Shown here: piece by piece, positions 1 through 64,000 of the stretch
Layout: every line of letters starts with the position of its first letter
Numbering within the stretch: the stretch's first letter is position 1
Origin: an uncultured Paenibacillaceae bacterium
Lineage (GTDB): Bacteria > Bacillota > Bacilli > Paenibacillales > K13
Reading direction: 5' to 3'
Assembly (NCBI GenBank): GCA_913056365.1
Contig: CAJXLT010000017.1
Location: forward strand, 1-64,000
Length of the DNA: 64,000 bases
The notes under the pieces: model-generated
Told to the model about the DNA's origin: nothing
What the model saw: the letters and a program-made list of their open reading frames with translations, nothing else
Database searches by the model: none
Made by a program: the position numbers and the translations under genes

Positions 1-566
1 CGCTTGGGCTACGCCCACCACTATACAATTCCATGTACCCTACCTAAAGTTGAATACACAAACTTATTGACACTACCGGCTTTCGGGTGAATTACGGGAA
101 TAAATGGTCTTAACTACGGTCATGGCGTTGGGGAGCGGCTGTATGGTGGGGAATAAGTCCGAATTATTCTCTTACTTGTCGTGACAAGCCGAGAATGGCT
201 GCAATAAGTTCGTTTATGTCCGCTATTTGTTGAGTTGCTGCATGATAAATGGTCAGGTGAACAGGTAAGGCAAATATAAAGAGTATGACCGCCGCAGCAC
301 ATAAGTGAATACCCGAAGCACATGCTACCCCCGTACACTCTTGGAGATTTTCCACCGTATCTGATGGCAAGAAGCGTACGAGCTAGGACGTTGGGCTGGA
401 CCAATCCAGGGACACACAAGAAAGGCTGCTAATATCGGCTCACCGCAGCGCAGCAACCTGACAGGGACCTTGCGTGAGCAGTGTCCGCTTAGGGAGTTGG
501 CCGGGCAGTAGAAGCCAATCTAGCAGCCTTCATGCACGAATTGTATGCAGCTCAGCAATAAACTAT
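1..566. other. Stretch without a confident gene
   Basis: I see no supported gene here. The best candidate is a minus-strand 68-codon frame at 164-370 whose product would have one hydrophobic stretch, but it has no ribosome binding site in front of its ATG and no recognisable family. The stretch is downstream of clpP and lies at the window edge, so a partial feature cannot be excluded. Confidence 0.5.
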
Positions 567-1157
567 TTAAGCTTCGCTAGTCTTCGTAATGACCTTATCG
601 ATCAATCCGTAGTCAGCAGCTTCTTGAGCGCTCATGAAGTAATCGCGATCGGTATCTTTCTCAATCCGTTCCAGTGGTTGGCCGGTGCGCTCGGAGAGAA
701 TTTGGTTCAGCTTGTCACGCATCTTCAGAATGCGCTTCGCACGAATCTCGATATCCGATGCTTGCCCTTCCGCGCCGCCAAGCGGCTGATGGATCATTAC
801 CTCACTATTCGGCAAGGCAAAGCGCTTGTCCTTCGCGCCAGCAGCGAGCAGGAAGGCGCCCATAGATGCAGCCATGCCCACGCAAATGGTAGAGACGTCC
901 GGTTTAATAAATTGCATGGTATCAAAGATCGCCATGCCAGCTGTAATCGATCCGCCTGGACTATTGATGTACAAGTGAATATCCTTCTCTGGATCATCCG
1001 CAGTCAGAAACAGCATCTGCGCAATAATCGCATTGGCTACCTGATCATTGACCGGCGTTCCTAACAGAATGATCCGATCCTTGAGCAACCGGGAGTAGAT
1101 ATCGTAGGAACGTTCTCCTCGGTTAGTTTGTTCGACGACATAAGGCACAAAGCTCAT
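567..1157 (-). CDS. clpP: ATP-dependent Clp protease proteolytic subunit
   Basis: ClpP is the serine peptidase that forms the two-ring chamber working with ClpX or ClpC unfoldases to degrade misfolded, regulatory and ssrA-tagged proteins in the cytoplasm. The 196-residue product has the usual length. Ser98 lies in GMAASMGA, His123 in MIHQPLGG and Asp172 in the DRDYF segment, so the catalytic triad is complete. The ATG is preceded by a strong AAGGAGGAGA site. It is transcribed alone, away from the tRNA and the glycolytic operon. Its promoter overlaps a CtsR-type heptad repeat, so heat-shock control by CtsR is expected. The tmRNA and SmpB genes in the same window feed substrates to this protease. 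Confidence 0.98.
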
Positions 1158-1210
1158 GAGGCTCTCCTCCTTTTACCTGTTTCAGTATTACCAAAGCCTT
1201 TACGTATTCT

Positions 1211-1240
1211 ATCATACCTGATTCCAACACCAAAGGTCAA
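1211..1240 (-). promoter_or_regulatory. clpP promoter (SigA type)
   Basis: Read on the minus strand there is a TTGACC -35 (1235-1240) and a TATGAT -10 (1211-1216) separated by 18 bases. The -35 box lies inside the CtsR heptad repeat, so bound repressor would block RNA polymerase. Confidence 0.75.
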
Positions 1241-1251
1241 GAAAGGTCAAA
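1235..1251. promoter_or_regulatory. CtsR operator
   Basis: The plus strand reads GGTCAAGAAAGGTCAAA, matching the CtsR consensus (RGTCAAA, NAN, RGTCAAA) except for one base at the end of the first heptad. It overlaps the clpP -35 region, the expected position for heat-shock repression. No ctsR gene is in the window. Confidence 0.85.
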
Positions 1252-1344
1252 CTAAAATCAAAAAAAATACTGTCTTCCATTAACGCGAGTCTGTCCATTG
1301 AAGGTGCAAAGCTAAATCGTGCACGGCAACGATGTGCAGGTTAA

Positions 1345-1416
1345 CGCGCTCGCGAGGGATCGAACCTCGATCTCAGGCTCCGGAGGCCTGCGTCGTATCC
1401 ATTGGACCACGAGCGC
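1345..1416 (-). tRNA. tRNA-Arg (anticodon CCG)
   Basis: On the minus strand a 72-base cloverleaf can be drawn. The acceptor stem is GCGCTCG paired with CGAGCGC. The anticodon arm is CAGGC-CTCCGGA-GCCTG with anticodon CCG, reading CGG arginine codons. The T arm contains GGTTCGATCC, and the discriminator base is G. The CCA end is not encoded. Confidence 0.95.
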
Positions 1417-1492
1417 ACACAAGTACTAAGAAGGAGACAGCGAAACTAATTATAGGTGATTCCACGGGAAAAAGCAAGGGGCATTCTTTCAC

Positions 1493-1521
1493 TTGCAATT
1501 TGTCAGTAAATCCAATAAAAT
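1493..1521 (+). promoter_or_regulatory. Promoter of the cggR-glycolysis operon
   Basis: TTGCAA (1493-1498) and TAAAAT (1516-1521) are separated by exactly 17 bases, a good SigA promoter. The CggR-type operator begins 16 bases after the -10 box, so the repressor would sit just downstream of the transcription start. Confidence 0.75.
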
Positions 1522-1536
1522 AAGTGATGTAGAGGG

Positions 1537-1572
1537 TGGGACGGAAATTGTTTATGTGGGACGGATAACGTC
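1537..1572 (+). promoter_or_regulatory. CggR operator (two tandem half-sites)
   Basis: The sequence follows the pattern known for Bacillus subtilis CggR, CGGGAC-N6-TGTC-N4-CGGGAC-N6-TGTC. Here it is tGGGAC-N6-TGTT-N4-tGGGAC-N6-CGTC, with the two GGGACGGA blocks exactly 20 bases apart. In the known system fructose-1,6-bisphosphate relieves CggR binding. Match and position are seen directly; the response is inferred from the family. Confidence 0.85.
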
Positions 1573-1632
1573 CAGCAGATACATTCCCCTCATAAAATGA
1601 CGGTGCCGTCTAGGGATTGGGGTGGAGAACAA

Positions 1633-2658
1633 TTGGGCAGTTTGCTTGAATTGCAGAAGCAGCTTCTTCCCGAGCTGATGGATGTCATGAAGAAGCGGTA
1701 TACGATTCTCCATCATATTAAGTTGAACGGTACTGTAGGAAGACGGACGCTTGCCCACTCGGTACATATGACCGAGCGTATGCTGCGCAGTGAAGTAGAT
1801 ATTCTCAAGCAGCAGGGCTTGCTCGACACGAACAGCTCAGGCATGCATATCTCGATAGCTGGTGAGGAGCTGCTTGAAGGGCTGGAACCCTATATTCGCG
1901 AGCTGTTCGATCTGACCGACCTAGCGGAGCGGATTCGTAGTCACTTCGGGCTGAAAGAAGTGATCATTGTTCCCGGTAATTCGGATGATTCCATCCTGGC
2001 GAAGAAGGAGCTGGGCCGTGCAGGTGCAGCTGCACTGCGGAAGGTTGTTCAACCGAACGACGTCATTGCGGTAGCAGGCGGCTCTACGATGGCGGGCATT
2101 GCTGACAGCCTGATTGCCTCAGCGGCATTCCGTGGTACGTGGTTCCTGCCGGCACGCGGCGGACTTGGCGAGCATGTCGAGCTGCAGGCGAATTCAATCG
2201 CGTCGACGATGGCGAAGCGCACGGGCGGGCAATACCGGCTGCTGCACGTGCCTGACCATCTCAGCGAGGAAGCGTACCAGTCCTTGATTCAGGAGCCGAA
2301 TATTCGCGAGCTGATCGCGATCATTCGCAAGGCTCGCATCGTGGTACATGGAATCGGAGACGCTATGGTCATGGCGACCCGGCGCAATGTGGACGTGTCT
2401 GTCAAGGACAGTCTGGCCCAAGAAGGAGCGTTGGCCGAGGCGTTCGGCTACTACTTCGATAACAGCGGCAGTGTCGTGCACAATATTCCGACCGTCGGGC
2501 TGAGACTCGAAGATATTCGCGAGACCGAGCTGGTCATCGGCGTAGCCGGCGGCAGAAGCAAGGGTGAAGCGATAGCAGCTGTCTTACGTTTCGGACACGA
2601 GGATATACTGGTGACAGACGAAGCTGCAGCAGAGCAAATATTGAATTACCTATCTTAA
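1633..2658 (+). CDS. cggR: Central glycolytic genes regulator CggR
   Basis: CggR is a SorC/DeoR-type repressor that senses fructose-1,6-bisphosphate and controls the lower-glycolysis operon. The product has an N-terminal winged-helix region (about residues 20-75) and a C-terminal sugar-phosphate-binding domain with PGNSDDS, AVAGGSTMA and VIGVAGGRSKGEA segments. The frame is open from an ATG at 1597, but that ATG lacks a ribosome site. The TTG at 1633 follows GGTGGAG by five bases and gives MGSLLELQKQLLPEL, which lines up with the known CggR start and gives 341 residues, close to the B. subtilis length. It is the first gene of the operon and its own operator lies upstream, so it is autoregulated. 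Confidence 0.93.
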   Translation: MGSLLELQKQLLPELMDVMKKRYTILHHIKLNGTVGRRTLAHSVHMTERMLRSEVDILKQQGLLDTNSSGMHISIAGEELLEGLEPYIRELFDLTDLAERIRSHFGLKEVIIVPGNSDDSILAKKELGRAGAAALRKVVQPNDVIAVAGGSTMAGIADSLIASAAFRGTWFLPARGGLGEHVELQANSIASTMAKRTGGQYRLLHVPDHLSEEAYQSLIQEPNIRELIAIIRKARIVVHGIGDAMVMATRRNVDVSVKDSLAQEGALAEAFGYYFDNSGSVVHNIPTVGLRLEDIRETELVIGVAGGRSKGEAIAAVLRFGHEDILVTDEAAAEQILNYLS

Positions 2659-2731
2659 TGGCATGTTTTCTTAACGGGGCTTAGCACCGTTTTGAGATAA
2701 ACGCAACTATATTTTTTCAAGGAGGACATGA

Positions 2732-3739
<1,008 letters not shown>

Positions 3740-3765
3740 GAGTCTGAACATCAAATGCATAAGGG

Positions 3766-3797
3766 GAACCCAGAGGAGAAGCGATTCTCCTCTTTCC
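3766..3797 (+). terminator. Hairpin between gapA and pgk (partial terminator or processing site)
   Basis: AGAGGAGAA and TTCTCCTCT pair around a GCGA tetraloop (core 3772-3793), with flanking GGG/CCC able to extend the stem. The U tract is short, so it probably attenuates or protects the gapA message rather than fully ending transcription. Confidence 0.5.
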
Positions 3798-3853
3798 CTG
3801 ATTATAGGGAGCAAGCGAGATCACAACAGTGAAGATAGAAGGAGGATACCGTC

Positions 3854-5035
3854 ATGAATAAGAAAAGCGTACGGGATGTAGAAGTACAAGGGAAACGGGT
3901 ATTCGTGCGTGTTGATTTCAACGTGCCGCAGCAGGACGGGAAGATAACAGACGATACACGGATTCGCGAAACGTTGCCAACGATTCAATATTTGGTCGAG
4001 CGCGGCGCCAAGGTCATTCTTGCGAGCCACATGGGTCGTCCGAAGGGTGAGGTAGTCGAGGAACTGCGCCTGACGCAAGCAGCGGAGCGTCTGTCCGAGC
4101 TGCTCGGCAAGCCGGTACAGAAGGCGGATGAAGCGATTGGCGAGAACGTGAAGCAGCTTGTCGCCCAGCTGAATGAAGGCGATGTGCTCTTGCTGGAGAA
4201 TGTGCGCTTCTACCCAGGTGAGGAGAAGAACGATCCAGAACTGGCGAAGGCATTCGCGGAGCTGGCAGACCTGTATGTGAATGATGCGTTCGGAGCCGCT
4301 CATCGTGCGCATGCTTCGACAGAAGGGATTGCCCGTCAGCTGCCGGCCGTATCGGGGCTTTTGATGGAGAAGGAACTGGACGTGCTCGGCAAGGCGCTGT
4401 CCGATCCGGATCGCCCGTTCACAGCGATCGTAGGCGGCGCGAAGGTGAAGGACAAGATTGCGGTCATCGAGAATCTGTTGAACATCGCAGACAATATCAT
4501 TATCGGCGGCGGCCTGTCCTACACGTTCTTCAAGGCGCAGGGGCATGAGATTGGTCAGTCACTGGTAGACAACGAGAAGCTGGATCTTGCGCTTAGCTTT
4601 ATTCAGAAGGCGAAGGACAAGGGCGTCAACTTCCTGCTTCCGCAAGATATTGTAGTAGCGGACGACTTCAGTGTGGATGCGAATACGAACATTGTCGATG
4701 TGACTGGGATTCCGGCTGAATGGGAAGGCGTGGACATCGGTCCGAAGACGCGTGAAGTGTATGCGAAGACGATCCAAGAGTCAAAGCTGGTTGTCTGGAA
4801 CGGCCCGATGGGCGTGTTCGAGATGGCGCCGTTCTCAGGCGGTACGCGTGCAGTAGCAGAAGCTTGCGCGACGACATCGGCTTATACAGTGATCGGCGGC
4901 GGCGATTCTGCTGCAGCTGTTGAGAAGTTCGAGCTTGGCGACAAGATGGACCATATTTCCACAGGCGGTGGCGCATCGTTGGAGTTCATGGAAGGCAAGG
5001 CGCTGCCAGGCGTAGTAGCACTGAACGACAAGTAA
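3854..5035 (+). CDS. pgk: Phosphoglycerate kinase
   Basis: Phosphoglycerate kinase transfers the acyl phosphate of 1,3-bisphosphoglycerate to ADP. The 393-residue, two-domain product has [10 protein letters not shown] near the N terminus (substrate binding), the ASHMGRPKG loop, the [17 protein letters not shown] segment, and a C-terminal nucleotide region with WNGPMGVFE and [14 protein letters not shown]. The ATG is preceded by AGAAGGAGGATA. Length and motifs are normal. It is third in the operon, ahead of tpiA with a 20-base gap. Confidence 0.98.
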
Positions 5036-5055
5036 GAGAGGAGTGAGCAAGCAAC

Positions 5056-5808
5056 GTGAGAACACCAATTATTGCAGGCAACTGGAAAATGTTCAAGACA
5101 GCCGTTGAAGCGGCAGCATTCGTAGAAGCAGTCAAAGGCAAGGCGGAGGTTGGCGGTGTGGAAAGTGTCATCTGTGCGCCGTTCACAGCGCTTCCGGCAT
5201 TGGTAGAAGCGGTGAAAGGTACGACGATCAAGGTGGGCGCGCAAAATTTCCATTGGGAAGAGAACGGCGCTTATACGGGCGAGATCAGCGGCGTAATGCT
5301 ACAGGACCTCGGCGTGCAGTTTGTCATTATCGGGCACTCCGAACGACGTGCGTATTTCGCGGAGACAGATGAGACTGTGAACAACAAGACGAAGGCAGCG
5401 TTCCAGTACGACCTGACGCCGATCGTCTGTGTAGGCGAGAAGCTGGAAGAGCGTGAAGCAGGTCGGACCAAGGAAGTGTGCAAGGTGCAGACCGATGCGG
5501 CGCTGGATGGACTTACGGCTGAACAGGCAGCACAGGTTGTCATCGCTTACGAGCCGATCTGGGCGATCGGAACAGGCAAGTCGAGCACGGCTGAGGATGC
5601 GAATGAGGTAATTAGCTACATACGCGAACAAGTCGCGGCCAAGTTCGACGACAGCACGGCACAAGCGATTCGCATTCAATACGGCGGCAGCGTGAAGCCG
5701 GCGAACGTGAAGGAATATATGGGTCAGTCCGACATTGACGGCGCATTGGTCGGCGGCGCTAGTCTCGAGCCGAATTCCTATATTCAGCTCGTTGAGGGGG
5801 CGCGCTAA
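5056..5808 (+). CDS. tpiA: Triosephosphate isomerase
   Basis: TpiA interconverts dihydroxyacetone phosphate and glyceraldehyde-3-phosphate. The 250-residue TIM barrel begins with a GTG codon giving [12 protein letters not shown], where Lys11 is the catalytic lysine. His of IIGHSERR and Glu of [12 protein letters not shown] complete the active site, and the phosphate loop [10 protein letters not shown] is present. A GAGAGGAGTG site precedes the GTG. Its stop codon and the gpmI start are one base apart, so the two are translationally coupled. Confidence 0.98.
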
Positions 5809-5809
5809 G

Positions 5810-7342
5810 ATGAGCGTACCCAAACCAGTAGCGCTAATCATCCTGGACGGCTTCGGCTTGCGTGAGGACGATAGCTGCAATGCAGTTGCGCAGGCCAATA
5901 AGCCTAACTTCGACCGGTATTGGGGGCAATATCCGCACACACGGCTCACTGCGTGCGGCGAAGCTGTCGGTCTGCCGGAAGGGCAGATGGGCAACTCTGA
6001 GGTCGGCCATCTGAATATCGGCGCAGGTCGGATCGTCTATCAAGACTTGACCCGCATCCACAAGTCGATTCGCGAAGGCGACTTCTACGAGAATGAGACG
6101 CTGATGAAGGCCGTGCGTCATGCCAAGGAGAACGGCAAGAAGCTGCATCTGTATGGGCTCCTGTCCGACGGTGGCGTGCACAGCCATATTGAGCATCTGT
6201 TCGCGCTGCTCGATCTGGCGAAGCGTGAAGGCTTGCAGGATGTGTTCGTGCATGCTTTCCTAGACGGACGCGATGTTGCGCCAGACAGTGCGAAGCATTA
6301 CATGGAGCGGCTGCAAGATTATATGGATGAAAGCGGTGTAGGCAAGGTAGCGACCGTACAAGGCCGCTACTATGCAATGGACCGCGATAAGCGTTGGGAC
6401 CGTGTCGAGAAGTCATACCGTGCGATGGTATATGGCGAAGGTCCGACCCACCGCGATCCGGTGCAGGCTATTACGGAGAACTATGAGCAGTCGGTATATG
6501 ACGAATTCGTTCTGCCGACTGTGATGGTAGACGAAGATGGGAAGCCGCTTGGTCTCGTGGAATCGAACGATGCCGTTATCTTCTTCAACTTCCGCCCGGA
6601 CCGGGCTATCCAGCTGTCGCAAGTATTCACGAGCGATGACTTCCGTTCCTTCGAGCGCGGTGAGAACCCGCCGAAGAATCTGTACTTCGTCTGCATGACG
6701 TTGTTCAGTGAGACGGTTGGCGGCTATGTTGCTTACTCGCCGAAGAACCTTGATAATACGTTCGGCGAAGTGCTCGTCCAGCATGACAAGAAGCAGCTGC
6801 GTATTGCGGAGACAGAGAAGTATCCGCATGTCACCTTCTTCTTCAGCGGTGGCCGCGACAAGGAGCTTCCAGGCGAGACAAGGGTGCTGATCAATTCGCC
6901 GAAGGTAGCCACCTATGACCTGAAGCCGGAGATGAGCGCCTATGAGCTGGCAGAAGCTGCGGTGCAGGAGATCGAAGCCGATAAGCATGACGCGATTGTC
7001 CTCAACTTCGCTAATCCGGATATGGTCGGCCATTCCGGCAAGCTGGAGCCGACGATCAAGGCGATCGAAGCGACCGATGAATGTCTGGGTAAGGTTGTAG
7101 ATGCTGTACTAGCTAAGGGCGGCACAGCAGTTATTATTGCCGATCACGGCAATGCTGACATCATGTGTGATGCCAACGGCGGTCCGCACACGGCACATAC
7201 GACGAACCCGGTGCCTTGCATCGTGACCAAGGATGGCGTAAGCTTGCGGGAGGGCGGTATTCTAGCGGATGTCGCGCCGACGCTTCTCAAGCTGCTGCAG
7301 CTGCCGCAGCCTGAGGAAATGACCGGTCAATCATTAATCTGA
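5810..7342 (+). CDS. gpmI: 2,3-bisphosphoglycerate-independent phosphoglycerate mutase
   Basis: GpmI interconverts 3- and 2-phosphoglycerate using two manganese ions. I chose the ATG at 5810, which follows GAGGGGGCGCGC at the end of tpiA and gives [16 protein letters not shown]. The frame is open further upstream inside tpiA, but that part is not coding. The product is 510 residues, the normal size. Asp13 binds metal, the catalytic serine lies in [10 protein letters not shown] (Ser63), and the alkaline-phosphatase-like metal motifs [10 protein letters not shown] and IADHGNAD are present. It sits between tpiA and eno as in Bacillus. Confidence 0.97.
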
Positions 7343-7368
7343 GGAACATTATCAAAGGAGAGACGTAA

Positions 7369-8658
<1,290 letters not shown>

Positions 8659-8703
8659 GCAAGATGCAAGAATAGCATAGAATACGTCCAATAGGGCAAA
8701 ATT

Positions 8704-8748
8704 GAGCAAGGATTCCTCACAATCGTGAATAGGAACCTTGCTCTTTTT
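8704..8748 (+). terminator. Rho-independent terminator after eno
   Basis: GAGCAAGGATTCC pairs with GGAACCTTGCTC and is followed by five T. It closes the glycolytic operon. Confidence 0.9.
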
Positions 8749-8800
8749 ACGGCATAATGATAGGTACATCAGAGCAAGGCGAAAGGAGATACATCAAGTT

Positions 8801-9565
8801 ATGGCAAAGATTCCAGTTGGATTGCAGATGTATACATTGCGGGATTTGACCGCTGAGGATTTCACCGGCACCTTGAAGAAGGTAGCGGATATCGGTTATA
8901 ACGTTGTGGAGTTCGCTGGCTATGGCGACCTTCCGGCGAAGGAACTGAAGAGCTTGATGGACGGGCTCGGTATGCGTTCCCCTTCGAGTCATGTCGCGAT
9001 GACGATATTGGAGGATGCAGACAGCCTGCAGAAGCAAATCGAGTATTCGCTAGAGATTGGACAGAAGTATGTCATCTGCCCTTTCCTCGAAACAGAGCGC
9101 TTCACGGACCAGGAGCAATTCGCTACATTAGTGGAGACATTCCGCAAGGTAGGCGAAGAGCTGAAGAAGAACGGGCTTCAGTTGGCTTATCATAATCATG
9201 ATTTCGAATTCCAGAAGGTGGACGGCGACTATGCGTTGGATCGGCTCTATGCATCGCTTGATCCTTCGTTGATGGTGGCTGAGCTCGATCTGTATTGGGT
9301 GGCCAAGGCTGGTCTTGATCCGAAGTCGTACCTGCAGCAATACAAGGGACGTTGTCCGATTATCCACTTGAAGGATATGACGAAGGATGAGCGCAAATTT
9401 TTCGCAGAGGTAGGACAGGGCTCCATAGACTTCCCATCGATCTTCAATGTAGCAGATGAAGTCGGGATTGAGTACTACCTAGTCGAGCAGGATCGTTGTG
9501 AGCGTCCGCCGCTGGAGAGCGTGCAGATGAGCATGGATTACTTGAAGTCGATTGGTATTGCCTGA
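8801..9565 (+). CDS. Sugar phosphate isomerase/epimerase-like TIM barrel protein
   Basis: The 254-residue product resembles the xylose isomerase-like TIM barrel family (AP endonuclease family 2), which holds sugar isomerases and inosose dehydratase-like enzymes. It starts MAKIPVGLQMYTLRD, a common opening for this family. Likely metal or substrate residues lie in LAYHNHDFEF (His), ELDLYWVAKAG (Glu-Asp), PIIHLKDM (His) and YYLVEQDRCE (Glu). The ATG at 8801 has GAAAGGAGAT upstream; an earlier in-frame start would lie inside the eno terminator. It appears monocistronic. The substrate cannot be told from the sequence. Confidence 0.85.
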   Translation: MAKIPVGLQMYTLRDLTAEDFTGTLKKVADIGYNVVEFAGYGDLPAKELKSLMDGLGMRSPSSHVAMTILEDADSLQKQIEYSLEIGQKYVICPFLETERFTDQEQFATLVETFRKVGEELKKNGLQLAYHNHDFEFQKVDGDYALDRLYASLDPSLMVAELDLYWVAKAGLDPKSYLQQYKGRCPIIHLKDMTKDERKFFAEVGQGSIDFPSIFNVADEVGIEYYLVEQDRCERPPLESVQMSMDYLKSIGIA

Positions 9566-9679
9566 GGGAATAAGGTGGCGGGAAGCAATCTTGGAAGCTT
9601 GTATGCAACGTTGGTTGCGTGCGAGCGGGCGGTTGCTTCTCGCTTACTTTGCATTGTGCAGCTTGACGTTCGTTCATGG

Positions 9680-9708
9680 TTGTCATTTGGCTGAGGATAT
9701 GCTATCAT
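9680..9708 (+). promoter_or_regulatory. secG promoter
   Basis: TTGTCA (9680-9685) and TATCAT (9703-9708) are separated by 17 bases and lie about 55 bases before the secG start. Confidence 0.7.
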
Positions 9709-9763
9709 AGGTGTACTGTGTTCTGAATGAACACGCAAGCGCGGGTAGCAGGAGGTGTAAGGT

Positions 9764-10000
9764 ATGCACTTGACTTTTAAGATTTTGTTGATAATTTTCT
9801 CGCTCGGTATGATTCTCGTTGTACTATTGCAGAAGGGCAAGAGCGCTGGGTTGTCTGGTGCGATCTCAGGTGGTGCTGAGCAATTGTTCGGTCGTCAGAA
9901 GGCTCGCGGGATGGACTTGGTGCTGTCCAGAATTACGATCGGGGTGGCAGTTGGATTTTTCTTGCTTTCGCTTCTTGTCTCCTACGAGGTATTCAGCTAA
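9764..10000 (+). CDS. secG: Preprotein translocase subunit SecG
   Basis: SecG is a small membrane subunit of the SecYEG channel. The 78-residue product has two membrane segments (about residues 4-24 and 55-75) flanking a cytoplasmic loop with the conserved [23 protein letters not shown] region. The start follows AGGAGGTGTAAGGT. The order eno, (isomerase), secG, rnr, smpB, ssrA is the familiar Bacillota arrangement. Confidence 0.95.
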
Positions 10001-10016
10001 TAGACATAGCGCAGAC

Positions 10017-10049
10017 AACAGCAGGGAATGCTATTCCTGCTGTTTTTTT
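10017..10049 (+). terminator. Rho-independent terminator after secG
   Basis: ACAGCAGG and CCTGCTGT arms with AAT/ATT extension around a short loop, then a run of seven T. Confidence 0.9.
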
Positions 10050-10218
10050 ATGCGCATTTGCTGTCGTGATCGGGCAAGCATGCTGGCGCGACTTGTGGCG
10101 GATAGAACCTAACGATGTGATTGGATGTCAGGTTGTGAATGGCATGCGTCGAGTTTATGAAGTTGTATTCGAATGGGTCGCAGTCGCGTCAATGGGAAAA
10201 AGCTAGCTGAAATTTTGT

Positions 10219-10401
10219 GGCGGACATGGGTGACCGTTAGCGGGCAAAAACAGGCTATTTACAAATGTAACGGTCGCTGGTGTCCATTAGTTTTGATAAA
10301 AACGGGAAAGAAGCAGAAATTGATGTGCTTATGGACATGCGCGTCCATTAGAATCACGAATTCTCCTTATTCGACCTGTAACGGACACCGGTGACCGTTA
10401 G
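10219..10401. repeat. Four near-palindromic repeat units, alternating as two A-B pairs
   Basis: Units lie at about 10219-10240, 10267-10290, 10329-10351 and 10378-10401. The best two are near-perfect palindromes of the form TAACGG-c-CNCYGGTG-ccgttag. Units 1 and 3, and units 2 and 4, are each about 110 bases apart, so this is a tandem pair of a larger A-B block. The surrounding 10050-10519 stretch holds no credible gene. It is probably an interspersed intergenic repeat able to form hairpins in RNA. Confidence 0.7.
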
Positions 10402-10519
10402 ATTCCGGTTGGATGATTGCGGCTATTGCAGTATCGACTGGAGGGCTTATTTTCCATTGCCTTCTGGCATAGTGTACAATGAACGGATAATGGGTATAGA
10501 TAGAAAGAGGTGAACGCGA

Positions 10520-12919
10520 ATGGTAACGGACCAGGATTTATTGAATTTTATGAGGGAAAAGGCGTACAAGCCGATGACATATCAAGAGCTGGAGAAGCAC
10601 TTCGGTATCGAGAATGCGGCGGACTTCAAGGAGCTCGTGAAGTTGCTTAATCGGCTGGAGGATGAGGGAGAGATTATCCGCACACGAACGGATCGCTATG
10701 GTGTGCCAGAGCGCATGAACTTGATCAAGGGACGATTGCAGGCGCATGCGAAGGGCTTCGGCTTCCTCATTCCGGAGGACCGTGAACTAGCCGATGTGTA
10801 CATTCATGCGAACGACCTGAAGGGAGCGATGAACGGCGATACGCTGCTCGTCCGCGTCACGAAGGGTGCTGACACGCAGCGCATGGAAGGGGAAGTCGTG
10901 CGCATCGTGAAGCGGGCGAACACCCAGATCGTCGGCACGTTCGAGAGCTATGAGACTTACGCCTTCGTCGTTCCAGATGACAAGCGGATTACGCGGGATA
11001 TCTTCATTCCGCAGGAAGGCTTCAACGGCGCTGTATCGGGCACGAAGGTAGTCGTAAAGCTTGTCACATATCCCGAAGGGCGCTCGGCAGCGCAAGGTGA
11101 AGTGGTGGAGATTCTCGGTCATAAGGACGATCCGGGTGTCGATATTCTCTCGATTATCCGCAAGCACCAGCTGCCGGAATCGTTCCCGGACGAGGTAATG
11201 GCCGAAGCAGAAGCGGTGCCGGACACGATCCGTGAGGAAGAGCTGGCAGGACGGCGAGATCTGCGCGGTGAGACGATCGTGACGATTGACGGCGAGGATG
11301 CGAAGGACTTGGATGATGCAGTCCATGTCGTGAAGCTGCCGAACGGCAACTACAAGCTCGGCGTGCATATTGCCGATGTCGGCTACTACGTGACCGAAGG
11401 CTCGGCACTCGATCGGGAGGCTTATGCTCGAGGCTGCAGCGTCTATCTCGTCGATCGGGTTATCCCGATGCTGCCGCACCGGCTGTCCAACGGCATCTGC
11501 AGCTTGAATCCGCAGGTGGATCGGCTGACGATGACGTGTGAGATGGAGATGGACGCTAGCGGTAAGCTTGTGGCACATGACATCTACCCGAGCGTCATAC
11601 GCACGAAGGAACGGATGACATACACGAACGTACGCAAGATTCTCGTCGATCAGGACCCGGAAGTGATGGAGCGGTATGCGGATCTGGTCGATCTGTTCCG
11701 AAACATGGAGGAATTGGCCGCCGTACTGCGTCAGAAGCGAATGAACCGCGGCGCTGTCGATTTCGACTTCCAGGAATCGAAGGTCATCGTCGACGAGAAC
11801 GGCAAGGCTGTGGACATCGTCAAGCGCGAGCGATCGGTAGCAGAACGGCTGATCGAGGAGTTCATGCTTGTGGCGAATGAGACGGTCGCCGAGCATTTTC
11901 ACTGGCTGAAGGTACCGTTCCTGTACCGGATTCACGAGGACCCGGATTCGGAGAAGCTGCAGACGTTCGTCAACTTCGTCTCCAACTTCGGCTATGCTGT
12001 GCGTGGCAAGGGCAACACCGTGCATCCGCGCGCGCTGCAGACGCTGCTAGAGGAGATCGAAGGGACGAAGGAGCAGACGGTCATTAGCACGATGATGCTG
12101 CGCTCCATGAAGCAGGCGAAGTACGATGCGGAGAGTCGAGGACATTTTGGCTTGGCAGCGGAATTTTATAGCCACTTCACCTCGCCGATCCGGCGCTATC
12201 CGGACTTGGTCATTCATCGGATTATGCGCGAAGTGATTCAAAGCAACAATACGCTGCCGGACAATCGTCACAGCTACTTAGAGGAACGAATGCCGGATAT
12301 TGCGCAGCAGTCCTCTGAGCGCGAACGCGTAGCCGTAGACGCTGAGCGTGATACCGAAGCGCTGAAGAAGGCCGAGTACATGATGGACAAAGTTGGCGAG
12401 GAATTCGAGGGCATCATAAGCAGTGTAACCAACTTCGGCATGTTCGTCGAGCTGGACAATACAGTCGAGGGCTTAATCCGGCTGAGCGATCTGACCGACG
12501 ATTACTACCACTTCCATGAGCTGCAAATGGCATTGATCGGGGAACGCACCTCGCGTGTGTTCCGCATCGGCGACGAAGTGAAGGTGCGTGTCGTCCGCGT
12601 CAGCTTGGACGACTACACAATCGACTTCGAGATGGTCGACATGAAGCCGCGCAAGGAGAAGGTCAGCCTCGTCGATGGCAAGAAGCGCCGTGGAAGCGGC
12701 GGAGAATCCGCCGTCTTCACACCCGACAAGCCGCAGGAGGGGCAGTGGTACAACCGCCCGCCTGGTGCTAATGAGAAGCGAGGCAAGAAGCGGCGTGGCG
12801 GTAAGGGCAAGTCTGCACCGCGCCGCGATAAGTCAGGACCTGGACGCGGCAAGTCCGGGAAGAAGGCGAATGGCCTAGCAGCTGTGGCGAAGAAGGCCTC
12901 CAAGCGGAAGAAGAAGTAA
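10520..12919 (+). CDS. rnr: Ribonuclease R
   Basis: RNase R is the processive 3'-5' exoribonuclease that digests structured RNA and helps tmRNA quality control. The 799-residue product has, in order, an N-terminal winged-helix region ([16 protein letters not shown]...), two cold-shock domains (about residues 70-220), the RNB catalytic domain with [16 protein letters not shown] and the Asp cluster, an S1 domain ([18 protein letters not shown]), and a very basic Lys/Arg/Gly tail of about 80 residues. The ATG follows AGAAAGAGGTGA. It is upstream of smpB and ssrA, matching its function. Confidence 0.97.
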
Positions 12920-12961
12920 GCAGGGAGTAGGCGGCGGTGCACTAGCGTGGCTTGCTCCTCC

Positions 12962-13020
12962 ATCCACTTGCTCCAGAGGACTGCGGATAGCGGCAGGAGG
13001 GGCAAGTGGATTTATTTTTA
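12962..13020 (+). terminator. Terminator-like hairpin after rnr
   Basis: ATCCACTTGCTCC pairs with GGGGCAAGTGGAT and is followed by TTATTTTT. The loop is about 24 bases with its own small stem. Confidence 0.75.
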
Positions 13021-13184
13021 AGAGGTGCGGTCGGTATCTTGATTTTGACTAGGGGGCTTTGTTAGAATGGATATCTAGCTTGCAATCTTCGCATCTTGTG
13101 ACTTGTGCCTCCTGTCGTCAACAACAGCGGCACGGAGGAAGTACAGCGCAAGCGCGTACGTGTGAAGGATAGGGGGAATGCGGA

Positions 13185-13661
13185 ATGGCGAAGAAGAAAG
13201 CGGACAACGTACTGGCACAGAATCGGAAGGCGTCCCATGATTACTTCATCGAGGAGACGTACGAAGCCGGGCTTGTGCTGACCGGTACCGAGATCAAGTC
13301 GCTGCGCAATGGGCGCGCCAACTTGACCGACAGCTTCGCGACCATCCGCAACGGAGAGGCGTTCGTGCACAATCTGCACATTAGCCCGTTCGAGCAAGGC
13401 AATATCCACAATCCCGATCCGACCCGAGCCCGTAAGCTGCTGCTGCACAAGAAGGAGATCGCTAAGCTCATCGGCTCCTCGAAGCAGGAGGGCTACACGC
13501 TCGTGCCGCTCAAGATCTACTTGAAGAACGGCTTCGCCAAGCTGTTGATCGGTCTCGGCAAGGGTAAGAGACAGTTCGACAAGCGCGAGACAGCTGCCAA
13601 GCGGGATGCTCAGCGCGATATCCAGCGCGCACTGCGTGAGAAGCAGAAGGTCGCGCGGTAA
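13185..13661 (+). CDS. smpB: SsrA-binding protein SmpB
   Basis: SmpB binds the tRNA-like domain of tmRNA and brings it to stalled ribosomes. The 158-residue product has the OB-fold core with [29 protein letters not shown], the conserved [14 protein letters not shown] segment, and a basic C-terminal tail ([17 protein letters not shown]...) that mimics mRNA in the decoding channel. The start has AGGGGGAA upstream. It directly precedes ssrA. Confidence 0.97.
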
Positions 13662-13760
13662 GCTTCGCCGACAACAAGGCAGTTGCGCTGCAACGACCGG
13701 AAGCAGAGGCAGCCGCCGCCAGTCCTTCCATGAACCTTCCCTGTGCAGGAAGAGGGACTG

Positions 13761-13769
13761 TGTTATAAT
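13761..13769 (+). promoter_or_regulatory. ssrA promoter, extended -10
   Basis: TGTTATAAT is a perfect extended -10 (TGnTATAAT). No good -35 is seen at the expected distance. Transcription would start about 70 bases before the mature tmRNA end. Confidence 0.6.
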
Positions 13770-13845
13770 ATGATTGTAAGCCAGTGAAGCGCGGATGTAT
13801 CCAGCGCGCAGCTGTTAGCTGGAACAGCGTAAACTTTCATACCTC

Positions 13846-14206
13846 GGGGGCGTTCTTGGATTCGACGGGGGTAGGTTGCGCATGAGTAGCGGGTAGTGGG
13901 GTCGTCCACTATACAACGCAAAGCCAATAATAACTGGCAAACAACAAACTAACTACGCTTTCGCAGCTTAATAACCTGTGAGCGTGCTCTACCACTCCAT
14001 CGCCCATGTGGCGTGACTAGGGCTCAACTTTAGTGGGATACGCCGCTGGGTCTCCGTCTGGGGTCCACGGAAGAAGACAATCAGACTAGTCTAAGCTGTG
14101 GTGGGTGACCTGGCAGCGGCTTAGGCGAAACATTCACAGGTTACTACACCCGTAGAAGCTGATGTGGCGATATCTTCGGACAGGGGTTCGACTCCCCTCG
14201 CCTCCA
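13846..14206 (+). ncRNA. ssrA: Transfer-messenger RNA (tmRNA)
   Basis: tmRNA rescues stalled ribosomes and adds a degradation tag. The 5' GGGGGCG pairs with the 3' CGCCTCC to form the acceptor stem, and the T arm CAGGGGTTCGACTCCCCT is intact. The tag frame runs 13936-13971 and reads GKQQTNYAFAA then TAA, the usual Bacillota form ending in small hydrophobic residues followed by Ala-Ala. The 3' CCA is not encoded (ATACA follows). Parts of this gene are repeated at 17043, 17905 and 29523, showing that its 3' half is an integration target. Confidence 0.97.
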
Positions 14207-14210
14207 TACA

Positions 14211-14245
14211 TAGCAAAAGGCACCCGCGAGGGTGTCTTTTGCTAT
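14211..14245 (+). terminator. Rho-independent terminator after ssrA
   Basis: TAGCAAAAGGCACCC pairs with GGGTGTCTTTTGCTA around GCGA. Confidence 0.85.
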
Positions 14246-14370
14246 CTACAGGAGTCCGAAGTGGGGAGGAGAACCCGAAGGGTCGGCCGCACGAACCGGA
14301 GTGAAGCGGAGATAGGCTATATGACAATGTGATATACTAAGCTTGACAAAGTAAGCTGGAGGTGTTCAAG

Positions 14371-14529
14371 ATGCGGTGGAATGAAGTTCAGGAGCGTTTT
14401 CCCAACGAATGGGTTGTTCTGGAGGCGACAAAGGCCTTTTCAAAGGAAGGTCAACGTTATATTGAGGAAATGACGGTGATCGAAGTGGTCGCGAGAGAAC
14501 GTTATGTAGGCATAAGAGGAACTAGATGA
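14371..14529 (+). pseudogene. Shortened partner gene of the retropepsin pair
   Basis: A 52-codon frame with AGCTGGAGGTG upstream starts MRWNEVQERFPNEWVVLEA. It resembles the 80-residue product at 57046-57288 (MQWQEVRTIYPDQYVLLEI) in its first half and ends with RERYVGIRGTR, but about 28 residues of the middle are missing, so it is probably an internally deleted copy. Its TGA overlaps the ATG of the following broken retropepsin frame, keeping the two-gene layout of the intact locus. Function unknown. Confidence 0.6.
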
Positions 14530-14839
14530 GAATAAAGAACGGTACGGTCTTTCGTTTGTTGCTATAATCATTGAGTTTCAAGGAAAAAGATTGCGTTTGG
14601 ACAACGTACTTATTGACACGGGATCAGCTAGTACTCTATTAAATGCAGACATTGTTAGAGATATAGGCATAATTCCTGAAAAGGATGATACAGTTGATAC
14701 TATCAGAGGTGTAGAATACGTTAATACCAAAATTGTCGATTCAATTGCTATTGGAGGAACTATTGCGCAGGACTTTCAAGTTGAAATTGGAAGCATGGAT
14801 TATGGGCATGTATTTTGTGATACCATGTCGAAACGATAG
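14526..14839 (+). pseudogene. Broken retropepsin-like aspartyl protease (N-terminal part)
   Basis: From the ATG at 14526 the frame stops after 13 codons, but one base later the frame reads through a family-like sequence with VLIDTGSASTLL, the Asp-Thr-Gly motif of retropepsin-type proteases, and continues to a conserved MDYG before diverging and stopping at 14839. The C-terminal ILGFDFI part present in the copies at 17190 and 57290 is missing. This suggests one frameshift near 14533 and loss of the C terminus. Confidence 0.7.
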
Positions 14840-15385
14840 GACTATTTGATCATATCTGTACATTATCTTTTTTTTTATGCTATAATAAAGAAAATTATTT
14901 ATATTTTCAGATTATTTTCAGTAGCGTTGCAGTAAACTTTACATGAAATCCGGTCGCCAAGAGTGGAGTTAAATCTTGCTTGAAATGTCAAATAACAATA
15001 ATAGTGAGTATTCCTTTGTGTAGTGCCGCGATTAAAATCGACATTAATGAAAGCGCTCTAGTAAGAGAAGAATTGGATTAAGCAGTTTCAGAAGAAAGGA
15101 GGATTATTATAGGTCTTTTGCTGCCGAATTATTGGTTCGTGTGGTCATGTCTAAAGAAATTCCGCTTCGAAACCAAGATATTCGAATAGACAGCAATGAA
15201 TACGGTATTTCGTTGACGAGAATTATAGACTGACTTTCTGCATGTGCTTGTTCGAATGAATATCCGCGAAGATGTTACCGTCTTGAGCTCACACAATTAG
15301 CGGAAGACTGCTTACAGTGAATCGCAAAGTAAAAAATTCGAGTGGTGCATGGACAAATATCAACGTGGAAAGAGGTAAAGAATGT
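14840..15385. other. AT-rich stretch with only gene debris
   Basis: No intact gene is visible. A short frame at 15147-15233 (MSKEIPLRNQDIRID...) is open upstream into AELLVRVV and may be the tail of a lost gene; a GGAGG at about 15099 could have belonged to it. The rest is AT-rich with several stops in all frames. Confidence 0.4.
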
Positions 15386-16843
15386 ATGTCAAAAAATCCG
15401 GTATATGATGTTGTTGTTGTGGGAAATGGTATTTTAGGACTATCACTGGCACTTACGCTGGTTCGAAGGAAATTACGTGTAGCATTAGTTGGCGAATCCC
15501 ATCGGCCATGGGCAGCATCGACGGCTGCAGGCGCAATGCTAGGGAGCTTCGGTGAAGTAACGAGTACTCTTCTAAAGAGTAAATACGGACGTTTGAAACA
15601 CGATCTTGCGGTACGTGCTACCGGATTATGGAACGATTGGCTAAACGAATTGGAAGATAATTTTAGTGTTTCTGACATTCGTGCAGCCGATGGAACATTC
15701 GTTATCCATAATACCGTTGGTTACTCGAAAATCGATGATGACAACTTCGAGGCCATTCGTGAGTCGCTGAAGGAGTATGGTGAGCCATTTGAGGATATTA
15801 ATCCAACCGAAATTCATTGGCTTGACCCGGAATCTGGTTCACGTCCCACTAAAGCCGTATATATACCGAATGAACATGCAGTAAACACCACCAAACTTTT
15901 TCGAAAATTGGAAGAATCATTTATTTCTCTTGGTGGAACTTTGATTTCTGAAGAAGGCGTCCTGATCGAAAGGAATTATGACCGTGTTGAAGCCTTAGTT
16001 CTCAATTCTGGAGAACGTCTGATTAGTGATAAAATCGTAATAGCGGCGGGTGTCAAGTCCCAAACCTTGTTGGATACTGTCCCGGATGTTGCCGCACGTA
16101 TCCCTGGACTGGTCAGCGGGTACGGTGTTTCAGCATTAGTAAGTACAATGGATGGAACTACGCCAAACTCTGTAATTAGGACGCCTAACCGAGCTTTTTC
16201 GTGCGGATTGCATATCCTTCCACGCAGCAGGGGAGAAGTATATGTCGGAGCTACAAACATTATTTCTCCGAGAGTTGTAGACTCGCCTATTTTAGAAGAT
16301 GTCGCATTTCTTCTTGAATGCGCATACCGCCAAGTTCGGTGGGATTTGTCGAAAGGACGGTTGAGTCGTCTGCAAGTTGGGAATCGCCCTGTGTCCCTCG
16401 ATGGATTTCCTCTTATTGGTGAAACGGATCTTAATGGTCTCTGGATGATGACGGGGACATTTCGTGATGGGTTAACGCTCTCGCCTTATTTGTCTCGAGA
16501 GATGGCCAAACTTATATGTGGCGAGCCAGCTGATGTCGATTTAGAGCTATTTAAGCCAGTACGTAAACCTATTCAACCTTTTTCCCGTGAAGAGATTATT
16601 TCGGAAGCAGTAGAGAATACGCTTGCTACCGGATATGAAAGCGATTGGCGAATTCCAGTCGGGTGGCATACTCAGATCGAGTATAATTTGCGAACCCAAT
16701 ATGAAAAATTTGCTAATGATCTAGATCCTGTGTACACACCGCCTGTGGGATTGCTTGATGCTTCTAGTAAAGACCTGGTCATTTTGAAGATGCTTTGTAA
16801 ATACTATATGCAGCATAACAAAACTACAAGCACGAGCTTCTAA
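15386..16843 (+). CDS. FAD-dependent oxidoreductase, DAO family
   Basis: The 485-residue product begins with a dinucleotide-binding motif (VVVVGNGILGLSLAL, near residues 8-22). The overall shape is that of D-amino acid oxidase/glycine oxidase-type flavoenzymes, which oxidise amines. Family-like blocks include AASTAAGAMLGSFGE after the first helix, IVIAAGVKSQTLL, and a C-terminal GLWMMTGTFRDGLTLSPYLSREMA that should bind FAD. I chose the ATG at 15386, which follows GAAAGAGGTAAAG; the frame is open from 15317. About 80 extra residues follow the usual end of the domain. It is AT-rich compared with the glycolytic genes and stands alone in the ssrA-linked region. The substrate is unknown. Confidence 0.8.
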   Translation: MSKNPVYDVVVVGNGILGLSLALTLVRRKLRVALVGESHRPWAASTAAGAMLGSFGEVTSTLLKSKYGRLKHDLAVRATGLWNDWLNELEDNFSVSDIRAADGTFVIHNTVGYSKIDDDNFEAIRESLKEYGEPFEDINPTEIHWLDPESGSRPTKAVYIPNEHAVNTTKLFRKLEESFISLGGTLISEEGVLIERNYDRVEALVLNSGERLISDKIVIAAGVKSQTLLDTVPDVAARIPGLVSGYGVSALVSTMDGTTPNSVIRTPNRAFSCGLHILPRSRGEVYVGATNIISPRVVDSPILEDVAFLLECAYRQVRWDLSKGRLSRLQVGNRPVSLDGFPLIGETDLNGLWMMTGTFRDGLTLSPYLSREMAKLICGEPADVDLELFKPVRKPIQPFSREEIISEAVENTLATGYESDWRIPVGWHTQIEYNLRTQYEKFANDLDPVYTPPVGLLDASSKDLVILKMLCKYYMQHNKTTSTSF

Positions 16844-17189
16844 AACCACGTACTAAATATGCATTATCTTTATCGAACAAGCATGTATCCACGATAACAG
16901 CAAAAGTTTAAATGACTCATCAGCCCGACCATACCCATCTCGCCAACTGCAATGTCGAAGTGGATGCATTACGGATCATCCACATAATCGAAATGAGAAA
17001 AGTGCTGATGCCAATAGAAGTTAAGTTTCAGTGCTTTTTCGCGTGGCGATATCTTCGGACAGGGGTTCGGTCGCACGGACCGGAGCGAAGCGGAGGGAGT
17101 ACGATATGGACATGTACCGCTAAGGTTGTCATCGGAGAATATGCTTCGGCAATAAGTTTAATCCTCATGTCCATTCCCCCGGAGCCTCC
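16844..17189. other. Intergenic stretch leading to an ssrA fragment
   Basis: No gene is visible in 16844-17042. From 17043 the sequence is a rearranged piece of the ssrA 3' flank (separate entry). A 9-base inverted repeat (ATGGACATG at 17105, CATGTCCAT at 17167) lies before the CCTCCATA at 17185. Confidence 0.5.
17043..17069 (+). repeat. Exact 27-base copy of the ssrA 3' region (attachment-site scar)
   Basis: GTGGCGATATCTTCGGACAG and the next seven bases are identical to 14164-14190 inside ssrA. Just after it, 17070-17095 resembles the ssrA downstream flank at about 14283-14312 (cgcac-gaccggagcgaagcgga), and a CCTCCATA like the ssrA 3' end occurs at 17185. The tRNA-like 3' part of ssrA is a common site for integrases. 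Confidence 0.8.
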
Positions 17190-17429
17190 ATAAGGCCGGA
17201 AGGTACGGATCGCACGGCAATTATTCATGGTGTTGGTGGAACGGAAATTGTTTTTACAAAGTGGTTTGATGCTGTGGTTTTAGGCGATTGGGCAGTGAAT
17301 GAGTGTAAAGTGGAAATTGGCGCTATGGATTATGGTATAGAAATTGACGGTATACTAGGATTCGATTTCATTCGTACAGCAGGGCTCATAATTGATACTA
17401 ATAAGATGCGAGTGTATGCTTCTCATTAA
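17190..17429 (+). pseudogene. C-terminal fragment of a retropepsin-like protease
   Basis: An open frame without a start reads IRPEGTDRTAIIHGVGGTE and later ILGFDFIRTAGLIID before TAA. It matches the C-terminal half of the intact protein at 57290 (GLIGLDILKQGNMIID) and overlaps in homology with the broken copy at 14526. The fragment begins directly at the CCTCCATA that resembles the ssrA 3' end, so an integration or deletion probably cut the gene there. Confidence 0.75.
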
Positions 17430-17508
17430 GCCATCTCCCCAAACATCCGAATCATCACACTCCGGCCAATTGTGGCTTTGCATAGCCACGGTTCGTCCCC
17501 ACCATGTT

Positions 17509-17536
17509 ACACAACCGCATGAGGTTGTGTATTTTT
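17509..17536 (+). terminator. Rho-independent terminator
   Basis: TACACAACC pairs with GGTTGTGTA around GCATGA and is followed by TTTTT. It lies after the protease fragment. Confidence 0.85.
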
Positions 17537-17606
17537 GCTTTATATCTGCAGGGAGATTTGATAAATGTATACACGTTATAAATGTTATAACTGTTATAAG
17601 GTATAA

Positions 17607-17864
17607 CTAATTGGAGAAGATGCTTATTCAACCTTATTTGACAAGGCTGCAGCATTGTTAGAGTCCCTAGTCAAAAATCATTGTTTTCATAATGAGAATA
17701 AGCGGACAGCGTATCTTGTTACAAAGTCATTCTTGCTACTGAATGGATACCATCTGCGAATGGAACGTAAATATGCAGTCGAGTTTATAGTCGATATTGC
17801 CAAAGAACTACCAAAATTGGAGACTATCGTTCATATTCTAGAAGAATATTCTGATGAGAGATGA
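17607..17864 (+). pseudogene. Remnant of a Doc/Fic-type toxin gene
   Basis: The frame lacks a proper start and reads LIGEDAYSTLFDKAAALLESLVKN followed by HCFHNENKRTA, the Fic-fold motif of Doc toxins (HxFxNxNKRT). The N-terminal third is absent, and no antitoxin gene remains. The sequence just upstream (about 17570-17606) has several GTTATAA palindromes like those in front of the intact AbrB-Doc pair at 28851-29444, so the control region survived. Probably dead. Confidence 0.75.
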
Positions 17865-17904
17865 TTTACAAGGCGAGCGCGTAGGTGACATTAAATCCGT
17901 GGCC

Positions 17905-17934
17905 ACACCCGTAGAAGCTGATGTGACGATATCT
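17905..17934 (+). repeat. 30-base copy of ssrA sequence (second scar)
   Basis: ACACCCGTAGAAGCTGATGT and the following ten bases match 14146-14175 of ssrA with one mismatch. It lies directly at the 3' end of the WYL gene, so the WYL/slipin block begins at an ssrA scar. Confidence 0.8.
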
Positions 17935-17944
17935 ATACTGCAAA

Positions 17945-18754
17945 TTAACGTCCCGTATCAACCCCATAACGTTCCAAGGCCTTCGTCGATGCTTCGAGCA
18001 TTCTCCTCTTCAGATAATCTCCCTCGATGACCCGAACCCGCTTCCCGAGAAATCGAATCTTCGAAAGTAAATACTCCCTATCATTCCCAAGCAGGGAAAC
18101 GCTAACATGATAGGTGTCTCTGCTCGTATCGTACGCTACATTTTTTTCGAAGCTGGAGAAGGCATACAAGATCCGGGACAGCTCTGCGTTATACTCACGG
18201 ACAATTTCAATGACGATTTCAGTTTTGCGCTTATCGAGTATGTCTTCGATTGTCTTCAGAATGGTTTCCACTGCCGCCAGTTCAATAGGCTCAATCTCGA
18301 CAGATCGGATCTTCTTCAATCGGGTGCTCATAAAGCTATGATGACGGGTGTGATACCAGAGCAAATACCATTCCCGCTTAACCATAGAATATTCCAGCTT
18401 GTAAGGAAACCCTGACTGGTCAGAGAGCACACGTCCCCCTTTAACCTCGCAAGTTAGTCGAACACCGGATTTATGCATGATGTGCCTGCGCAACGGCCTA
18501 AGCAATGGGTGGTAGACTTGTTTTTCCGTTGCGCGAGCTTTTTCTATCAAATGAACGGAGGTATCCATAACTGAGTCCGGTCCGAGGGCTGACCGCAGCT
18601 TGTCTAACGTATCTGCTGTGAAAGCATCAGCCGCCACGGGGTGCTGCAGCATAGTCTTCAGCCATGCCCGTTCGAGTGAGGTGACCATGAACGTACCGGA
18701 GTCCTCCAGCCGGGAGATGATCTGGTGATTGAATATTTTTTCAAACAGATTCAT
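17945..18754 (-). CDS. WYL domain transcriptional regulator
   Basis: The product of about 269 residues lacks an obvious N-terminal helix-turn-helix. Its middle carries a WYL-type segment (LEYSMVKREWYLLWYHTRHH, with the following FMSTRLKKIRSVEI) typical of ligand- or nucleotide-sensing WYL regulators. I chose ATG 18754; a TTG at 18782-18784 with AGGAG four bases upstream is an alternative. Either start overlaps the end of the upstream WYL gene, so the two are coupled and may act as a heterodimer. It faces away from the slipin-RlaP pair. Confidence 0.75.
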   Translation of the reverse strand: MNLFEKIFNHQIISRLEDSGTFMVTSLERAWLKTMLQHPVAADAFTADTLDKLRSALGPDSVMDTSVHLIEKARATEKQVYHPLLRPLRRHIMHKSGVRLTCEVKGGRVLSDQSGFPYKLEYSMVKREWYLLWYHTRHHSFMSTRLKKIRSVEIEPIELAAVETILKTIEDILDKRKTEIVIEIVREYNAELSRILYAFSSFEKNVAYDTSRDTYHVSVSLLGNDREYLLSKIRFLGKRVRVIEGDYLKRRMLEASTKALERYGVDTGR

Positions 18755-20054
18755 AGTAGGACTGCAGCTCCTTCCATTCAGCAATCATCTCCTGACGAAG
18801 CTGGACAGGCTCAAGCACCTCACAGCTGGAACCGAAGCTCCGCAGCCACGGCTTGATTTCGGTCGTGCCGTTCACTGTAATCTCGTATAGAAAGGAATGA
18901 ACGTCTTCTTGCACAATGTGTCCCCATTGACCTTGGAGTATAACTCGCTCTTTCACGAAATTCGATTCAGAACCTTCAGGATTATAAAATCGTGCGCGCA
19001 CCGTAACAGGTTTGCCAGTATCGATGAGCCAGCTGTGCCTGATATGTGCTGTAAGCGCGGTTGCCATTGCCTCATACGTTGCCTCGTCAACAGACTTGTC
19101 TTCCTCTACCATCTGCGTAATTCCCTCCATGCGATATTTCCGGATTCCTTCCCGTCCATGGGACAGCAGATACCATCTTCCATATTGATGATCGTATACA
19201 ATCTTGAGCGGAAGCGTCTTGTGGACTTTGCCCGCCGGGTCCCGTTCGAATAAGGGATTGGTGTTCTGGGAGGAGTAGCTCTTCTCAGACTTAGGCGAGA
19301 AGTATAGAAACCGAACGCTGCGGCGATTGCGAATGGCATGAAGCAGCTTGAACAGATGAGCTTCGTCCAAGATCCGAGAATAATAGTGATATTTATATAG
19401 AAAGGGCTCTACAGCTTGCTGATCTAATTGATTGCGCAGCAGTTGCTTCTTGATTCCATCACGCAGCAGATAGCCTTGAACAGAAGGGATCTGCGTGTTG
19501 GCCATCACATCTACGAAGTCATACAAGTCTAGGCGTTCATCATCTGATAGGCATCGAATCAAGTCGTCTTGGATGCGATACCGATAAGGACGAGGTCCCG
19601 GCTCCTTCTTGATAACACCAGTCTCCTCTAAGTACTTGAGATCGGATCGAATGGTCTTCTCGTCAGGTATAGGCAGCTCAGAGGATAGCTTGCCGCAGCA
19701 CATATCCATCAGCTCTGTCACAGTCAGGGCTTGGCTGTTCATGGCAGCTATCAGAAGTGAGATTCGTTGCCCTTCGGATTCCTTGACGGATTTGGCGCGA
19801 TACAGAAATAAGAGAAGAGGATCGTTGGATTCATAGTACCTGTAATGTAGCGTTTCTGACAATTCCCTGCTTTGTTCCTTCAGCAGTTGCTGGTGCAACG
19901 AGCTTACGACTTCTTTGAGCCTGCGGATCGTCTTATCGAACGTGTGAACGGAAATACCGAGCCGTTCCGCGAATTGCTGTCTGCTGAAAGCGCCGCTAGT
20001 CAATACTAGCATGCGCAGGAATTGAATTTCTTTGTCGAAGCTTTCTTTAGCCAA
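18741..20054 (-). CDS. HTH and WYL domain transcriptional regulator
   Basis: The 437-residue product has an N-terminal winged-helix region (FSRQQFAERLGISVHTFDKTIRRLKEV, about residues 18-45) and a second predicted helical DNA-binding segment. A WYL domain follows around residues 240-320 (RSVRFLYFSPKSEKS ... YDHQYGRWYLLSHGREGIRKYRMEGI). The start is TTG at 20054 with GGGGGATCC upstream. WYL proteins commonly regulate phage-defence and nucleic-acid damage loci. It is divergent from the slipin-RlaP pair, with 122 bases between, so it is the likely regulator of that pair. Confidence 0.85.
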   Translation of the reverse strand: MAKESFDKEIQFLRMLVLTSGAFSRQQFAERLGISVHTFDKTIRRLKEVVSSLHQQLLKEQSRELSETLHYRYYESNDPLLLFLYRAKSVKESEGQRISLLIAAMNSQALTVTELMDMCCGKLSSELPIPDEKTIRSDLKYLEETGVIKKEPGPRPYRYRIQDDLIRCLSDDERLDLYDFVDVMANTQIPSVQGYLLRDGIKKQLLRNQLDQQAVEPFLYKYHYYSRILDEAHLFKLLHAIRNRRSVRFLYFSPKSEKSYSSQNTNPLFERDPAGKVHKTLPLKIVYDHQYGRWYLLSHGREGIRKYRMEGITQMVEEDKSVDEATYEAMATALTAHIRHSWLIDTGKPVTVRARFYNPEGSESNFVKERVILQGQWGHIVQEDVHSFLYEITVNGTTEIKPWLRSFGSSCEVLEPVQLRQEMIAEWKELQSYYESV

Positions 20055-20176
20055 TGGGATCCCCCGTTCTATGCATCATCTTCTTCCATTGTAGCAGGGG
20101 AGAGAGTTGGGGGATATGGAAAACTTTATGACAGGTCGTAATACTTTCGCCATGTTCGTACCGGTAGGAAGATGCG

Positions 20177-21115
20177 ATGATAGAGCCTGTAAGACACTTG
20201 GTTCTTGATATCCTTCGGGTACTTGACCATGAGTATGTGCTGCATTATGAGGATGGACAATTTGTACAACTGCTTAAGTCCGGTACCTACGTTTTCTGGA
20301 ACGTACTGAAGACACACACCTTCCTGCATGCGGATATCAGAAACCCTGAACTGCCTGCAGAGGTGGATAGATCAATCCTGCCGAAGATTGCTGTTCATGT
20401 GCAGTCTTGCGAAATCGCAAGCTATGAGACGGGGTTTTTGTTTTACGATCATGTGCTGCAACGTGAGCTTGCTCCAGGCAGGTACTACTTCTGGAAAGGA
20501 CCCGTTTCGGTTATGGTCAATTCGGTTGATAGAAGACAGCAGCAGATGGATCTCGTTGGTCAAGAAATGATGACAGAGGACAAGGTAACGCTGCGCATGA
20601 ACTTCGTCTGCCAATACAAGATAGTAGACCCTATGCGAAGCTTGGAGATGAAATCGTTCGACGAACAGGTGCACATCCAGCTTCAGCTTATGCTTCGGGA
20701 ATATGTTGGAATGCTTAAGCTAGATGAGCTTCTGAAGCGGAAGGAAGATGCAGCAACCTTCGTCCTGTCCCGATTACGCGAGAAGGAAGAAGAGTTCGGT
20801 GTGCAGTTCCTGAGTGCGGGAGTTAAGGATGTGATTCTACCAGGAGAAATGAAAGAGATCCTGAACACCGTCCTGCTGGCTGAGAAGAAAGCTCAAGCGA
20901 ACTTGATTACCCGCAGGGAGGAGACAGCGTCTACCCGAAGTCTGCTGAACACCGCCAAGCTAATGGATGAGAACCAGACACTGTTCCGTCTGAAGGAGTT
21001 GGAATTCCTTGAGAAAATGTGTGAGAAAATCGGGACGATCTCTGTGACGGGCGGCGGGGACCTGCTGGAACGGCTCGGCTCTCTCATTGGGAAGAAAAGC
21101 ACTGCAAGCCAATAA
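20177..21115 (+). CDS. Slipin family (SPFH/band 7) protein
   Basis: The 312-residue product has an SPFH/band-7 domain (about residues 20-230) with the slipin-like stretch KVTLRMNFVCQYKIVDP and a C-terminal helical, probably coiled-coil, part rich in Glu and Lys. No membrane segment is apparent, unlike classical stomatins. Slipins of this soluble type are often coded next to RlaP and Rtc RNA-repair genes. The ATG at 20177 follows AGGAAG. RlaP follows 34 bases later in the same direction. Confidence 0.85.
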   Translation: MIEPVRHLVLDILRVLDHEYVLHYEDGQFVQLLKSGTYVFWNVLKTHTFLHADIRNPELPAEVDRSILPKIAVHVQSCEIASYETGFLFYDHVLQRELAPGRYYFWKGPVSVMVNSVDRRQQQMDLVGQEMMTEDKVTLRMNFVCQYKIVDPMRSLEMKSFDEQVHIQLQLMLREYVGMLKLDELLKRKEDAATFVLSRLREKEEEFGVQFLSAGVKDVILPGEMKEILNTVLLAEKKAQANLITRREETASTRSLLNTAKLMDENQTLFRLKELEFLEKMCEKIGTISVTGGGDLLERLGSLIGKKSTASQ

Positions 21116-21149
21116 TGAACGTTGAACGATCTAGGGAGGGAAGAGTGTA

Positions 21150-21932
21150 ATGGTGAATGTTAGAGAACAAGTATTAAAGGAACTGCAGACAATCGAAATG
21201 GAAGAGAACGTACGGATTCTGTATGCTTGTGAATCGGGCAGCCGCGCTTGGGGCTTCCCGTCCAAGGATAGCGACTACGACGTCCGATTTATCTATATAA
21301 GACCGGAGGATTGGTATTTATCCATCTTTGAGAAGCGGGATGTGATCGAACGGCCGATCAGCGATAGGCTCGACATCAACGGCTGGGATCTAAAGAAAGC
21401 TCTGTACTTATTCCGCAAGTCCAATCCGCCGCTGCTTGAATGGCTTCAATCCCCGATCGTGTATAGGGAGGACCACAGGTGCGCGGAACAAATCCGCCAA
21501 CTCACCGCATCCACTTTTTCCCCTAAGGCATGTATGTATCACTATCTGCACATGGCCAAGGGGAACTATCGAGATTACTTGAAGGGTGAGCAGGTGAAGA
21601 TCAAGAAATACTTCTATGTTCTTCGTCCCGTCTTGGCATGTGAGTGGATTGAGAAGTATGGCTCGATATCACCTGTGGAGTTCGATCGGCTTGTAGACGC
21701 ATTCGTCCCGAAAGGAAGCGAGCTATGGGACGTCATCGAGCGTTTGCTAGTTCGCAAAAGAGCCGGGGAAGAAATGGACTATGAGCCTAGGATCAGCCCG
21801 ATCAATGAATTTCTAGAAGAGAGAATCACGTACTATGAGCAGACCGCACCGGGGTTGAAAACGGCAGAAGGAGTCGAAGGACAGCAGCTTGATGAGTTGT
21901 TTCGATTTGTATTGAGAGATATCTGGAAATAG
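21150..21932 (+). CDS. RlaP-type nucleotidyltransferase (DNA polymerase beta family)
   Basis: The 260-residue product has the pol-beta-type motif CESGSRAWGFPSKDSDYDVR (near residues 26-45), i.e. GS followed by Asp-x-Asp for two metals. This is the family known as RNA-repair-pathway nucleotidyltransferase (RlaP, formerly YcgL-type). The RNA-ligase-associated members occur with slipin, RtcB and RtcA. No RtcB gene is in this window, so the partner may be elsewhere or absent. The ATG follows AGGGAGG. The downstream hairpin ends the operon. Confidence 0.85.
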   Translation: MVNVREQVLKELQTIEMEENVRILYACESGSRAWGFPSKDSDYDVRFIYIRPEDWYLSIFEKRDVIERPISDRLDINGWDLKKALYLFRKSNPPLLEWLQSPIVYREDHRCAEQIRQLTASTFSPKACMYHYLHMAKGNYRDYLKGEQVKIKKYFYVLRPVLACEWIEKYGSISPVEFDRLVDAFVPKGSELWDVIERLLVRKRAGEEMDYEPRISPINEFLEERITYYEQTAPGLKTAEGVEGQQLDELFRFVLRDIWK

Positions 21933-21935
21933 AAT

Positions 21936-21958
21936 AGGCACCCTTCGGGGTGCCTGTT
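21936..21958 (+). terminator. Terminator hairpin after the RlaP gene
   Basis: AGGCACCC and GGGTGCCT arms around TTCG. The T tract is weak. Confidence 0.6.
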
Positions 21959-21980
21959 ACATATATCGGACCGAAGGGGA

Positions 21981-22009
21981 TTGTTATTGTATTAAAAGTG
22001 TGATATAAT
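21981..22009 (+). promoter_or_regulatory. cspA-like gene promoter
   Basis: TTGTTA (21981-21986), 17 bases, TATAAT (22004-22009). It predicts a leader of about 125 bases before the cold-shock gene. Confidence 0.85.
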
Positions 22010-22033
22010 TTTATTATTGGAATTTTGACCTGC

Positions 22034-22096
22034 ATTCACATATCGCAGAGGGTTAATATTTTCATTACTAACCTTGTGCAATATGTGAATTTTTTA
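22034..22096 (+). promoter_or_regulatory. Structured 5' leader of the cold-shock gene
   Basis: ATTCACATAT pairs with ATATGTGAAT, enclosing a GGTTA/TAACC stem, and is followed by T6. The leader could be a terminator-type or temperature-sensitive structure, as in other long csp leaders. The pairing is seen; the regulation is inferred. Confidence 0.6.
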
Positions 22097-22142
22097 TTTT
22101 TAACCGAATAAGAATATCATGTAAAATTTAGGAGGTGTTTCT

Positions 22143-22346
22143 ATGCAAACAGGAACAGTAAAATGGTTTAACGCAGAAAAGGGATTTGGATTTATCGAGG
22201 TTGAAGGCGGCGAAGATGTATTCGTACATTTCAGCGCGATCGTAGGGGACGGGTTCAAGTCTCTTGATGAAGGGCAGCGAGTAGAATTTAACGTTGTTCA
22301 AGGCAACCGCGGACAACAAGCTGAGAACGTAGTAAAAACTTATTAA
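22143..22346 (+). CDS. cspA: Cold-shock protein
   Basis: A 67-residue single cold-shock domain RNA chaperone. RNP1 (GFGFI) and RNP2 (VFVHF) are both present after the [11 protein letters not shown] start. The ATG follows AGGAGGTGTTTCT. The gene has its own strong promoter and long structured leader, typical of csp genes. The cspA symbol is generic; the paralogue cannot be told. Confidence 0.95.
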
Positions 22347-22354
22347 GTAAGATC

Positions 22355-22390
22355 ATCCCCAAACCTAATGTTTGGGGATTTTCTTTTTCA
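22355..22390 (+). terminator. Rho-independent terminator after the cold-shock gene
   Basis: TCCCCAAAC and GTTTGGGGA arms with loop CTAAT, followed by TTTTCTTTTT. Confidence 0.9.
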
Positions 22391-22447
22391 CTGCCAATTC
22401 TAAAGGGGAAAGCCTGATGTCTTATTTATGGAATACACCGCTTGAGA

Positions 22448-22480
22448 ATAAAAACCTGACCGCACGAGGTCGGGTTTTTG
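22448..22480 (+). terminator. Second terminator-like hairpin
   Basis: AAAACCTGACC and GGTCGGGTTTTT pair around GCACGA. No gene lies between this and the previous terminator. Confidence 0.6.
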
Positions 22481-22531
22481 TTTTGGCTTGAAGCGACCGA
22501 AGTTATGTTCGATGCCTGCATACTGATTGTG

Positions 22532-22560
22532 AGAGAGTACCTTGAAGGTACTCTCTTTGC
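22532..22560. terminator. Hairpin at the 3' end of the MFS gene
   Basis: AGAGAGTACCTT and AAGGTACTCTCT form a perfect 12-base stem. It lies just beyond the minus-strand MFS stop. Confidence 0.6.
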
Positions 22561-22578
22561 TGTTTCAAACATTTCATT

Positions 22579-23846
22579 TTATTTGTCCAATTGACGAACT
22601 TTATAAGATGAAATGGCAAATAATACACCTGTCATCATTAGAACTCCACCAGCGATAAATAATAAACGGATTCCCGATCCCGCCTCATGACCTAGAAATA
22701 TATTTAGCCACGGCCACCTTTCCTCTTGCATAGCGGGTTCAAGCATTCGATCGACCAAGGGGCCCGTAACGAAAAAAGACAAGGGGCTGTTAAAGCGGTA
22801 AGCTGCCCATAGGCAGCGAAGATCCTTCCATGCATAGCTTGGGGAGTGTTGCGCTGCAACAGGGAGGAGAATAATGCTCCTGTCATAGCCAAAGGAAGCA
22901 TCAAAAGAAACAACGCCATCGCCATAACCCACACATGCTGACTGCCCCCAACAAGTACAAACATCGAAGAAGTTAATATGGATCCTATGAAAATGAATTT
23001 AATTTTATATCGGAAATCACCCCAAGTCACTGCCAAGATGGCACCTGCCAATGCACCGGCATTCATCACAGACAATAACCAGGACATGACATCATTGCTT
23101 TCTGTGATGGATATAAAAAAGGGGATGGCTAACTCCAAAGGTCCATTCAATATGAAGTCCCATAGTGCAAAGTAAAGAAAAAGATAGAGTAGCGGCTTAT
23201 GCTTCCAAATGTATCGATATCCTTGAACAGCTTCTACCCATGGTTTTTCATCGTGTTTGTTTGAAACGCTATTTTTAATTTCTGGAAGTGGAAGAAAAAC
23301 AGTTACTCCTATACAAATCGCAAAACTTACCGCATCGATTATTACAATGCCGATTAAGCCAATTGGTTCAATGAGCATACCTGCAATGAATGGAGAAATA
23401 ACGCCGGCAAGGGGAAACAACATTTCTTTCGCAGAATTTGCTCGGTCCAGCTGACTATCATCTGTCATCAACGGTATTAACGCTGCTGTTGCTGTACTTT
23501 GAAGCGCTGCAAATATACCTTGAATGCTAACAATGAAATATAAGTACCATAGTTCGAATGATCCGAATACCAAACATGTGATTAAAATGACGGTACATAT
23601 CGCTTGGCCTATATCTCCTACGATAATCGCTGTTTTACGCTTCCAGCGATCAACCACCCAGCCAATCCCTGTACCTAGCAGCAGCAATGGCAACTCGTGG
23701 AATAAAGAGATCATAAGTAACGGTGTAACGCTTCCGGTCTCCAGCACTACCCAAATACCTACGGCAATCGAAGTGATACGACTGCCGATTAACGAAAGTC
23801 CTTGCAAACTTAATAAACTATATAACAATCGATTTGAATGTTTCAA
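22579..23846 (-). pseudogene. MFS exporter gene, split by a frameshift
   Basis: The frame from the TTG at 23846 codes for about 360 residues of a 12-helix major facilitator of the EntS-like drug or siderophore exporter type (ISLFHELPLLLLGTGIGWVVDRWKRK is the loop 2-3 motif). It loses homology near 22787. A -1 shift at the GGGG run at about 22783-22787 would join it to a second frame (PLSFFVTGPLVDR ... ISSYKVRQLDK, stop at 22579) that completes the last helices. Either a natural homopolymer frameshift or a read error is possible. The start has GAGGAG nine bases upstream. An attenuator with a leader peptide precedes it. Confidence 0.75.
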
Positions 23847-23861
23847 TGAGATTTTCTCCTC

Positions 23862-23930
23862 TCAACACATTAAAAAAGCTTTCTTGGAATCTTCCATTTC
23901 CAAGAAAGCTAATAACCCAGGCCATATCAT
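23862..23930 (-). CDS. Candidate leader peptide of the MFS gene
   Basis: A 22-codon minus-strand frame begins MIWPGLLAFLEM and ends LMC. It starts eight bases after a GAGG site and overlaps the whole attenuator hairpin, ending 15 bases before the MFS start. Such leader peptides sense ribosome stalling by antibiotics in several resistance genes. It is inferred from position, not proven. Confidence 0.5.
   Translation of the reverse strand: MIWPGLLAFLEMEDSKKAFLMC
23871..23910 (-). terminator. Attenuator terminator in the MFS leader
   Basis: On the minus strand AGCTTTCTTGGAA (23910-23898) pairs with TTCCAAGAAAGCT (23890-23878) and is followed by TTTTTT. It sits between promoter and coding sequence, so it can stop transcription before the exporter gene. 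Confidence 0.8.
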
Positions 23931-24122
23931 GGACCTCAGTATGCTTAATGTATCGTGTTAGATTCTGAAGGTGCAGTAGTATGATCGCAGACTTAAATAA
24001 GCCCTACATTACTGCTTTATTCGATTACGCTCTTCCTTCAGTTCTAACAGTGAGGTACATATCTGATCGATTCCCCTTTATCGGCTAATAAACCACAGTG
24101 ATAGAAATGATTCATCATTCCA

Positions 24123-24148
24123 ACAACTTAGATTATAACATAAGTTGT
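24123..24148. promoter_or_regulatory. Inverted repeat ahead of the ABC genes
   Basis: ACAACTTA and TAAGTTGT are perfect 8-base arms separated by GATTATAACA, a possible operator overlapping a -10 box. It lies between the divergent MFS and ABC transporter genes. Confidence 0.45.
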
Positions 24149-24249
24149 GCCAAACCCGATAGTTCATTAGTCTCTTATCGATTTTGGGGAAATGAACGGA
24201 ACCGTCTAGTCGGGTCAATCGTATTGTTTGGGTAGAAGGAGTGATTGTA

Positions 24250-24969
24250 TTGCGACTGGTGCTGGACAAGATTACGAAGCGGTTCAATGAGAAGGAAGTG
24301 CTTCGGGGCGTGGAGCAACGCTTCGAGCAGGGGAAGATATACGGCTTGCTGGGACGGAACGGGGCAGGCAAGACGACGTTGTTCAACTGCATAAGCGGTG
24401 AAGTGAAGCTGGATGGCGGTTCAGCCTTGTTGGAGCTGGATGGCACAACGCGCGAGCTGCGTGAGCAGGATGTAGGTTACGTCTATTCGCTGCCGATCCT
24501 GCCGGAGTTTCTGACAGGGTATGAGTTCGTGAAGTTCTTCATAGATATTAATCGCCGTCAGCAGCTTCACATCGATCTGACGATCGACCAATATTTCGAC
24601 ATGATGAGTATGGCGGAGGAGGAACGGCATCGGTTGATTAAAGGCTATTCTCACGGGATGAAGAACAAGCTGCAGATGCTGCTGTTCCTCATTACGAAGC
24701 CGCCTGTCATTCTGCTAGATGAGCCGCTTACTTCCTTTGATGTTATTGTGGCGCTGGAGATGAAGAAGCTGCTGCGCGAGATGAAGCACAATCATATTCT
24801 TATTTTCTCCACTCATATTTTGCAGCTTGCATCCGACCTTTGTGATGAGCTTGTTGTTTTGAACAACGGTCAGTTGGAATCTGTGTCACCTGAATTGCTG
24901 CATAGCCCAGAGTTCGAACAGAGCATTATCAAGCTGCTGAAGGATGAGAACCATGTTGAACGTTCTTAG
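24250..24969 (+). CDS. ABC transporter ATP-binding protein
   Basis: A 239-residue ATPase of an exporter-type ABC system. Walker A is GRNGAGKTT, the signature region is YSHGMKNK (a loose version of LSGGQ), Walker B is VILLDEP, and the switch His lies in STHIL. I chose the TTG at 24250, eight bases after AGGAG; a GTG at 24241 lies too close to that site. It overlaps the next gene by 17 bases, so the two are coupled. Substrate unknown. Confidence 0.88.
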   Translation: MRLVLDKITKRFNEKEVLRGVEQRFEQGKIYGLLGRNGAGKTTLFNCISGEVKLDGGSALLELDGTTRELREQDVGYVYSLPILPEFLTGYEFVKFFIDINRRQQLHIDLTIDQYFDMMSMAEEERHRLIKGYSHGMKNKLQMLLFLITKPPVILLDEPLTSFDVIVALEMKKLLREMKHNHILIFSTHILQLASDLCDELVVLNNGQLESVSPELLHSPEFEQSIIKLLKDENHVERS

Positions 24970-26563
24970 CACGCTGCTGGCGATACGGACGTCTTCGGCG
25001 ATAAATCTGTTCTTCTTCTATGTACAGAAGCTGCCCTTGATTGGGAAGAGGATCAACAACTCTATCTATGCAAGAACGGAGCTGAAACGGTCGGTCACGG
25101 CTCTGGTTGTTGCCGTATTATTGCTATGGAGCCTCCTGTCCAAGCTGCTGTACTTGTATTTGCTTGTTTATTTGCCGGTGACGGCTGCGAACGAATGGTC
25201 ACACGGACATGAGTCGCTTGTTCTGTTCGTTCACGTATTTGTACTTATCAGCTTCCTGGTTGCAGGAATCAGCAGCGCCAATGTGCTGGAACCGAAGAGG
25301 GAAAAGTATGTAGCGGTGAAGCTGATGCGCATGTCGCCTAGACTATATATGCATGCTTCTCTATCCTATCGCTATGTCGTGTTTCTCGGCAGTTACATAC
25401 CTGCTCTGCTGTTATTCGTGTTGCTTCTGCAAGGGACGGTGTGGCAGGCAGTCATGCTAGCGGTATCCGTCACGGGGTGGAGGGTGCTGTGCGAGTACCT
25501 GCATCTGAAGCTTTATGAGAAGACCAAGCTTGTGTTAGTGAAGCAGGTGGCCTTTGTATGGATGGTAATTATTGCAGGTTATATCGTTGCCTATTTGCCG
25601 ATCTTTCTGGAGGAAGCTCCGCTGGTTGGTCCGCTGCTCATGCATGGGCTATCGGCACTAGTAATCACACTATTAGGTGCTTGGGCAGCCGTTCAGATTA
25701 CGAGGTACCGGCATTACCGTGAGGCTGTGGATGCTGCAACGAAGCGGGATGATCCCCTCTTGAATATCGGCGCAATGATTGCAGATGCGAGCAAATCGAG
25801 TGTTCAGACCGAGGAGAATGATTACGCCGAGGATTCCATGCGTCGGGAGCCATTCGAAGGGAAGGAAGGCTATGCTTATCTGAATGCGATCTTCTTCGCA
25901 AGGCATCGCAGCTTAATTCGTCGTCCGTTGTACAAGTGTCTCGCAATTGTTGCTGCTGCCGGCATCATCGGTGCGATCGGAATGATGCTCATGAACCGTA
26001 TACAGCCGGAGTTGATGCAGCTGGAGTTGACTATGCTGTTCCCGATTCTGCCTCTTGCGATGAACTTGCTGACATTAGGCGAAACAACATGCAGGGCGAT
26101 GTTCTACCATTGTGATATTAGCTTAACCCGATACAGCTTCTATCGAAGCGCAGCTTATGAACATTTCTTTATTCGGCTGCGCAAGATGACCGGTCACAAT
26201 TTGCTGATTGCAGCAGTCTTAGGAGGAACTCTGACGCTGGTAGCCTTCACGGCGAGTGGGGGCATGCAATGGCTGGATGTCGTGCTATTATGGCTTAGTA
26301 TCGGAACGCTGGCAGTTTTTTTTACCCTTCATCATCTGTTTCTCTATTATATCTTCCAGCCTTATTCCACAGACTTGAATGTGAAGAATCCGTTGTACTT
26401 CATCGTGTCGTTCGTTGTGTCGGGTGCATGCGGGTTCGCGATCATCTTTCCGCTTTCGCCTATGGTCTTCACATGTGTCGTCTTATCGATTGCCATCGTA
26501 TACGGAGTCGTAGCGACTGTCTCCATTCGTAAGTACGCGCATGCTACGTTCAGAGTGAAGTAG
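24953..26563 (+). CDS. ABC transporter permease, large
   Basis: A membrane protein of about 536 residues with roughly 10-12 hydrophobic segments (first near residues 40-65) and a hydrophilic middle part around residues 250-310. It starts at ATG 24953 (another ATG lies at 24944) and overlaps the ATPase gene. It belongs with the ATPase as a two-gene exporter-type ABC system. No closer family is recognised, and the substrate cannot be inferred. Confidence 0.8.
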   Translation: MLNVLSTLLAIRTSSAINLFFFYVQKLPLIGKRINNSIYARTELKRSVTALVVAVLLLWSLLSKLLYLYLLVYLPVTAANEWSHGHESLVLFVHVFVLISFLVAGISSANVLEPKREKYVAVKLMRMSPRLYMHASLSYRYVVFLGSYIPALLLFVLLLQGTVWQAVMLAVSVTGWRVLCEYLHLKLYEKTKLVLVKQVAFVWMVIIAGYIVAYLPIFLEEAPLVGPLLMHGLSALVITLLGAWAAVQITRYRHYREAVDAATKRDDPLLNIGAMIADASKSSVQTEENDYAEDSMRREPFEGKEGYAYLNAIFFARHRSLIRRPLYKCLAIVAAAGIIGAIGMMLMNRIQPELMQLELTMLFPILPLAMNLLTLGETTCRAMFYHCDISLTRYSFYRSAAYEHFFIRLRKMTGHNLLIAAVLGGTLTLVAFTASGGMQWLDVVLLWLSIGTLAVFFTLHHLFLYYIFQPYSTDLNVKNPLYFIVSFVVSGACGFAIIFPLSPMVFTCVVLSIAIVYGVVATVSIRKYAHATFRVK

Positions 26564-26581
26564 GGATAGTTGATAGAAGTG

Positions 26582-26618
26582 GGCTGGTACTCCCCATTAG
26601 GGGGAGTCGGCCTTTTTT
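26582..26618 (+). terminator. Rho-independent terminator after the ABC genes
   Basis: GGCTGGTACTCCCC and GGGGGAGTCGGCC arms around ATTA, then TTTTTT. Confidence 0.9.
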
Positions 26619-26633
26619 GTGTACATTTTATGT

Positions 26634-26704
26634 ACGGTGACGTACAGATATTGCTTTCTTGAGAATAAGGTGGTATGGTTGCTTTTATAGACGGTACCGT
26701 ACAG
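26634..26704 (+). promoter_or_regulatory. Promoter and operator of the TetR gene
   Basis: ACGGTGACGTACAG (26634-26647) and ACGGTACCGTACAG (26691-26704) are 14-base repeats differing at two positions and flanking a promoter TTGCTT (26651) - 17 bases - TATGGT (26674). The likely ligand is the TetR protein coded just downstream. Confidence 0.7.
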
Positions 26705-26719
26705 AAAAGGAGAATGATG

Positions 26720-27274
26720 ATGCCCAAAGTAATCGCAACTGAAGAGCAATGGGTCCGAATAGGAATGGAGAAATTCGCGCAAAGCGGGGAAAGAGGGCTG
26801 ATCATCGAGCGAATGTCTGCGGAACTGGGTTGCAGCAAAAGCAGCTTCTACTGGTACTTTGAGAATCGCGATGATTACATGGCGCGTGTAGTCGCTCGTT
26901 GGAGTGAAGTTGCTACGCAAGATGTGATATTCTCCGTTTCCTTAGCTGAGAATGCGATGGACGGCATTACGACGATGCTGAGGAACATGTTCTCTGTGAC
27001 GCGGAAGGGTGACTTTCTCTTCCATCTGCGGCAATTGAGCGAACAATCGCAAACCTATCAATCAGTACTGACAAGGATCGAGCGTGCGAGGATGGATTAC
27101 GCGAAGGAGCTTCTGGTGAGGGCTGGCATGACGTCTGAAGCGGCCGAGATCAAGTCGGGCATCTTGTATCATTATTATCTGGGCTGGTATGAGCGTCACA
27201 AATATGAACAGATTAGCGAGGAAGCGCTTTGTTTTCATATCGAAATGGTACGTAAGCAACTACTTGGTCTATGA
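26720..27274 (+). CDS. TetR family regulator
   Basis: A 184-residue product with an N-terminal TetR helix-turn-helix (MSAELGCSKSSFYWYFENRDDY, about residues 35-56) and a helical ligand domain. Of three ATGs in a row I take the last (26720), seven to eight bases after AAGGAG. It is followed 12 bases later by a DUF3995-type membrane protein, so the two form an operon. Two operator-like repeats flank its promoter, suggesting autoregulation. Confidence 0.9.
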   Translation: MPKVIATEEQWVRIGMEKFAQSGERGLIIERMSAELGCSKSSFYWYFENRDDYMARVVARWSEVATQDVIFSVSLAENAMDGITTMLRNMFSVTRKGDFLFHLRQLSEQSQTYQSVLTRIERARMDYAKELLVRAGMTSEAAEIKSGILYHYYLGWYERHKYEQISEEALCFHIEMVRKQLLGL

Positions 27275-27286
27275 GGGGGAACTAGC

Positions 27287-27709
27287 ATGATAACCGTAAT
27301 GACTTGGGCGATCAGCATTATCTTCATGCTGTTGAGTATGTTCCATTGGTATTGGATGGTTGGAGGAACCAAGGGGGCGCAAGCGGCGATTCCGAGCGAC
27401 GGTTCGACGATGCTGTTCCGCCCTTCCAAGCTTGCAACAGGGACTGTAGCGGGGTTGCTATTGTTAGCGGCATGGTTTGTATTGGAACTCGGTGGGGCGG
27501 TGGATCCGATGGTCTTCCCAGATTGGTTGCTAGTATACGGAGGCTGGATCTTATCTGTGGTGTTCATCCTGCGAGCAATTGGGGATTTCCGCTGGGTAGG
27601 TTTCTTGAAGAGACACAGGGGCACTGTATTCGCGAAGTGGGATACGATGCTGCATTCTCCGCTCTGTCTAGTTATTGGCATCGGACTCATGATCATTGCT
27701 GGATCGTGA
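27287..27709 (+). CDS. DUF3995-type small membrane protein
   Basis: A 140-residue protein with four hydrophobic segments (about residues 4-24, 49-70, 78-97 and 120-139) and a conserved-looking FHWYWMVGGTKGAQAAIP near the N terminus, as in DUF3995 proteins. It starts after GAGGGGGAAC. It is probably the transcriptional target of the TetR protein. Its function is unknown. Confidence 0.8.
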   Translation: MITVMTWAISIIFMLLSMFHWYWMVGGTKGAQAAIPSDGSTMLFRPSKLATGTVAGLLLLAAWFVLELGGAVDPMVFPDWLLVYGGWILSVVFILRAIGDFRWVGFLKRHRGTVFAKWDTMLHSPLCLVIGIGLMIIAGS

Positions 27710-27730
27710 AGACGTGCGGAGGATGCGTCG

Positions 27731-27755
27731 GACCCCGATCTATGGATCGGGGTCT
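27731..27755. terminator. Terminator hairpin
   Basis: GACCCCGATC and GATCGGGGTC arms around TATG, then TTT. It separates the TetR operon from the convergent prs-like gene. Confidence 0.8.
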
Positions 27756-27800
27756 TTGCAGTGGAGAGGGTGCTATCATTGCCGAGGTGTTCTTCGTTAC

Positions 27801-28742
27801 CTATTTCCGATTGACCAGCTTGTCTATCGAACCGCCTGTCATAATGATCTGAATCGCGGTGCCGAATATTTCGGCCATGCTCTTGATCTTGAATTTCGGG
27901 TTATCCTCCAGTTGATGATGTATCGTATCGGTGACCATGATTTGCTGAATATGAGGGTTATCGCTTAATTTGTGAATGCAGTCGCCAGAGAATAAGCCAT
28001 GGGATGCGCATATATACGCCGGGAGTGCGCCATGTTGATGCAGCTCGTTGACGACGTTCAACACGGTTGCTCCCGTATCAATGATGTCATCTACAATGAT
28101 CGGCGTAAGGCCCTCGACATCTCCAACAAGTTGAAGCTTCTTCGCTTCGTGCGGATGTGACTGCCCTCTGATGAGCATGGCGAACGGAGCATGCAGCCGG
28201 TTGGCAAGCCTCTCCGCCATTTTGGCACGTCCAGCATCGGGAGATACGACGATCGGATTAGGGATAACAAGGCTTTCGATATGATGAATGATGAGATCAA
28301 GTGCAGTCAAGTGATCGACAGGGATATGGAAAAACCCTTCAATCGCATCTGAATTGAGATCAACTGTAATGATGCGCTGTGCTCCTACCTTGGTTAAGAC
28401 ATCGGCGACGAGCTTCGCGGATATCGGCTGACGAGGCGCCTTCTTCCTCGATTGTCTGGCATAGCCGAAGTATGGGATCATCAGATGTATCGTTTTGGCC
28501 GAAGCTCGTTTCGCAGCGTCAATCATGACCATCAGCTCCACCCAATTTTCATTCACTGGGTGTGACAGGGAATGTACTATGAATATGTCGTTATTGCGGA
28601 CAGATTCCTGATAACGGACATATATTTCGCCGCTTTTGAAGCGGGATATGTCCACTTGTCCAAGCTCCACGTTCAGATAGCGGCAGATCGCTTCGGCTAA
28701 AGGTTTATTCGATGTTCCTGAGAAAATCTTGAACTGTTCCAT
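27801..28742 (-). CDS. Divergent ribose-phosphate pyrophosphokinase paralogue
   Basis: The 313-residue product is clearly of the PRPP synthetase fold: YFGYARQSRKKAPRQPISAK aligns with the ATP-binding loop, and VDDIIDTGAT with the PRPP-binding loop. Several invariant positions differ. The His of DLHA is Asn (DLNSD, residue 130), the catalytic KRR loop after APIAIID is replaced by IRGQ, and the VVSPD-GG motif reads VVSPDAGRAKM. It may be a regulatory or catalytically altered paralogue, like the PRPP synthetase-associated proteins. The standard prs is presumably elsewhere. It shows no operon. Confidence 0.85.
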   Translation of the reverse strand: MEQFKIFSGTSNKPLAEAICRYLNVELGQVDISRFKSGEIYVRYQESVRNNDIFIVHSLSHPVNENWVELMVMIDAAKRASAKTIHLMIPYFGYARQSRKKAPRQPISAKLVADVLTKVGAQRIITVDLNSDAIEGFFHIPVDHLTALDLIIHHIESLVIPNPIVVSPDAGRAKMAERLANRLHAPFAMLIRGQSHPHEAKKLQLVGDVEGLTPIIVDDIIDTGATVLNVVNELHQHGALPAYICASHGLFSGDCIHKLSDNPHIQQIMVTDTIHHQLEDNPKFKIKSMAEIFGTAIQIIMTGGSIDKLVNRK

Positions 28743-28850
28743 ATGCTTCCTCCATCATTTGAAGTGGCGTTCCATCCGTGTGTATATCTAGATAGTTATA
28801 GTATACCTTATATAGTTGGGTCCGCACTAGGTGACAGTTGTAGAGTGGAT

Positions 28851-29180
28851 CTAGTGCTTGATGTGCGTGGTGTGGCTTTCGATTATCCCAACCACTTGCT
28901 CGAATGTATATTGGTGATTCACCATATCTACAGTAAAATTCTCTGCCTGCTTGGTTTCCATGTGGAAGAGATACCCGTTGAGTTCTAGAAAAATGACTAG
29001 TGAGGTGAAGGCGGTTCTTTTGTTGGCATTATGAAAAGGGTGATTCTGTCCTAGTGATGAAAAAACTGCTGCTGCTTTAGCGTGGATACTGGGGTAGGCC
29101 TCCTCTGCAAAGGCAAAAAAAATGACAGCTACGTTGATAGCCGCGATTTCTTGAATGGTTAGATATCGGATACCTCGCAT
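28851..29180 (-). CDS. Doc-type toxin with internal deletion
   Basis: The 109-residue product has the Fic/Doc motif HPFHNANKRTA (about residues 57-67) and LTIQEIAAIN at the start. Doc proteins AMP-ylate or phosphorylate translation factors. About 25 residues between the N-terminal helix and AEEAYPSIHAKAA that other Doc proteins have are missing, so activity is doubtful. Its ATG follows the antitoxin stop directly. A related dead fragment is at 17607. Confidence 0.8.
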   Translation of the reverse strand: MRGIRYLTIQEIAAINVAVIFFAFAEEAYPSIHAKAAAVFSSLGQNHPFHNANKRTAFTSLVIFLELNGYLFHMETKQAENFTVDMVNHQYTFEQVVGIIESHTTHIKH

Positions 29181-29444
29181 TTATCGATCCTTCAGCCCCT
29201 TCAAGGTTTCATCATATTCTTGCATCACCTTAGAGAGCGATTCTATGAAGTCAGTACCAACGCCGTCTGGAAGCGAGACTTTGTTCATTTTTTTGATAAC
29301 AATTTCGCCCTCTGCAGTTCGTACATCAATGCTTACTGTGTCTCCCAGTTCAAGTCCAACCTGTCTCAATGCATCCGTCATTGTGATGCCGAGACTATTG
29401 CCAAACTTCGATACTCTCCGTTCCATTCCGGTCACCTTCCCCAT
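29181..29444 (-). CDS. AbrB/MazE-type antitoxin
   Basis: An 87-residue product with an AbrB swapped-hairpin DNA-binding start (ERRVSKFGNSLGITMTDAL) and an acidic C-terminal tail that should bind the toxin. ATG at 29444 follows AAGGAGGAGG by seven bases. The stop TAA and the toxin ATG are adjacent. GTTATAAC palindromes upstream (29460-29490) are likely its operator. In type II pairs the antitoxin represses the operon. Confidence 0.85.
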   Translation of the reverse strand: MGKVTGMERRVSKFGNSLGITMTDALRQVGLELGDTVSIDVRTAEGEIVIKKMNKVSLPDGVGTDFIESLSKVMQEYDETLKGLKDR

Positions 29445-29454
29445 CAAGATTCCT

Positions 29455-29495
29455 CCTCCTTAGGATATTATACTGTTATAACAATTATACAATAG
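29455..29495 (-). promoter_or_regulatory. Operator/promoter region of the AbrB-Doc pair
   Basis: Contains GTTATAAC palindromes and two TATAAT boxes. The -35 positions are unclear. Similar GTTATAA repeats precede the dead Doc copy near 17570. Confidence 0.5.
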
Positions 29496-29522
29496 GTTTA
29501 ATGTTTTCGGTAGCAAGGCTAT

Positions 29523-29620
29523 TAGGGATCAACTTTAGTGGGATACACGGTTGTATCTCTGACTGGGTGTAGGAAAAGGAGAAGGCGGTCAGAGTGTGTA
29601 ATAGGTGATTTAGGAATTAC
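29523..29620 (+). repeat. Degraded fragment of the tmRNA gene body
   Basis: 29523-29545 matches 14018-14040 of ssrA in 22 of 23 positions (tagggNtcaactttagtggg and ata). The next 75 bases keep weaker similarity to the pseudoknot region (tctgactgggtg ... ggtcagagtg, with gtgatttagg). It is AT-drifted, so old. The tRNA-like end is absent. Confidence 0.75.
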
Positions 29621-29748
29621 AAAGAATAAAATGATCTCTGAAAAACTTTGTAGTTAATACCGATAATCAAAATATGGTTATCTGAATTATTAATTTTTCC
29701 TTTATGATTTTCAATTTAAAAAGACGACTAATTGGAGGGGAGATTATT

Positions 29749-31383
29749 TTGAAGCGAGTGCATGAAAAAGTTCTATCGTATAATGGATTTTTGGCTTTAA
29801 CTTCCACGAATCTTATACTAATTATACTGACTCATAAATATTCGGTTTTCACTTTGCTAGTAATAATACTTGCAGTCTACTCAATATATGCTGCGTTTAT
29901 CTTGGGCTGGAGAGTCTTCAGGTCGATAAATAAGTTGAAAGACTTACAGAACTTTTATATTAATTCTTATTTCTATGATTTGCTTCAAAGGAAGAATATT
30001 ATACGAAATGTCATTAAATTGTTGATAGGGTACTTAATTTTAGCTCGTATATTATTAGAGGTAAATCTGATTATATTTCGTGAACATGTAACCTATGGAA
30101 ATGAAGTTATGTCATTTCTCTTTCTGGTTGTTTTTTTCTTCATCATAATACTTAGATTGAGTCATTCGAAAGTTAGTCCAGTGTTAATGATATTTGCTTC
30201 TACGTTTTTTGGTCTGATGATACTGTTAATCTCCTTTATGATAATACTTTTAATCATTAAATTGCTACTTACTCTTTCTATAGGGTTTCTTGAAACAGGA
30301 GTTACCCCTTCAATTGCAGGTGAAGAAATAGAGATTCAGGACCTTATTGATAATTTCGTTGAATTAGGAATAGGGCTAATTTTCGTTGCTTCGGATAGAA
30401 CATATTTTATATTGAACTTGCTAACATCCATTTTTGTCCAGGTGATTATTATCAGAATTACACCACCGTATTTTTTTAAGAGATCAAAAAATGCATTTAC
30501 TTTTATAAATTATATATTCAATGCATTGATACTACTTCTATTATTTATATCAGAAGACATATCAAGTAGTATTAATACATTTATTGAAGGGTTTGATGTG
30601 AAAGGTTTTGAAGAACTGCTCAATCAAATAAGTAGCAATACGTTTAAGGAGTTGTTAGATAAGTTTATAAACGTGACTCTAATGCCATATATTATAGGTT
30701 CATTTATAGGGTTACTTCTACTAGGCCGTAAAGAAGAAGCCTTACAGAAAGAAGCTAGGAACAGTTATTTAACCGCATTATATCTTCACAAAAATGAAGA
30801 TATAAAAGACGTTGTTCATCATCTAAAGAAATCAGTTTACTGCGGGGGAGAAAGCTATGAATTACTTATTAGAAGTAAAAATGATTTTATTAGGTATCAC
30901 AACGTACTATTAACTGATGAGGCTGTTAGCACTGCCCCGAAACAACATGTGACCAAATTCTTAGTCGATGTTGTGAATCGTTCTCGGTCAGCATTCCACA
31001 TAATCAAAAATTTATTCCGATTAATTCCATTGAAAGTTTCAAAAATACCTGTTGTACTCCGACAGTTTGCTGATAATTATAACTTGCGGGGCCATGTGAT
31101 AATTCTTAGTGTTGCTTTTGTCGGATTAGCTGTTTTCACACTGCTGGATTTTATTTCAATGAATTATGAAATTAATATGACATTTCGCATATTAAGGTTA
31201 TTATTCAACTCACTATCAATAACCTTCCCCATACTGTTTTTGGTTGCAACTGCTAGTTATTTATACTATCGCAATAGAATACATATTGCAGCATTCTACT
31301 TTATTGTTATTGTTTTTTTAATGATGGTACTTATTTTGGATTATTTCCTAATAAAAATACTAATAGATAGTTTCATGCTATAG
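29749..31383 (+). CDS. Orphan multi-pass membrane protein, AT-rich
   Basis: A protein of about 544 residues with roughly 12 hydrophobic segments and a soluble, charged part between about residues 330 and 430 (HLKKSVYCGGESYELLIRSKNDF). I take TTG at 29749, seven bases after GGAGGGGAG; ATG 29704 has no such site. I recognise no family. Composition is far more AT-rich than the glycolytic genes, and it sits directly after the tmRNA fragment, so it was probably acquired. Function unknown. Confidence 0.7.
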   Translation: MKRVHEKVLSYNGFLALTSTNLILIILTHKYSVFTLLVIILAVYSIYAAFILGWRVFRSINKLKDLQNFYINSYFYDLLQRKNIIRNVIKLLIGYLILARILLEVNLIIFREHVTYGNEVMSFLFLVVFFFIIILRLSHSKVSPVLMIFASTFFGLMILLISFMIILLIIKLLLTLSIGFLETGVTPSIAGEEIEIQDLIDNFVELGIGLIFVASDRTYFILNLLTSIFVQVIIIRITPPYFFKRSKNAFTFINYIFNALILLLLFISEDISSSINTFIEGFDVKGFEELLNQISSNTFKELLDKFINVTLMPYIIGSFIGLLLLGRKEEALQKEARNSYLTALYLHKNEDIKDVVHHLKKSVYCGGESYELLIRSKNDFIRYHNVLLTDEAVSTAPKQHVTKFLVDVVNRSRSAFHIIKNLFRLIPLKVSKIPVVLRQFADNYNLRGHVIILSVAFVGLAVFTLLDFISMNYEINMTFRILRLLFNSLSITFPILFLVATASYLYYRNRIHIAAFYFIVIVFLMMVLILDYFLIKILIDSFML

Positions 31384-31857
31384 TTAATATTTCGCAGTAT
31401 CTATCGATAGACGAAACTATACTTCGGCTATAAGCCAATGCTGCTGAATGGCTGGTTGTGCACCGACTTCTGTTATAATAAATGAAGAATGCAAAGTTTC
31501 TAGCTCTTGCTAAAGAAATAGCAAAGAATGTATGATCAGAGTGATTCGAAATATTGTTATCCCAATAGCGAAGTTTTAATTAAGACTGGCGCTGTGGTTC
31601 TGGCCAGGAACCGCCTCTTGCTGGTCTTTTGTGTGTTTATAGGAGTACTGCGAATAAGCTCACAGTCATACTACAAAAGAGGCGAAATTTGTGTCTTTTT
31701 AAAGGATATGTGATATTGAATTGAGATATGGAAGTTATATTCGTAATGTCACAACACAAGGAATGAACTATTGAAAATTAAATACTAAACAGATAGTATG
31801 TAATTAAAGAAATAATGTTCATATAATCTCCAGAACAGTAGAGAGGACATTCATGAG
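31384..31857. other. Stretch without a gene
   Basis: No credible gene. It holds a short frame near 31480-31535 (MKNAKFLALAKEIAKNV) behind an extended -10 TGTTATAAT (about 31470), which could be a tiny peptide or gene debris, and an inverted repeat with AAGAC/GTCTT outer arms (31589-31636) followed by TTTT that could end that transcript. Confidence 0.4.
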
Positions 31858-32451
31858 ATGAAGAAGAACAAGTTTCAGCTCAAGCGAGAGGAAACCAAGC
31901 AGCGCTTGTTGCTTGCGGGCATGGATGTGTTCTGCCAGCAAGGCTATGCCGCTACCACATTGGAGGATATTACTTCACTAGCGGGTTATACCAAGGGTGC
32001 ATTCTATGTTCACTTTAAGAATAAACAAGATTTCTTCTTCCAGCTGATGGACTACCAGGGGTTCTTCTTCGAGAGTAGTGAGAGTGATCAGACGGACGTT
32101 GCCGTAAGTCCCGATTTGAGAGGAACTGTTGCCTATTGGAGCAGGCAAGTATTGAACCGATACATAAGTTCTACTTGGTCGTTAGTGTTTTATGATTTTT
32201 ATATTCAAAATCGACACGATGTAGCGGTGCAGGAGTATTATCGTGCATACCACAAGAAGTGGGTTGCAGATATTACTAGAATTATAGATGGGCTGAAGCT
32301 GATGGGATGGGTGTCGGAGGAGAAGTCATCCCATGTGCTGGCTGTGTGTTGTTATGATTTGATTACAGGCAGTATTCTTCATCACCATATGTGCGGGGAG
32401 AAGGCAGATCCTGAACAGACTGCGGAAGCGATTGTGGCGATGTTAAGCTGA
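31858..32451 (+). CDS. TetR family regulator
   Basis: A 197-residue product with a TetR helix-turn-helix (TLEDITSLAGYTKGAFYVHFKNKQDFFFQLM, about residues 28-58). It lies just upstream of the large surface-protein gene, with 47 bases between, and in the same direction. It probably controls that gene and itself. The start follows GAGAGGACATTC. Confidence 0.9.
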   Translation: MKKNKFQLKREETKQRLLLAGMDVFCQQGYAATTLEDITSLAGYTKGAFYVHFKNKQDFFFQLMDYQGFFFESSESDQTDVAVSPDLRGTVAYWSRQVLNRYISSTWSLVFYDFYIQNRHDVAVQEYYRAYHKKWVADITRIIDGLKLMGWVSEEKSSHVLAVCCYDLITGSILHHHMCGEKADPEQTAEAIVAMLS

Positions 32452-32498
32452 TCAACACTTCATACATTATATTTCATACAGAAAGGGAAGAGTTGGCA

Positions 32499-35400
32499 AT
32501 GCGAAAGAACATGATGAGGATTGGGTTATTGGCACTCATGTTGTTTATAAGCCAGTTGATACTGCCGGAAAGCTATTTCGTAGAACAAGCAGAAGCAGAG
32601 GAAGGTTGGATAGACATTGCGACGCGTGCGGATTTGGACACTCTCCCTAGTCCAGCAACGGGTAATTATAGGCTGGTCAACGACATTGACATGGGCGATG
32701 CGCCTTGGATGAGAGGAATTACATTGGAGGGGCGTTTCGACGGTCAGGGGTATGCAATCCGAAATTTATACACCGAGGAGCGAAGGCGGATGTCGGGACT
32801 GTTCACAACCATCTCAGACGGGGGTCTCGTAGAGAATCTCGTCTTGGATGTGACTATTGTGAATGCGAAGGATTTCGCTGGCGGACTTGCTTCCTGGGTC
32901 CAAGAAGGGGGAACGATAGCGAACGTCTATGTGATAGGGACGATTACGAATGCTGGTAATACTACAGGGGGTATAGTAGGCATCAATGAGGGCACGATTC
33001 GTAGCTCGGCGTCCGATGTTCACATCGGCAGTGCTAATGAAGCTGGAGGGATAGCAGGGAATAATTCAGCCAGTGGAGAGATAGCGAACAGCTATGCCAT
33101 AGGTGATGTGCAAGGTGAAGTATCCGCTGGCGGGTTAATCGGGAACAACACAGGCACGATTACGAATAGTTATGCAGCGGGACAGGTTTCGGGAACAGGT
33201 TATGTAGGTGGACTCATCGGATTCGGCACTGGAACGGTGACGAATTCCTACTGGGACATGGATACAACACAGCAATCATCTTCAGCGGGCGGTACGGGGC
33301 TGACGACCGAACAGATGCAGCAGATTACAAGCTTTGCGCATTGGGATTTCTTCACTGAGTGGTCTATCGATGAAGGGGAGGGTTATCCAGACCTACAAGC
33401 CTTTGCGCATTTTCCGGCGTTGGCCACAGAGGTGCACACGATTTCAGATTTGTTAGATATGCATCAGTCAGATGAGGCCTATCAGCTGATGAATGATCTG
33501 GATTTCGCAGGATATACGGGGACGTGGACACCAATCAATTTCGAAGGTTATTTTGACGGAAACGGGTACAAGATTCAGAACTTTAAAGTCTCAGAGAACA
33601 GGTCGAGTATGGGCCTCTTTGGTATGAATCAAGGAACGATTCAACATCTAATCATGGAAAATGTTGAAGTTCAAGGGATCGGGTTCAACACGGGCAGCTT
33701 AGTAGCCAGTAATAGGGGAACGATTGATCATGTATCTGTCGTATCGGGAACCGTTGAGGGAGAATCTGATGTTGGCGGGTTGGCCGGGACCAATAGCGGT
33801 ACGATTCGGCATTCCAACGCCTCTGTAACGGTAATTTCGCATATGAGTGAAGCGGGTGGCCTAGTCGGCAGCGTGAAGGTGATTGATTCAGGCGGCACTC
33901 TATATACAGGTGAGGTCATCGACTCGTATGCAACAGGGGAAGTAAGCGGGATCTATGATGTGGGAGGTTTAGTAGGGGTTAATGACGGGATGATTCGCGC
34001 TAGCTATGCGACGGGTTCTGTGATCAATGGGCAGCAGGAAAGATTCGGCGGCTTGATCGGGCACAACGATAGCAATGGCAGCGTGCAGGAATCGTTCGCA
34101 CTAGGGAATGTGACGGGACGGTATGATGCAGGCGGCTTAATCGGGCTGAATGAAGGTTCGGTTCGGTACGCATATGCGATTGGTGATGTGTATGCGAACG
34201 GTAGTGCAATAGATAGTCCGAGGGAGTATGCAGGTGGTCTTATCGGTCGCAATTTGGAGACGGGTACGATAGAGCAAGCATATGCTGTGGGCGAGGTAAG
34301 CGGGCATTCCGGCAGACCGGAGATAGTCGGCGGCTTGCTTGGCGGCAATGCTAATTCGGATGCGAATGCGATTCTCGAAGCTTACTGGAATACGGATACG
34401 AGTAGACAGCAGAGTAGTGCGAGCGGGACAGGCTTGACGACTGCAGAGCTGGCGAGCTGTACCATATACGAAGATTGGGATTTGACGAAGTGGGATTGTG
34501 CAGATGGACATTATCCGAAGCTGCACCAGATAACAGCGGATGACAGCTATGATGTGGTCGCGCTATTACCGGAAGCTGAGCCGGCAGGCGGTCTGTATAA
34601 CGATGATGTGACTGTTGAACTGCGTGGAGAAGCTGGCGCGAAGATCTACTATACTTTGGATGAGAGTGAACCGACTACGGCCAGTACGGAATATGGCGAT
34701 CCCATTCTAATAGAAGAGTCATCTACGCTGAAGGCGATACAGGTAGATTCTGCCAGCAATCATTCGCAAGTGCTGGAGTCGACCTATGAGATAGACAGGG
34801 TGCCGCCGGAGAAGCCAACTCCTTCTGTTGCAGGAGGATTATATAATGGCGATCAGACGATTATGCTTGATAGTGATGTGGATTCAACGATTTATTATAC
34901 GTTAGACGGTCAAGAACCAGACACTGGCAGTGAGTTGTATACAGGAGCGTTCACCATTGAAGAGACTACTACCTTGAAGGCGATTGCTGTCGACCAAGCG
35001 GGCAATCTTTCGGAGGTGATGGTAGCAGAGTATGTTATGGATCGAACAGCACCAGTGGTGGAGCAGCTAGAACCAGCAGCAGGATCGATGGACGTCAGCT
35101 TGCATCCGAAGATGAAGCTTGTGTTCAGTGAACCGGTATTTACGGGTAGTGGCTCTATCGCGTTGAAGGTCATCGCGGAAGATTATACTGTGGAGACAAT
35201 CGATGTAACAGGAGTACAGATTAGCGGTAGCGGTACAGATACGATCGAAGTAGAGCTGCAGACGACCTTACTGGCAGATACAGCTTATGGGGTCGTGGTG
35301 GATAGTACCGCATTCCGGGATGAAGCGGGCAATTATTATGCCGGGATGGATGATGCACGGACATGGCAGTTTGAGACGTTATATATTCCGAGCGGTAATG

Positions 35401-37580
35401 CGAAGCTGAGCGATCTGCGTGTCGATAGCGGCACGTTGATGCCGGACTTCTCACCGGACGAGTATGCCTATGCGGTTAGGTTAGATCATTCCGTGGAGCG
35501 GGTGACGGTAAGTGCGGATGTATATGACGAGCTGGCAACGATGTCGATGGACGGCACGATGACAAGCTCGCTTCAGTTTGAATTGGCAACTGGACAATCG
35601 TATACGATTCCGATACAAGTGATTGCAGAAGACGGCACGATCACTTCGTACACGATAGAGGCAAGCAGAGACGCTTCGCCAGATGCTAGCCTCCAATCGC
35701 TTGCGGTGGATGTCGGTGCATTGACCCCCGTGTTCGATCCGAATGTGCGGTCCTACTCACTCGATCTGAACGAAGATCAGTCCGAAGTGACCGTCACTGC
35801 TGCGGTGTATCATGAAGCGGCGACCGTAAGGATCGACGGCGAACTAGCTTCAAGCAGAACACTTGCTGTGCCGATGGGAACTACTTCGGTGCGAATAGAT
35901 GTAACAGCACAGAACGGAGCTGAGCAAACGTATGAGCTGGTGATTCGCCGCCTGGATCGAACAATTCCGCAGATCGTACAGCTAGAACCCGCAGCAGGTT
36001 CGGCGAATGTCAGCCTGAATCCGAAGCTGAAGGTAGTGTTCAGTAAGCCGATGTATGTAGACAATGGCTATATCACGTTGAAGACTATCACGGATGATTC
36101 TGCTGTGGAGACCATTGACGTAACAGGATCACAGATCAGCGGCAACGGCACAGATACGTTCGAAGTAGATCTGCAGTCTACCTTACTGGCAGATACGGCT
36201 TATGGGGTCGAGGTAGATAGTACGGCATTCCAAGATGAGGCGGGCAACTACTATGTCGGAATGGATGATGCATCGACATGGCAGTTTGAGACGGTATATA
36301 TTTCACGCAGCAGCGGAGGTGGAAGCTCATCGGGGAACAGTCAGGATACAGATGTCATGCAGATTCGTAATGTGGACGTGCATGACGGGAATGGAAGCCT
36401 GCTCTTGACTATAGATGTGATAAGGCAAGTAACAGAAGACGGTGTTACGCAAGATGTTGTCACGTTGGACCCTGAGCAGACCTTGCAGGTGATCGAACAG
36501 GCTACTGAAATGGGGCTAACGCTGCTTACGCTCCAAATTCCAGATGATGAGCAAGACCCAGCAGATGAGATCGTATTCAACTTGCCGTCGGATTCGTTGC
36601 ATGCTCTTTCTAGAGAGAACATTCCTCTCGGTATTGGAACTGCTCATGCCGCTCTGCAACTGTCTCGTCAAGCGATGGCAGACGTTCAGGAACAAGGGAT
36701 GCGCTTTGTATTTGCCCAGGAAGATGAAGAGCGCAATCAGGTTGAGGGAGACCAGCTGCTGAGAGAGACACTAGGAGAGGATACGCAGCGCCTCAGCTCC
36801 TTCTTCCGTATTGAAGGTCCGCATGCGAAGCAGACGAAGGTCATGCTTCCGCTGAACAATCTGGAGATACCTGAAGAGCCGTTAGCGCGAGAAGCTTACT
36901 TGGCAGGGCTGCAAGTGTTCATCCACCATAGCAACGGTGAGATAGTGACCGATCGCGGTTTATGGGAGTGGGGCAGCAGCGAATTGCCGCATAAGATCAG
37001 CATCTATGTTGACCATTTCAGCACATTCGTCATCACACATGATCCGCATGCACTTCCATCGGATATCCAGGGACATTGGGCAGAAAGTGCGATCCTGGGA
37101 GCAATCAATCGACAGCTGGTTATAGGTTATGAGGACGGCAGCTTCCAACCGAATCGGCAAGTGAGCCGAGCAGAGTTCACAGCTATGCTTGTGCGGGTGA
37201 TGGGTGTATGGCCAGAGAAGAGTGATCCAGTCTTCGATGATCTTGCAGGGCATTGGGCGGCAGCAGCGATTATGACGGCTTATGAGTGGGGATGGGTGAC
37301 AGGTGTTCAGGAACAACAGTTCCGACCGAATGATCCGATTACACGAGAGCAAATGGCCGTCATGCTTGTACAAGCAGCCAATCTCCAAGCTGTGGGAGAC
37401 AGGGAGCGATTCAAGGATGAAGACGCGATATCTCCGTGGGCGGTTGACGCTATACACACGTTGACTGGTCACGATATCCTGCGCGGCTATCCAAAGGGCA
37501 TCATTGCTCCGAAGCGACCTGTGTCGCGTGCGGAAGCAGTGACTGTACTGCGTGCTATGATGTCTAAGGAAGTTGAATAG
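32499..37580 (+). CDS. GLUG/Ig-like/SLH surface protein
   Basis: A secreted protein of about 1693 residues. In order it has a signal peptide (about 1-36), two long blocks of GLUG-type repeats (about 100-260 and 350-625, GGLIGxNxGxIxNSYAxG), two chitobiase-type domains (about 690-850, GGLYN...IYYTLD), an Ig-like domain, two cadherin-like beta-sandwich domains, and a second, nearly identical Ig-like domain. After a Gly/Ser-rich linker there is a unique part, and the protein ends with three SLH domains (about 1525-1690) that anchor it to secondary wall polymer. It is likely displayed on the cell surface, perhaps in adhesion or glycan binding. A hairpin follows the stop. Confidence 0.88.
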   Translation: MRKNMMRIGLLALMLFISQLILPESYFVEQAEAEEGWIDIATRADLDTLPSPATGNYRLVNDIDMGDAPWMRGITLEGRFDGQGYAIRNLYTEERRRMSGLFTTISDGGLVENLVLDVTIVNAKDFAGGLASWVQEGGTIANVYVIGTITNAGNTTGGIVGINEGTIRSSASDVHIGSANEAGGIAGNNSASGEIANSYAIGDVQGEVSAGGLIGNNTGTITNSYAAGQVSGTGYVGGLIGFGTGTVTNSYWDMDTTQQSSSAGGTGLTTEQMQQITSFAHWDFFTEWSIDEGEGYPDLQAFAHFPALATEVHTISDLLDMHQSDEAYQLMNDLDFAGYTGTWTPINFEGYFDGNGYKIQNFKVSENRSSMGLFGMNQGTIQHLIMENVEVQGIGFNTGSLVASNRGTIDHVSVVSGTVEGESDVGGLAGTNSGTIRHSNASVTVISHMSEAGGLVGSVKVIDSGGTLYTGEVIDSYATGEVSGIYDVGGLVGVNDGMIRASYATGSVINGQQERFGGLIGHNDSNGSVQESFALGNVTGRYDAGGLIGLNEGSVRYAYAIGDVYANGSAIDSPREYAGGLIGRNLETGTIEQAYAVGEVSGHSGRPEIVGGLLGGNANSDANAILEAYWNTDTSRQQSSASGTGLTTAELASCTIYEDWDLTKWDCADGHYPKLHQITADDSYDVVALLPEAEPAGGLYNDDVTVELRGEAGAKIYYTLDESEPTTASTEYGDPILIEESSTLKAIQVDSASNHSQVLESTYEIDRVPPEKPTPSVAGGLYNGDQTIMLDSDVDSTIYYTLDGQEPDTGSELYTGAFTIEETTTLKAIAVDQAGNLSEVMVAEYVMDRTAPVVEQLEPAAGSMDVSLHPKMKLVFSEPVFTGSGSIALKVIAEDYTVETIDVTGVQISGSGTDTIEVELQTTLLADTAYGVVVDSTAFRDEAGNYYAGMDDARTWQFETLYIPSGNAKLSDLRVDSGTLMPDFSPDEYAYAVRLDHSVERVTVSADVYDELATMSMDGTMTSSLQFELATGQSYTIPIQVIAEDGTITSYTIEASRDASPDASLQSLAVDVGALTPVFDPNVRSYSLDLNEDQSEVTVTAAVYHEAATVRIDGELASSRTLAVPMGTTSVRIDVTAQNGAEQTYELVIRRLDRTIPQIVQLEPAAGSANVSLNPKLKVVFSKPMYVDNGYITLKTITDDSAVETIDVTGSQISGNGTDTFEVDLQSTLLADTAYGVEVDSTAFQDEAGNYYVGMDDASTWQFETVYISRSSGGGSSSGNSQDTDVMQIRNVDVHDGNGSLLLTIDVIRQVTEDGVTQDVVTLDPEQTLQVIEQATEMGLTLLTLQIPDDEQDPADEIVFNLPSDSLHALSRENIPLGIGTAHAALQLSRQAMADVQEQGMRFVFAQEDEERNQVEGDQLLRETLGEDTQRLSSFFRIEGPHAKQTKVMLPLNNLEIPEEPLAREAYLAGLQVFIHHSNGEIVTDRGLWEWGSSELPHKISIYVDHFSTFVITHDPHALPSDIQGHWAESAILGAINRQLVIGYEDGSFQPNRQVSRAEFTAMLVRVMGVWPEKSDPVFDDLAGHWAAAAIMTAYEWGWVTGVQEQQFRPNDPITREQMAVMLVQAANLQAVGDRERFKDEDAISPWAVDAIHTLTGHDILRGYPKGIIAPKRPVSRAEAVTVLRAMMSKEVE

Positions 37581-37635
37581 AATAGAACTATGGAACAAGG
37601 CTCTTGCTACTTGGTCAGGGCCTTATTCTATATAT
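37577..37635. terminator. Bidirectional terminator-like hairpin
   Basis: ATAGAA and AAGGC arms with GCCTTATTCTAT at the other side lie between the convergent SLH and histidine kinase genes. The stem is imperfect. Confidence 0.45.
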
Positions 37636-37656
37636 GCAATCTATCCCATACGATGT

Positions 37657-39069
37657 TTAATTCGTATACCTAGCCTTCTGCAACGTCAAGGTAAATTCCG
37701 TATTCTCATTGGCCACACTGTACACTTCAATCGTTCCCTGATGTCCGTCCGCGATTTCACGCACAATGGACAGTCCGATGCCCATTCCGTCGCCAACTCT
37801 TGCGTCTGATCCCCGATAGAAGCGATCGAAGATCAGGGGTATCTGCTCTGCATGAATGCCGGGTCCGCGGTCAGTGATGCGGATCTGTACCGTATGTTCG
37901 TGATCCTCTACGGTGATGCCAACATATTGCCCCGAGCTGCCATATTGAATCGCATTCTCGATCAGGTTGCGTATCGCTCTCTCGAATAAGTAGGGGTCAG
38001 TGTGTGCCATAACCGGATGATCAGGAATTTGCACATGGAATGTGATCGCATTCGCTTCTAGAATCGGGACGAAGTCAGCAGCGATCTTCCGAACATGAGC
38101 TGCGACGTTAGACGGCTGCAGTTGGATGTTACCTTTTTGCGAGTCGAGATTAGAAATTTCAAGCAACTTGTGCAAGAGTGTGTCCATGTAATGACTGCGC
38201 CGCCATATAATTTCTGCATAAGTTCTAGTGTCCGCATCAGGTTGCTCTAATTCATCCATAAGTGTCTCTGCATAGCCTTGGATCGTCGTCATCGGTGTGC
38301 GGAGGTCATGAGAGATGTTAGCGATTAAGGTTTTCTTATTGTTCTCATACTCTTGAATTTGTGCGATCTGTTCACTGATACGCCGAGACATGGCGTTGAA
38401 ATGACGTGAGAGCTGACCGATCTCATCCTTCGAATGATCTTCGATGGTGACGAAGGACTTCTCGGCATGGACGTCATTCATAGCCGCTGTTAGCTTGTGC
38501 AGCCTACGGTTGATGCGCGACAGGAAGAATAGAGAGAAAATATACGGCGTGGCTATGAATAAGGCAAGCGGCATGAGAAGCAGAAGCAATTCCGAGTTAT
38601 CACGAAGATAGATCTTGAGCTGACTGGCTTGCATCGCTTCATCCGGCACATGCATGACTAGATACTGCGGAGACTGTTCCGTTCCCCATGAGAACACAAG
38701 TGTGAAATCCATGCCCGGCGTCCAGATGCTGTCAGGCAGCTGCAAGAAGAGGGACGTCATTTCATGAAAGGTATAGTCAGCTGTTCTGTCGCCTGTTGCG
38801 TATTGTAAGGAGCCGTTCGGACCCACCCACTCCAGCTCTAATTGGGGGTGTTCCTGCACAGCTTCCCGCATCAGGTTCATAATCTGATCAGGTTCAGCAT
38901 GCAAGGCTTCTGCTTCCTCTGTGATCTGCTGACCAAGTTCGTTCAGTTCCTCCGATCCATACCCTTCACTGAAGAGATAGCCGCTAAGTAGAGTCAAGCT
39001 GATGAAGAGCACAAGCCCTATAACGGAACTAATCGTAATGAGCAGCCAGAGCTTCGTATTCAGTCTCAT
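37657..39069 (-). CDS. Sensor histidine kinase
   Basis: A 470-residue membrane kinase. It has two membrane segments (about residues 8-34 and 160-185) enclosing an extracytoplasmic sensor of about 125 residues, then HAMP, the HisKA domain with ISHDLRTPMTT (phosphorylated His) and the HATPase domain with NLIENAIQYG, RGPGIH and GMGIGLSIV motifs. It overlaps the response regulator stop by four bases (ATGA), so the pair is cotranscribed. The signal is unknown. Confidence 0.95.
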   Translation of the reverse strand: MRLNTKLWLLITISSVIGLVLFISLTLLSGYLFSEGYGSEELNELGQQITEEAEALHAEPDQIMNLMREAVQEHPQLELEWVGPNGSLQYATGDRTADYTFHEMTSLFLQLPDSIWTPGMDFTLVFSWGTEQSPQYLVMHVPDEAMQASQLKIYLRDNSELLLLLMPLALFIATPYIFSLFFLSRINRRLHKLTAAMNDVHAEKSFVTIEDHSKDEIGQLSRHFNAMSRRISEQIAQIQEYENNKKTLIANISHDLRTPMTTIQGYAETLMDELEQPDADTRTYAEIIWRRSHYMDTLLHKLLEISNLDSQKGNIQLQPSNVAAHVRKIAADFVPILEANAITFHVQIPDHPVMAHTDPYLFERAIRNLIENAIQYGSSGQYVGITVEDHEHTVQIRITDRGPGIHAEQIPLIFDRFYRGSDARVGDGMGIGLSIVREIADGHQGTIEVYSVANENTEFTLTLQKARYTN

Positions 39070-39764
39070 TGCGATGCTCCTCCTGTGAATCTGTATCCAA
39101 TTCCCCAGATGGTCTGAATGTATTGCGGCTTAGAGGGGTCGTCCTCCAGCTTCTTGCGCAAGTAATTGATATATACATTCACCGTGTTGGCATCGAATTG
39201 ATCTAGTTTCCAAACCTGCTTGAATACTTCCTCCTTGGTAAATACCCGATCAGGCTGGCGCATGAACAGCTCCAGCATAGCCCCTTCCAGTGGAGATACG
39301 GAAACAACCCCATCCGGCTTATGTAATCTCAGACTGGAACAATCATAGGTGAAGATGCCGCATGTAATCGTATTGTTCTGAACGGTGTGGGTGTACCGCC
39401 GGAGGTGGGCTTGTACGCGCGCGACGAGCTCGCCAGGACTGAACGGCTTCGTCACGTAATCATCAGCACCTAGCCCTAATGCTTCGATCTTATCCGATTC
39501 TAGCTGGCGTGCGCTCAGCACAATGACAGGGATGAGGCTGGCTGTTGCCTGCAAGCGATGCAGCAGCTCCCAACCGTTGATATGGTCCATCATGAGGTCA
39601 AGGATGATGAGGTCGATATCATTCGCTTCCAGTACGTTGACGGCTTCTATTCCTGAATCGGCTTCGAACGGGATCATATCGGACTTGCCCAGATGATGCT
39701 TCAATAGATTACGGATTTCCTGGTCATCATCCACGACTAGAATATGTGGCTGCTTCATTGTCAT
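39066..39764 (-). CDS. OmpR family response regulator
   Basis: A 232-residue regulator with a receiver domain (VVDDDQEIRN, phosphorylated Asp in LIILDLMMD, Lys in VTKPFSPGEL) and a winged-helix OmpR DNA-binding domain (DQFDANTVNVYINYLRKKL). First gene of the two-component operon on the minus strand. Direct TCTATAAGA repeats at about 39840-39860 upstream may be its own binding site. Confidence 0.95.
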   Translation of the reverse strand: MTMKQPHILVVDDDQEIRNLLKHHLGKSDMIPFEADSGIEAVNVLEANDIDLIILDLMMDHINGWELLHRLQATASLIPVIVLSARQLESDKIEALGLGADDYVTKPFSPGELVARVQAHLRRYTHTVQNNTITCGIFTYDCSSLRLHKPDGVVSVSPLEGAMLELFMRQPDRVFTKEEVFKQVWKLDQFDANTVNVYINYLRKKLEDDPSKPQYIQTIWGIGYRFTGGASQ

Positions 39765-40181
39765 TCTCCTGACTGACGATCTCTAATGTTCATTCTATTA
39801 TACTGTGATTTGCACTTCTCTTGGACATGATTCTACAATCTATAAGATTTCTATAAGAAATTATGTCTAAGGGATAGAGTATGATAGAGGAATAGACCAT
39901 GGTCATGCACAGCACGCTGCAACCCGTTCGCAAGCAGTGGTGATGCTGAAGGCTGTTCTGGAACATGTCGATTATATCACCGTGAGCTCCTAAGGAATTT
40001 GATCTAATGAACAACCTAGAGCACTGAGCCATATACTAATTTGGGTTCGTGCTCTTTTTCGTTGTGTCACGCATGGTGCGAATGAGAGCGGTTAACGTGT
40101 TATTCTTCGTTCACCATTGTATAATGGATAGATGATAAGGAATAAGGATGAGGGTATTCCTGTGTTTAACGAGGAGGGCTT
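39765..40181. other. Gap with an orphan terminator
   Basis: No supported protein gene. A strong plus-strand terminator (AGAGCAC at 40018, GTGCTCT at 40039, then TTTTT) stands about 200 bases after a TATGAT -10-like box. A short transcript or small RNA from about 39890-40050 is possible. Tiny frames occur but lack ribosome sites. Confidence 0.5.
40018..40050 (+). terminator. Orphan rho-independent terminator
   Basis: AGAGCAC and GTGCTCT arms with a further GCC/GGGT pair, followed by TTTTT. No gene precedes it. Confidence 0.75.
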
Positions 40182-40742
40182 ATGATTCAAGAAGGTTTTA
40201 GCAAGTTTTTCTGGGGATTCTTATTTATCCTGTTCGACTTCAGAATTCAAGGGGTCGATGTGGCACCGGATGTCATCGGGTATATTTTATTCATGGTCGG
40301 ATTCAAAGCGCTGGCCGAGCATAGCGTACACTTCGTGAAAGCGAAACCCTACAACATAGCGATGATGATCGTATCGATCCTCAGTATTTATGAGCAGCCT
40401 GCTCCTACCCAAGTTTCCGGCATCCATGTCGATCCGTTGGGTCTTGTGATCGGCTTTGTTTCGTTCGTCTTGATATTGCTCGTCGTCTATCATTTATTCA
40501 TGGGTATTCAGGACATGGCGTCCAAGCAGCAGCGGTTCGATATTAAGCAGGAGGCCGCGCAGAAGTGGTCATACTTTCTGGTATTCCAGATTGCGACCTT
40601 GCTCTTGTTCGTTCTGATATTCATTCCGCCGTTGTTCATTGTAGCAGTCATTGGTCTTATCATTGCGATGATCGTCTTGATGGTGGTGCTAATGCGGTTC
40701 ATGAGTAAGTGCGGGAGGGAATTGCAAAGAGAGGGATTGTGA
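40182..40742 (+). CDS. Small integral membrane protein
   Basis: A 186-residue protein with five hydrophobic segments (the last two near residues 130-175). Unrecognised. The ATG follows AACGAGGAGGGCTT, a strong site. It lies alone upstream of the restriction-modification locus, and its product could be an envelope protein. Function unknown. Confidence 0.75.
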   Translation: MIQEGFSKFFWGFLFILFDFRIQGVDVAPDVIGYILFMVGFKALAEHSVHFVKAKPYNIAMMIVSILSIYEQPAPTQVSGIHVDPLGLVIGFVSFVLILLVVYHLFMGIQDMASKQQRFDIKQEAAQKWSYFLVFQIATLLLFVLIFIPPLFIVAVIGLIIAMIVLMVVLMRFMSKCGRELQREGL

Positions 40743-40800
40743 TGCAGCCACGACTCCTTGTTATGGTGGTCAAAAAAATGGTTCTGGTTGGTGATTGAAA

Positions 40801-41949
40801 TTGTCAATTCTCGAACTGGCAATACAAGATTGTTTGAAGTATGAGATAGCTTTCAGCAAGTTTATTTCCGCGAATGATGCTGGTGCAACCGGTGCACATC
40901 AGTCGGGACTGTATATTCCTCGGGAAGCATGGTCAATTCTGTTTGATAGTCCTGGTCGAAAGGGAGAAAATAAAGAGAAGTATGTAACGATAAGATGGCA
41001 GGATGATTTTGAGACTGACAGCAGATTTATTTACTATGGTCAAAAAACGAGGAATGAATACCGGATTACCCGTTTTGGAAGAGGGTTTCCTTTTCTCAGG
41101 GATCATTACGTAGGGAGTTTATTCGTATTGGTTCAAATTTCACCTGAGTACTATCGTGCGTATGTGTTGGAATCGGATGATGACATTGAGACGTTCCTGA
41201 ACTCTCTAGGTATTTCGGCGAATGAGACCAATCGTTTGATCAGTAATGACAAAATTGATTCACTGTCGTTGGAACAATTATTCTCTGACTATATACGTTC
41301 TCTTCAGGTCGATTTCCCGTCAACAGCAGAAATTTCCGCTAGAGCCAGACAATTTTACAATACTATACATAACAGGCATAACAAGAAGCCGGATGAAATA
41401 TTGCTGAACTGGCTTGATACTGAATTTGCATTGTTCCGAGCAATTGAACACGATCGTTACAAGATGCGAATTGCTGCACCGTTCGCATCAGTAGATGAAC
41501 TGGTGGAATGTGCGAATACGTTGTTGAATAGGCGTAAAAGCCGTGCCGGGAAGTCATTAGAACACCACTTGAGCGAGATATTTCGGGTGAATCGCTTAGC
41601 ATTTGATTCTCAGGCTGTGACAGAGGGGAACAAGAAGCCTGATTTCATCTTTCCGGGCCGGTTGCAATATCATGATCCTAAGTTCAATAAGGAAAGTCTG
41701 GTCTTTCTAGGAGCCAAAACCACTTGCAAAGATCGTTGGCGGCAAATATTGAATGAAGCCGATCTGATTTCCCCTAAGCATCTATTTACTCTGCAACAAG
41801 GAATTTCGGAAAATCAATTGCAGGAGATGTACGAACATCGTGTCGTTTTGGTTGTGCCAAGACCATATATACATACATTTCCTAAGACCTTCAGGGATCG
41901 TATCTTGAGTTTGGACGGGTTTATCTCCATGGTAAGGAGCAAATGTTAA
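40801..41949 (+). CDS. EcoRII-type type II restriction endonuclease
   Basis: The product of about 382 residues has an N-terminal part like the EcoRII effector domain and a C-terminal EcoRII/PspGI nuclease core (SRAGKSLEHHLSEIF, KKPDFIFPG with the catalytic Asp, FLGAKTTCKDRWRQIL with the catalytic Lys). Such enzymes cut CCWGG-like sites. Starts TTG at 40795 or 40801 are both possible; the latter has a better ribosome site. The matching C5 methylase follows 283 bases after its stop. Composition is more AT-rich than neighbours, typical of a mobile RM locus. Confidence 0.85.
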   Translation: MSILELAIQDCLKYEIAFSKFISANDAGATGAHQSGLYIPREAWSILFDSPGRKGENKEKYVTIRWQDDFETDSRFIYYGQKTRNEYRITRFGRGFPFLRDHYVGSLFVLVQISPEYYRAYVLESDDDIETFLNSLGISANETNRLISNDKIDSLSLEQLFSDYIRSLQVDFPSTAEISARARQFYNTIHNRHNKKPDEILLNWLDTEFALFRAIEHDRYKMRIAAPFASVDELVECANTLLNRRKSRAGKSLEHHLSEIFRVNRLAFDSQAVTEGNKKPDFIFPGRLQYHDPKFNKESLVFLGAKTTCKDRWRQILNEADLISPKHLFTLQQGISENQLQEMYEHRVVLVVPRPYIHTFPKTFRDRILSLDGFISMVRSKC

Positions 41950-41967
41950 GATAGGGAGTTGCTTAAA

Positions 41968-42156
41968 GTGAAGGAAGAGTTGGTACACAAAATAACGACA
42001 CTTCATGAGGCTCTATCAGAGCTCCATGAAGCGTGGAGAGAGCTGGATTGGTCAGTAGTCCCAGAAGTTGTGCAGGAGCAGTATCCATTTAAGCAAGATT
42101 TACTGGAAATGGAACAAGGAACATTGCGGTGGCTAGACACAATCAAAAAAACATAA
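41968..42156 (+). CDS. Small protein between the restriction enzyme and methylase
   Basis: A frame of 62 codons starts GTG at 41968, nine bases after GGGAG (TTG 41959 is an alternative). The product is mostly charged helices with LHEALSELHEAWRELDW near the start. It has no helix-turn-helix, so it is not a typical C protein. It could be an RM accessory or modulator. Function unknown. Confidence 0.55.
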   Translation: MKEELVHKITTLHEALSELHEAWRELDWSVVPEVVQEQYPFKQDLLEMEQGTLRWLDTIKKT

Positions 42157-42171
42157 ATAGCGAATGTTTGT

Positions 42172-42200
42172 TTGCTTTTTTGTGACAATAGGGGTAAAAT
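42172..42200 (+). promoter_or_regulatory. Methylase promoter
   Basis: TTGCTT (42172-42177), 17 bases, TAAAAT (42195-42200). A GGGTACA/TGTCCC inverted repeat (42201-42218) follows and may be an operator. Confidence 0.7.
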
Positions 42201-42232
42201 GGGTACATCATTTGTCCCAGGAGTGAAAAAAG

Positions 42233-43372
42233 ATGAAGCAACTACATATCAAAATGGACGAAGAGACACATCAAAAGCTACGCAATCATGCATGGACGCA
42301 GGGAACTTCCATGCAAGACTATGTAATCTCTGCGATAACAAGCAAGTTTAAAGAATTCGACGCGTCCTATTCATATCGCTCTCCTGCATTTAGATTCATT
42401 GACTTGTTTGCTGGAATTGGCGGCATGAGACTTGCATTTGAATCTGTTGGCGGACAGTGTGTCTATTCATCTGAGTGGGACAAGTATGCGCAAAAAACAT
42501 ATTTGGCGAACTTTGGAGACATGCCGGAAGGAGATATTACTGAAGCGGATGAGACACGTATCCCAGACCACGATGTGTTAGTGGCTGGTTTCCCTTGTCA
42601 ACCGTTCTCCATTGCAGGTGTTTCGAAGAAAAATAGCTTGGGCAGGGCACACGGCTTCTTGGACCAGACACAGGGGACATTGTTCTTTGACGTTGCAAGA
42701 ATTATCCAAGCGAAGCGTCCAAGAGCGTTCCTCTTGGAAAATGTTAAAAATCTAAAAACACATGACAAAGGCAGGACATTCCAAGTAATTCGCGATACGC
42801 TAGACAAGCTTGGATATAGTCTTCATGTGTCTGTATTAGATGGGAAGAGTTATGTACCCCAGCATCGTGAACGAATTTTTATTGTCGGCTTCGACAAGAA
42901 TGTATTCGGGGGGGTAGAAACCTTCCAATTTCCTGAACAGAAGACCACAGATTACCGTATCAAAGATCTTCTAGAAGAGGAAGTAGATGCGAAATACACA
43001 CTGTCCGATAAGCTGTGGAACTACTTACAGCAATATGCTGCCAAACATCGGGCAAAAGGGAATGGTTTCGGATATGGCTTGGTGAATCTGGAGGGCATTT
43101 CACGAACATTGAGCGCAAGGTATTACAAGGATGGATCCGAAATATTAATCCCGCAACAAGATGGGAGAAACCCCAGAAGATTAACACCTAGAGAGTGTGC
43201 GAGATTGCAGGGATATCCAGAGACGTTCCATATTGTTGTTTCCGACACACAAGCCTACAAGCAGTTTGGCAATTCAGTAGTGGTGCCTTTGGTTGCGGAT
43301 ATTGCTTCCCAGATGGCAGCTGCTATGAAGAATAAGGTCTATCGCGCTCCGATGGAATTGGTTTCGCAATAA
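42233..43372 (+). CDS. C5 cytosine DNA methyltransferase with N-terminal RHH-like domain
   Basis: A 379-residue methylase with all C5 motifs: I ([15 protein letters not shown]), IV ([10 protein letters not shown]), VI (FLLENVKNL), VIII ([11 protein letters not shown]), X ([14 protein letters not shown]). It is Dcm/M.EcoRII-like and should protect against the adjacent enzyme. Its first 40 residues ([20 protein letters not shown]...) resemble a ribbon-helix-helix DNA-binding domain, not the usual HTH of SsoII-type methylases. It may repress its own promoter. The ATG follows CCAGGAGTG. Confidence 0.92.
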
Positions 43373-43407
43373 TATACGATAAACTAGCTTCAGGAGGGTG
43401 ATGCGAC

Positions 43408-43887
43408 ATGAACACAGTATATGATTTTCAAGTGAAGCTGCCTAATGGGGAAGAACAATCCCTTCGGGCATACGAAGGTAAGCCTATGATAATCGTGAAT
43501 ACAGCTAGCAAGTGCGGATTTACCCCACAGTTCGAGGGTCTTCAGAAGCTATATGAGAAGTACCATGATCAAGGGCTGGTGATTCTGGGGTTCCCCTGTG
43601 ATCAATTTAAGAATCAGGAATTTGCCGATATTGAGGAAACGACGAAATTCTGTCAGATTAATTATGGCGTAACGTTCCCCGTCTATGCCAAGGTGGATGT
43701 TAATGGTGATCAGGCCGACCCGCTCTTCGTCTTCTTGAAGGAGCAGCAGAAGGGTCTCTTGACTAAGCATATCAAGTGGAACTTCACGAAATTTCTTATC
43801 GATCGGCAAGGGCAAGTGGTGAAGCGATATGCGCCAACTACCGAGCCTGCCGAGATCGAGTCGGATCTGCAAGCCTTGCTGAAGTAG
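43408..43887 (+). CDS. Glutathione peroxidase family thiol peroxidase
   Basis: A 159-residue peroxidase of the GPx/BsaA type that reduces peroxides, using thioredoxin-like donors in such bacteria. The peroxidatic Cys lies in [12 protein letters not shown], Gln in [12 protein letters not shown], and Trp in [10 protein letters not shown]. The ATG follows CAGGAGGGTGATGCGAC. It sits just after the methylase and just before the tandem membrane genes. Confidence 0.95.
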
Positions 43888-43927
43888 TAACGAACAACAC
43901 GGATATTGGACATGGAAAGCGGCAATA

Positions 43928-43957
43928 ATAACCAGTAAACATGTGCGGAAAGGTTAT
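43928..43957 (+). promoter_or_regulatory. ATAACC/GGTTAT leader hairpin of the first tandem gene
   Basis: ATAACC at 43928 pairs with GGTTAT at 43952 and encloses AAAGG, the ribosome site, five bases before the ATG. The same hairpin occurs at 44824-44853 in front of the second copy. Confidence 0.6.
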
Positions 43958-43962
43958 CTCAA

Positions 43963-44802
43963 ATGCCGAATTACATTCCCTATCTCCTCTTAACGCTAAT
44001 TAGTCTCACTCTGCTGGTTGTGATGATGGTTCGTGAACGCAGAATGGGCATCATCGTGCTGTTTTTCCTATTCTCGGGTATGATCTACGTAGCAGAATAC
44101 TTCGTATTTATCATTGGGAATAGCTACGAATATTTCCCGGAGATTCTGCATATCCGCTATTATGATAATGCTATGGGGGCAATCGTATCGAACTTATTGA
44201 TTGTGCCGGCATTAGCGACGCTTGTCGCCTTGTACAAGCTGCGGTTTGGGTGGATCTTCTTCATCGCTACCTTGTTCGTAGGTGTGGAGCTGCTCTTTAT
44301 TCAACTACACATATTCGAGCTTCATTGGTGGAGAACGATATATACTTGGATTTTGTTTTTTTGTTTTTTCTACTGGGCACGTTACTGGCTGAATCAACTG
44401 AAGAAGGGTTCAGGTTTCATTCGAAATGCCAGCTTGTGGATTCAGTCTTGGAGCGCTGTAGGAACGGTGATGTTCCTGCTAAGTGTCTTCGGTGTTCGCT
44501 ATTATTATTTCGGTGTGTACGAAGATATGCACAGAGATGATTTGTTCGTCGGGTCTCTTGTGGGGGTATTGAAGGCGGGCATATTCACTGTATTCATCTC
44601 GTGCTGTAAGCAAGTGAAGTGGCGATTGCTGGCATTGCCGCTTGTGTTGGCGGTAGATATCCCGCTCTATTATATAGGTTTACAATGGATTCAAATTTCA
44701 TACTGGCTGTACACGGCGATCTTCCTGCTGCTCTATTCCTTGCTGCTGTGGTGGAATGGCTATGCGTATCGGTTTCTATGGGGGATGGGGCGAGAGGGTT
44801 AG
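43963..44802 (+). CDS. Membrane protein, tandem copy 1
   Basis: A 279-residue protein with about eight hydrophobic segments, starting MPNYIPYLLLTLISLTLLVVMMVRER. I recognise no family. It is closely similar to the next gene (44859), to which it is linked by 56 bases, so it is a tandem duplication. The conserved central part with ILFFCFFYWARYWL and LPLVLAVDIPLYYIGL is hydrophobic with few charges. Function unknown. Confidence 0.75.
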   Translation: MPNYIPYLLLTLISLTLLVVMMVRERRMGIIVLFFLFSGMIYVAEYFVFIIGNSYEYFPEILHIRYYDNAMGAIVSNLLIVPALATLVALYKLRFGWIFFIATLFVGVELLFIQLHIFELHWWRTIYTWILFFCFFYWARYWLNQLKKGSGFIRNASLWIQSWSAVGTVMFLLSVFGVRYYYFGVYEDMHRDDLFVGSLVGVLKAGIFTVFISCCKQVKWRLLALPLVLAVDIPLYYIGLQWIQISYWLYTAIFLLLYSLLLWWNGYAYRFLWGMGREG

Positions 44803-44823
44803 CAGACAGTAAGTTGGGAAATA

Positions 44824-44853
44824 ATAACCAATAAACATATGGTGAAAGGTTAT
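44824..44853 (+). promoter_or_regulatory. ATAACC/GGTTAT leader hairpin of the second tandem gene
   Basis: ATAACC at 44824 pairs with GGTTAT at 44848, five bases before ATG 44859. Spacing and sequence match the first copy closely. Confidence 0.6.
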
Positions 44854-44858
44854 TTCCT

Positions 44859-45719
44859 ATGCCGAATTACATTCCTTACTTGATTCTCGTCCTTATTAGT
44901 CTGACTCTTCTGATTGTGATGATGGTCCGTGAACGGCGGTTTGGCATAATCGTTTTAGTTTTCTCATACGCGGGTATGGTTTATGTTGCCGAATACTTCG
45001 TCTTCATTATAGGAGATAGTTACGAGTATTTCCCCGAAGTGCTGAGTATTCGATACTACGACAATGCAGCCGGAGCTGTCGTTTCTAACTTTCTAATCGT
45101 GCCGACGCTAGCAACAATGATTGCCTTGTACAAGCTGCGATGGGGCTGGAGCATTCTCATTACCATGTCTTTTGCAGGTGTGGAGTGGCTCTTTATTCAA
45201 TTGCAAATTTACGAACCGCATTGGTGGACCATTGCATATTCTGTCTGCTTGTTTTTCTGTTTTTTCTATTTGGCGCGCTTCTGGCTCGGTCAGTTGAGTA
45301 AAGGTCTGGGGTTTTTTCGATTCATCAGCTTGTGGATGCAGGCTTGGAGCGGAGTAGGGACAGTCATGTTCATGATGAGTGTCTTGGGCATTCGTTACTA
45401 TCATCTGGGCGTGTACGAGGACATATACCGGGATGATCTATTCTTGGGATCCATGATGGGCATATTGAAATCGGGTGTGTTCGCTATCTTCGTCACATGC
45501 TTCAAGCAAGTAAAGTGGCGGTTGCTGGCACCACCACTGGTATTTGCACTGGATATTCCATTGTATGCTATGGGTCTACTGCGGGTCCAAATTCCATTCT
45601 GGCAATACACGATAATCTATGCTGTGATGGCTTGCTTGCTACTGTGGTGGAATAGCTACGCGCATCGATTTTTGTGGGGGATGGGGGCTGGCAAGCTCCT
45701 AGAAGGACAAGAGAGGTAG
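44859..45719 (+). CDS. Membrane protein, tandem copy 2
   Basis: A 286-residue paralogue of the previous gene. The first 30 residues are almost the same (MPNYIPYLILVLISLTLLIVMMVRER), and similarity continues to RFLWGMG near the C terminus. About eight membrane segments are predicted by eye. The duplication includes the leader hairpin. Function unknown. Confidence 0.75.
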   Translation: MPNYIPYLILVLISLTLLIVMMVRERRFGIIVLVFSYAGMVYVAEYFVFIIGDSYEYFPEVLSIRYYDNAAGAVVSNFLIVPTLATMIALYKLRWGWSILITMSFAGVEWLFIQLQIYEPHWWTIAYSVCLFFCFFYLARFWLGQLSKGLGFFRFISLWMQAWSGVGTVMFMMSVLGIRYYHLGVYEDIYRDDLFLGSMMGILKSGVFAIFVTCFKQVKWRLLAPPLVFALDIPLYAMGLLRVQIPFWQYTIIYAVMACLLLWWNSYAHRFLWGMGAGKLLEGQER

Positions 45720-45778
45720 TAGATACTGCTCCGCGTGTAACGGATTCTGACCATTGTCCTAATCGTCTTTGCATTGTG

Positions 45779-45817
45779 GAGCCCTGAAGAAATAAACGAA
45801 ACCTTCTAGGGCCCCCC
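45779..45817. terminator. Hairpin between convergent genes
   Basis: GAGCCCTGAAG and CTTCTAGGGC form an imperfect stem without a strong T tract, a weak terminator candidate for either direction. Confidence 0.35.
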
Positions 45818-45829
45818 TTACTTCACCAG

Positions 45830-47614
45830 TCAAATGTAGCGTGATGCTTTGATCCACTCCCCCGAGAGTTCAGGCTTTTCTATAGGAAATTGATGACCGA
45901 ATGGAATCCTCGTGATAGCCAAATGCCGAAATGGCCGCGGGATGGCGTGTTCGGTGTCCTTGTCACCCCAGAGAATTCTTACCTTATTCGCGTTCCATAA
46001 TGCAGGTTGAAGGGGAGTGTCAGCAGAGCGGGACAATGCAGCCATTACCTCTGCTGTAGTCTTGCGTATGCGCGGAGACTGCAAATCATCCAACACGTAT
46101 CGAATATAGTGCGCCATCTGGTCTGGGTCCTCTACGAAATGATGCTGTGCAAGCAGTGTTTTTTTCAAAGCGGAGGACTTCAAGTTTTTTAACAATCGCT
46201 TTGTTATCCAAGGAACCTTATATGTAGACGGAACCGGATGAAGGACAGGCTGCAGCAAGAGCAGCTGATGGATAGGGGCGTCCATCTGTTCCATAACCTT
46301 GGCTGCAATCCGTCCCCCGAAGGAATGGCCGATTAGCACAACTGGCTGCTTCAGATCAAGAATCATGTCAGCGACTGCGTCTACATAACCTTGTAGGATG
46401 GAAGGCTGATGATGGTATGGTGTTCGACCGAATCCTGGGAGATCCACGAACATCGTGCGTATTCCATCTAGCTCTGCTGCCAATGGGAGCAGGCAGTCGG
46501 CGCCGCTAAAGGTGCCGTGCAAGAAAATATGCGGCATGCCTTCCCCATCGTTTTCCAATGTAATGAGGCTAGATCTTCGCCTTTGAATGAACCCCTTCGG
46601 TGTATGCTGTGCAGGATGACTGAGCCGATAATCCAGATCACTGATAACATAAGGCAAAGTTTCAGCCATAACGGAGTTATGTGAAGGTGCGGCAGGAAAC
46701 GTTGACCTGACTAGAAAGTTCATGGATTCCTGAGGAATCCCGAACCGTTGGCCCATGCTTGTACCCAGCAATGTCTTGAGTACCGAAAGTGGCAAGCTTC
46801 CAACAGGAGGAGAAACCCTCATCTCTGCTGCAATTTGCTTAATCAATGTATGAATAGACGAACTTTGTTCCTTGGGGTCTAGTAAGTAATAAGTGTTGCT
46901 TGATACGTTCACTGTGTCTGCCAGCTCGGAGATAAAGTCGGCGACATGATCCACATGGGTCATAGGCAGCCAATAGTCTCTTCCGCCTGGAACAAGTGGC
47001 ATGAGGTTTCTTCGCACAGCATCGACCAGTATTCCTAATCCCCCAGTCTGTTCCGTCATCCCGGAAGCGGAATCGCCAATTACCACACTGGGGTTCACTG
47101 TGGATAGAGGAATGTCCATCTTCCGCAATGCCTTCCGAATATAGGAGTCGGCCTGAAACTTCATTCGTTCATAAGGAGGAGCATGGTCGAGCATGGCATC
47201 CAGATCCTCCATTGCATTCTGCTCATGATAGGGACTCATGAAGCCTACTACGTGAATAAAATGCTTCAACTCTCGAGTAGTCTGTATATCTCGAACGATA
47301 CGGACCAGCGACTTAGCAGGATGAAGAAAGGAACGCACTGCCTCTTCCTGTGATAATGTAATATGCATGGGTCCTCCCGCATGTATGATGACATCCGATG
47401 CCATGATCTGCTGATAGCTCTCCTTATCAAGACCCAGCCGATCCTTCGTTAAATCCCCTACAATAGGCGTAATATTCTGCCTATGCGCCTGTGCCACAAT
47501 AGGCTCAAGCCGATCCGGCTGACGTACAAGTGCAAATACATGATGCTTGTCAGACAGATCCGCCAACAGTCGCTTACCGATAAATCCTGTTCCACCGGTT
47601 AAGAAAATATTCAT
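45830..47614 (-). CDS. SDR-type epimerase/reductase fused to an alpha/beta hydrolase
   Basis: A 594-residue two-domain protein. The N half is an extended SDR with FLTGGTGFIGKRL and a YERMK catalytic motif (about residue 148), as in NAD-dependent epimerase and thioester-reductase-like proteins. The C half (from about residue 355) is an alpha/beta hydrolase with HGTFSGAD, VLIGHSFGGRIAAK (nucleophile Ser) and a C-terminal His in FGHQFP. It follows a TetR gene on the same strand and has a TetR-like operator in front. The substrate is unknown. Confidence 0.85.
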   Translation of the reverse strand: MNIFLTGGTGFIGKRLLADLSDKHHVFALVRQPDRLEPIVAQAHRQNITPIVGDLTKDRLGLDKESYQQIMASDVIIHAGGPMHITLSQEEAVRSFLHPAKSLVRIVRDIQTTRELKHFIHVVGFMSPYHEQNAMEDLDAMLDHAPPYERMKFQADSYIRKALRKMDIPLSTVNPSVVIGDSASGMTEQTGGLGILVDAVRRNLMPLVPGGRDYWLPMTHVDHVADFISELADTVNVSSNTYYLLDPKEQSSSIHTLIKQIAAEMRVSPPVGSLPLSVLKTLLGTSMGQRFGIPQESMNFLVRSTFPAAPSHNSVMAETLPYVISDLDYRLSHPAQHTPKGFIQRRRSSLITLENDGEGMPHIFLHGTFSGADCLLPLAAELDGIRTMFVDLPGFGRTPYHHQPSILQGYVDAVADMILDLKQPVVLIGHSFGGRIAAKVMEQMDAPIHQLLLLQPVLHPVPSTYKVPWITKRLLKNLKSSALKKTLLAQHHFVEDPDQMAHYIRYVLDDLQSPRIRKTTAEVMAALSRSADTPLQPALWNANKVRILWGDKDTEHAIPRPFRHLAITRIPFGHQFPIEKPELSGEWIKASRYI

Positions 47615-47638
47615 GGGAGTACCGCCTTTTCAGTTATT

Positions 47639-47658
47639 TTAGTACTAAATAGTACTAA
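47639..47658. promoter_or_regulatory. Operator palindrome, site 1
   Basis: TTAGTACTAAATAGTACTAA is a near-perfect palindrome between the TetR gene and the fusion gene. The same core TAGTACTA recurs at 48260-48278 in front of the TetR gene. Confidence 0.8.
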
Positions 47659-47672
47659 TCGGACTAAAAAAA

Positions 47673-48257
47673 TTACTTTAGCATAGTAGCTAAAGCGGGA
47701 AATATCTCTTGCAGAACAAACGGCTTGTCAGCTGCCTGGGCTAGGAACAGCGCTCCCTCTATGGAGGACAGGAGCAACGCAGCTGTTGACTGCACTGGAA
47801 GTTCGGCTCTGATCTCTTGTCTGGCAATCCCGTCAGCCAGCAGTCCTTCTATCGCATGGAGCTGCCTCTCAAAAAAACGCTTGATGCTGGCCCGCACTTC
47901 ACTTGCTTCCGGAGCAATCTGGGTATAGAGAGTTAGGAACGGGCAACCGCCCAGATAATCATGTTCACCGGCATTCTCATGCAGGATTATACACAGCCGC
48001 TCGAGCTTGTCGAGCACAGAAGCGCCGCTGTTGGACAGGACGTGTTGAATGCGCTGTTCATAGTGTGAGATAAGTTGATCGACAATCACGCGCAGCAGAT
48101 CATCCTTGCTGTTGAAATGGTAATAAATGTTCGTCTTAGAGACGCCGCTGTGCGCGACAATATCGTCCATGCTTGTGACTTGAAAGCCCTGGGTCAAGAA
48201 TAAGGTTGCAGCGGATTGGAGGGCAATGTCTCGATTGCTTCGTTTACGTGTTTTCAT
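47673..48257 (-). CDS. TetR family regulator
   Basis: A 194-residue repressor with the TetR helix-turn-helix (SMDDIVAHSGVSKTNIYYHFNSKDDLL, about residues 28-54). It lies upstream of the SDR-hydrolase gene on the same strand, and palindromes TAGTACTA-A/T-TAGTACTA precede both genes, so it likely controls itself and its target. The start codon ATG has GTGTTTTC upstream, not a strong ribosome site, consistent with leaderless or low expression. Confidence 0.9.
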   Translation of the reverse strand: MKTRKRSNRDIALQSAATLFLTQGFQVTSMDDIVAHSGVSKTNIYYHFNSKDDLLRVIVDQLISHYEQRIQHVLSNSGASVLDKLERLCIILHENAGEHDYLGGCPFLTLYTQIAPEASEVRASIKRFFERQLHAIEGLLADGIARQEIRAELPVQSTAALLLSSIEGALFLAQAADKPFVLQEIFPALATMLK

Positions 48258-48259
48258 AC

Positions 48260-48278
48260 TAGTACTATATAGTGCTAA
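48260..48278. promoter_or_regulatory. Operator palindrome, site 2
   Basis: TAGTACTATATAGTGCTAA lies three bases upstream of the TetR start codon and shares the TAGTACTA core with site 1. Confidence 0.75.
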
Positions 48279-48491
48279 TGGGGTTGTGTCAAGATAAGTT
48301 CAATCGCATCACTGATTAGCGCCACCTGCGCATTGTATTATTCATCCATTCGTACGAAATGCCCAGGTGTGTTAAAAGGTAGACTATCTCATCTCCCAAA
48401 AGCAGGAATGCTGTCGATGAATGCTGAACATGTATGCTAAGACAGCAGGGAATGTTTGAGTACGGAGAGAATGAAAGGAGTTGGTAACAGA

Positions 48492-48857
48492 ATGAATCAT
48501 CAACACCTGATCGAATTGGGGCTAGCGTATTCGGGGACGAGTCTGCGCTATCCGTTCGATCCGGATTTGCCGGTATTGTACGTGTACGTAGGGAATAGGA
48601 TGTTCGCGCTGCTGGGGCGTACGAATGCTGTGGAGAGTGTGAACTTGAAGACGCCCCCAGACGAAGCCTGGCTGCTTCGCGAGACCTATGCGGGAAGTGT
48701 ACTGCCTGGCTACCATATGAATAAGCGGCATTGGAATACCGTGTTGCTGGACGGGACTGTGCCAGATGAAGTGATTGTGCAGATGCTAGACGAATCCTAC
48801 AATTTAGTGGTCGCCAAGATGACGAAAGCTGAGAGAACGGCACTGACACAAAACTAG
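48492..48857 (+). CDS. MmcQ/YjbR family protein
   Basis: A 121-residue protein with the MmcQ/YjbR fold (formerly DUF419): early LRYPFDPDLPVLYVYVGNRMFAL, then LKTPPDEAW, and PGYHMNKRHWNTVLLDG. Such proteins are small and probably bind DNA or a small ligand, but the function is unknown. I chose ATG 48492; the upstream in-frame ATG at 48456 lacks a site. It is monocistronic. Confidence 0.88.
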   Translation: MNHQHLIELGLAYSGTSLRYPFDPDLPVLYVYVGNRMFALLGRTNAVESVNLKTPPDEAWLLRETYAGSVLPGYHMNKRHWNTVLLDGTVPDEVIVQMLDESYNLVVAKMTKAERTALTQN

Positions 48858-48892
48858 CATATAAAGAAAGACAGGGGTATATATTAAAAAAG

Positions 48893-48927
48893 AAGCGCGT
48901 ATCTGACGGCGTACCAGTACGCGCTTG
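48893..48927 (-). terminator. Terminator of the Cys-rich small gene
   Basis: On the minus strand AAGCGCGTA pairs with TACGCGCTT and is followed by CTTTTTTAAT. It lies 18 bases after the small gene stop. Confidence 0.75.
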
Positions 48928-48945
48928 TTGGATGTGGCGGCAGGG

Positions 48946-49134
48946 TTAGCGGTTCTTGTTGCAGCTGCAGCGCTTCTTGCGCTTGATGACCGTCGTCTTG
49001 CGAATATCTACGTTGCCGATTCCGTTGCAGAATCCTTCGCAGTTGCCCTTCTTGCAGATACAAACCACCCTAAGCTTTCGGATATAGATGCGCGGGCGGC
49101 TTGTCTGTTTCCGGCGCTGTCTTTTCTTCTTCAT
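48946..49134 (-). CDS. Small basic Cys-rich protein
   Basis: A 62-residue minus-strand product starting MKKKRQRRKQTSRPRI, with a Cys cluster (CICKKGNCEGFC) and a CSC near the end. About 20 residues are Lys or Arg. The ATG is preceded by GGAGGTG five bases upstream, a near-ideal site, and a terminator follows the gene. The opposite strand has an unsupported longer frame. Function unknown; metal binding, a spore-coat role or a peptide activity are guesses. Confidence 0.7.
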   Translation of the reverse strand: MKKKRQRRKQTSRPRIYIRKLRVVCICKKGNCEGFCNGIGNVDIRKTTVIKRKKRCSCNKNR

Positions 49135-49443
49135 ACTAACACCTCCATTCGCCAGGATGGTGGATGCTACAGTATCAATATATGCGGAGAGCCTGACAAT
49201 GCTTGGACCCTAGCTAAGCAGTTGAAGCCTGTAGTCTCGTATGATAAGATACAATGTATCCAAAACGATGGGAGTTGAACGGGCGAATGAAGTAATTTTT
49301 TTGCTAATAAGGAAACCAACACGAAGCAGGATGTTCTTAATCGTGGATTCTTTATGCGCAAGAAAGTTACATTCCTTTTCCCCTCCATCCATATCCCTAT
49401 ATCTAGCTCCGTACGTGGAGTTGGATTTGCTGTATGTATGCAG

Positions 49444-49476
49444 GCTGTGAGAAAGGTGCTTTCTTGCAGCTTTTTT
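49444..49476 (+). terminator. Attenuator terminator in the ABC-F leader
   Basis: GCTG-TG-AGAAAG pairs with CTTTCT-TG-CAGC around GTG and is followed by TTTTTT, 17-25 bases before the ABC-F start. A leader terminator so close to a resistance ATPase suggests antibiotic-dependent read-through. A short in-frame peptide (MLYVCRL from a TTG at about 49429) overlaps its left arm. Confidence 0.75.
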
Positions 49477-49499
49477 GTATGCTATAGGGGGATATGCGT

Positions 49500-50978
49500 A
49501 TGTCATTTATTCAAGTTCAGAACCTCACGTTTGCCTATGACGGCAGCTACGACAATATTTTCGAGCATGTAAGCTTGCGGCTGGATACCGATTGGAAGCT
49601 GGGATTTATCGGGCGGAACGGTCGAGGCAAGACGACTTTCCTGCGCCTTCTGCTCGGTCAATATGAATATAGCGGCTCGATCACTGCGCAAGTACAATTT
49701 GAGTATTTTCCATATAACGTCGAAGATCCCGATCAGCTCACTGTGTACGTAGTTGAGGAGATTTGTTCGGATTATGAGCACTGGCAGTTGATGCGGGAAC
49801 TGTCTCTATTGCAAGTAACCGAAAATGTGCTGTACCGACCGTTCGCTTCCTTATCAGGAGGGGAGCAGACCAAGGTGATGCTTGCTGCTTTGTTTCTGAA
49901 GGAAAATCACTTTCTGCTTATCGATGAACCGACGAATCATCTGGATGTCCATGCGAGGCAACTGCTTAGCGAGTATCTGCAATCCAAGAGCGGCTATATT
50001 CTCGTCTCCCATGACAGAGCATTCCTGGATCACTGCGTGGATCATATTGTGTCGATCAATAAGACGAATATCGAGATGCAACAAGGCAACTTCTCCGACT
50101 GGTGGGTTAACAAGCAGAGACAGGATCAATATGAGCTTGCCGAGAATGAGAAGCTGAGCAAGGACATGAGACGATTAGCGCAAGCGGCAAGTCGCACAAG
50201 TCAGTGGTCGGACAAAGTGGAGAAGTCGAAGAACAACACGAGAAATTCCGGCTCCAAGGTGGACAAAGGCTATGTAGGTCACAAAGCTGCCAAGATGATG
50301 AAGCGTTCCAAGGCGATGGAGCAACGGCAGCAAGCGGCACTGGAGCAAAAGTCGCAGCTATTGAAGAACGTCGAGAGTGCGGATAGCTTGAAGCTCGCGC
50401 CGCTCTCCTACCATAAGCATCAACTTGCCGAACTGAATCAAGTCTCTATCTACTATGGAGAGAAGCTGGTGTGCAACGATATCAGCCTGACGATCAAGCA
50501 AGGGGAGCGGATTGCGCTTGCCGGTCGCAACGGTTCTGGGAAATCCAGTGTGCTGAAGCTCATATATGGAGAGGATATCACGTATACGGGGGCGTTCCGC
50601 AAGGGCAGTCAGTTGAAGATCTCTTATGTATCACAGGACACGTCGCAGCTGCGGGGCAGTCTGACCGAATACGCGAGAACGCATGGACTCGATGAAAGTC
50701 TCTTCAAGGCGATACTGCGAAAGCTTGATTTTGCAAGAGTGCAGTTCGAGAAGGATATGGCCGATTTCAGCGGCGGGCAGAAGAAGAAGGTGCTGATCGC
50801 CAGAAGTCTCTGTGAGCCGGCTCACTTATATATTTGGGATGAACCGCTTAATTTCATTGATGTGCTGTCCCGTATGCAGATCGAAGACCTGCTGCTGACC
50901 TATTCGCCTACGCTCTTGTTCGTGGAGCATGACCGGGAATTTTGCAAGCAGATTGCTACGCAGGTGGTGGAGTTGTAG
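49500..50978 (+). CDS. ABC-F ATPase of the ribosomal protection type
   Basis: A protein of about 492 residues with two ABC domains and no membrane segment. It has Walker A GRNGRGKTT and GRNGSGKSS, signatures LSGGEQTKV and FSGGQKKKV, and Walker B LLIDEPTNHLDV and IWDEPLNFIDV. It resembles Lsa/Vga-type proteins that protect ribosomes from lincosamides, streptogramin A and pleuromutilins. The interdomain linker (about residues 185-285) is long and basic, as in that group. I take ATG 49500 (9 bases after GGGGG) rather than 49494. An attenuator precedes it. Confidence 0.85.
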   Translation: MSFIQVQNLTFAYDGSYDNIFEHVSLRLDTDWKLGFIGRNGRGKTTFLRLLLGQYEYSGSITAQVQFEYFPYNVEDPDQLTVYVVEEICSDYEHWQLMRELSLLQVTENVLYRPFASLSGGEQTKVMLAALFLKENHFLLIDEPTNHLDVHARQLLSEYLQSKSGYILVSHDRAFLDHCVDHIVSINKTNIEMQQGNFSDWWVNKQRQDQYELAENEKLSKDMRRLAQAASRTSQWSDKVEKSKNNTRNSGSKVDKGYVGHKAAKMMKRSKAMEQRQQAALEQKSQLLKNVESADSLKLAPLSYHKHQLAELNQVSIYYGEKLVCNDISLTIKQGERIALAGRNGSGKSSVLKLIYGEDITYTGAFRKGSQLKISYVSQDTSQLRGSLTEYARTHGLDESLFKAILRKLDFARVQFEKDMADFSGGQKKKVLIARSLCEPAHLYIWDEPLNFIDVLSRMQIEDLLLTYSPTLLFVEHDREFCKQIATQVVEL

Positions 50979-51102
50979 GATAGCGGTCATGGTCCGGATT
51001 ACACAAATTTCCGAATATGGCGAAACTTTTGCAGCCCTCTGTCGTCTAATTGTTTGAAAAATGAAAAAAACGCGTCTAGGCGTGTAGGTGAATGGAGAGT
51101 GA

Positions 51103-52260
51103 ATGCTTGTGGAAGGCATGATGCAAAAAGGTAAATTCGCTCGGTTACGGCGCTCGCTTGTGCTGACAGTTGGATTGTCATTGTTGCTTTCAACATCTGC
51201 AATGGCTACAGAAGAGGCAACAGAAGAGACAGGGGCGACTCCGAGTATGAATGTGTCCGCCACTTACTATCATAGCGTGGCTTACAACGAAAAAGGCGAT
51301 GTGTGGTACTGGGGCGGGCTTGCGGATGAGGTTGACGGTGAGCATAAGTTGCGAGATAATCGTCCTCAATTGATCGAGGGACTGGGTGATGTTGCGGCAA
51401 TTCATTCTTTTCAAGGTAATGAGGTCATCTTGAAGAAGGACGGGACAGTTTGGAAGTGGGGCACTGAGTATAGGCTAGTCAATGATTATAACCATGATGG
51501 ATTTACTGAGTTTCAGGAGCCTGAGAAGGTCGAGGGATTGCCTGAGATTGTGAAGATTTCGGTCGGCTCAATTGTCTCTGCCCTAGACATAGACGGCAAC
51601 GTCTGGGTATGGAATCCGTTTCCCGTATATAATACTACGCCACGCAAGATTACGAACATAACGGATGCCGAAGAAATTTCCATGAATGGCGACGGTGTGC
51701 TCCACATTTTGCTAGAGGATGGTACTGTGTGGAGATGGGAGACATTCGTTGAACGGCAGTTGAACATTGACTATGCTGCGGAGAAGGTGGATGGCCTACA
51801 AGATATCGTCTCGCTTTCCTCCGGTTATTCGGAACATAATTTCGCTGTGGATACGGATGGGACCGTCTGGGGCTGGGGAATGAATTTTAGAGGAGCATTA
51901 GGATTTCCCGTAACCACTGAACGAATTGAAGTGCCCACAATCATTGAGGGATTATCCGATGTGGCATTCATTACGACTAACTATACCACAACGTTAGTGG
52001 GGAAGAATGACGGTTCCTTATGGATTATGGGAGATGATGTAGGGGAAGGTGCTTCTTCGCACACATATGGTCCGGATTTGAGGAAGGTAGAGGGATTGGA
52101 GAAGGTAACATCCGTAGCTGCAGGTTACAAACATGCTGTGGCAGTTACTGAGGATGGTGAAGTATGGGCATGGGGAAGCAACTCAGCCGGGCAGTTGGGT
52201 GACGCGACCTTCGAGGACAGTCAGACCCCTATTCTAGTTTCATTAGATACCATGCACTAG
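51103..52260 (+). CDS. Secreted RCC1-repeat protein
   Basis: A 385-residue product with an N-terminal signal peptide (LRRSLVLTVGLSLLLSTSAMA, cleavage near residue 36) followed by seven-bladed RCC1-like repeats, visible as DGTVWKWG, DGTVWRWE, DGTVWGWG, DGSLWIMG and DGEVWAWG at about 50-residue spacing. It is probably an extracellular beta-propeller binding protein. It starts at ATG 51103 with GGAGAG upstream. Function unknown. Confidence 0.85.
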   Translation: MLVEGMMQKGKFARLRRSLVLTVGLSLLLSTSAMATEEATEETGATPSMNVSATYYHSVAYNEKGDVWYWGGLADEVDGEHKLRDNRPQLIEGLGDVAAIHSFQGNEVILKKDGTVWKWGTEYRLVNDYNHDGFTEFQEPEKVEGLPEIVKISVGSIVSALDIDGNVWVWNPFPVYNTTPRKITNITDAEEISMNGDGVLHILLEDGTVWRWETFVERQLNIDYAAEKVDGLQDIVSLSSGYSEHNFAVDTDGTVWGWGMNFRGALGFPVTTERIEVPTIIEGLSDVAFITTNYTTTLVGKNDGSLWIMGDDVGEGASSHTYGPDLRKVEGLEKVTSVAAGYKHAVAVTEDGEVWAWGSNSAGQLGDATFEDSQTPILVSLDTMH

Positions 52261-52299
52261 CCATTCCTATTCATATCGTTCCATGTAACAGTAAGCAGG

Positions 52300-52345
52300 A
52301 CAGCTTCGAAACGGCATTGTACAGTGCCAGCCCGAGGCTGTTTTT
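52300..52345 (+). terminator. Terminator after the RCC1 gene
   Basis: ACAGCTTCG and CGAGGCTGT arms with an inner GGCA/TGCC pair, followed by TTTTT. Confidence 0.75.
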
Positions 52346-52510
52346 GTTATGCAAGTGACCACTCAATCCTGATATGATAAAAGAGGGGTTTGTCGACAAG
52401 GATCGAATGTATAGGAGAGCTGTCGATTGCAACCGGCGGCCTTTCTCTTTCGTACTACCTATAAATGGGATGGGCGTAGCCGTTCCTGCATACAGTGATG
52501 TATGAGTAAG

Positions 52511-52539
52511 TTGACGTATACCCCTTAGTCATGTATAAG
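52511..52539 (+). promoter_or_regulatory. Promoter of the double prenyl-synthase gene
   Basis: TTGACG (52511-52516), 17 bases, TATAAG (52534-52539). It is about 30 bases before the start codon, so the leader is short. Confidence 0.8.
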
Positions 52540-52574
52540 GGAGAACAACAATAGAAGCTGAGGGAATGCATAGT

Positions 52575-54959
52575 ATGAACGCGGAATATGTGAACGGAGC
52601 CGATGCAGGCTATCGGCAGGCGGAGCAGAGGGCTGCCCGGTATTTTGCAGCCTTACACGAGCAAGTTAGGGAGAAGTCGTATGTGGCGACCCTGACTGCG
52701 GATTTTCAATTGTGGAGACAACAGCATATACGGTATCTACCATGGCAGACTCGCTTAGCACTTTCGCGGGACAAGGCCGCTTCCGGCAGTGATCACCACT
52801 ATATCCAGTGGATGGATCGAGCTGGCAAGCTGGACGATTATCTAGACCGCAGCATCTCCTATATATATATGAGAGACTTGGGCAAGGCGATGAATACGGC
52901 AGAGACTCGATCTGATATTGAGCGTTCTGTTACGGATTTGAAGCGATTCCTAATGGAACATGGTTCGTCCGATCAAGAGGGATATCCCGCTTACTTGAGC
53001 TTCGCCGCCTTGTATCGGTGGGGGCAGAGGGAAGGTGTGGAAGCCGCCGTGCTCTGGGTGGTCGACAAACTGGAGAAGGTAGCTGTCCATATTCCGCAGC
53101 AATTGAATGCGGAGCAAGCCCAGCGCAAGCTGATTAAGATTATTGTCGGTGTAGTGATGCATGTTAGGGAAGAGCTAGATGAGACTGTATCGGCTGCCGA
53201 ACGATCCAGAAGGCTAGATGAAGCGATACGCCTAGGCTATTCCTACGGTCTTACTTATCCGTTCATTGATGATCTGCTCGATTCGAGTGTGCTGACTGAT
53301 GAAGAGAAGGGGCGCTACTCCAGAATGATCCGAACGGCCTTGCTTACCCGTGCTGTTCCGAAGCTGGGGGAGTGGGCTGGTAAGAACAAGAGCGTGTTCC
53401 AATACATCCATGCAGAGCTGCGGGAAGCGTTCGAATATGTGAAGAACCAGCAACGGCCAGATATGGCGGAGGTATTCTTCGAGCAGGCTTATGTGTTCTT
53501 CCACGCACAAGAGATAGACCGTGCCAAGGATCTGTCTAACCCCTCCTATACGAACGAGCAGCTGTATATTCCGATCATCTTGAAGTCCGCTTCTTCCCGT
53601 CTAATATGCCGTACCGTGACGAGTGCTCCCGAGGACGAAGGATTTAACGAGCGCACATTCTATTACGGCATCTATAATCAGCTCGCTGATGATTTCACCG
53701 ATATGTTCGACGATGAGCGTGAAGGGGCGGTCACACCCTATACGTATTATCTGAAGTATCGGAACACACGCAACGATCTGATCAACCCCTTCGAATTATA
53801 CTGGACTGTCATTGCACACTTGATCCATCATGTGTATGACTCCGATGACAGAACTCGGGAGATCATACTCGATCGCGCGATCAACGGGCTTAAGCGATGC
53901 AAGAAGCGTGTAGGGAAGAAGAAGTATCGCTGGATTATGGAGGTCTTCGCTTCAGGGAATCCCGCCTTCTCACGACTCATCCAGCGACTTGTTCGGAAAG
54001 CAGACGATGTGGACTTCTTCGATAAGCGGCTACGCGATCAAGTGATCACGATGTTGAAGACAGAGAGGAAGGAAAAAGAAAGCTTCTTCGAGATCATTCA
54101 GACAGTCCGTCAGCAGATCAACACTAACCTCCTGATTCATAAGCCAGATGACTTGCCATCGATACAGACTCCCCTCATTGATGCAGCCAACTACAGCATG
54201 GAAGGGAACGGGAAGCGGCTGCGCCCGATCTTGACCTGGGTGATGGGGGTGCAGGAATATGGGCTGGATGCCTCTGCGATCATGCCGTTGCTGCGATCCT
54301 TGGAATATATGCATACAGCGTCACTCATCTTCGACGATCTGCCAACCCAGGATAATGCAGCTACCCGTCGAGGCAACCCGACACTGCATCAGAAGTACGA
54401 CAGCGCTACAGCGGAGTTAACCGGATTGTTACTGATGCAGAGGGCGGTACAGGAACAAGCGCTGCTGGATCAGTTCGAAGCGAAGCGCGTGCTTGCTCTG
54501 ATTCATTACGCTGCAAGAGCAGCCGAAGAGCTGTGCAACGGTCAGGCGATGGATCTCGCGTCCAAGGGCAGATCGTTGTCGCTGGAGGAGCTGACGACGC
54601 TCTGTCACTACAAGACGGGTATCGCCTTCGAAGCCGCCTTAGTCATGCCTGCCATTCTGGCTGGAATACCCGATTCGGAGATCGCACGACTGAAGACATT
54701 CGCTTATCATACGGGTATTGCCTTCCAGATCAAGGATGACTTGCTGGACGTGGAAGGCGATCTCGATGCCCTCGGCAAGCCGACGGGGCAGGATGCGAAG
54801 AACAACAATACGACGTTCGTCTCTGTATGGGGACAGGACGCAGCGAGACAGCGGATGTGGGAGCACTATTGCCTAGCTATGGAAGCCCTGCAGGAACTGC
54901 CGCGGCAGCCTGTCTTTCTGAAGCACTTATTGCATTATATTGTGAGCCGGAATAAGTAA
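52575..54959 (+). CDS. Fusion of a prenyl/terpene-synthase-like domain with a polyprenyl diphosphate synthase
   Basis: The protein of 794 residues has a clear C-terminal isoprenyl diphosphate synthase (from about residue 500): GNGKRLRP for IPP binding, first Asp-rich motif FDDLPTQD (about 587-594), second QIKDDLLD (about 718-725). The N-terminal half has no clear match I recognise but carries FIDDLLD (about 230-236) and NQLADDFTDMFDDE (about 368-381), spaced 140 residues apart as in class I prenyl and terpene synthases. ATG 52575 is chosen (AGGGA nine bases upstream); ATG 52566 is too close to that site. It could make a long prenyl chain and cyclise it, or be a heteromeric-like synthase. Confidence 0.75.
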   Translation: MNAEYVNGADAGYRQAEQRAARYFAALHEQVREKSYVATLTADFQLWRQQHIRYLPWQTRLALSRDKAASGSDHHYIQWMDRAGKLDDYLDRSISYIYMRDLGKAMNTAETRSDIERSVTDLKRFLMEHGSSDQEGYPAYLSFAALYRWGQREGVEAAVLWVVDKLEKVAVHIPQQLNAEQAQRKLIKIIVGVVMHVREELDETVSAAERSRRLDEAIRLGYSYGLTYPFIDDLLDSSVLTDEEKGRYSRMIRTALLTRAVPKLGEWAGKNKSVFQYIHAELREAFEYVKNQQRPDMAEVFFEQAYVFFHAQEIDRAKDLSNPSYTNEQLYIPIILKSASSRLICRTVTSAPEDEGFNERTFYYGIYNQLADDFTDMFDDEREGAVTPYTYYLKYRNTRNDLINPFELYWTVIAHLIHHVYDSDDRTREIILDRAINGLKRCKKRVGKKKYRWIMEVFASGNPAFSRLIQRLVRKADDVDFFDKRLRDQVITMLKTERKEKESFFEIIQTVRQQINTNLLIHKPDDLPSIQTPLIDAANYSMEGNGKRLRPILTWVMGVQEYGLDASAIMPLLRSLEYMHTASLIFDDLPTQDNAATRRGNPTLHQKYDSATAELTGLLLMQRAVQEQALLDQFEAKRVLALIHYAARAAEELCNGQAMDLASKGRSLSLEELTTLCHYKTGIAFEAALVMPAILAGIPDSEIARLKTFAYHTGIAFQIKDDLLDVEGDLDALGKPTGQDAKNNNTTFVSVWGQDAARQRMWEHYCLAMEALQELPRQPVFLKHLLHYIVSRNK

Positions 54960-54984
54960 CTTGTGACCGACAAAGGGGATAGGG

Positions 54985-55866
54985 GTGATAATCAATGACT
55001 CCCGCAGAACTCCACATGAGAATAACGAACCTATCTATATGGAAGAAGAATGGACAGCGCGCCCCCACAAGCCATTGCTAATGCTATATGCGTTAGGACA
55101 ATACTATAATCATAAACACATAGAGCTGTCTTACGAAGAAGTCCGGGAAGTACTCAAGGAACTATTAATCGAATATGGTCCGCCACGGAAATCCTATCAT
55201 CCCGAACAGCCCTTCGCGCGACTAGCTAGCGATGGCATCTGGCAGTTGAACCAAGCAGTCGACTTGAAGAGGCTTAGCGATAAACAACTTCGAGATGCAC
55301 ATATTCTAGCTGGTTTCACCCCTGAGGTCATTTCGTTATTGGAGGCCGATTCCTCTCTAGCGCAGTCTGTGGCTACACAGATACTGGAGGAGCATTTTCC
55401 CGATACATGGCATGAAGAAATACTAGAGGCAGTAGGTTTGGAGTTTCAGTTATATCGGCGCAAGCCGCGGGATCCTTATTTCCGGGATAAGGTGTTGCGA
55501 GCTTATGAACACAGCTGTGCAGTATGCGGGTTCAATGTGAGGCTCAATCGCAATCTAATTGCGGTAGAAGCTGCTCACATCCGTTGGCATCAAGCGGGTG
55601 GACCGGACCGTGAAGACAATGGCATTGCGTTATGTTCATTGCATCATAAATTATTTGACCGAGGAGTATTTACTATTTCCGATCAGTGGCATTTACTTGT
55701 ATCTGAAGAGGCCTATGGCACACACGGGTTCGAAGAATGGCTAATGCGCTATCATGGGCAACCAGTGCGGTCGCCAATTCGTCCAGAATATGCTCCGAGA
55801 GATATGTTCCTACATTGGCATATTCGTGAAGTGTTCAAAGGCAAGAGTCGATACATTGTGTCGTAG
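54985..55866 (+). CDS. HNH endonuclease of the phosphorothioate-DNA-binding type
   Basis: A 293-residue product. The N-terminal half has the sulfur-binding-domain hallmarks ARPHKPLLMLYALGQ and GPPRKSYHPEQPFARLASDGIW, and the C-terminal HNH has CAVCGFNVRLNR, EAAHIRWHQAGGPDREDNGIALCSLHHKLFD. Such type IV enzymes cut DNA carrying phosphorothioate (Dnd) modification and so exclude foreign modified DNA. The start is GTG at 54985 with AAAGGGGATA upstream. No dnd modification genes are in the window. It lies 25 bases after the fusion gene, likely the same operon. Confidence 0.85.
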   Translation: MIINDSRRTPHENNEPIYMEEEWTARPHKPLLMLYALGQYYNHKHIELSYEEVREVLKELLIEYGPPRKSYHPEQPFARLASDGIWQLNQAVDLKRLSDKQLRDAHILAGFTPEVISLLEADSSLAQSVATQILEEHFPDTWHEEILEAVGLEFQLYRRKPRDPYFRDKVLRAYEHSCAVCGFNVRLNRNLIAVEAAHIRWHQAGGPDREDNGIALCSLHHKLFDRGVFTISDQWHLLVSEEAYGTHGFEEWLMRYHGQPVRSPIRPEYAPRDMFLHWHIREVFKGKSRYIVS

Positions 55867-55947
55867 GCTTCCGACTTCTAATCTCCATGTAGCCTCACTT
55901 AGTAGAGTGGGGATGCTGAATGTTACATATAGATGCCTGCGGAAGGA

Positions 55948-56051
55948 CCTATCCCAAATCAACCTATTATGTCGTATATTTACATGTTCAAGATTTCAGA
56001 TTAATGCTAAGATAATGGTATTTATAATCAAGAATACAAGATGGAATGCAG
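55948..56051 (+). repeat. Left half of a duplicated segment
   Basis: This AT-rich stretch before the gene at 56115 is repeated at about 58653-58756 (tacatgttcaagattt ... aagataNtggtattt). The second copy continues directly into the 3' end of that gene, so it is a deletion product. Confidence 0.75.
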
Positions 56052-56114
56052 CATGAATGAGCGAAGTCAAGTCGATTCTGGAATCAGTTAAGAACAGGGG
56101 GTTGTCGGTGGGTC

Positions 56115-56822
56115 ATGGCTGAATATCTGAAGTTCACTGTCATGATTGGCATGGAATATGCGGCGGCTATGTTTTTGATGGTCAGCTTGTTCAAGCTGCG
56201 AGATAACAGACAACTGTTGAAGCTGGCTTCCATGTGCTTGATCCTTGTACAAGTATCCTTTGTCATGTGTCAATATGGACCGGGCTTGCTGATTCCGATC
56301 TCGACTGTCATCGTGTGGATGATATGCATGTGGACCCTATTTCCGTTAAGTTTGTTTCATGCGGCTATTGTGTCGATCCATACGTATCTGATCTTCGGCA
56401 TGATCCAGGGGTCGCTTATCTTCATTGCCTTGCTGATCACCGATGCCAATGGGCTCAACGCCGTTATGATGGATGTAGTTTCACCGCTTTCTGTGCTCGT
56501 CGGAGCGTTGCTGGCTTACTGCGTACGCAAGCGCAATTGGGGATTGTCCTTCGTCCCAGATTGGCGGGGAACAGCGACTCCAGTCGGAGGGCAAATCAAC
56601 AGGAAGCTGATCATCGGTACGATCATTGCCATGGCTAGCTTTTTTGGAAGCTATTTGATGACGATGCTGTATAAGAACATGGGGAGCTTCTTAGCTTTAC
56701 TTCTGCTTATGCTCCCCGTCCTTGGCGTGCTCGTCTACTTGCTATGGATGAAGGAAGTGCAGAAATATGCGCACAAGGTTCCCGTGGTCGTGCCGAAGCG
56801 AATGTTTCGTTCGGGGGACTAA
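56115..56822 (+). CDS. Orphan sensor-like membrane protein, family copy 1
   Basis: A 235-residue protein with about six hydrophobic segments, a conserved RKRNWGLSFVPDW motif near residue 140 and a basic end LKEVQKYAHK-like (MKEVQKYAHKVPVVVPKRM). It resembles the membrane part of Agr-type sensor kinases but has no kinase domain. Three paralogues are at 59729, 60110 and 60819, and a scar of a fifth at 58653. Function unknown. Confidence 0.7.
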   Translation: MAEYLKFTVMIGMEYAAAMFLMVSLFKLRDNRQLLKLASMCLILVQVSFVMCQYGPGLLIPISTVIVWMICMWTLFPLSLFHAAIVSIHTYLIFGMIQGSLIFIALLITDANGLNAVMMDVVSPLSVLVGALLAYCVRKRNWGLSFVPDWRGTATPVGGQINRKLIIGTIIAMASFFGSYLMTMLYKNMGSFLALLLLMLPVLGVLVYLLWMKEVQKYAHKVPVVVPKRMFRSGD

Positions 56823-57045
56823 GTACAAAACATAACTGTATATGTCATTGCAATGATACGGTATTCCCGTTCTTCCCTCTTGTTGAACCTGCCGCCAGGC
56901 GAGCATACGAAATTATTTTGGCATTCACTTATTGTCGGTGCATGATTTTTTCCCGTTAGACGCAGAGAGGTACACAGGCGTTCTCTTTTTAGTTATAATT
57001 ATTTATATCAAAATCTATTGCAAATACCAAAAGGATGTGACGGCG

Positions 57046-57288
57046 ATGCAATGGCAAGAAGTTCGCACGATTTATCCTGATCAATATGTCCTGCTTGAAA
57101 TTATTGATTCTCATACCGAGGACAATATTCAGTATGTTGAAGAAGTTGCTCTGGTTCGAGCCTTTCAAGATCCTTCCGTAGCGACCAAGGAACTTTTAAA
57201 GTGCAAGGACAACAAAATTGTCTATCATACAGGTCAAGAAAAAATTGCAATAGAGCTCCGAAAAAATCCGTTTTATAGGTGTCGGTAG
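57046..57288 (+). CDS. Small partner protein of the retropepsin gene
   Basis: An 80-residue product starting MQWQEVRTIYPDQYVLLEI. Its frame is open upstream, but the ATG 57046 follows AAGGA. It is followed by one base and the retropepsin ATG, so the two are coupled. A shortened copy of the same pair is at 14371-14839. It could be the antitoxin- or substrate-like partner. Function unknown. Confidence 0.7.
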   Translation: MQWQEVRTIYPDQYVLLEIIDSHTEDNIQYVEEVALVRAFQDPSVATKELLKCKDNKIVYHTGQEKIAIELRKNPFYRCR

Positions 57289-57289
57289 G

Positions 57290-57676
57290 ATGCAGATTGA
57301 ATTCATCGATGATCTGTTGCAAACATCAATGTCAATTCGTTATAAAGCTCGGTCTATAACAATCGATCACCTAGTGGTTGATACTGGGGCTGCGCATTCT
57401 TTAATTTCTTCCGATATCGCGGCGCAAATCGGGATTCACTTTGAAAATGGTGATAGGCTTGTACGCAGCTTTGGCATTGGTGGGGATGAGTTCTCTTTTC
57501 GAAAGCAAATCGATCAGGTCAAGCTAGGCAATTTCATCCTTGACAATGCTTATATAGATTTTGGTGTCTTCCATGAGGAGATTAATCACATTAATGGACT
57601 CATTGGACTGGATATATTAAAACAAGGAAATATGATCATTGACCTGCATCAGATGGCAATGTATCGGGCATACTGA
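57290..57676 (+). CDS. Retropepsin-like aspartyl protease family protein
   Basis: A 128-residue single-domain protein with LVVDTGAAHSLIS (Asp-Thr-Gly) and GLIGLDILKQGNMIIDL near the end, as in retropepsin/SpoIIGA-type aspartyl proteases that work as dimers. It is intact, whereas the copies at 14526 and 17190 are broken. Coupled to the small partner gene. Target unknown. Confidence 0.85.
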   Translation: MQIEFIDDLLQTSMSIRYKARSITIDHLVVDTGAAHSLISSDIAAQIGIHFENGDRLVRSFGIGGDEFSFRKQIDQVKLGNFILDNAYIDFGVFHEEINHINGLIGLDILKQGNMIIDLHQMAMYRAY

Positions 57677-57792
57677 AATTTTGATTAACCAATTTAGATC
57701 AAACGAAAATTAACTATGATGCTTTTGAAAAACACTATACGTACACCTCGATGAATTAAAAAACCTTGAATTTCATCCATTCACCGTCCGAG

Positions 57793-58363
57793 CTATTCAG
57801 AATCGATTACGGGTGCAACGTCTTCATTTATGATATCACATGAAGTTTTCTTAACCGCATCTTGTGTTTGCCTGTAGAACAGAAAACCGAAATAACTATT
57901 CTCATCCAATTCGTCCACGTTCTCAACATCAAATCCTTTCCCGCCTTGAACCTTAAATCCGCCGTTCTCCTCAATAAGGGCCAATGGCTCATGCCATGCA
58001 TTATCCATCTTGTCTTACAAACCAGGCTGAACTAAATTCCTCGTATTCGTAAACTCCGGAATCATCGCCATACACCCGGACAACTACATCAACCGTCTCG
58101 CCTATATATGGATCGAAGTCTTTCTCTGAAGGGGTTTCATTTTCCTTGACTGGATAAAGCGACAGCCGATCATTGATATATAACTCTAGCGCTGCTTGGA
58201 TGTTTTGCATCGTAAAACCTTCCGGCAGCTGAAGACTTTCGTCAATAGTTATCCCGGGAGGAGATGCCTCATCAATATTGCTGTCCATGCCGGACTCAGA
58301 ACAAGCACCTTGAAGCAATAGCAGACAGTAAATAAAGCTGTTGAATAGTAACCTAGAGTCCAT
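57793..58363 (-). pseudogene. Lipoprotein gene, probably split by a frameshift
   Basis: The frame from ATG 58363 (GGAGGGTG upstream) codes 120 residues with a lipoprotein-type signal (LLLLQGACSES, Cys near residue 21) and ends VRQDG. A second frame overlaps by eight bases and continues with NAWHEPLALIEENGGFKV to 57793. A one-base deletion at 58004-58010 would make one protein of about 188 residues. Two separate overlapping genes is the alternative. Function unknown. Confidence 0.5.
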
Positions 58364-58652
58364 CTATTCACCCTCCAATCAAACAAAGACAGTAATATGT
58401 AATGGCTTCTCAAATAAATGTCATCTCGTTAATCATTAGACGACTCGAGTGATGCCGAGAATCGAACAACAATGAAAAATATTATTGCAGCTTACTTGGC
58501 AACGATGATCTACCCGCGAACCTTGCTTTCTCGTGCTGTAGGCACGTCATGAATTTCCCTCGCCTTCTCTGGTATACCATGTCTTTTTTCTTGCTTAACG
58601 TTAGATACCCCTTCCCGTAAGCAAGAAGTGTGATGAACGAAGTAGGTGTTCC

Positions 58653-58819
58653 AGCTATCCAAATTAACCCATGCAGTCTTATTTTTACATGTTCAAGATT
58701 TCTGAATAATGCTAAGATAGTGGTATTTCTAGTCAAGAGTACAAGACGGAGTGCAGAAATATGTGCACAAGGTTCCCGTGGTAGTGCCGAAACGAATGTT
58801 TCGTCGGGGGACTAAGTAC
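58653..58819 (+). pseudogene. Recombination scar of a fifth family copy
   Basis: 58653-58756 repeats the upstream region of the gene at 56115, and 58750-58819 repeats its last 70 bases (gtgcagaaatatgtgcacaa ... ggggactaagtac). The about 700 bases between are missing, with the junction at a TGCAG shared by both ends. A deletion by short homology or slippage is the simplest reading. Confidence 0.8.
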
Positions 58820-58855
58820 CAATAAAGATATGTTCTATAGTTAGGTGGTTCTAGT

Positions 58856-59716
58856 ATGACGCATAAGCTAGGTAATAAGATTGCTGAAGGCGCAGGATCA
58901 GAAGTATATGAATGGGATGGCGAGCATAAGATCGTCAAATTGGCAAAGCCGAATACGAGCATTGATGATTTGCAACAGGAATTGGTAAATAGTCGAGTTG
59001 CATGGGAATATGGGTTGCCTGTTCCAGAACCGTTCGAGTTCGTAACAATCGGAGATCGAGCGGGCATCGTATTCGAGCGTATATATGGGGAATCGATGTT
59101 GACCCGGCTGCAAGACGGAAGAATAGGTCAGATTACCGAGTCGCCATCTTCCAACGTGTCCGGTGATATCGTCGAAGCGCGGATCACAGCACGGTTATTA
59201 CACCAAGTGCATGCACATGCCGCACCTCCATTGCGAGATCAGCGGGAGAGACTTACCTATGATATTAACCGTGCGCCTTACTTGACAGAGGCGGACAAGG
59301 CTTCAGTCATCGCTCAATTGAATCAATTGCCGGTAAAGCAGGTCCTGTGTCACGGCGATCCGAACCCTGGCAATATTGTGATTCGAGAGAACGACGCAGT
59401 CCTTATTGACTGGAATGACGCATCGACCGGGAATCCAGAAGCTGACCTTGCCGAATATGTGCTGCTGATTCGATATGCTACTATGCCCGAATATCTGAAC
59501 CCTACTCCTGAAGTGAAGGCATTCCTCGATGCCGCTAGGGAAAAGTTGGTTCGGACTTTCCTGGATGAGTATAAGCAGCTAACAGGCATCGGGTACGAAG
59601 ATATCGAGCCATGGTTCGCACCAGTTGCCGCACGCAAATTATCCGCAGATGCTTTCACTGAAGCGGTGAAAGCTTCGCTAGTAGAGGAGGTTCGACGTAG
59701 AATTGCGAGCAAGTAA
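58856..59716 (+). CDS. APH-type phosphotransferase
   Basis: A 286-residue kinase-fold enzyme with the aminoglycoside/choline kinase motifs CHGDPNPGNI (Brenner motif, catalytic Asp) and LIDWNDAS (metal-binding Asp). The substrate may be an antibiotic, a sugar or a small alcohol and is not visible from sequence. The ATG at 58856 has TTAGGTGGT upstream. It follows the recombination scar. Confidence 0.88.
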   Translation: MTHKLGNKIAEGAGSEVYEWDGEHKIVKLAKPNTSIDDLQQELVNSRVAWEYGLPVPEPFEFVTIGDRAGIVFERIYGESMLTRLQDGRIGQITESPSSNVSGDIVEARITARLLHQVHAHAAPPLRDQRERLTYDINRAPYLTEADKASVIAQLNQLPVKQVLCHGDPNPGNIVIRENDAVLIDWNDASTGNPEADLAEYVLLIRYATMPEYLNPTPEVKAFLDAAREKLVRTFLDEYKQLTGIGYEDIEPWFAPVAARKLSADAFTEAVKASLVEEVRRRIASK

Positions 59717-59728
59717 AGCTGGATCAGA

Positions 59729-60088
59729 ATGATCATACAAGAGAATGAGAGGATAAATCATGTTGTTAGGTATAGACTTTTGCTCTTTACACTGACTTCT
59801 TCTGTTTCGTATGTGGGCATGCTGCTCATTATTTTCAGTTTATTCCGAATTCAACATCGCTACTACATTCCGCACATGGTGTTCGTCTGTGTCACGATGT
59901 CGTATATTTCGTTCACGACTCGCGAGGCTTCGCTTGCGCTGTATTCTCCTTTAATCCAAATGGGATTCCTAATTATACTGCTCTGGCTGCTGTTTCGCTT
60001 GGGACTTTTGCTTGTGGGGTGCTTATTTATCTATCATGTCAACGGGAAAAGCGAGAGGCTGAGAGGAAGAATGGTTTTTCAAAATTGA
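59729..60088 (+). pseudogene. Truncated orphan membrane protein, family copy 2
   Basis: A 119-codon frame aligns with the first half of the paralogues (LLLFTLTSSVSYVGMLLIIFSLF ... ALYSPLIQMGFLIILLWLLFRLGLL) then ends with unrelated GKSERLRGRMVFQN. The KRNxGFSFV and C-terminal parts are missing, so this is probably a truncated copy. Confidence 0.65.
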
Positions 60089-60109
60089 ATGAACAATTAG
60101 GAGTGAAGC

Positions 60110-60790
60110 ATGTTCATATTACTAGTGTTTATTCTTACATCGTATGCAGAATACTTGTCGATAACGGCACTTATGTGTAGTGCGTTCAAACTCGATTTTC
60201 GGAGACATATCTGGAAAATTATTTTCATATGTCTCTCTTTGACTTATGTCTCTTATGTCATGAGAGCAAATGAGTTAGCTTTATATACCCCGATAACCCA
60301 AATTTTTCTGTGGATTGTTTATATGTGGCTACTATTCAGGTTACCGCTGATTTATTCGGGAATAGTCACGGTAACATGTACGATGATATTTGCTGCTTTT
60401 CAGGGTTTCATTCTATTCATCACGATGCAAGTAACTTCTTCTGAAGTTAAATCGATGACCATTACTATGGGCTTAGTTTCCTCAATATCTTCAATTTCTG
60501 TATTCATTGTTGCTAATTTGATTCACAAGCGGAATATGGGATTCTCCTTTGTCTCGGAAGCAAATTCTGTATCAGATCAACACCAATTGAAACACAACGG
60601 AGTGATGATGTTTGTAATTGTACTATCGCTAATCGTTTTTTTCGCAACCTATTCTTTAACAATATTGTTAGGGAGTGCGGACACCTTCTTGTTAACTGTA
60701 GTTTTGCTGTTGGTCATTCTCGCGGCACTCATTTATTTGTCTACCTTAAAGGAGATTCGCAAATATACAAGAAAGAGATTAGGTAGATGA
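60110..60790 (+). CDS. Orphan sensor-like membrane protein, family copy 3
   Basis: A 226-residue protein with about six membrane segments, KRNMGFSFVSE near residue 145 and a C-terminal LIYLSTLKEIRKYTRKR. It resembles 56115 and 60819. The ATG follows TTAGGAGTGAAGC. Function unknown. Confidence 0.7.
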   Translation: MFILLVFILTSYAEYLSITALMCSAFKLDFRRHIWKIIFICLSLTYVSYVMRANELALYTPITQIFLWIVYMWLLFRLPLIYSGIVTVTCTMIFAAFQGFILFITMQVTSSEVKSMTITMGLVSSISSISVFIVANLIHKRNMGFSFVSEANSVSDQHQLKHNGVMMFVIVLSLIVFFATYSLTILLGSADTFLLTVVLLLVILAALIYLSTLKEIRKYTRKRLGR

Positions 60791-60818
60791 AGTACAGTTA
60801 AGGAGACCTTCGAAAATT

Positions 60819-61502
60819 ATGTTGAACTACTTAATATTTATACTCGTATCTTGTGTAGAATATTTAGGGATTTTTGCACTCATGTTTAGTGCTTTCAAGA
60901 TCAATTATAGATGGTACATTGCGGAGATGCTGTTCGTATGTATTTCTTTATCCTGTGTTTCCTTAGTGATGCGGGAGAATGAGTTAACGATGTATACGGC
61001 ATTTACACAAATGCTGCTCTGGGTATTGATTTCATGGTTGTTGTTTCGATTCAATCTGCTGCATGCAGCGGTGATAACTGTCGTTGGTTATCTGAGCTAT
61101 GCGGTTATCCAATATTTCATCGGCTGGGTGATGCTATTGTTCATACCGTCTCTTGAGCATATGTCGTTGATGATGAGTGTGCTTGCGCTTTCAAGTGCGT
61201 TGATTGCATTTGTCGTGGCATACTATGTCCGTTTAAGAAACTGGGGTTTCTCCTTTGTTCCAGCGGAACAGCCGTCGAGAGTCAAATATCGTGATAAAGA
61301 CAACTTGTATCTTCTTATCGCAATCTCACTTGCTATGCTGTGTTTCTTCGTGACATTCGTAATGTTTATATCTTACAACAACAATACGCAAGTTATATTG
61401 ATTACTTTGTTAACGGTGTTCGTGAATCTGGCTATTTTGATTTATTTGTCCACCAAGATGGAGATTCGCAAGTACAGCAAGAAAAGGCCATATGTGAAAT
61501 GA
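60819..61502 (+). CDS. Orphan sensor-like membrane protein, family copy 4
   Basis: A 227-residue protein, closest to the preceding one: about six membrane segments, RLRNWGFSFVPAE and LIYLSTKMEIRKYSKKR. The ATG follows AAGGAGACC. 28 bases separate it from 60110, so the two are an operon. Function unknown. Confidence 0.7.
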   Translation: MLNYLIFILVSCVEYLGIFALMFSAFKINYRWYIAEMLFVCISLSCVSLVMRENELTMYTAFTQMLLWVLISWLLFRFNLLHAAVITVVGYLSYAVIQYFIGWVMLLFIPSLEHMSLMMSVLALSSALIAFVVAYYVRLRNWGFSFVPAEQPSRVKYRDKDNLYLLIAISLAMLCFFVTFVMFISYNNNTQVILITLLTVFVNLAILIYLSTKMEIRKYSKKRPYVK

Positions 61503-61509
61503 ACTTTCG

Positions 61510-61691
61510 TCCGTAGGGGAGTTGCCGAATTTGGCAGAAAGGTGAGTAGTGGCGACAAAGTCAATATATTGTATGGGGTTGAAGCTTCGATGCTAAATCT
61601 ATGAAGAAGCGCGGAAAGACCTAACTCAAGTGGAATCGGTCATATATGCCAGAGACAATGGACTAACCATTGCCTCTATTTTTTTTGTCTA
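61510..61691 (+). promoter_or_regulatory. Structured leader and terminator before the hydrolase gene
   Basis: About 140 bases with a TGCCgaatttGGCA stem, GAAGC and GACC/GGTC pairs, followed by a strong terminator: AGAGACAATGG (61651) and CCATTGCCTCT with eight T. It may be a riboswitch-like leader or a terminated small RNA. I recognise no class. Confidence 0.5.
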
Positions 61692-61704
61692 TGATATCAG
61701 AGAG

Positions 61705-61724
61705 GTGACACTATAATGTCACCT
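61705..61724 (+). promoter_or_regulatory. Palindrome overlapping a -10 box
   Basis: GGTGACACTATAATGTCACC is a perfect 7-base-arm palindrome with TATAAT in the middle, an ideal repressor site for the hydrolase promoter. No clear -35 is seen. Confidence 0.6.
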
Positions 61725-61766
61725 TTTATCCATTATACTACAAGTATCACAAGAAGGAGGAATACA

Positions 61767-62711
61767 ATGTTCAATCCAACCGATTTTCCCAAGCCCACCC
61801 TTATTTCAGTCAACGGTGTGGAACTCGAGGTTTTTGAAGCAGGTCGTCAAAATGCCGGAAAACCGATTGTCCTCTGTCACGGCTGGCCAGAGCATGCCTT
61901 TTCTTGGCGCTATCAGATGACCGCCCTTGCCGCAGCGGGCTATCATGTCATCGTCCCAAACCAGCGGGGTTACGGCAACTCATCCCGTCCGACCGAAGTA
62001 ACAGACTATGACATTGAACACTTGTCGGGTGATCTCATCGCACTTCTCGATCACTACGGATACGAAGATGCGACTTTTGTTGGGCATGATTGGGGTGCAT
62101 TTGTCGTTTGGGGATTGACCTTGTTGCACTCAGACCGAGTAAATAAAGTCATAAACCTAGCCTTGCCTTATCAAGAGCGCGGACATAAACCCTGGATCGA
62201 GTTCATGGAAGAGATACTTGGCGACGACTTCTATTTCGTCCACTTCAATCGACAGCCAGGCGTTGCAGACGCCATATTCGAAGACAATACATTCCAGTTC
62301 CTTCGCAACATGTACCGGAAGAACGTGCCTCCCGCAGAGCCTCAGCCAGGTATGGCGTTGATCAATCTCGCCAGAGCAGTAACACCACTCGGTGAGTCTA
62401 TAATGAGCGAGAGCGAACTGGCTGTTTTCGTCTCCGCCTTCGAATCAACAGGGTTCACGGGTAGTATAAACTGGTACAGGAATCTCGACCGCAACTGGCA
62501 CTTACTGGCGGACGTGAACCCGATCATCGAACAGCCCGCCCTCATGATCTACGGCGACCGGGATGCGATCGTGAGGTCTGAGAACCTGACAGAGTTCGTG
62601 CCCAATGTGGAAGTGGTCAATCTGGATTGCGGTCATTGGATTCAGCAAGAAAAGCCGGAAGAAACAAACCAAGCGATGTTGAGATGGCTAGAACAGCAGG
62701 ATGCCACTTAG
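61767..62711 (+). CDS. Epoxide hydrolase-like alpha/beta hydrolase
   Basis: A 314-residue enzyme with HGWPEHAFSWRYQ (HGxP oxyanion motif), FVGHDWGAFV with the nucleophilic Asp, and a C-terminal GHW. It is typical of epoxide hydrolases/fluoroacetate dehalogenase-like enzymes. The ATG at 61767 follows AAGAAGGAGGAATACA; the frame is open from 61716. A palindrome on a -10 box and a terminator precede it, so it is inducible. Confidence 0.9.
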   Translation: MFNPTDFPKPTLISVNGVELEVFEAGRQNAGKPIVLCHGWPEHAFSWRYQMTALAAAGYHVIVPNQRGYGNSSRPTEVTDYDIEHLSGDLIALLDHYGYEDATFVGHDWGAFVVWGLTLLHSDRVNKVINLALPYQERGHKPWIEFMEEILGDDFYFVHFNRQPGVADAIFEDNTFQFLRNMYRKNVPPAEPQPGMALINLARAVTPLGESIMSESELAVFVSAFESTGFTGSINWYRNLDRNWHLLADVNPIIEQPALMIYGDRDAIVRSENLTEFVPNVEVVNLDCGHWIQQEKPEETNQAMLRWLEQQDAT

Positions 62712-62987
62712 TCTCATGCGCGTAATCAAGGTTGAGCCTGCCCTCCGGTTTGACCGGAGGGTGGAAGGAGACACGGTCACCGTCTCCGAGGTGACTGATT
62801 GGGCAAATGGATATGCTTTTGTCCTGATCTGAAGATTTGCCAGATCAATGTCGACTTTCTTACTCAGCATGATAAATTATGACACCACCTACTACGTAAG
62901 CGTCAAATCCCCATCTGTTTGTAAGATGGGGATTATGTACGCTGATTTTTTGCATGCAGATGGGTGACTGTCTGCATGCATTGTTGC
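62712..62987. other. Intergenic stretch
   Basis: No supported gene. A plus-strand 38-codon frame at 62716-62832 (MRVIKVEPALRFDRR...) lacks a ribosome site and may be debris. AATCCCCATCT/AGATGGGGATT (62906-62934) and TGCATGCAGA/TCTGCATGCA (62951-62980) are hairpins that may end the flanking transcripts. Confidence 0.45.
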
Positions 62988-63791
62988 TCAACCGTCCGTT
63001 GGCTGAGGTTCATATCTTCCTACACTAATTATATACTCTGCATTTTCCAGCCCAATCTTCTTGTATACGGTGATCGTACTGTCTTTCTCCACTTCAGGTA
63101 TAGCGGGATTAACCGGCCTTGAATATGAATCTACGGAGAACCCGCCATCCTTAAATTGCACCAATGGTTGTATATCTGATTTTCCCTCTGGAATATTCTG
63201 ACCTAAAATATTTTTGGCGCGAATTGTAATGGTGTTGTTCGACAATGTATAGGAATCTAGATGAAAAGCGTCTTTGTAACCAGTTGTAGCGTCATTACCT
63301 ATAAAATTCTCAAACACTTCTCCGGCTACGACATGCTCATCCGTTATGTGGAGAAACCCCAGTTCAGATACCCAATTGTAATTTATGTTCGTGTTGTCCA
63401 AAAAAATTCGCAAGGGTAGAAACATAGCATCCTGTTTCATAACGGGAATGGTATCCATCTCAACTAGTTGTCCATCAATTTTCGCTATTGTTGAGTTGAC
63501 AGTAAGCTGGAAAGAACGTTCTAACCAATCGACTGTGGCTGTTTTGGATTGTGAATCGTAACTTACCTTTCCTCCCATTAAATCCTCAATGGATCGAAGT
63601 GGAATGAATAATCTGTTCTTATGATCTATATAGGGCGATGCAGGTTTAGTGTAAAGAATATAATAGTTACCTATTTTTAATACAATTTCGGTTTCATTGC
63701 TCGTCGCGAATTTAGCAGCATATATAGGCTTAATAAGTATAGTGGTTAGTAGCAACAATGAGATAATGAATAAGCTGGAAACTTTCCTCAT
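62988..63791 (-). CDS. Secreted copper amine oxidase N-domain protein
   Basis: A 267-residue product with a signal peptide (about residues 1-25, LFIISLLLLTTILIKPIYA) and copper amine oxidase N-terminal (stalk-type) repeats, seen as RLFIPLRSIEDLMGGKVSYDSQSKTATV and AMFLPLRIFLD. Such domains occur in many Paenibacillus wall-associated proteins and do not imply oxidase activity. GGGAG lies nine bases before the ATG. Function unknown. Confidence 0.85.
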   Translation of the reverse strand: MRKVSSLFIISLLLLTTILIKPIYAAKFATSNETEIVLKIGNYYILYTKPASPYIDHKNRLFIPLRSIEDLMGGKVSYDSQSKTATVDWLERSFQLTVNSTIAKIDGQLVEMDTIPVMKQDAMFLPLRIFLDNTNINYNWVSELGFLHITDEHVVAGEVFENFIGNDATTGYKDAFHLDSYTLSNNTITIRAKNILGQNIPEGKSDIQPLVQFKDGGFSVDSYSRPVNPAIPEVEKDSTITVYKKIGLENAEYIISVGRYEPQPTDG

Positions 63792-63849
63792 CAGAGTAAA
63801 CTCCCTTCTGATACTAAAGTATCTCCAATGTAGCTGTTCCTCTCCAAGA

Positions 63850-64000
63850 TAATCAGATCAACTCGTTCGCGACAATGGCTTTCACTTCGTTCGGAATGGT
63901 TTCATCTGAGAAAACGGCTTTATGCCAGGTACGGCGGGATTTCCATCACCAAGAACTTGCCATTGATTCGCTTCACTGTATAGGAATATTGCTTCCCACC
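63850..64000 (-). pseudogene. Edge fragment, frames disagree
   Basis: The minus strand has a protein-like piece at the window edge (YSYTVKRINGKFLVMEIPP, stop at 63920) and, in another frame, WHKAVFSDETIPNEVKAIVANELI ending near 63850. They may belong to one gene with a frameshift or to an incomplete gene outside the window. Confidence 0.35.

Follow-up and report, generated by a model that had tools for sequence, protein, structure and literature searches.

Can one bacterial polypeptide both make a prenyl diphosphate and turn it into a terpene? The question is raised by a gene at positions 52566–54959 (+ strand) of the window, i.e., the whole 64,000-nucleotide stretch of DNA from an uncultured Paenibacillaceae bacterium that was analyzed here. 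The original prediction described the gene product as a fusion of two prenyl-synthase-like halves and called for a search for homologues. The fusion is real: both halves lie in a single open reading frame of 797 amino acids without internal stop, and the search returned about 40 full-length fused homologues (about 781–871 aa; 57–67% identical) from Paenibacillus, Bacillaceae, and one Clostridium. The true start is probably the ATG at codon 4 (52575), because the homologues begin at a matching ATG and the spacing to the ribosome-binding site is better from there. The conserved ribosome-binding region, GAAGCTGAGGG in the window copy, was located at 52554–52564 by alignment of the upstream regions (this and all features of the fused gene and its upstream region given below are on the + strand).

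The protein begins with a helical region (residues 1–140; 52566–52985), which is less conserved (mean pairwise identity 0.49), belongs to no known family, and contains a conserved segment, YLxRSxSY..mRDLG, at residues 92–106. A putative class I domain occupies the remainder of the N half (residues 141–490; 52986–54035; mean pairwise identity 0.68), and the C half consists of a polyprenyl diphosphate synthase domain (residues 500–797; 54063–54956). In the full-length model (pLDDT 83.7), a predicted continuous helix (residues 485–521; 54018–54128) passes from one half into the other.

Homologues and gene neighborhood

Many spore-forming soil bacteria carry the fused protein. It is encoded at 40 loci, which belong to Paenibacillus, Neobacillus, Mesobacillus, Virgibacillus, Aquibacillus, Oceanobacillus, others, and one Clostridium. 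It is present in 28 of 61 relatives and in 6 of 299 genomes sampled across the phylum, and in the genomes searched the homologous frames are always open, at about 800 aa. An unfused N half was not seen in these genomes, which were searched with short peptide patterns that reach close kin only; distant or unfused relatives may exist. The distances among the N halves and those among the C halves are correlated (r = 0.88) and have equal means, thus the two halves co-evolve and are constrained to a similar degree. In the tree, the copy from Clostridium falls within the Bacillaceae branch (modest support), a placement that suggests acquisition by transfer. A Paraliobacillus homologue (L041, 4488–6850) has a stop within the matched stretch and is possibly a decayed copy. 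No report on the fused family was found in the literature searched, most subscription journals being outside its scope.

No flanking gene is common to the family beyond close relatives, therefore the fused enzyme probably works without a fixed gene cluster. The idea of a biosynthetic cluster around the gene was rejected on the same observation. In the window, the gene upstream of the fused gene (51103–52260) encodes a protein of RCC1 repeats, the N end of which resembles a signal sequence. Directly downstream, on the same strand, lies the gene of an HNH_2 endonuclease-domain protein (54985–55866), which is not common to the homologous loci, and a small bacterial protein with a retropepsin-like aspartyl protease domain (PF13975) is found at 57290–57676. 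The host genome encodes two stand-alone prenyl synthases (one FPP-type and one longer-chain-type), one stand-alone DUF2600 protein, and one SQS/PSY protein, and it gave no match for squalene-hopene cyclase. Since the host has stand-alone isoprenoid enzymes of its own, the fused protein adds to the normal isoprenoid supply and does not replace it.

Motifs and predicted folds of the two halves

The C half matches PF00348 with E = 8e-52 (176 bits; gathering cut-off 27). Its best solved relatives are geranyltranstransferases and GGPP synthases, and its predicted fold resembles that of FPP synthases with a TM of about 0.86 (0.81–0.91 by target) and an rmsd of 2–4 Å. The motifs comprise GKRLRP (residues 549–554), the FARM DDLPTQD (590–596; 54333–54353; pattern DDLPxQD), RRG (601–603), GQxMD (659–663), KT (683–684), and FQIKDDLLD (720–728), which includes the SARM DDLLD identified by alignment (724–728; 54735–54749). 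Among the 35 homologues aligned, the FARM, RRG, GKRxRP, GQxxD, KT, and SARM are invariant. Judged by profile, relatives, motifs, and predicted fold, the C half is a canonical short-chain trans-prenyl diphosphate synthase. The original prediction had credited it with all the usual motifs of a polyprenyl diphosphate synthase, which holds with a single deviation. The DxxxxKxT loop of canonical prenyl synthases carries Lys, in place of which nearly all members have N, T, or S (residue 748; 54807–54809); this replacement may change the activity or the product length of the C half. By the chain-length rule, a small residue five positions before DDxxxxD is a GGPP-type signature. Because A585 fits this signature, the product of the C half is most likely GGPP (C20), with FPP or GFPP as possible products. 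In comparison with bacterial FPP/GGPP synthases of the IspA/CrtE type (PF00348), the C half has their motifs and canonical fold, but it is joined to a 490-residue half, scores under the NCBIfam cut-offs (207 bits against 275 for FPP synthase and 167 against 460 for CrtE), and lacks the DxxxxK lysine.

Two Asp-rich motifs, FIDDLLD and DDFTD, had been noted 140 residues apart in the N half, and the homologues bear them out: the Asp residues of DDLLD (235–239) and DDFTD (375–379) are invariant in 35 of 35 aligned sequences. By position, the first motif is FIDDLLD (residues 233–239; 53262–53282) and the second is DDFTDMFDD (375–383; 53688–53714). The N half has 12 invariant Asp columns, and shuffling its columns produced two invariant DDxxD in 0 of 20,000 trials, which means that the pair is not a chance outcome. 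An extra DDYLD at residues 90–94, unlisted in the original prediction, was considered as the true first motif and dropped, as its Asp residues vary among homologues. Furthermore, QxxD (315–318) and K-S (340–341; 53583–53588) are invariant and stand in prenyl-synthase order; the former belongs to QEIDRAK (315–321; 53508–53528) at the position of the prenyl-synthase GQxxD, and the latter is the likely counterpart of KT. These motifs lie at 235-315-340-375 in the N half and at 590-660-683-724 in the C half, with spacings of 80, 25, and 35 and of 70, 23, and 41, respectively. In the 35-sequence alignment, RRG is absent behind the first motif of the N half (235–239), and no clear GKRxRP was found, only the invariant RKL(I)K (187–191; 53124–53138; RKLIK in the window protein), a possible remnant of GKRLRP. 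The NSE/DTE triad of class I cyclases is absent from the N half, where the second motif reads DDxxDxxDD.

The N half had been said to belong to no recognized family, and residues 1–490 of the window protein indeed match no curated family over cut-off in Pfam or NCBIfam. Residues 287–385 align to positions 93–196 of the PF00348 profile with E = 0.0013 (18.4 bits, compared with the cut-off of 27), and matches to this profile at E ≤ 1 are found in the N halves of 16 of the 35 members, the best reaching E = 2.7e-6 (27.2 bits) over a different segment, which contains FIDDLLD. Prenyl-synthase profiles see the first motif of the N half as more like a second Asp-rich motif, and profiles built here from prenyl synthases rate the N half only slightly higher than shuffled sequences. 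Homology between the two halves was not significant in profile-profile comparison. Against PDB sequences the N half gave no match, and the profile search gave chance-level matches only. No Pfam match to SQS_PSY (PF00494) at E 1 or to DUF2600 (PF10776) was obtained for any of the 35 members, and the hhalign probability for DUF2600 was 0.2%. The N half was also considered as a DUF2600 (class IB) domain from DYLDRS and DDEREG...YY, recognized by eye, an assignment that fails in both Pfam and profile-profile comparison. In another Bacillota genome (G071:C25:363457-363945), a 527-aa open frame has a weak partial match to PF00348 and may encode another diverged isoprenoid-synthase-like protein.

The N half was modeled with AlphaFold2 from 35 sequences, and the all-helical model (pLDDT 83.5, pTM 0.84) was compared with 350,542 PDB chains. 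All of the 50 best fold matches are isoprenoid synthases (probability 0.93–1.0), including FPP, GGPP, octaprenyl, heptaprenyl, hydropyrene, and squalene synthases, human squalene synthase among them. The matches are weak, with a best E of 7.7e-3, a TM of 0.3 by query and about 0.32–0.47 by target, and an rmsd of 12–20 Å, whereas a comparable run with the C half gave a TM of 0.86. On the strength of the model, the N half is most likely a divergent or rearranged relative within the isoprenoid-synthase superfamily and not a standard copy. The original prediction was to be abandoned if this half turned out to have an unrelated fold. This did not happen, as the 50 matches are all isoprenoid synthases, but their low TM leaves room for doubt about the exact fold.

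A candidate promoter upstream of the fused gene

An ECF-sigma-type promoter pattern, CAACC-N16-CGTA, is found at 52430–52454, some 135 nt upstream of the start codon. The spacing is AAC-N17-CGTA in the window copy and AAC-N16-CGTA in most homologues. AAC-N15/17-CGTA occurs upstream of 28 of the 41 copies and in 2.7% of random 300-base stretches from the same loci; the related copies are not independent and the proportion overstates the evidence, yet the element persists while its surroundings vary. Across an alignment of 19 upstream regions, CGTA never varies and GYAACC hardly does. The element, which has the form of an ECF sigma promoter, is present in most Paenibacillus copies and missing from most Bacillaceae copies. 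The predicted promoter would place the fused gene under ECF-sigma control, as in envelope stress, at least in Paenibacillus. Patterns of the sporulation promoters (sigmaE/F/G/K) show no excess upstream. An attempt to identify the ECF sigma factor from sites across the genome was given up because chance occurrences of the pattern are too numerous; the one candidate site that was checked is not adjacent to a sigma gene. In the Paenibacillus leader, pairing is conceivable between ACCTCATCCTCC and TTGAGGT, the ribosome-binding site, and several copies have no leader. A pairing of CCTCATCCTCC in the leader with the ribosome site was rejected, being absent in several homologues.

Possible activity of the fused protein

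Chimeras of prenyltransferase and terpene synthase (PTTS) have been described as unique to fungi (PMC8307374). In the fungal proteins, e.g., fusicoccadiene synthase (PaFS), the diphosphate-consuming domain is N-terminal and the prenyl diphosphate synthase is C-terminal, and the fused protein has the same arrangement with a putative consuming domain. The parallel drawn in the original prediction stands for this order of a putative cyclase and a prenyltransferase but does not extend to the N half itself, which has no detectable sequence similarity to solved cyclases and carries DDxxD instead of NSE/DTE as its second motif. The fused protein also has the extra 140-residue N-terminal region, and its joint is predicted to be helical, whereas PaFS has a 70-residue flexible linker (PMC8190136). 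By its sequence, the N half is class I-like but not recognizably a PTTS terpene synthase, and we do not place the fused protein in the fungal family.

The DUF2600 class IB synthases (YtpB, tetraprenyl-beta-curcumene synthase) occur in the same bacterial groups as the fused protein, and their DYLD-type and D-rich motifs look like those of the N half by eye. In B. subtilis, ytpAB is driven by sigmaM, an ECF sigma factor, and a C35 terpene pathway begins with YtpB (PMC8144471); the fused gene has an ECF-type promoter pattern. However, DUF2600 proteins stand on their own, and neither Pfam nor profile comparison gave a significant match between them and the N half. Among the terpene synthases that evolved from prenyl synthases in insects (insect TPS) and fungi (ILTPS), those of insects did so through loss of IPP-binding residues (PMC12376265), and an Arg substitution is enough to convert a fungal GGPP synthase into a terpene synthase (PMC7484799). 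In both groups, the Asp motifs are kept and the IPP-binding motifs are changed (PMC12376265; PMC7484799), as in the N half. These enzymes consist of one domain, and their sequences clearly place them with FPP/GGPP synthases, whereas the N half is far more divergent.

We consider it somewhat more likely than not that the fused protein is a self-contained bifunctional terpene enzyme, in which the C half makes an allylic diphosphate and the N half ionizes it to a terpene. The C domain would form the allylic diphosphate, most likely GGPP, from DMAPP and IPP. In the N domain, D235/D236/D239 and D375/D376/D379(/D383) would bind Mg2+ and K340 would lie close to the diphosphate; ionization of the diphosphate and rearrangement of the chain, without addition of IPP, would yield a terpene that is a hydrocarbon or an alcohol, either linear or cyclic. 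A consuming rather than elongating N half is expected because a putative metal site is kept while the signatures of the IPP site are missing. The gene would act alone and would be switched on by an ECF sigma factor, at least in Paenibacillus; since such control is that of envelope stress, a membrane-active terpene is a plausible product. We propose more tentatively, and at somewhat short of even chances, that the protein is the bacterial counterpart of the fungal chimeras, with a terpene domain of a new class that originated separately within the isoprenoid-synthase superfamily and makes an undescribed terpene in spore-forming Bacillota under envelope-stress sigma control.

The N half might instead take the allylic diphosphate from the C half and prenylate an acceptor (a small molecule, a lipid head group, or a peptide, as ComQ does) or couple two chains head-to-head in the manner of squalene/phytoene synthases. 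A class I metal site without the NSE triad suits transferases; by eye, DDFTDMFDDxxxG...P..YY looks like the second motif in squalene/phytoene synthases and in DUF2600; and human squalene synthase appears among the fold matches. Such an activity nevertheless seems unlikely, given that SQS_PSY and DUF2600 are matched by no member in Pfam, that profile similarity to DUF2600 is lacking, and that no conserved partner gene adjoins the fused gene. Heterodimeric prenyl synthases with non-catalytic subunits exist, and a silent N half could similarly control the stability of the C half, its oligomer state, or the length of the chains that it makes, a role with which the predicted helix between the halves and the missing DxxxxK lysine are consistent. 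Regulatory subunits usually lose their Asp motifs, however, whereas here every Asp of both motifs is invariant in 35 sequences and the N core is as strongly conserved as the catalytic C half, making a silent N half quite improbable.

That the N half, too, elongates prenyl diphosphates, so that both halves together build one long chain in two stages, is very unlikely. The order of its motifs and its weak similarity to PF00348 would agree with elongation, but the RRG and GKRxRP signatures of the IPP site are absent or unrecognizable, and the genome already has FPP-type and longer-chain-type synthases. We give even less credence to an unrelated helical domain whose Asp motifs serve another purpose: although the TM is low, the rmsd is large, and sequence homology alone is not conclusive, the top 50 fold matches are isoprenoid synthases without exception, the best single member reaches E = 2.7e-6 in Pfam, and the motifs are collinear.

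If the favored reading of a self-contained terpene enzyme is true, two-step, one-chain terpene synthesis would have been invented independently, with a fungal-type layout and an unrelated-looking first domain, in a widespread bacterial family in which annotation from the C half alone conceals the other 490 residues. The family would then be a new source of terpenes, easily tested since one gene should suffice, and would provide a lead to an undescribed envelope-stress lipid in Paenibacillus and its relatives.
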